Shown piece after piece: positions 1-20,300 of a stretch of DNA of 20,300 bases. The notes below the pieces were generated by a model. It had not been told where the DNA came from. It worked only from the letters and a program-made list of their open reading frames with translations, and made no database searches. How positions within the stretch are numbered: position 1 is the stretch's first letter; each line of letters begins with the position of its first letter. Source of the stretch: a virus. The DNA lies in the IMG/VR virus record IMGVR_UViG_3300025120_000741, positions 1-20,300 of that record, one strand, 5' to 3'. The position numbers and the translations under genes were made by a program.

Positions 1-31
1 CAACGGTATTTTAACTCATAACTATAAGTAA
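1..31 (+). CDS. 3' end of an upstream gene (uncertain)
   Basis: All three + strand frames close within the first 31 bases (stops at 12-14, 19-21 and 29-31), just before the next start at 37. Given the tight gene packing, one of them is probably the C-terminus of an upstream virion gene. The longest option would end NGILTHNYK. The frame cannot be decided from so few bases and no function can be assigned. Confidence 0.3.
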   Translation, partial: NGILTHNYK

Positions 32-36
32 AAGAT

Positions 37-1233
37 ATGCCAATAAGTATATTTCAATTTTCTAATACTAAACCTCAAGATGGGACCATTAACCTATTGT
101 ACTCTCAGTCTATAGCTGATAGTGGTAATTTTACTATCATAGCAGCTAATGTACCTTTTGAGAGCGGTAATGGAGTTAATATTGAAAACTCTTTACAGGA
201 ACTAACTGAATTTACTATTAATAAAAAACTTGCTTTTGATAATATAGATAAGGTAGTATTTAATGTATCGCAGAAAACTAGAAAAAGTGGGTATTACTTT
301 TTGCAATTTAATGAAACAAGCTATATTAATAATGCAACGTTTGTATTAGGTGATGAAAGTACCTTTATAAGTGAAAGTTTTGTTACCTCGAGCACCGGAA
401 CTTCTGGTCCGTTTACCTCAGATCAGAATGGCTCATACAGTAATATACCTTCAGCATCTGCTGATGAAGCAGTGCTAGTTGATCCATTTATTGTAGGAAC
501 TTTTAGTAACTCAGATTTTGAACCTTTAATAAGTAACGCTACAACTCTTGAACCTAATTCGTTTCAATTTTTAGTAGATAGAAATGAAGATCTAATTAAC
601 CCTAAAAACTACCAAGCGATAGTTAGTAGATCTGCTGTAAAAGCAAATGTACAAGATTCTAATTACTCTGATACCGGATTAATAAATGCTAGGTATGTCG
701 GTACTAAATTAACTAGTGGTAGTATAGTAGGTGATGATCCTGGTATGTCTTTCTTGAGATTTGGAGGATCTATTCATAAAGATGATGCTGATAATGCTAC
801 CATAGCAGCTATTAGTCCCCAGGAAAGGGTGATAGAAAATGTATATTTTAATTTTGACAATACTAAAATTATTAGTTCATCGGCAAGCGAATCTTCATTT
901 TTAAGTGTACCTCAAATAGGTAATTACTTGTACAGGTATGATAATAGTATAAATAGATACTCTAGATTAGTAAATACTAAAATATTTAATCTTGAATCAG
1001 GTACAGTAATAACTACTGATTTAGCTGGGTTAGTTTTAGATAAATCTGTAAACTTAATAACAGAACCTACACCAACACCTAGTCCAACTATCTCACAGAC
1101 ACTTACTCCATCTGTAACACCATCAGCTACTCCGTCTATATCAGTTACACCATCTGTATCAATGACACCATCAGTTACACCATCTGTAACTCCTAGTATT
1201 ACGATAACACCTAGTACATCACCTCCATCATAA
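37..1233 (+). CDS. Putative virion/tail protein with Pro-Thr-Ser-rich tail
   Basis: A 398-aa protein that I do not recognise as a named family. Residues 1 to about 340 are rich in Asn, Ser, Thr and beta-forming residues, as in phage tail or fibre proteins. From residue 344 to the end the chain is almost entirely Pro, Thr, Ser, Val and Ile, in repeated units such as SVTPSVTPS. Tails of this kind occur on structural proteins of marine phages and may be extended, surface-exposed linkers. The start is ATG after an A-rich leader (taaaagat) with no Shine-Dalgarno site. It is followed by four more structural genes in the same direction, which supports a virion role. Modification of the Ser/Thr tail is possible (glycosyltransferase-like genes lie downstream), but this is inference. 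Confidence 0.65.
   Translation: MPISIFQFSNTKPQDGTINLLYSQSIADSGNFTIIAANVPFESGNGVNIENSLQELTEFTINKKLAFDNIDKVVFNVSQKTRKSGYYFLQFNETSYINNATFVLGDESTFISESFVTSSTGTSGPFTSDQNGSYSNIPSASADEAVLVDPFIVGTFSNSDFEPLISNATTLEPNSFQFLVDRNEDLINPKNYQAIVSRSAVKANVQDSNYSDTGLINARYVGTKLTSGSIVGDDPGMSFLRFGGSIHKDDADNATIAAISPQERVIENVYFNFDNTKIISSSASESSFLSVPQIGNYLYRYDNSINRYSRLVNTKIFNLESGTVITTDLAGLVLDKSVNLITEPTPTPSPTISQTLTPSVTPSATPSISVTPSVSMTPSVTPSVTPSITITPSTSPPS
1066..1230 (+). repeat. Pro-Thr-Ser coding microrepeat
   Basis: The last 55 codons of the preceding gene are a degenerate short repeat of about 12 nt built on acaccatctgta-like units, encoding (S/T)-V-T-P-S. Synonymous differences between units show that the peptide pattern, not only the DNA, is kept. 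Such tracts can expand or contract by slippage or recombination. Confidence 0.8.
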
Positions 1234-1290
1234 CATGAAACAAATTTATTTTAATTATTATAGATATTTATAACAAACACACACAAAGAA

Positions 1291-1947
1291 ATGGGATACT
1301 TAAATAACTCTGTAGTAACCGTAGATGCAATTCTCACTAAAAAAGGTAGAGAATTACTTGCAAGAGGGGACGGTTCTTTTAAGATTACTCAATTTGCATT
1401 AGCAGATGATGAAATCGACTACACACTATACAACCCGAGCCATCCTTCAGGTTCAGCTTACTATGGAGAAGCAATTGAAAATATGCCTTTATTAGAAGCC
1501 TTCCCTGATGAGAATCAGATAATGAAATATAAACTAACTACTCTACCGAGAGGTACTTCTAAACTTCCAGTATTAGACCTTGGTTTTGCTTCTATTACCC
1601 TAAAGCAAGGAGCATCACTAGCTTTAACCCCTCAAACTTTAAACTACTTAGGAGCAACTACAAGTTTTGAAGCTAATGGATATACAGCAACTATAGCTGA
1701 TACTAGAGTATTGAGTTCATTTACAGGAGTAGGTATTAACACAGAAGAAGCAGAAAGATTAAATAGTACAACAACAGTAGGAACTAATGTTTCTAAGACT
1801 GTAATTGGAACTTCAATCAACTTAACAGCTACAGCTATTAATACTTTATTCGGGACTAGAGTTCAATTACAAACAACAGTGACAGTAATAGGTAGAGACT
1901 CTGGTGCACGTCTTACATTACCTGTAACTATAACTAAAACTAATTAA
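1291..1947 (+). CDS. Conserved phage structural protein
   Basis: A 218-aa protein beginning MGYLNNSVVTVDAILTKKGR. The N-terminal third, with LTKKGRELLARG, FALADDEIDY and a later ENMPLLEA segment, matches from memory a protein common in T4-like marine phage structural blocks. Its exact place in the virion is unknown to me. The C-terminal half (about residues 110-218) is Thr/Val-rich and looks like a beta-sandwich. It lies between other tail-type genes: 57 nt after the preceding stop and 10 nt before the next start. The ATG follows acacaaagaa, an A-rich leader without a Shine-Dalgarno site. Confidence 0.7.
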   Translation: MGYLNNSVVTVDAILTKKGRELLARGDGSFKITQFALADDEIDYTLYNPSHPSGSAYYGEAIENMPLLEAFPDENQIMKYKLTTLPRGTSKLPVLDLGFASITLKQGASLALTPQTLNYLGATTSFEANGYTATIADTRVLSSFTGVGINTEEAERLNSTTTVGTNVSKTVIGTSINLTATAINTLFGTRVQLQTTVTVIGRDSGARLTLPVTITKTN

Positions 1948-1957
1948 TATATAAAAG

Positions 1958-2995
1958 ATGTCGTTCAAAAGATTTGACCCCCAAGATATAGTAATAAGTG
2001 CTGAATCCATCACCGCACCTGTATGGAGTAACTCAGTAATTGAGCTATCAACATTCTTCACTTCTTCAGCTCAAGTAGCTGGAGCATCTGGAGCATACTA
2101 TTATAATGTTTATCAAACAGCATCTGATGATACTACAGCAGCAGTACAGTTTTCTGTAGCTTATGGAGATATTGTAGGATCTGGATCATTACATTTTAAT
2201 CTAGCAGTAACAGGAGCTTCTCCTTCTAAAACTATATACGGTCAATACAGATCATTGGTATTAGGAGATGAAGAAGGTAACTTCGTATTTGGATCTGAAA
2301 CTGGTTCACATTTTTATGCAATATCAATAGATAGAGCTAGATATAAAGAAAAACTACTTCCAGGTACCTTTAGTTTAATCTTATCAGGCTCTGACTCTAA
2401 TGGCGATGGTGCACTTCTAAGTCTAACTGATAATAGTCAAGTAGCTACAACTACTAACTTTAATGATGCAGGACGAGTATTTGAAATCGTATCCGGAAGT
2501 TTAGGAAATGTATATACAGGAGTAAACGCGTCAGGTCATTCTTCTGCTAATGGATCATATGGATTCCTATTACCAGATATAGGAGTAGTAATACTTAATG
2601 GCAAAGCATTAGATGGTTCATCAGCTGGTTCAGCAGGAGGAATTAATTTAGGTACTATACGTACAATGAATACTGAAGGTAGTGGATCGCAGAAACTATT
2701 CGATGCAATTAAAAAAGGAGCATCTTATAAACAGAACTCGGAAGAAACTATTTCTTCAAACTTTGTATTTGTAAGAGCCAGAAATGCTGAATTTAATTAT
2801 TCCGCTAACCCTTCTAACGTAACAGGATCAGGTGAACTAAGACATAACGTAATGGTTAACAATCCGCAATCATATGCTACATCAGTAGGACTATATAACG
2901 ATAATAATGATTTACTTGCAACCGCTAAACTATCGAGACCTCTTCTAAAAGATTTTACTAAAGAAGCTTTGGTCCGTATAAAGCTTGACTTTTAA
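1958..2995 (+). CDS. Putative tail/baseplate structural protein, paralogue A
   Basis: A 345-aa protein beginning MSFKRFDPQDIVIS. The middle is Gly/Ser/Ala-rich and probably beta-structured. Residues 276-345 form a domain that is repeated in the next gene (residues 265-335): both contain TGS, a VGLYND core, a LLA segment and a basic/acidic end (KLDF here, KIDM there). Shared ends like this suggest duplication of a virion attachment or assembly domain. The gene ends in taatgaatg, which overlaps the start region of its paralogue by a few bases and allows translational coupling. No enzyme motif is visible. Tail or baseplate assignment rests on context. Confidence 0.6.
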   Translation: MSFKRFDPQDIVISAESITAPVWSNSVIELSTFFTSSAQVAGASGAYYYNVYQTASDDTTAAVQFSVAYGDIVGSGSLHFNLAVTGASPSKTIYGQYRSLVLGDEEGNFVFGSETGSHFYAISIDRARYKEKLLPGTFSLILSGSDSNGDGALLSLTDNSQVATTTNFNDAGRVFEIVSGSLGNVYTGVNASGHSSANGSYGFLLPDIGVVILNGKALDGSSAGSAGGINLGTIRTMNTEGSGSQKLFDAIKKGASYKQNSEETISSNFVFVRARNAEFNYSANPSNVTGSGELRHNVMVNNPQSYATSVGLYNDNNDLLATAKLSRPLLKDFTKEALVRIKLDF

Positions 2996-2998
2996 TGA

Positions 2999-4006
2999 AT
3001 GGGAGCCTACAAAAAGCTAAACAAACAAGATGTATATGTAACATCGTATGAGGCAAATAAGTCTTACCATGTTATAGGTGATGATCAACTCGAAGAGTTT
3101 GAAGTAGACGGCTTTTATGTAGAATCTAGTTCAGGTGCTTACTTTCCGGCCTTCTTTCATAACTATACAGGTAATTCAGGTACTAAATATAATAGGTTTA
3201 CAGGATACAAAAGCCTTCATCAATTATACTATTCTAATTTTACTTCACAGTCTTTAGAAACTGGAGAGAATCTCCAATCAGGATCATTTGATAACTTTAT
3301 AATGTCTTCTCTAGCAACAGGTTCTTATAAATCGAGCTTTAGAGAGTTACCTAATCAAGCCAATGTATTTTCTATTCCAAGAAAACATACAGGGGTAGGT
3401 ATTAAACCAAACTCATTTATAGTACATAAATCAGGAGCTTCTGCTATAGACGGATATTCAGGTTCTTATATGGTTTCAGGGTATATTGAAGACGGTGCAG
3501 ATGGAGTACCGGATAGTGAAGATGATTATATAACTTTTCCAGGTGATGCTGAATTATTAAGACATGGTGATGGAATAGAGTATATAGATGATGGAGAAGG
3601 TAATATTGTAGTTTCCGCTTCTAATGTATTATCCGATACAGGAAGTTTTAAAATTGGTGATATAATTTACCCTCACGGATTAATTATGTTTACCTCAGAA
3701 AGTATGACTGACTTCTATAGAGAAGATTTAGATATGCGATGGAAAGCAACTCAACCTATTTATACATATAATGTTAGATGTCAGGTAAGAGATCATGAAT
3801 TGAATTTTACTCAACATCCATCAGCTATAACAGGGTCTGAAGGGACACTTCACAGTAACATAACAGGAAGTAGTTTTCAACCTTATATAACAACAGTAGG
3901 ACTTTATAATGATGCAAACGAATTATTAGCTGTATCAAAATTTAGTCAACCTATACCAAAGTCTGACAGTACAGAAATGACATTTGTAGTAAAAATAGAT
4001 ATGTAA
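2999..4006 (+). CDS. Putative tail/baseplate structural protein, paralogue B
   Basis: A 335-aa protein beginning MGAYKKLNKQDVYVTS. It shares with its upstream neighbour an N-terminal pattern (basic residues, then QD followed by V/I) and a C-terminal domain of about 70 residues (265-335) with TGSEG, VGLYNDANELLA and a terminal VVKIDM. The central part (about 40-230) has diverged and contains an acidic stretch (EDGADGVPDSEDD). The start lies three bases after the previous stop. Most likely a second virion protein that uses the same assembly domain. The exact role is not recognisable. Confidence 0.6.
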   Translation: MGAYKKLNKQDVYVTSYEANKSYHVIGDDQLEEFEVDGFYVESSSGAYFPAFFHNYTGNSGTKYNRFTGYKSLHQLYYSNFTSQSLETGENLQSGSFDNFIMSSLATGSYKSSFRELPNQANVFSIPRKHTGVGIKPNSFIVHKSGASAIDGYSGSYMVSGYIEDGADGVPDSEDDYITFPGDAELLRHGDGIEYIDDGEGNIVVSASNVLSDTGSFKIGDIIYPHGLIMFTSESMTDFYREDLDMRWKATQPIYTYNVRCQVRDHELNFTQHPSAITGSEGTLHSNITGSSFQPYITTVGLYNDANELLAVSKFSQPIPKSDSTEMTFVVKIDM

Positions 4007-4016
4007 ATAAAAAATT

Positions 4017-5666
4017 ATGTCTCAGATAACTCTTAGATTATTAAAAGGTTCAGCTCTAGCTCAATCAGAGGTGGATGATAACTTTAGGAATTTAATTAAT
4101 TCCGCATCAGTAGATATTACTACTGGTCAACTCTCCTTATTCACTTCACAGAGTTCAGGAGCACTAAAAGAAATAGACGTTAGACCAACTTGGATTGGGT
4201 ATAGCGGTTCGTCAACTACAGGAGTAGCATCAGTAACTGGTTCACTATTGGTCACTGGGGATATTACTGCACAACAGTTTAATACAGAAATAATTTCTTC
4301 ATCTACCATATTTGAATCAGGTTCAACTATATTTGGAGATGATAGTAACGATACTCATCAAATAACAGGTAGCTTGCTAGTAACAGGCTCTCAAACTATT
4401 ACCGGTAGTTTAAACGTATTAGGTCAATATACGACTAATAATATAATCGAAGCAACCGGACAGTCTAGTAAAATTAGATTTCATTATGATGAATTTGATA
4501 ACTTACCATCAGCCACTACTTGGCATGGTATGTTTGCTCACGTACATGCAACAGGTTCTGCTTATTATGCTCACGGAGGTAACTGGATAAGATTAGCTCA
4601 ATCAGCTTCATTTGCTACTCCAATAGCAACATTAACAGCTGCTAGTGCTTCCCATGAAACTTCTATAAATGCTTTAAACGCTAAAACATTACTATCCTCA
4701 TCAGTACAGATATCAGGATCAATCTCTGGTTCATTAGGACCTAACGCTACTTTTATAAGAGCACTTAATGCTGACTCTATCTCTGGTTCATTCGGAGGTA
4801 TTACAGCAGCATCTGTTTCAGGTTCATTAGGTGATAATGCTACATTAATTAGATCATTAACAGGAGCAGTTATATCAGGTTCATTAGGTGTTAATGCTAC
4901 ATTAATTAGATCACTAACAGGTGCTTCTATCTCTGGTTCGTTTGTAGCAACTTCTGCAAGTTTAGCTACTAACATTGCAACAAACCTTGCAAGTGTAGGT
5001 ACATTAACAACAGATAAAGCTAATAAAAGTGAAATAACAGGTTCGTTTGCTGTTGATAGTGGTTCATTTAGTACGAGGTTAACAACTATAGAAGGAGCTT
5101 CAGCATCTGCACCAGCAGGAACAGTATCAGGATCAGCTGTAGGAACAGCTCAAGGACAAATAAAAATAAATGATGTAGATGTAAATGTAAAAGATCTTCA
5201 AACTACTAGCGATGTTACATTCGCCGACATAACTGGTTCAGGTTTACTTTCAGTAACCGGAACAGGTACTTCTCAATTTTCTAGTCACTTACAAGCACAT
5301 TGTTTAGGTATAGGAACAGCTCCATCAACAACAACAGGAGAGATTAGAGCTGCAGGGGATATTACTGCATATTATTCTTCAGATGAAAGATTAAAAGAAA
5401 ATATTAATAATATAAAAGAGCCTTTACAAAAACTTTCTTATATTAATGGAGTAGAGTTTGACTGGATACCTAAAGAAGGTATTCACTCTAACGAAGGGCA
5501 TGATATAGGAGTCATAGCTCAACAAATCGAAAAAGTGCTACCTGAGTTAGTAACTGATCGAGAAAACGGATATAAAGCCGTACGTTATGAAAAAATTGTC
5601 GCGTTATTGATTGAAGCGGTTAAAGAACAGCAGTTACAAATCGATGAGCTAAAGTCAAAGCTCTAG
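4017..5666 (+). CDS. Tail fibre/spike with S74 intramolecular chaperone
   Basis: A 549-aa fibre protein. The N-terminus (MSQITLRLLKGSALAQSEVDD) is of a kind that often begins phage fibres and probably holds the attachment site. Residues about 60-330 are Gly/Ser/Thr repeats (TGSLLVTGS, ISGSLGxNATLIR) expected of a trimeric beta fibre. The C-terminus from about residue 452 is a Peptidase_S74 chaperone: SSDERLKENI carries Ser455 and Lys460, the spacing of the Ser/Lys dyad in endosialidase-type tips, followed by GVIAQQIEKVLPE and VRYEKIVALLIEAVKEQ. In this family the chaperone drives trimer folding and then cuts itself off just before that serine, leaving a mature fibre of about 454 residues. It probably contacts the host receptor. 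Confidence 0.85.
   Translation: MSQITLRLLKGSALAQSEVDDNFRNLINSASVDITTGQLSLFTSQSSGALKEIDVRPTWIGYSGSSTTGVASVTGSLLVTGDITAQQFNTEIISSSTIFESGSTIFGDDSNDTHQITGSLLVTGSQTITGSLNVLGQYTTNNIIEATGQSSKIRFHYDEFDNLPSATTWHGMFAHVHATGSAYYAHGGNWIRLAQSASFATPIATLTAASASHETSINALNAKTLLSSSVQISGSISGSLGPNATFIRALNADSISGSFGGITAASVSGSLGDNATLIRSLTGAVISGSLGVNATLIRSLTGASISGSFVATSASLATNIATNLASVGTLTTDKANKSEITGSFAVDSGSFSTRLTTIEGASASAPAGTVSGSAVGTAQGQIKINDVDVNVKDLQTTSDVTFADITGSGLLSVTGTGTSQFSSHLQAHCLGIGTAPSTTTGEIRAAGDITAYYSSDERLKENINNIKEPLQKLSYINGVEFDWIPKEGIHSNEGHDIGVIAQQIEKVLPELVTDRENGYKAVRYEKIVALLIEAVKEQQLQIDELKSKL
4722..4943 (+). repeat. 57-nt tandem repeats in tail fibre
   Basis: Units of 57 nt (19 aa) encode (I/V)SGSLGxNATLIRxLTGAx. 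Clear copies begin at 4722, 4815 and 4872. A diverged or shortened copy starts at 4779, and a further ISGSF stub at 4929. The last two full copies are nearly identical in DNA, which indicates recent duplication. The number of units would set the length of this fibre segment. Confidence 0.8.
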
Positions 5667-5684
5667 CGACACAAACCAAATTAT

Positions 5685-6185
5685 ATGGAAATGACATACC
5701 CTTCCTGGACATACCAGGGTAGGATCTTCAACGACATATTAGACTTTCCAGAAGGAACTTACGGATTTATTTATGAGGTTTTTCATAAACCCTCCGGTCT
5801 TAAGTACCTTGGTAAGAAAGTTCTACGCTTTGAAAGAAATAAAAAGTTAGGCAAAAGAGCATTAGAGGCTCTGCGAGAAGAAAGAAAAGCAAACGGCATA
5901 GGAGGACGTACTCCCCTTAAGCAGAAGATCATTACCGAATCTGATTGGAAAGATTACTACGGTTCTCATCCAAAGATAAAACAACTTGTTAAAGACTCTA
6001 CGGACTTAAGATTAGATTTCGAAAGAAAAATATTAGATTTAGTACCAAATAAAAAGCTGTTAACTTATTATGAATGTAAGCACCTATTTATAAAGGACGT
6101 CTTAGAGGAGTATAGTCATCAGTATATAAATGATAACATTCTAGGAAAGTTCTATAGAAAAGATTTCAATAATGAAACTAAGTGA
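5685..6185 (+). CDS. GIY-YIG-like endonuclease-fold protein
   Basis: A 166-aa protein. Residues 26-45 (YGFIYEVFHKPSGLKYLGKK) fit the GIY-YIG core: GFIY at 27-30, then YLG at 41-43 with an 11-residue offset. A later helix (RLDFERKIL) offers a conserved-type Glu. In T4-like phages related proteins are annotated as Seg-like homing endonucleases or simply as conserved phage proteins. Here it is a free-standing gene just after the fibre, a place where mobile endonucleases are often found, but short GIY-YIG proteins in marine T4-like phages may also be ordinary conserved genes. Catalysis is not proven. Its end overlaps the next start by 14 nt. Confidence 0.6.
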   Translation: MEMTYPSWTYQGRIFNDILDFPEGTYGFIYEVFHKPSGLKYLGKKVLRFERNKKLGKRALEALREERKANGIGGRTPLKQKIITESDWKDYYGSHPKIKQLVKDSTDLRLDFERKILDLVPNKKLLTYYECKHLFIKDVLEEYSHQYINDNILGKFYRKDFNNETK

Positions 6186-6468
6186 TATTATACTTAACGA
6201 AGATAACCACGGAGATGGTTATGAAAAAGGTAACATTAAGTTAATGGGCGATATGATTTTACCTATCGATAAAGAAATGGTATTACAAGCACAAGATGAT
6301 AAGTATAATAGAGGTTTGCTAGTAACAAGTAAAAAAGATAGAAGTTACGATATAGCGTATTGGGCTGATAAATTTGAACCTTATCCAATAGAAGTAGAAA
6401 TAGACGGTAAATCAGTTTCTAAAGATGCAAAAAATATAAAATTACTTTTTCACCCTGAAATGAAATAA
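6172..6468 (+). CDS. Small protein with capsid-targeting-like leader
   Basis: A 98-aa protein of unknown function. It begins MKLSDIILNE, the first of several genes here with an M-K-L-x-x-I-I-L start ending in (I/L)-x-E (Leu8-Asn9-Glu10). In T4 a comparable ten-residue leader sends internal proteins into the prohead and is removed after the Glu by gp21. The remainder is a mixed alpha/beta sequence with YDIAYWADKFEPYPIEVEIDG and no motif I recognise. It overlaps the preceding gene by 14 nt and is followed one base later by the next start. Confidence 0.6.
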   Translation: MKLSDIILNEDNHGDGYEKGNIKLMGDMILPIDKEMVLQAQDDKYNRGLLVTSKKDRSYDIAYWADKFEPYPIEVEIDGKSVSKDAKNIKLLFHPEMK

Positions 6469-6469
6469 T

Positions 6470-7255
6470 ATGATTAAACTTAAGAACATTATAGGGTACC
6501 CATCTTTACAGTACCACATTGATAATAAACTTTCACTACATGAGCATGTCTACAGGTATAACTCTGATGCCTTTATACAATTATTTAAAGAAGCAAGAGA
6601 AGCTCATAGTAACGAGGAAATCGAACTTAGCGAAGAAGATATAGAGCTTTTAGAAACTACCGATATTGGAGAATATGGAGACTATAACGGTATTAGAGTT
6701 CCTTTAGATTTACCAATGGTATCACCAGATAAGAATGCTTTATTCGAAATTGGCTGTATGATAGACAATATGATAGAAAATGAAGATACTATTGATGAAG
6801 CTACTTCTATAGATGAAATGATAGATTTTGATCTTGTAAAAGAATTAGTTGAGAGTATCGGAGGTACTATTGATATGGATAAATTTAGAAAAGCAGTAAA
6901 GCTTCAAAACGAAACTTTCGATTATTCTGGATTTGATATGATTAAAGCATCAGTTGATTATATTCCTGAAGCTGAATATAAAGGTAAAAAAGTCCAACTT
7001 AATAAACCTAAAAGAGGCGGAAGCAAAAAATTCTACGTTTACGTTAAATCGAAAAAAGGTAATGTAAAAAAAGTATCTTTTGGTGATACTAACCTTTCAG
7101 TTAAACTTAAACAAAGGGGAGCTAGAGCATCCTTTGCTGCTAGACATAAATGTGCTCAAAAGAAAGATAAAACAAAAGCAGGTTATTGGTCATGTAATAT
7201 TGGCCGTTACTGGAAATCATTAGGTGGTGGATCAAACTTCTCAGGTTACTGGTAG
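6470..7255 (+). CDS. Modular internal-type protein with Cys-pair C-terminal domain
   Basis: A 261-aa protein in three parts. It starts MIKLKNIIGYPS, a variant of the MKLxxII leader lacking the nearby Glu. Residues about 20-85 hold a module (LHEHVYRYNSDAF ... TDIGEYGDYNGIRVPLDLPM). A spacer of acidic helices follows. Residues about 168-261 form a basic module: KKFYVYVK, then VSFGD, then Cys228 and Cys242 in HKCAQ and YWSCN, ending in FSGYW. From memory, both modules recur in uncultured marine phages in different combinations. Two (I/L)-x-E-A sites, IDEA (108-111) and IPEA (165-168), lie between the modules and could be cut by a T4-type head protease. A packaged, DNA-associated head protein is my inference. 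Confidence 0.6.
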   Translation: MIKLKNIIGYPSLQYHIDNKLSLHEHVYRYNSDAFIQLFKEAREAHSNEEIELSEEDIELLETTDIGEYGDYNGIRVPLDLPMVSPDKNALFEIGCMIDNMIENEDTIDEATSIDEMIDFDLVKELVESIGGTIDMDKFRKAVKLQNETFDYSGFDMIKASVDYIPEAEYKGKKVQLNKPKRGGSKKFYVYVKSKKGNVKKVSFGDTNLSVKLKQRGARASFAARHKCAQKKDKTKAGYWSCNIGRYWKSLGGGSNFSGYW

Positions 7256-7514
7256 GCCTTATTCTGAAATAAAAGAAGACGGTTATATTATAAGAGAGTT
7301 CTCTCAAGACACTCCTTCATATGAATTAGTATGGCATAGAGATAAAGAAGATCGAATAGTTCAAGCTATAAACGATACTGACTGGCTATTTCAACTAGAC
7401 AATGATATTCCCCGTAGATTACTAAAAGATAAACTATTTATACCAAAAGAGACATATCACCGTCTGGTAAAAGGAACAGGTGATTTAGTTGTAAAGATAT
7501 GGCAAAAGGATTAA
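7224..7514 (+). CDS. Small cupin-like phage protein
   Basis: A 96-aa protein. Residues about 14-94 resemble a compact cupin-like barrel seen in T4-like marine phages: ELVWHRDKEDR early, an LFQLDNDIP strand pair, then FIPKETYHRLVKGTGDLVVKI. The two His (in WHRD and YHRL) could bind metal or a sugar, but no enzyme activity is known to me. The start is GTG at 7224 (or GTG at 7227), inside the last 32 bases of the upstream gene in another frame. There is no ATG between there and the conserved core. The end overlaps the next small gene by 16 nt. Confidence 0.6.
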   Translation: MVDQTSQVTGRPYSEIKEDGYIIREFSQDTPSYELVWHRDKEDRIVQAINDTDWLFQLDNDIPRRLLKDKLFIPKETYHRLVKGTGDLVVKIWQKD

Positions 7515-7636
7515 CTTTAGGTAGTTACGTAGGAGGAACTAAAAAAAAGAGACCTGGCATTCATGCTAAGTCAAAAACATCGAAACTTAAAACTTCAAAA
7601 AATTATCAAAAGAGGTATAAAGGACAAGGAAAATGA
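7499..7636 (+). CDS. 45-aa basic protein
   Basis: A short gene running from ATG at 7499 to TGA at 7634-7636, encoding 45 residues that begin MAKGLTLGSY and end NYQKRYKGQGK. It is very basic (many Lys, one acidic residue or none) and resembles small Lys-rich proteins I recall from marine phage genomes. It overlaps the preceding gene by 16 nt and the next by an ATGA junction. It fills exactly what would otherwise be a 118-base gap, which is strong support that it is real. Nucleic acid binding, perhaps in the head, is plausible but unproven. Confidence 0.7.
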   Translation: MAKGLTLGSYVGGTKKKRPGIHAKSKTSKLKTSKNYQKRYKGQGK

Positions 7637-7950
7637 AATTAAAAAATATCATATTAGAATCAGATTACTGGACCAGATTTAAACCAGAAGCTGAAAAACT
7701 TGAAAATGAGTTGAAAGATACTTATGATAGGGATGATATTAATGTTTCTATTATACAACACTCTAGCGGTGACTACGCAATGGGCAACGTTACTATTAGA
7801 GTAAGAAGAAATCTACCTGAAGATGAATACCAGAAGATGAAAGACTTTATATCCTCCAAAGGATTCAAAATTACCGGCGGTATGAATATGGCTGACGACG
7901 ATGGTGATAGGTATTATTACCCTAATATAAAATTTGAGTTTGAATTATGA
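7633..7950 (+). CDS. Small protein with capsid-targeting-like leader
   Basis: A 105-aa unknown that begins MKLKNIILE. Ile7-Leu8-Glu9 fits the (I/L)-x-E head-protease motif. The mature part (about 96 aa) has a coiled or helical start (WTRFKPEAEKLENELKDTYD), a beta strand pattern (GNVTIRVRRNL), a helix (EDEYQKMKDFISSKGF) and a final strand. It looks like a small alpha/beta fold with no catalytic motif. It is coupled by ATGA to both neighbours. Function unknown; packaging into the head is inferred only from the leader. Confidence 0.6.
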   Translation: MKLKNIILESDYWTRFKPEAEKLENELKDTYDRDDINVSIIQHSSGDYAMGNVTIRVRRNLPEDEYQKMKDFISSKGFKITGGMNMADDDGDRYYYPNIKFEFEL

Positions 7951-8147
7951 AACTAGCAAAAATAATTTTAGAAAATAATAAGTATGTAGTTAGAGAGGAA
8001 ATAAACTTATCTGACACTGATGTAACTAAATTAGCAAAAGCTATTACTATAAAGCTAGATGACTATCTAGATATAGATGATAAAATTCTTTTAGAACAAA
8101 CAGTTACTGCAGCTATCGGCGACCTTTTACATAACAACGAAATATAG
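7947..8147 (+). CDS. Very small protein with capsid-targeting-like leader
   Basis: A 66-aa unknown that begins MKLAKIILE, almost the same leader as the gene before it but written with different codons (ctagcaaaaataattt against ttaaaaaatatcatat), so the peptide is conserved rather than the DNA. The rest (about 57 aa) is acidic and helical: LSDTDVTKLAKAITIKLDDY and then LLEQTVTAAIGDLLHN. The start overlaps the preceding stop (ATGA). No known family recognised. Confidence 0.55.
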   Translation: MKLAKIILENNKYVVREEINLSDTDVTKLAKAITIKLDDYLDIDDKILLEQTVTAAIGDLLHNNEI

Positions 8148-8156
8148 TTGTATAAT
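8126..8156 (+). promoter_or_regulatory. Candidate promoter upstream of primase
   Basis: TATAAT at 8151-8156 matches a -10 box exactly, and TTTACA at 8126-8131 is a fair -35, though the spacer of 19 bases is long. It lies in one of the few intergenic gaps (8148-8200) and precedes the replication genes. The base composition here is AT-rich, so a chance match is possible. Confidence 0.3.
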
Positions 8157-8173
8157 TAAAATAAAGTTCTTAT

Positions 8174-8200
8174 CTTGTCTTAAAGATACGGACAGGTTTT
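8174..8200 (+). promoter_or_regulatory. Hairpin plus T-run directly before primase start
   Basis: CTTGTCT (8174-8180) pairs with GGACAGG (8190-8196) over seven base pairs including two G-U, with a nine-base loop, followed by TTTT (8197-8200) and the ATG. The form is like a short intrinsic terminator, but it sits four bases from a start codon, so it may instead control translation of the primase or end upstream transcripts. Confidence 0.4.
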
Positions 8201-9124
8201 ATGGATTATACATTCCTTTTAGGATCCATTGAGAATATATTAGGCAAGAGTCATAAGAGAGCAAGAGACAACCATGCGTTTCATTGCCCCTTCTGTAATC
8301 ATCATAAGCCTAAGCTTGAGATAGACATGCATACCAATGAAGAAGGTAAGAACTTTTGGGAATGTTGGGTATGTCAAACTAAAGGACAAACTATACGTTC
8401 TTTACTTTACCAATTAAAGACTCCTAAAGACCAAGCATCTGAAATTTTAAAGTACTTACCTAAAGGTTCTTTTATAGAATTTAAAGGACTATCTATTATA
8501 GAGATACCAAAGGAGTATCAACCGCTTCATAATGCATCTCCTACTTCAGTTGTAGCTAACCTAGTTAAAAGGTACTTATATGAGAGAGGACTTACCGATA
8601 ATGATTTTATTAAATATAGCATTGGATACTGCACGACTGGAGAATATGGAGGACGAGTTATTATCCCAAGTTATTCTAGATCCAATACACTCAACTATTT
8701 TGTTGCAAGAAGCTATGATGGCAACTATTTTAAGTACAAAAATCCAGAAGCTAGCAAAGACATAATATTCTTTGAAAATTTTATTAACTGGGACCAACCT
8801 ATTATTCTATGCGAAGGAGTTTTTGATGCTATAGCTATAAAAAGAAATGTTATACCTATACTAGGTAAAAGTATATCTACCTCACTTTATAAAAAAATAA
8901 TAACTAGCAAAGTAAAAGATATTTATATCTCCCTTGATACAGATGCAAAAAATAGAGCATTAGAGATAGGAGAGAAGTTTTTAAATCAAGGTAAAAGAGT
9001 ATTTTTAATAGACCTACCTGATAAAGATCCTTCCGAAATGGGATTTATACCTTTTACTAAACATATTCAAACTGCTCAAGAACTTGATTTATCAAGCTTG
9101 ATGCTACATAAATTAGATTTATGA
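8201..9124 (+). CDS. DNA primase, T4 gp61-like
   Basis: A 307-aa primase. Residues 29-58 form a zinc ribbon with Cys29, Cys32, Cys55 and Cys58 (CPFC ... CWVC), spaced almost as in T4 gp61. The TOPRIM core follows: ILCEGVFDA with Glu205, and SLDTDA with Asp246 and Asp248, then a short strand and DKDPSEMG. It would make RNA primers for lagging-strand synthesis together with a replicative helicase, which is not in this window. The length is a little below the roughly 340 residues of gp61. It overlaps the next gene by ATGA and follows a candidate promoter and a hairpin. Confidence 0.88.
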   Translation: MDYTFLLGSIENILGKSHKRARDNHAFHCPFCNHHKPKLEIDMHTNEEGKNFWECWVCQTKGQTIRSLLYQLKTPKDQASEILKYLPKGSFIEFKGLSIIEIPKEYQPLHNASPTSVVANLVKRYLYERGLTDNDFIKYSIGYCTTGEYGGRVIIPSYSRSNTLNYFVARSYDGNYFKYKNPEASKDIIFFENFINWDQPIILCEGVFDAIAIKRNVIPILGKSISTSLYKKIITSKVKDIYISLDTDAKNRALEIGEKFLNQGKRVFLIDLPDKDPSEMGFIPFTKHIQTAQELDLSSLMLHKLDL

Positions 9125-9804
9125 AAAATACAGTTTTGATAATTGCAAAGGGAAGTAAGCATACAGACTTACTAATTAAGAATAGAGAATTTATAAGAGA
9201 TAATTTAAATATTGTAATTTATACAGATCAAATAGAAGTACTAGATTATTATTTTAAAAGTGCAGATATACGTAAATACGATGAACCTATATTCAGATAC
9301 TTTGACAAATATAAACTAACTTATGATTTAGTACAAGAAAAAAAACAACCTGTAATGTATATAGATATAAGTAAATTAAAATCTATTTTTAGGACGGATT
9401 TAACTTATTTTGATAAAAACAAAATTTCTCACATATATACTAATGGGAATTGGAATAGTCTTCCTAATGCTAGTAGGTTACGTTTCTTTTATACAAAGCC
9501 TCCTAAAAAAGGATACTTAGACAATATATTAGATTATTTTGAAAAAGAAAATATATCTCTTGATAAAATTAACCCGATAATAGAAAAAACTTTTGTATTT
9601 CCATTTAAAGATTTTATGTCGGATGTAATGACAGTATTAGAATCTATTAGACCGCTCTTTGAGTGGAATAGCAAAAATAAAGAACACTTTTACACAGGCA
9701 TAGGTAATGGCGAAGGTTTAGCACTAGGGTATGCTTTAGCTAAATGCAAAGTTACTAACTTAAGATTAAGTCAAATGCCAATCAATAAACTAAAAGCCCT
9801 TTAA
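9121..9804 (+). CDS. Possible glycosyltransferase-like protein
   Basis: A 227-aa protein. The layout resembles a GT-A type glycosyltransferase: an N-terminal Rossmann-like strand (NTVLIIAKGS), a second strand with IVIYTDQ, a YFDKYKLTYDLV helix, then PVMYIDIS, where a DxD motif would be expected. Here it reads Asp82-Ile-Ser, so the second metal ligand is missing. The C-terminus contains HFYTGIGNGEGLALGYAL. The assignment is weak; it could be an inactive or different fold. It is coupled by ATGA to the primase and lies before a nuclease, which could point to a DNA-related role instead. Confidence 0.4.
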   Translation: MKNTVLIIAKGSKHTDLLIKNREFIRDNLNIVIYTDQIEVLDYYFKSADIRKYDEPIFRYFDKYKLTYDLVQEKKQPVMYIDISKLKSIFRTDLTYFDKNKISHIYTNGNWNSLPNASRLRFFYTKPPKKGYLDNILDYFEKENISLDKINPIIEKTFVFPFKDFMSDVMTVLESIRPLFEWNSKNKEHFYTGIGNGEGLALGYALAKCKVTNLRLSQMPINKLKAL

Positions 9805-9833
9805 CTAAATATTATATTTTGATTAAACAAGGA

Positions 9834-10601
9834 ATGAATATTCTCGAACAAAACGAGAAAAAAAGATTAGATTTTAACCCCGAATTAAAGCAAATAAATT
9901 TTTTAGACCGTAGGGTCTATAAGCGAGGCGAAGGAGTATATTACCCGTCCGTAACTACAATACTCCAGTATATGCCCAAAAATAAGTTCTTCGAAACATG
10001 GATGAAGGACGTTGGGCATAACGCCGACCTTATAATGAGGAAAGCAGGTAAAGAAGGTACTCAAGTACATGAAGCAGCTGAACAGCTAGTAGAAGGTAAA
10101 GAAGTATCCTGGATGGATGATTTCGGTAAAGCTAAATATTCTCAGCTTGTATGGGAGATGATCCTTAAGTTTGCTAATTTTTGGAAAACATATAAACCTG
10201 AATTAATATCATCTGAACAATTCGTATGGTCTGATAAGTATAAATTTGCTGGTACTGCAGATATAGTCTGTAAAATGAACGATGAAGTGTGGCTAATAGA
10301 TTTAAAAACGTCTAATAGCATACATAAGTCATATGACCTACAATTAGCTTCTTATGCAAAAGGATTAGAAGAGAGCAGGGGAATAAAGATAGAGCGTACG
10401 GGGATACTTTGGTTAAAAGCTCAGTCTCGAGGTCCCTCCAAACAGAAAAAAATTATACAGGGCAAAGGATGGAAATTACTACAGGTAGATGATATAGAAA
10501 AAAACTTTGAACTGTTTAGACTTATATATAAATTATATGAATTAGAGAACCCTAATACAGAACCTATTTATAATAGCTACCCAACAACAGTAAAAGTATG
10601 A
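9834..10601 (+). CDS. PD-(D/E)XK exonuclease, RecB/Cas4-like
   Basis: A protein of about 255 aa. The catalytic core is visible: GTQVHEAAEQ (His of the RecB-type helix), AGTADIV with the first Asp, WLIDLKTS with the D-x-K pair, and QLASYAK, the Q-x-x-x-Y motif of RecB-family nucleases. It probably processes DNA ends in phage replication, recombination or host DNA breakdown. I chose ATG at 9834; an in-frame TTG at 9819 would add five residues, but nothing favours it. It is coupled by ATGA to the lipoprotein gene and follows the primase block. Confidence 0.8.
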   Translation: MNILEQNEKKRLDFNPELKQINFLDRRVYKRGEGVYYPSVTTILQYMPKNKFFETWMKDVGHNADLIMRKAGKEGTQVHEAAEQLVEGKEVSWMDDFGKAKYSQLVWEMILKFANFWKTYKPELISSEQFVWSDKYKFAGTADIVCKMNDEVWLIDLKTSNSIHKSYDLQLASYAKGLEESRGIKIERTGILWLKAQSRGPSKQKKIIQGKGWKLLQVDDIEKNFELFRLIYKLYELENPNTEPIYNSYPTTVKV

Positions 10602-11497
10602 AAAAACTATTAATTACATCCCTTATAATTCTTTTAACAAGCTGCTCAACATTTAGAGTCTCTACTCTTTATTATGATCCTATATACGGATCTGATGGAA
10701 CAGAAATAGTAACCGATGTAATTGATAATGAATTTCAATTAGCAAGAAAACTTCAAACTGACTTTACATTCAGATATAATTTTGCTCAATATGCTATGAA
10801 CCAACCTTACAGTTGGTACTTTAACAACCGTGCACTTAACAGATATAACATGTGGAATCCATATAGTAGATTTGGCATGTATACTAATAGTCATAACTTT
10901 TGGATGAATTGGGCATTTGATTTTCCTTACAGTAATTTTGGTTATAACTGGAGAGATCCTTTTGGTTTTAACAACTATTATTCTGGTTGGCAAAATAGAC
11001 ATGCTTTTAGTTGGAATAGTTGGAACTATAGACCTTATTACAATCAATTTAGAGTATATAATAATAATAGAAGAGATATGAATATATCTTATAATAGAGG
11101 TAGAAGAGGCTCTAGTAATAATGTAGGTAGAAAAATTGCAAACGTGACAAATAATAATACTGTTAATTATAATCAACCTAGAAGAACTATTAAAAGTAAT
11201 ATCGATAATGTAGTAGAAACTATTAAAAGAGAAAATAGAGGAAGGTCTATAAGGGTATATACAAACCCTAATAATGTACCAGATGTAATTGTTAGAGGTA
11301 ATAATTCTATAAATAATAATAATATTAGAATAAACCGAAGACCAAATACTAATCCAACTAACTATAACAACACAAGAAGTAATTATAGATCAACACCTAA
11401 TGTTAGAAGTAATTCTTCATCTACAAGGTCATCTAATTCAAGCACAAGAAGCTTAAGTAGATCTAGTAGAGGAGGAAGAGGAAATAATAACAATTAA
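10598..11497 (+). CDS. Asn/Tyr/Trp-rich lipoprotein
   Basis: A 299-aa predicted lipoprotein. MKKLLITSLIILLTSC is a signal peptide with lipobox LTSC and lipidated Cys16. The residues after Cys (STFRV) lack the acidic/basic export tag of surface lipoproteins in Bacteroidota, so a periplasmic position is more likely. Residues about 70-160 are full of Trp, Tyr, Phe and Asn (for example WNSWNYRPYYNQF). From about residue 160 to the end the chain is low-complexity Asn, Arg, Ser and Thr, ending GGRGNNNN. I recall similar Asn/Tyr-rich lipoproteins from Bacteroidota genomes. It could alter the cell envelope during infection, block superinfection or aid lysis; none of this is shown by sequence. Confidence 0.65.
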   Translation: MKKLLITSLIILLTSCSTFRVSTLYYDPIYGSDGTEIVTDVIDNEFQLARKLQTDFTFRYNFAQYAMNQPYSWYFNNRALNRYNMWNPYSRFGMYTNSHNFWMNWAFDFPYSNFGYNWRDPFGFNNYYSGWQNRHAFSWNSWNYRPYYNQFRVYNNNRRDMNISYNRGRRGSSNNVGRKIANVTNNNTVNYNQPRRTIKSNIDNVVETIKRENRGRSIRVYTNPNNVPDVIVRGNNSINNNNIRINRRPNTNPTNYNNTRSNYRSTPNVRSNSSSTRSSNSSTRSLSRSSRGGRGNNNN

Positions 11498-11498
11498 T

Positions 11499-12431
11499 AT
11501 GAAACTATCAACCATTATATTAGAAGATCGTAATAAACCTAAAGCTGTAATTATGGCAGGAGGAGCAGGATCAGGTAAAACTTATTTACTTAATCAACTT
11601 AACTTAGATAGTCTAACTCAGTTTAATCCTGATAAGTACGTAGAAGATAAAGACCATCCTTATTTTAATAATTTAGGAGCAGCCAGTAGACAAGTTGAAA
11701 AAGACGTACTTGCAGCAGCTGAAGATAAAATTAGTTTAGTATGGGATACTACTGCCTCTGGTGCTAAGTTTGATGAAAATTTAAATAAACTACTTAAAGG
11801 TGGTTACGATGTTTATATGGTCTTAGTATATACTCATCCAATGATATCTTATATATCTAATTTTCAAAGAGGAAGAAACATTCCTGCTTCTTCAGTCTTT
11901 TTAACTTGGAGAAACGCTTATCAAAAGATAGGAGATTTTAGAAAAAAATTAAAAGGAAACTTATCTATTTTTGTAAATGATAGAGGCGGAGAATTTAAAA
12001 AAGAAATAGAAGCATTTAATACTGCAGCTAAAAACGGTACTACAGGAATAAAAGATTACTTAAAAGCTTATAATGAAAAAACAGGAGCAGGTAAAAGCTC
12101 TTTCTTCAAACCAGTAGTAATGTCTCAAGAAGAAGAGCAAGAATTTAACAAAGCTGTAGTAAACGTAGATTGGAATAAAAATAACAGATCAGAAGATAAA
12201 GCTCTTAAAACAGCTTTCTTAAAAACTTATCAAAAGATAGGTACCGGACCTGGAGAAGATAAACTTAAAGATGCAGTAAAAAAATATAGAGATGGTAAAG
12301 TCAGTAGTGACGAAAGAAATGATGCAGTTTTAAACAGTATTGCCGATATGGTATTTAATCCTACGTTTCAAGAATTACTACAACATTCATCACCTCAAGA
12401 AATAGATCAAAAAGTTCAAGCGTTTTTATGA
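11499..12431 (+). CDS. Zeta-toxin-like P-loop kinase with capsid-targeting-like leader
   Basis: A 310-aa protein beginning MKLSTIILE, the same leader as short genes upstream. The kinase domain starts immediately after: AVIMAGGAGSGKT has the Walker A loop at 21-28, then FNPDKY, a conserved LVWDTTASG strand (about residue 85), LVYTHP and a RGRNIP segment resembling the substrate side of zeta toxin/AAA_33 kinases. Zeta toxins phosphorylate UDP-N-acetylglucosamine; the substrate here is unknown. The C-terminal half (about 190-310) is helical and rich in Lys/Glu. There is no antitoxin-like partner next to it. The leader suggests a kinase carried in the virion and delivered with DNA, like T4 Alt. 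Coupled by ATGA to the next gene. Confidence 0.7.
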   Translation: MKLSTIILEDRNKPKAVIMAGGAGSGKTYLLNQLNLDSLTQFNPDKYVEDKDHPYFNNLGAASRQVEKDVLAAAEDKISLVWDTTASGAKFDENLNKLLKGGYDVYMVLVYTHPMISYISNFQRGRNIPASSVFLTWRNAYQKIGDFRKKLKGNLSIFVNDRGGEFKKEIEAFNTAAKNGTTGIKDYLKAYNEKTGAGKSSFFKPVVMSQEEEQEFNKAVVNVDWNKNNRSEDKALKTAFLKTYQKIGTGPGEDKLKDAVKKYRDGKVSSDERNDAVLNSIADMVFNPTFQELLQHSSPQEIDQKVQAFL

Positions 12432-13708
12432 TAGCATTATATCCAGGAGCATTTAAACCACCTCATAGAGGTCATTTCGAAGTCGTTAAAAGTTTACTTA
12501 ACGGTACTCATAATGGTCAGGTATATACTAAAGATAATTATAAAGATGCTGGTTCATCTTCTCTTTCTGGAAAAAAGAGTATAGTAGATAAAATTAATAA
12601 GGTAATAGTATTTCCTGGAGGAGGAGAAAGAAATGGAATAACTAAAGGAGAATCTATAGCTATATGGAAAATATATTCTAAATATTTACCTGGAATAGAA
12701 GTTATGGATGGTGAAAAGAATCCTATGTTTGCTGCTAAAGATTATGCTAAAGCAAATACTAATGATAACTTTTATGCTATTACAGGAATAAGGAGTGAAG
12801 AAGATTTAATCGATTTGAGAAGAATTACTACTTTTACAAATACTCCTCATGTACAAGGTTTAGTTATACCTGCTGCTAAAGGAAATAACGTAAGGGCTTC
12901 ACAATTGAGACAAGCTGCCTTAAGTGGTAATTTAGATCAATTAAGAGATTTTTTTCCTGAACAACTAAACAGAGAAGAGTTGCTATCTATATTAAAGATG
13001 CTTAAAGATAATATTATATCAGAAATAATGAACGAAAAGATGGAGAATCTTTTTGAAGAAATGTTTGTATCTGAAGCTTCGTTTTTTGAAAGTGATACTG
13101 AAAAAATAGATAGAGCTATAGAAAGACTATCAATAGATTCTAAATTTAAAGTAGACGATATAAAGAGACAACTTGGAATTTACTTTTCAGATGAAAAAGA
13201 TAAAGCTTCTGATTTTATTAAAAACTTTATTAACGATACTTTATATAAATTTACCGAACCAACAGTTATTAAAGCCTACTTAAAAGGTGAAAGATTAGAT
13301 GTACTAAAAGAAGAACAAGATATACCAGAATATACAAAACATATAGCTTCCGTTTTAGAATACATGATAGATGAGGGTATGAATGTTATTCCTTTACCTG
13401 AAGTAAAAACTATAAAGGATGAAACTAATGCAGCAAACTTTTTTGGTAGAACTGCATATTATGATCCTAATGTAAAAGAAATAGTTTTATATGTAGAAGG
13501 TAGACATCCTAAAGATATAGTTAGATCGTTTGTACATGAAATGATTCATCATATACAGAACCTAGAAGGAAGATTAGAAGATATAGGTACTACTAATACT
13601 AATGAAGATGAAAATTTATTAGAAATTGAAAAAGAAGCATACTTAAAAGGTAACATTACTTTTAGAAACTGGGAAGATTCAGTTAAAAAAGTTGGAGATG
13701 AAGGATAA
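12428..13708 (+). CDS. NMNAT-like nucleotidyltransferase fused to zincin domain
   Basis: A 426-aa two-domain protein. Residues 1 to about 190 are an HxGH nucleotidyltransferase: MIALYPGAFKPPHRGH with His13/Gly15/His16, and VRASQLR (155-161), which stands for the ISxTxxR signature. Such enzymes join nucleotides to NMN, pantetheine-phosphate or related acceptors. Residues about 215-426 form a second domain with VHEMIHH: His370-Glu371-x-x-His374, and a likely third zinc ligand Glu403 in EKEAY, as in gluzincin-like metalloproteases. Between them is a helical linker (MENLFEEMFVSEASFF) with a VSE-A site that a head protease might cut. The substrate of neither half can be read from sequence. It overlaps the kinase gene by ATGA. 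Confidence 0.72.
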   Translation: MIALYPGAFKPPHRGHFEVVKSLLNGTHNGQVYTKDNYKDAGSSSLSGKKSIVDKINKVIVFPGGGERNGITKGESIAIWKIYSKYLPGIEVMDGEKNPMFAAKDYAKANTNDNFYAITGIRSEEDLIDLRRITTFTNTPHVQGLVIPAAKGNNVRASQLRQAALSGNLDQLRDFFPEQLNREELLSILKMLKDNIISEIMNEKMENLFEEMFVSEASFFESDTEKIDRAIERLSIDSKFKVDDIKRQLGIYFSDEKDKASDFIKNFINDTLYKFTEPTVIKAYLKGERLDVLKEEQDIPEYTKHIASVLEYMIDEGMNVIPLPEVKTIKDETNAANFFGRTAYYDPNVKEIVLYVEGRHPKDIVRSFVHEMIHHIQNLEGRLEDIGTTNTNEDENLLEIEKEAYLKGNITFRNWEDSVKKVGDEG

Positions 13709-13740
13709 AGTTCGTATATTTAAGTATACAAATTAAGGTT

Positions 13741-14106
13741 ATGCATTTACGAACTACAAAAAGATTAGCTGAAAACTACTTAAAAAACTGTGTTAGCCTT
13801 TATGGTCATAGTAAACATCACGAAACTACACCCTATATAGAGTTTCAACCATATGTGCATTCAGTTTATACAGAAGATGATAATCCTGAAGCTGAATATA
13901 TTTTTGACTACAACACTATAGTTATATATTATAAGAACATAGAAGATGCAGAACATTTAGCTCAAACTATTGTTCACGAATATCAACATTACTTACAGTC
14001 TCCTTCATGGATGACTAGGTATTATAATATGGGTCACTGTTACTCAGATCATCCATATGAGATTGCAGCATTTGCTGAAGAAAAAAACTGGAAATTAGTA
14101 GCCTGA
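13741..14106 (+). CDS. Small HExxH zincin-like protein
   Basis: A 121-aa protein with a minimal metalloprotease core: strand FDYNTIVIYY, then TIVHEYQHY with His79, Glu80 and His83, and DHPYEIAAF giving a likely third ligand Glu107. The spacing from the HExxH motif to this Glu (24 residues) is typical of small zincins. It is too short for a large substrate domain, so it may act on a specific phage or host protein, or be a structural relative. It follows another zincin domain in the preceding gene after a 32-base gap, and abuts the next gene (TGATG). Confidence 0.65.
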   Translation: MHLRTTKRLAENYLKNCVSLYGHSKHHETTPYIEFQPYVHSVYTEDDNPEAEYIFDYNTIVIYYKNIEDAEHLAQTIVHEYQHYLQSPSWMTRYYNMGHCYSDHPYEIAAFAEEKNWKLVA

Positions 14107-14651
14107 TGAAAAAAAGTTTAATAGATTTATTAGAAGCTTATCCTATACCAGAGGTAAAAGAAAAACCACCGTATAAAATATACTGTGATATGGATGGAGT
14201 ACTTACTAATTTTGAAAGTAGATTCGAACATTTTACAGGAATGCATCCGCAAGAGTATGAAAAAGCAAAAGGATTACCAGCTTTCTGGAATCTTATAGAC
14301 GTTGAAGTAGGAGTCAGATTTTGGATTGGTATGCCTTGGATGCCTCAAGGAGAACAGTTATGGAACTTTATAAAGCCTTACCAACCAGATTTACTTACCT
14401 CTCCTTCTAGGGATAATAATTCTAGATTAGGAAAAAATCTATGGGTAAAGAATAACCTTAACCCTAAACCTAAAGTTATATTTGCTTATTCGAAAGATAA
14501 ACAAAGATACGCAAATGAGAATACTATATTAATTGATGATAAACCATCTAATATAAATGATTGGGCATCTAAAGGCGGTATTGCTATTAGATGTAAAAAC
14601 GGAAACGTTGACCACGTTATACAAAAATTAAAAGAGCTAGGGTATGAGTGA
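14106..14651 (+). CDS. HAD 5'(3')-deoxyribonucleotidase-like, with capsid-targeting-like leader
   Basis: A 181-aa HAD-superfamily phosphatase of the NT5C/YorS type. The motifs are in order: CDMDGVLTNF with nucleophile Asp28 and Asp30, a TSPSRD segment for motif II, a Lys in FAYSKDKQ for motif III, and IDDKPSN with Asp144 and Asp145 for the metal site. It would remove phosphate from nucleoside monophosphates. The N-terminus MKKSLIDLLEAYP precedes the fold and ends in Leu-Leu-Glu-Ala, a perfect (I/L)-x-E cut before Ala, as for T4 gp21. Active mature enzyme would start around residue 11. The start overlaps the preceding stop; the end overlaps the next gene by 8 nt. Confidence 0.78.
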   Translation: MKKSLIDLLEAYPIPEVKEKPPYKIYCDMDGVLTNFESRFEHFTGMHPQEYEKAKGLPAFWNLIDVEVGVRFWIGMPWMPQGEQLWNFIKPYQPDLLTSPSRDNNSRLGKNLWVKNNLNPKPKVIFAYSKDKQRYANENTILIDDKPSNINDWASKGGIAIRCKNGNVDHVIQKLKELGYE

Positions 14652-15219
14652 ATCTTTACTTAAAAAAGAATTTAAACAATCAGACGTTCAAAGGGTAAGA
14701 AACTTAGTAAATAAAGACTATACCTCTAAAACTAAAGATCAGGTTGGGTATAAAAAAACTTTAGAATTTCATGCTGAAGGAGATATTTGGGAAGAAAATG
14801 GTAAAGAGTGGACTATTAAAAATGGTTTAAAACAAAACATTACCAAGTTAGATAAAGCTAAATCAGCAACTAGAATTCCACTTACATGTCCCAAATGTGA
14901 AGGCTCTATGAGACACCACTTACATAAAAAGATGTACCGTATACATGGATTTTGCTTTGACTGCACAGTAGATTACGAAGCATCACTTCGAAAAGCCGGA
15001 CTTTATGAGCAATATGAAAAACAAATGCTTCAGAATAATATGAACGGATTTCTTCAAGATTTAGAGCTGTGGTTCCAAGATAAACTATCTGAAGTAGATA
15101 CATTTGTTACTGAACAAGGGGATGTAGAAGACTGGAAGCATAATAAAAAACAACACCAGGATAACATTACTAAAAAAGTTCTTGAATATTCCTCTATAGT
15201 ACGTAAGCGTTTAGGATAA
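14644..15219 (+). CDS. Conserved zinc-ribbon phage protein
   Basis: A 191-aa protein with one zinc ribbon: Cys82, Cys85 (CPKC), then Cys104, Cys107 (CFDC), separated by a His-rich stretch (RHHLHKKMYRIHG). A helical C-terminal half follows (LRKAGLYEQYEKQM, then LELWFQDKL). From memory it resembles a conserved unknown of T4-like marine phages. The ribbon may bind nucleic acid or a protein partner. The start overlaps the nucleotidase by 8 nt, and MSESLLKKEF does not fit the leader pattern well. Confidence 0.65.
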   Translation: MSESLLKKEFKQSDVQRVRNLVNKDYTSKTKDQVGYKKTLEFHAEGDIWEENGKEWTIKNGLKQNITKLDKAKSATRIPLTCPKCEGSMRHHLHKKMYRIHGFCFDCTVDYEASLRKAGLYEQYEKQMLQNNMNGFLQDLELWFQDKLSEVDTFVTEQGDVEDWKHNKKQHQDNITKKVLEYSSIVRKRLG

Positions 15220-15246
15220 ATTATATATTTATAGTAAATTGCAGTA

Positions 15247-15609
15247 ATGACTCAAAAAGACTTAATTGAATCAGTATTAACTGAAATCAAACACATTAAG
15301 ACTCACATGCCGAATGGTGAGTTAAAGCAGATGGCTAATGATTTTGAAAAGATGAAAAATGATGTTTCAGATTTAAAACGTACTCTACTTAACCCAGACG
15401 ATGGAGTCATAGTAAATACTAATAAAAATACTGAAAGCCGTATGTACCATGAATCTAGAGCAGAGCTCTATGCTGATAATCTAAGTAAGCTCAATGAACT
15501 ACAATCTTGGAAGCAAGGAGTCAATAGAGCACTATGGATTATATTCGGTATACTAGCAACCGTGGTAATTAGAATGTTAATAATGCATTCTGAACAAGTA
15601 GGACAGTAA
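15247..15609 (+). CDS. Coiled-coil protein with C-terminal membrane segment
   Basis: A 120-aa protein. Residues 1 to about 90 are helical and coiled-coil-like (DFEKMKNDVSDLKRTLL, then LSKLNELQSWKQG). Residues 95-113 (ALWIIFGILATVVIRMLIM) are a single membrane span, leaving a seven-residue tail. The plan resembles XhlA-type phage membrane proteins, which take part in lysis, so a holin or lysis-accessory role is possible, but no endolysin is seen nearby. The start lies 27 bases after the previous stop, and the end overlaps the next start (TAATG). Confidence 0.6.
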   Translation: MTQKDLIESVLTEIKHIKTHMPNGELKQMANDFEKMKNDVSDLKRTLLNPDDGVIVNTNKNTESRMYHESRAELYADNLSKLNELQSWKQGVNRALWIIFGILATVVIRMLIMHSEQVGQ

Positions 15610-16334
15610 TGACAAATCAAGAAGTACAAAATATTACATTAGAGTCGTTAAGAGACTGGTTTAAGAAAGAGAAATGGGTTCGCATCTCTTCTTCTGGTAA
15701 TATAGCAGGACCTTGTGGTACTTCTAAAAATAAAAAGAACCCAGACAGGTGTTTACCAAAAGCAAAAGCACAGAGTTTAACTAAAGGCCAAAGAGCCGCT
15801 ACTGCTGCAAAGAAAAAGAAAGCAGGGAGTAAAGGAAAGACAGTCGTGAAAAATACAAAAAAAGCAACAGTAAAAAAAGAAGGCCTATGGGCTAATATAA
15901 ATGCTAAGAAAAAAGCAGGTAAGAAATCTTCTCATAAAAACTCTAATGCATATAAAGATGCTAAAAAAGCAGGTAATGCACTAAAGCAAGAAACAAAAGG
16001 AGCTCCAAAAGGACACTACTTCACTAAATCAGGTAACTTAGTTAAAGGAACATTAAGTAAAGATGCTAAAGAAAGAGGAGCTAGACTAAGTGATCCAAAA
16101 GATAAACAAAGATCTAAAATACCCCCAGTTACTCAATACTCTGAAATTACAAAAGAAGATATAAAAAACTTTGTAATAGGGACTATAGCAGAAATGCAAA
16201 ACGAAAATACTATTACTGAGAAAGACGATAGGTGTACTAGATTAGCTAAAAGTAAATACGATACTTGGCCATCAGCTTATGCTTCAGGTGCAGTAGTTAG
16301 ATGTAGAAGAGGAGAAATTTGGAAGAAAAAATAA
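15609..16334 (+). CDS. Basic three-module protein with Cys pairs, probable internal/DNA-binding
   Basis: A 241-aa Lys-rich protein built from modules. Module 1 (about 15-75): WVRISSSGNIAGPCGTSK with Cys36 and Cys48, then LTKGQRAATAAKKKK; I believe this is the domain annotated as DUF5872. Module 2 (about 91-125): EGLWANINAKKKAGKK. Module 3 (206-241): DDRCTRLAKSKY, WPSAYASGA, VVRCRRG, with Cys209 and Cys232. Each module occurs, as I recall, on its own or mixed in other marine phages. The linkers are basic, as in histone-like or internal head proteins. FVIGTIAEM contains an I-A-E that might be cut. It starts TAATG with the membrane protein. Confidence 0.65.
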   Translation: MTNQEVQNITLESLRDWFKKEKWVRISSSGNIAGPCGTSKNKKNPDRCLPKAKAQSLTKGQRAATAAKKKKAGSKGKTVVKNTKKATVKKEGLWANINAKKKAGKKSSHKNSNAYKDAKKAGNALKQETKGAPKGHYFTKSGNLVKGTLSKDAKERGARLSDPKDKQRSKIPPVTQYSEITKEDIKNFVIGTIAEMQNENTITEKDDRCTRLAKSKYDTWPSAYASGAVVRCRRGEIWKKK

Positions 16335-16362
16335 GGTAAAATAAACCAATTTAGTTATATTA

Positions 16363-17121
16363 ATGGAGTTAATTTTTAGTTTCTCTCTTCAAATAGGAGA
16401 TTATAAAGAAGTTAATTATGTTTTAGATCTCTACAAAGCTTCAATGATCAAAGCACGAGATTATGGTCATTCAATTAAATTGTACGGTTGTGATTTTACT
16501 TTAGAATACTTAAAGGGTTATTATGATAGTAAAGTAAATATATCTAATATTGATCTTTTAATAACAGATGATCTTAAAATGTATATACATTCTGTAGAAC
16601 CAGCAGGAAGTATTACTTTTGACGGTGATATTATTCTTAATTCTAAATTAGTAATAAATAAATCAGCTGATATAGTTTTTGAAAGAAGAGAAAGAATGAG
16701 GCATAGAATTCAAGGTAAAAAGCATTATATGCCACCTCTTTTAAAAATTTTTAGCAAGTATAAAGTTGGCAAACATATCCATAATTTTAATTATAATGAA
16801 CTTCGTTATTACAACGTCGGAGTACTGTGCTTTAGAACCGAACAGATAAAAAATTCTTTTTTAGATGCATATTATAATATTAGAAAGTTTTATTTAGATA
16901 CTATAGAACCTAAAGAAAAATTAATACCTAAAAATATAATTGTTTCTTCGATGCTTACTCAATATTATTTTGCCTGTATAGTAAACACTAATAATATAGA
17001 GTGTGATTTTACACTTAGAAATAGTGAAAATTCATACATGCATTACATGGGTGAGTTTAAGTTAATTAAAAAAATTATAGATCCTATACTATCTATTATA
17101 GATAAAAGACCGCTAATCTAA
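16363..17121 (+). CDS. GT-A-like glycosyltransferase candidate
   Basis: A 252-aa protein. The pattern fits a GT-A fold: an N-terminal strand (ELIFSFSLQIG), a helix (LYKASMIKARDYG), then ITFDGDIIL with DxD at Asp87-Gly-Asp89 for a metal and a nucleotide-sugar, followed by YYNVGVLCF, a common acceptor-side strand in such enzymes. No membrane segment. It could glycosylate phage proteins (for example the Ser/Thr tail of a virion protein here) or host surface sugars; acceptor and donor cannot be told from sequence. It is set between two Cys-pair modular genes, 28 bases after one and 9 before the other. Confidence 0.55.
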   Translation: MELIFSFSLQIGDYKEVNYVLDLYKASMIKARDYGHSIKLYGCDFTLEYLKGYYDSKVNISNIDLLITDDLKMYIHSVEPAGSITFDGDIILNSKLVINKSADIVFERRERMRHRIQGKKHYMPPLLKIFSKYKVGKHIHNFNYNELRYYNVGVLCFRTEQIKNSFLDAYYNIRKFYLDTIEPKEKLIPKNIIVSSMLTQYYFACIVNTNNIECDFTLRNSENSYMHYMGEFKLIKKIIDPILSIIDKRPLI

Positions 17122-17130
17122 ATTAGGTAT

Positions 17131-17352
17131 ATGACAAGATTAACTTTAGCACAAATAATAGGTGAAATACTTGCTGCCGAAAACTTTAAAGACGGCAAGA
17201 AGAAAGGTAAGTCAAGACCCGGCCGTGTAAAAAAATCAGGTGCATCATGCAAAGGATCAGTAACATCGTTAAGAGCTAAAGCTAAAAAACATGGTGGTGA
17301 AAAAGGTAAAATGTACCATTGGTGTGCTAATATGAAGAGCGGTAAAAAATAA
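17131..17352 (+). CDS. Small basic Cys-pair protein with leader
   Basis: A 73-aa protein. MTRLTLAQIIGEILAAE resembles the leader of its neighbours more loosely, with Ile10-Gly11-Glu12 a possible cut site. The rest is a compact basic module: RPGRVKKSGASCKGSV with Cys40, then LRAKAKKHGGEKGKMYHWC with Cys65 and a Lys-rich end. I recall this module as widespread in T4-like marine phages, often at protein ends. A DNA-associated, packaged protein is plausible. The end overlaps the next start by one base (TAATG). Confidence 0.65.
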   Translation: MTRLTLAQIIGEILAAENFKDGKKKGKSRPGRVKKSGASCKGSVTSLRAKAKKHGGEKGKMYHWCANMKSGKK

Positions 17353-18041
17353 TGTTTAAAAAAAATACTTATACAGTTATTGAAGACCTTTATTTAGGTA
17401 ACCCTGCTGAACAAGAGGTCAAATGGACTGAATCTTTTTTTGATAGAGAAGGTTATGAATTAAATGCCATTGAAAAAGAGTTTTATGCTTCTAATCAAAT
17501 ACCTATCTTAGTTGAAGAAAGACAAACAAGAAGAGTTCCAGACGACGCTTTAAAAGTACAACTACAACACTGGTATTCTGAAATTGAGTCTCATCCTAAC
17601 TTACTTATCGATCATGCTCATATACTTCATAGACTTGCATATAAAGGAGAAGCCTTAGAGCAAATAAAAGAAAAAGCAAAAGAATACCCTCACTTATGGA
17701 GGATGGTTCATATGAAACCTAAATATGGAGCAGACTTTGCTGTAGATTGGGTAGATGAAGACCAAGCAGTTGAAATATTTCATTTTGAACTAGATGCTAG
17801 GAATTCTGAAGAATTTTTATTAAATTTAAATAAACTAGAGAAGTTTATAGATTCTACTGATTGGGAAAATAAAGCTAAAGAGCTTTTAAGCAAAAAAAAT
17901 GAGTGGAAACATTTAAATGAATATGATCAAGCAATTTATAAAGCTGAGTTGTTTGACTTTAACAAAATAGATATAAAGTATTTTGAAGACGACTACCTTA
18001 ATAAACCCTATCTATTCAGCTATCTTAAAGTTATTGATTAA
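17352..18041 (+). CDS. Conserved phage protein of unknown function
   Basis: A 229-aa acidic protein that I cannot assign to a named family, though the segment YGADFAVDWVDEDQAVEIFHFE resembles a conserved unknown I recall from T4-like marine phages. The N-terminus has no leader (MFKKNTYTVIEDLYLG). The sequence is mostly helical, with a short beta region around residues 120-150 and no Cys cluster, membrane segment or catalytic motif that I can see. It is coupled to the small basic gene before it. Confidence 0.55.
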   Translation: MFKKNTYTVIEDLYLGNPAEQEVKWTESFFDREGYELNAIEKEFYASNQIPILVEERQTRRVPDDALKVQLQHWYSEIESHPNLLIDHAHILHRLAYKGEALEQIKEKAKEYPHLWRMVHMKPKYGADFAVDWVDEDQAVEIFHFELDARNSEEFLLNLNKLEKFIDSTDWENKAKELLSKKNEWKHLNEYDQAIYKAELFDFNKIDIKYFEDDYLNKPYLFSYLKVID

Positions 18042-18080
18042 TCTATCTATTTATTATTATAGCTATAAAACAGTAGAATA

Positions 18081-20300
18081 ATGACCTATAAAGAACTAAA
18101 CGACCGTTTATCTAAATGTCAGCTTACTTTAGAAAAAATTAAAGACGGAACATATACACCTAGCAAATCTCAAAATATTACCAAAACAACTAAGAATCTT
18201 GAGCTACTAAAAGAATCTCTTATTAAACAATTAAAAGAAGCAGAAAAAGGTATGATACATACTGATGATGAAGCGAAAGCAAAAGACCTAGCTGATGCTG
18301 GAGCTAATGTAAAGCTCACTAAAGAACAGGACGGAATTAAATTTAGTGTAGACGAAACAAAAGCTATAGCTAAAAGTGTAGGTAAAGCTGTAGCCATGAG
18401 CGTAAAAAGCTTAGGAGATGAAATAGGTAGCATGAAAGCTACAAATATAGAAGAAAATTCTTTCGATATTGATATTACTTATAAAAACGATAATGAAGAT
18501 TCTTTTTCATTTTATATTACTGATGATACTTTACATTTAACTGATTTTTCTTTTGACAAAGAATTAACAGACGTAGGAGTTAAACCATCAGGAGAAGCAC
18601 AGGTAAATATAGATCATTTAGCTAATGAACTTACAAAGCATTTTAAATCTCGAAATGAAGTAGTAAATGCTGATGATACTAAAGGATTAAAAAAGCTTTC
18701 TAAAGCATTAAAAGGTTCTAGTAAAGCTCATCTAGATCAGAAGAAAAAATTAGATAAAGATACTAAAGGTATAATTAAACTTTCTAAGTCTTTAAAAGGT
18801 TCAAGCAAAGCTCATTTAGATCAAAAGAAAAAACTAGATAAGCTAATTAATACAGAAAATATCTCAGAAGGAGAGTTTGACGAATACGAACCACAGCACT
18901 TCGATATATGCCCAGGAGCAGAAGCTTTAAGGAACGAACTTATTAAAGACGGTATGACTACTGCCGAGCTTGGTGAATGGACTAAAATACATGACGACTT
19001 ATTTAAATTAGAAAAAGCAGTTATTGCGTCTAATAATGCAACTCCTGCAGCTGTTGAGTATGCTGAAAAAGTAAGAGAGAAGCTTATTCATATTTCTAGA
19101 GACTTAGGTATAAATGCTGATAAAATTCATTACCTAAAAGGACATGTTGATAAAATAAAAGATATAGCAGCTGGTAAACTTAATGAAGCACCAGACGGTG
19201 TACATTATATAAAGGTAGAAAGTACAGAATTAATGGAAGCATTAGGTATTCTTGAAGCAGCCTTTTTTAATGATGAACATATAAAGTTTGAACTTAACGA
19301 CCCTAATATTATTTACATAAGAGGAGCTGAAGAATCTGATATTCATGATGCTTACGAAGAATTACAACAGAACGGTATTATAGTTGATGAGACTAGTATC
19401 GGAGTTGAGTTACAAGAAATGGATATGAATGACCCAGTGCTTATGAAATTAAGAGCTGATAAAATGAAAAAGAAAAAAATAACTCCTACTACCACATCTA
19501 GGAGTTCTATAATTATATCTAAATTAAAAGCTAAAAGAGCTGAAATAATGAGAGATATGGAACAGGAAGCAGAACCAGAAGGAGGTCCAATAGCAGATAA
19601 GTACGGCAGTATGCTTAATAAGATTGATGCTGCAATAGCAAAAGCAAGTGGCCTAAAAGAGATGGACGAAGATATGGATGTCGGGCATCAAGATGATGAA
19701 CCTGGCATGCTACAAACTACTGCATATGAAACTGCTCAATATGCTGCTAAACTAGTCAAAAAATTACAGAAGTATGAACAGTTTGACGGAGAAGTAGATT
19801 TTCCTAACTGGTGGCAATCTAAATTAATCTTAGCTAAAGATTATATGCAAAAAGCATTTCATTATTTAGATTCAGAAGAAAAGCAACCTGCTATAGATCA
19901 ACTTGCTTTAGAAGGAGACGGTATGACAACTAAAATTAAACCTTCACAAGGCGATCCTACTAATATGGCTTATACTGATAAAGTAAAAGAAGGTAGAGGA
20001 GATGGAGATGCTATTAATGACATTATAATTAATATGGCTAATGAGGACGATATCTCTACTAGAGAAGCAGCTGAAGAAATTATAGATCATATTACTCATA
20101 TATTCATTGATACTAAAGGTACTGATGAAGGTAAATATAAATCAGATGCTCAAAGAAAAGCAATCTATGCTACCAAAGCTGAAAAAGAAGGTGTAAACGA
20201 AAGATTAAGCGGTGATGCAAAAGAAGCAATTTATGATCTACAGAATATATTAGATCAAGCTGCTCAATTAGGAGATGAAGCTAGACAGATTGTAAAAGAT
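18081..20300 (+). CDS. Very large partial protein, possible internal head polyprotein
   Basis: An open frame from ATG at 18081 that runs 740 codons to the window edge without a stop, so it is 3' partial. It starts MTYKELNDRLSKCQLTL and is mostly helical and charged. Residues 205-254 hold a tandem repeat (LKGSSKAHLDQKKKLDK twice, 28 residues apart), probably a coiled coil. Four (I/L)-x-E-(A/G) sites lie at ISEG (261), LNEA (367), LMEA (384) and ILEA (390), the motif of T4-type head protease cleavage. Residues about 550-615 hold a module with FPNWWQSKLILAKDYM that I recall from other marine phage proteins. A processed internal head protein is inferred. The gap before it (18042-18080) has no other feature. 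Confidence 0.7.
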   Translation, partial: MTYKELNDRLSKCQLTLEKIKDGTYTPSKSQNITKTTKNLELLKESLIKQLKEAEKGMIHTDDEAKAKDLADAGANVKLTKEQDGIKFSVDETKAIAKSVGKAVAMSVKSLGDEIGSMKATNIEENSFDIDITYKNDNEDSFSFYITDDTLHLTDFSFDKELTDVGVKPSGEAQVNIDHLANELTKHFKSRNEVVNADDTKGLKKLSKALKGSSKAHLDQKKKLDKDTKGIIKLSKSLKGSSKAHLDQKKKLDKLINTENISEGEFDEYEPQHFDICPGAEALRNELIKDGMTTAELGEWTKIHDDLFKLEKAVIASNNATPAAVEYAEKVREKLIHISRDLGINADKIHYLKGHVDKIKDIAAGKLNEAPDGVHYIKVESTELMEALGILEAAFFNDEHIKFELNDPNIIYIRGAEESDIHDAYEELQQNGIIVDETSIGVELQEMDMNDPVLMKLRADKMKKKKITPTTTSRSSIIISKLKAKRAEIMRDMEQEAEPEGGPIADKYGSMLNKIDAAIAKASGLKEMDEDMDVGHQDDEPGMLQTTAYETAQYAAKLVKKLQKYEQFDGEVDFPNWWQSKLILAKDYMQKAFHYLDSEEKQPAIDQLALEGDGMTTKIKPSQGDPTNMAYTDKVKEGRGDGDAINDIIINMANEDDISTREAAEEIIDHITHIFIDTKGTDEGKYKSDAQRKAIYATKAEKEGVNERLSGDAKEAIYDLQNILDQAAQLGDEARQIVKD
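18693..18842 (+). repeat. 84-nt tandem repeat in large ORF
   Basis: Two copies, 18693-18758 and 18777-18842, spaced 84 nt (28 residues, four heptads) apart. Both encode KLSK(A/S)LKGSSKAHLDQ plus KKKLDK. They differ at several third positions, so the repeat is old enough to have gathered silent changes while the peptide was kept. Confidence 0.85.

Follow-up and report, generated by a model that had tools for sequence, protein, structure and literature searches.

A modular chain with prohead-protease-type motifs at its exchange points in a T4-like phage, probably a head polyprotein

The long open frame at the end of the window, by which we mean the whole 20,300-base stretch of viral DNA that was analysed and that is also the entire length of its record, raises the question of whether it encodes the precursor of several smaller proteins. 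The frame starts with an ATG at 18081 and runs to 20300 on the plus strand, as do all features given below; its 740 codons remain stop-free up to the window edge, as the initial annotation had stated, and its 3' end lies beyond the record. We refer to the 740 residues encoded within the window as P0001. The window derives from a T4-like phage related to Flavobacterium phage immuto (NC_055915), whose gene order it shares. In immuto, tail fibres, a GIY-YIG-like gene, primase, exonuclease, an NMN adenylyltransferase-like gene and a deoxyribonucleotidase are followed by the large chain gp79, which is the homologue of P0001, and then by three more genes, terminase, portal, protease, a gp22-position protein and gp23. 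The chain gene of immuto is situated slightly upstream of the terminase-portal-protease-capsid genes.

Sixteen φ-x-E motifs ([ILVM]-x-E, φ denoting I, L, V or M) occur in P0001. The initial annotation had counted four sites of the stricter form (I/L)-x-E-(A/G); we found five, starting at residues 51, 261, 367, 384 and 390, of which three do lie within 26 residues (367–393), as had been noticed. In 2000 composition shuffles of P0001, the mean number of strict sites was 1.66, with a probability of 0.08 for four or more and of 0.002 for three within 26 residues. The cluster is therefore uncommon under shuffling, yet we rejected two of its members, E386 and E392 (LMEA and ILEA, 19230..19259), as linker sites, both being placed inside a predicted helix (residues 381–394; block pLDDT 94 and 93), with [ILVM]-x-E retained in only 7/29 and 10/29 aligned relatives, compared with 22/29 for E369. 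Location inside a folded domain together with poor conservation is what the initial annotation had named as evidence against its own reading, and of the processed linker that it placed at 367–393, only LNE/A at E369 (the slash marks a candidate cut point) stands as a boundary. Several other sites proved to be conserved between predicted domains, as it had suggested should be checked. The more informative sites are E369, E446, E527/E530, E637 and E707, and the strict (I/L)-x-E-(A/G) form misses most of them. Further sites away from boundaries are partially retained (E92 in 18/39 relatives, E125 in 14/39, E299 in 4/16, E333 in 4/17 and E437 in 9/28).

P0001 begins with a helical hairpin (residues 1–53; 18081..18239; AlphaFold2 helices 3–22 and 33–56) carrying LKE at both E45 and E53, where [ILVM]-x-E is kept in 49/52 and 46/53 relatives. 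A cut at E45 is argued against because the helix holding this residue is predicted with confidence (block pLDDT 95). The hairpin is followed by a predicted alpha/beta domain (18240..18680), confident for residues 84–194 and of low confidence at its end, and by the two basic 28-residue repeats described initially, which are indeed present at residues 200–227 and 228–255 (18678..18845) with 24/28 identical positions. The repeat region is predicted to be helical at low confidence (block pLDDT 40–63, residues 201–260), and residues 201–256 have a computed pI of 10.3. The candidate site ISE/G (E263; 18861..18869), located in the low-confidence segment 258–269 and kept in 7/15 relatives, leads into module C (residues 264–369; 18870..19187), a predicted helical bundle delimited by module scan with block pLDDT of 92–97 for residues 281–360. 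Module C ends at LNE/A (E369; 19179..19187), a site where 17 BLAST matches start and which is predicted to occupy the loop between helix 351–363 and strand 374–379 (block pLDDT 77).

Module D (residues 370–446; 19188..19418) shows a predicted ferredoxin-like fold and ends at LQE/M (E446; 19410..19418), kept in 15/29 relatives. This site is close to 8 match starts and 6 match ends and falls within a short lower-confidence helix (442–449, block pLDDT 68). Module E (residues 447–527; 19419..19661) closes at LKE/M (E527; 19653..19661), accompanied by MDE at E530; segment 526–546 has pLDDT below 50, and 42 match starts fall near E527/E530, the motif being present at the exact columns in 6/44 and 19/51 relatives. 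Module F (residues 528–611; 19662..19913; GHQDDEP..GEVDFPNWW..LALE) is predicted at low confidence (blocks 32–63). It is followed by module G (residues 612–637; 19914..19991), which may be the tail of F rather than a separate piece, the F–G junction being ALE/G and not φ-x-E. VKE/G (E637; 19983..19991), kept in 23/30 relatives and lying in the low-confidence segment 599–640, precedes module H (residues 638–683; 19992..20129), which meets module I (residues 684–707; 20130..20201) at TDE/G, again not φ-x-E. Finally, VNE/R (E707; 20193..20201; kept in 15/19 relatives) separates module I from module J (residues 708–740; 20202..20300), cut by the window edge. From C to J, φ-x-E is thus found at 6/8 window junctions, F–G and H–I being those without it.

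The AlphaFold2 model of P0001 was built from 53 aligned rows, after 38 of the 91 rows of the starting alignment, mostly misaligned fragments, had been dropped, and reached a mean pLDDT of 73.3 and a pTM of 0.36. Confident blocks (1–56, about 90–150, 281–360, 371–440 and 481–520) are separated by weak stretches; E263, E527/E530 and E637 lie in low-confidence stretches and E707 at the edge of one. Similarly, in the C-terminal half of the closest relative, L002 (residues 558–819; mean pLDDT 73.2 for the best model and 58.9–67.0 for the other four), all four module boundaries (residues 46, 70, 122 and 184 of that half) fall in low-pLDDT segments covering 47 of its 262 residues. The model of module D (residues 372–441) aligned with 6u2d_B over 63 residues (VIA-align Z 8.1, rmsd 2.5); this predicted ferredoxin-like match, which involves essentially residues 371–442 only, is to a common fold and uninformative on function. 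A whole-model fold search retrieved no PDB match at E <= 0.001 and, among viral proteins, a single match (E 9.3e-09), an uncharacterised protein from an uncultured phage, at TM-scores of just 0.16/0.20.

In L002 the chain is complete (819 aa), and the DNA of this relative is 90–94% identical to the window over 10006–15881, 15954–19399 and 19668–20201. Module E is missing from this relative, which is otherwise about 91% identical, the blastn match stopping at 19399 and restarting at 19668. The module set also differs after residue 707: the last matching base, 20201, is the final base of VNE (E707), and beyond it L002 carries modules K, L and M where the window carries J. The same pieces occur in different orders in full-length relatives, module F preceding module E in immuto and following it in the window, and 59 architectures were distinguished among 80 module-F ORFs using 19 module representatives. 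Modules were also detected in the gene after the chain and in the gene directly before the protease, behind other N-termini. A tally of module-bearing ORFs, made with three module representatives that were later revised, comprised 55 MTYKE-like starts, 23 LILE-(S/A)Y-like, 10 TEKYRAV-like, 20 with another φ-x-E and 18 with none recognised.

A φ-x-E motif was found within 3 residues of a module start in 158/237 distinct left contexts, compared with 15.0% of random positions in the same proteins, a count that is descriptive because the module edges had been set with the window's sites in view. The association was strong for modules D (9/9), D2 (14/15), E (13/14), H (6/6), H2 (14/14), J (11/11), K (6/6), Zn (13/13), O (7/8), Q (9/12) and M (12/17), and weak for C (2/7), G (1/4), I (2/9), L (6/14), F (19/43), R (4/10), S (7/18) and T (3/7). 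Exchange points taken from pairwise matches are independent of the chosen module edges. In the main set (66 non-redundant module-F proteins; precise, de-duplicated edges; motif within -2 to +4), [ILVM]-x-E occurred at 21/29 match starts (random 4.4, sd 1.9, highest of 1000 samples 11) and at 17/28 match ends (random 4.8, sd 2.0, highest of 1000 samples 11), with 12/28 ends falling exactly after the glutamate.

These exchange points bear on the possibility that P0001 is an ordinary multidomain phage protein, either an intact virion protein or a cytoplasmic one, whose domains are shuffled by recombination at flexible glutamate-rich linkers, φ-x-E being incidental. The control motif [KRDNSTQ]-x-E was in fact modestly raised at some edges (10/29 starts and 11/28 ends in the main set, random 6.8 and 7.1). 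Nevertheless, the hydrophobic residue at P3 was specific: [AFGWYCP]-x-E (5/29 starts, 3/28 ends), [ILVM]-x-D (2/29, 2/28) and [ILVM]-x-K (3/29, 5/28) all fell far below [ILVM]-x-E. The non-hydrophobic controls are near chance or modestly raised. In a replicate set of 554 ORFs lacking module F, for which an N-terminal φ-x-E was required and breakpoints in the first 24 residues were excluded, [ILVM]-x-E was present at 14/25 starts and 16/40 ends at >=70% identity (random 2.7 and 6.1), and at 24/61 starts and 32/76 ends at >=60% identity (random 7.9 and 10.4); [KRDNSTQ]-x-E was also elevated at replicate starts (11/25 against 4.8). Raw edges, not de-duplicated, gave the motif at 4–5 times the background, with the [AFGWY]-x-E control up 2–2.7 times at ends because every chain in that count holds module F, which ends in LALE; module F was therefore masked in later tests. 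A coarse de-duplicated test yielded [ILVM]-x-E at 96/246 starts (random 56.1) and 122/246 ends (random 55.7), and [KRDNSTQ]-x-E at 95/246 starts against 79.7. The rise of [KRDNSTQ]-x-E in some tests indicates that the linkers are somewhat glutamate-rich. Since φ-x-E also terminates the N-terminal peptides of neighbouring genes, and the clade encodes the matching class of protease, we regard an incidental role of the motif as improbable.

That protease is gp70 in immuto, a Peptidase_S77 (PF03420, E 8.9e-35), and gp66 is Gp23. Protease homologues were found in 5/6 large relative contigs, the window record being too short to hold one. In T4, gp21 cleaves after L/I-x-E and undergoes processing itself (PMC9026906). 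In 5/5 aligned phages, φ-x-E lies around residue 17 of the clade protease and L-(N/Q)-E close to its C-terminal end, and in gp23 (I/V)V(A/S)E precedes the mature-looking part, so that both proteins carry the motif near points where processing would be expected. Two features expected of a gp21-type substrate are observed, namely a cognate Peptidase_S77 protease encoded by the same clade and (L/I)-x-E-type sites at domain boundaries, junctions F–G and H–I failing in the latter respect.

Genes neighbouring the chain carry N-termini whose form recalls the capsid targeting sequence of T4, of which the first 10 residues are sufficient for packaging (PMC9026906). In the window, capsid-targeting-like peptides were recognised from sequence as MKLSDIILNE/ (6172..6201), of a class enriched in relatives; MKLKNIILE/ (7633..7659); MKLSTIILE/ on a Zeta_toxin-family P-loop protein (11499..11525; Pfam PF06414, E 5.3e-12), whose homologue in four large relatives (G001–G004) has a similar N-terminus; MKKSLIDLLE/ on a 5'-3' deoxyribonucleotidase-like protein (14106..14135; phrog_2643, E 6.4e-22, from residue 21); MTQKDLIESVLTE/ (15247..15285); and MTRLTLAQIIGE/ on a 73-aa basic protein (17131..17166). 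The typical peptide is M-K-L-x-K-L-(L/I)-L-E followed by A, S or G (59 distinct peptides).

The four large relatives served as the main test of this N-terminus class because the immuto block had been chosen after its sequences were seen. Their genes of at least 75 codons were called as longest ORFs from the first ATG by a simple caller rather than a trained gene finder, and the block was defined from the GIY-YIG gene to gp23 (25–29 kb). [ILVM]-x-E with the glutamate at residues 8–20 was found in 67/109 block genes and 140/658 outside genes (OR 5.9, p 2.4e-16, a value that overstates independence because the four relatives share homology with one another and with immuto). Given this kinship, a count by family with immuto added is fairer, and it gave 36/57 against 60/297 (p 3.4e-10). 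In the same 109 block genes, the next four windows held 25, 22, 36 and 21, and four control motifs showed no excess over outside genes. The block overlapped the highest sliding window in 4/4 relatives, the highest non-overlapping window reaching 0.27–0.33. In immuto, where 8/239 CDS were left out (six on the minus strand and two spanning piece edges), the motif was present in 22/31 block genes and 35/162 outside genes, the next three windows giving 14, 5 and 12 of 31. As a positive control, T4 gp68, gp21, gp22 and gp23 carry φ-x-E with the glutamate at 8–20, gp23 having also E65, and gp67 does not.

P0001 itself lacks a plain T4-like targeting peptide, because its first φ-x-E is at E45 and none has the glutamate at residues 8–20; immuto gp79, unlike P0001, starts with the plain targeting-like peptide MKKLIRIVE. 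This N-terminus is one of several observations that would suit a prohead core scaffold like T4 gp22, gp67 and gp68, cut at many φ-x-E sites and with its pieces mostly expelled to make way for DNA. The chain gene lies close to the head genes, several chain segments are acidic, and in T4 the core proteins are cleaved into multiple fragments, most of which exit the head (PMC9026906); the chain resembles them in its many candidate gp21-type sites and in its position by the protease gene. However, in 5/5 phages of the clade an acidic protein distinct from the chain occupies the gp22 position between the protease and gp23. The diversity of architectures would also be atypical of an essential scaffold, being reminiscent of the variable internal proteins of T4, and several modules are predicted compact domains. 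Interchangeable modules are not described for gp22, gp67 and gp68 in the parts of the sources consulted, and here the content varies strongly. Variability and domain character favour cargo, whereas the acidity of some pieces and the lack of a simple targeting peptide point to a scaffold, which we consider the main alternative, although an unlikely one.

The family is common. Module F has at least 543 confirmed relatives in viral contigs, of which 80 were kept among those listed, and 15 loci in viral contigs were matched by whole P0001. Against 50,697 phage records, whole P0001 matched only the four immuto records; in a tblastn search of cultured phages with three P0001 segments, one matched only these four records and two gave no match. 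A prophage origin was rejected, as only 5 module-F relatives were found among 84,980 species genomes, all on MAG contigs. No PHROG was assigned to P0001, and six other chains had PHROGs of unknown function or none. No Pfam family reached its cut-off in P0001 or in any of six relatives, which gave weak matches only; for P0001, the sole candidate name, DUF4367, was rejected as sub-threshold (14.1 against 22.1 bits). Sequence searches identified no solved relative of P0001 at E <= 1, and a search with a further alignment (A7) returned only weak, coiled-coil-like matches (best E 0.0042). These results also bear on the polyvalent proteins of Iyer et al. (2017), multidomain conflict proteins processed by their own peptidase domain. 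Such proteins are mosaic, phage-encoded and rich in domains, are thought to enter the host with the DNA, and were likened by their authors to viral polyproteins (PMC5512222). Their processing is ascribed to embedded peptidase domains, whereas here the prohead protease would act at inter-module motifs. With neither a peptidase nor a known effector domain of its own above the Pfam cut-off in P0001 and the six relatives, the chain is very improbably a member of this class.

We consider instead that P0001 is probably a modular head polyprotein of a T4-like phage, from which the prohead protease would release small head-internal proteins. Short linkers with φ-x-E, the cut-site type of the gp21-family prohead protease, would connect folded or helical modules about 25–110 residues long, and one long protein would be packed into the head and then cut into many small ones. 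Because every junction would carry the same short motif, we propose that modules could be gained, lost and reordered with the chain still cuttable. The sequences show the modules and their reordering, the coincidence of exchange points with φ-x-E, and a protease that, like gp23, carries φ-x-E itself; from these we infer the incorporation, cleavage, retention and ejection of the modules. Several observations speak against it: junctions F–G and H–I do not fit, the motif is scarce at the starts of several modules, the conserved E45 lies within a confident helix, the E527 motif column is poorly kept, the linkers are somewhat rich in glutamate, and P0001 has no plain targeting peptide. Moreover, 6/11 window segments are clearly acidic (computed pI 4.1–5.2; segment G, 6.3), unlike the small internal proteins of T4, which are basic (PMC9026906). 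The initial observation was thus partly confirmed and its interpretation partly supported; a precursor of several proteins is supported indirectly, through the coincidence of exchange points with [ILVM]-x-E, where cleavage would take place, and through the conserved sites between predicted domains.

Known systems offer partial parallels. T4 IPI, IPII, IPIII and Alt are head-internal precursors with a short N-terminal targeting peptide that gp21 cuts after (L/I)-x-E, and the mature parts of the internal proteins are highly variable between phages (PMC9026906, PMC3012670). The same kind of N-terminus is found here on genes neighbouring the chain. The T4 proteins, however, are separate genes with one cargo each and a simple N-terminal peptide, whereas the chain has many modules with the cut motif between them and an N-terminus without such a peptide. 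The ejection proteins of the giant phages phiKZ, SPN3US and 201phi2-1 offer another parallel, many head-internal proteins there being cut C-terminal to glutamate by a gp21-related protease and propeptides having several cut sites (PMC10052503, PMC5694885). The cuts reported for them take N-terminal propeptides off single proteins, as well as the C-terminus of the protease itself, and the SPN3US motif is A-x-E, compared with φ-x-E here. The open-access literature, in the parts consulted, yielded no description of such a modular head polyprotein, and its titles and abstract openings no virion proteome of immuto.

More tentatively, and with less confidence than in the polyprotein itself, we suggest that a large clade of marine T4-like phages may deliver small proteins, in sets open to exchange, as one polyprotein whose prohead-protease motif would be both cut site and evolutionary joint. 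At least three neighbouring precursor genes, together with stand-alone genes whose N-termini are capsid-targeting-like, would trade modules, and the injected payload, including the zeta-toxin-family P-loop protein and the nucleotidase, could be a quickly rebuilt, plug-in anti-defence or takeover cassette. If the polyprotein reading is true, a large set of unnamed late genes of marine T4-like phages, whose chains have no functional annotation in Pfam or PHROG searches despite the abundance of module F, would become a readable parts list, and φ-x-E would predict the set of proteins that enter the head and the first residue of each mature piece. The chain would then be the phage equivalent of viral polyproteins, made by the capsid protease, and its motif would offer a natural rule by which phage heads could be loaded with chosen proteins. 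What phages inject besides DNA would become open to direct test in immuto, which has been isolated and whose host, LMO8, is in culture.

The window's 37-1233 product ends in a C-terminal tail of low-complexity TPSVTPS-type repeats. The 4017-5666 product is tail-fibre-like, and its C-terminus (SDERLKENI...) presumably resembles an intramolecular chaperone. The neighbouring gene at 5685-6185 and gp100 of Flavobacterium phage immuto, a T4-like relative, carry the label "NAD synthetase" (phrog_447 and the immuto record, respectively), which is probably a misannotation, because Pfam assigns SegE_GIY-YIG (E 2.2e-21).

In the 12428-13708 product, for which a Pfam search at E 0.01 returned no match, an NMN adenylyltransferase-like N-terminal part is followed by a HEMIHH motif, and the next ORF (13741-14106) contains HEYQH; judged from these motifs, both regions are possible metallopeptidase-like domains.

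In the gp22-position protein of immuto (gp67; L017, 25697-26938), the segment GFEQWLDSVSAQMDKFGKNNPTIQ is duplicated, with VNE or LEE before each copy. Modules R and S, both found in large chains of other phages as well, make up the small, basic 15609-16334 product; its NITLE start does not match phi-x-E (phi = I, L, V or M), the candidate prohead protease motif. In the 5'-3' deoxyribonucleotidase-like product of 14106-14651, the phrog_2643 match begins only at residue 21, downstream of MKKSLIDLLE and its putative cut point before A. A capsid-targeting-like N-terminus is also borne by the Zeta_toxin-family P-loop protein at 11499-12431 (Pfam PF06414, E 5.3e-12), whose homologues in four large relatives (G001-G004) bear similar N-termini, and this protein is a candidate head-delivered enzyme.
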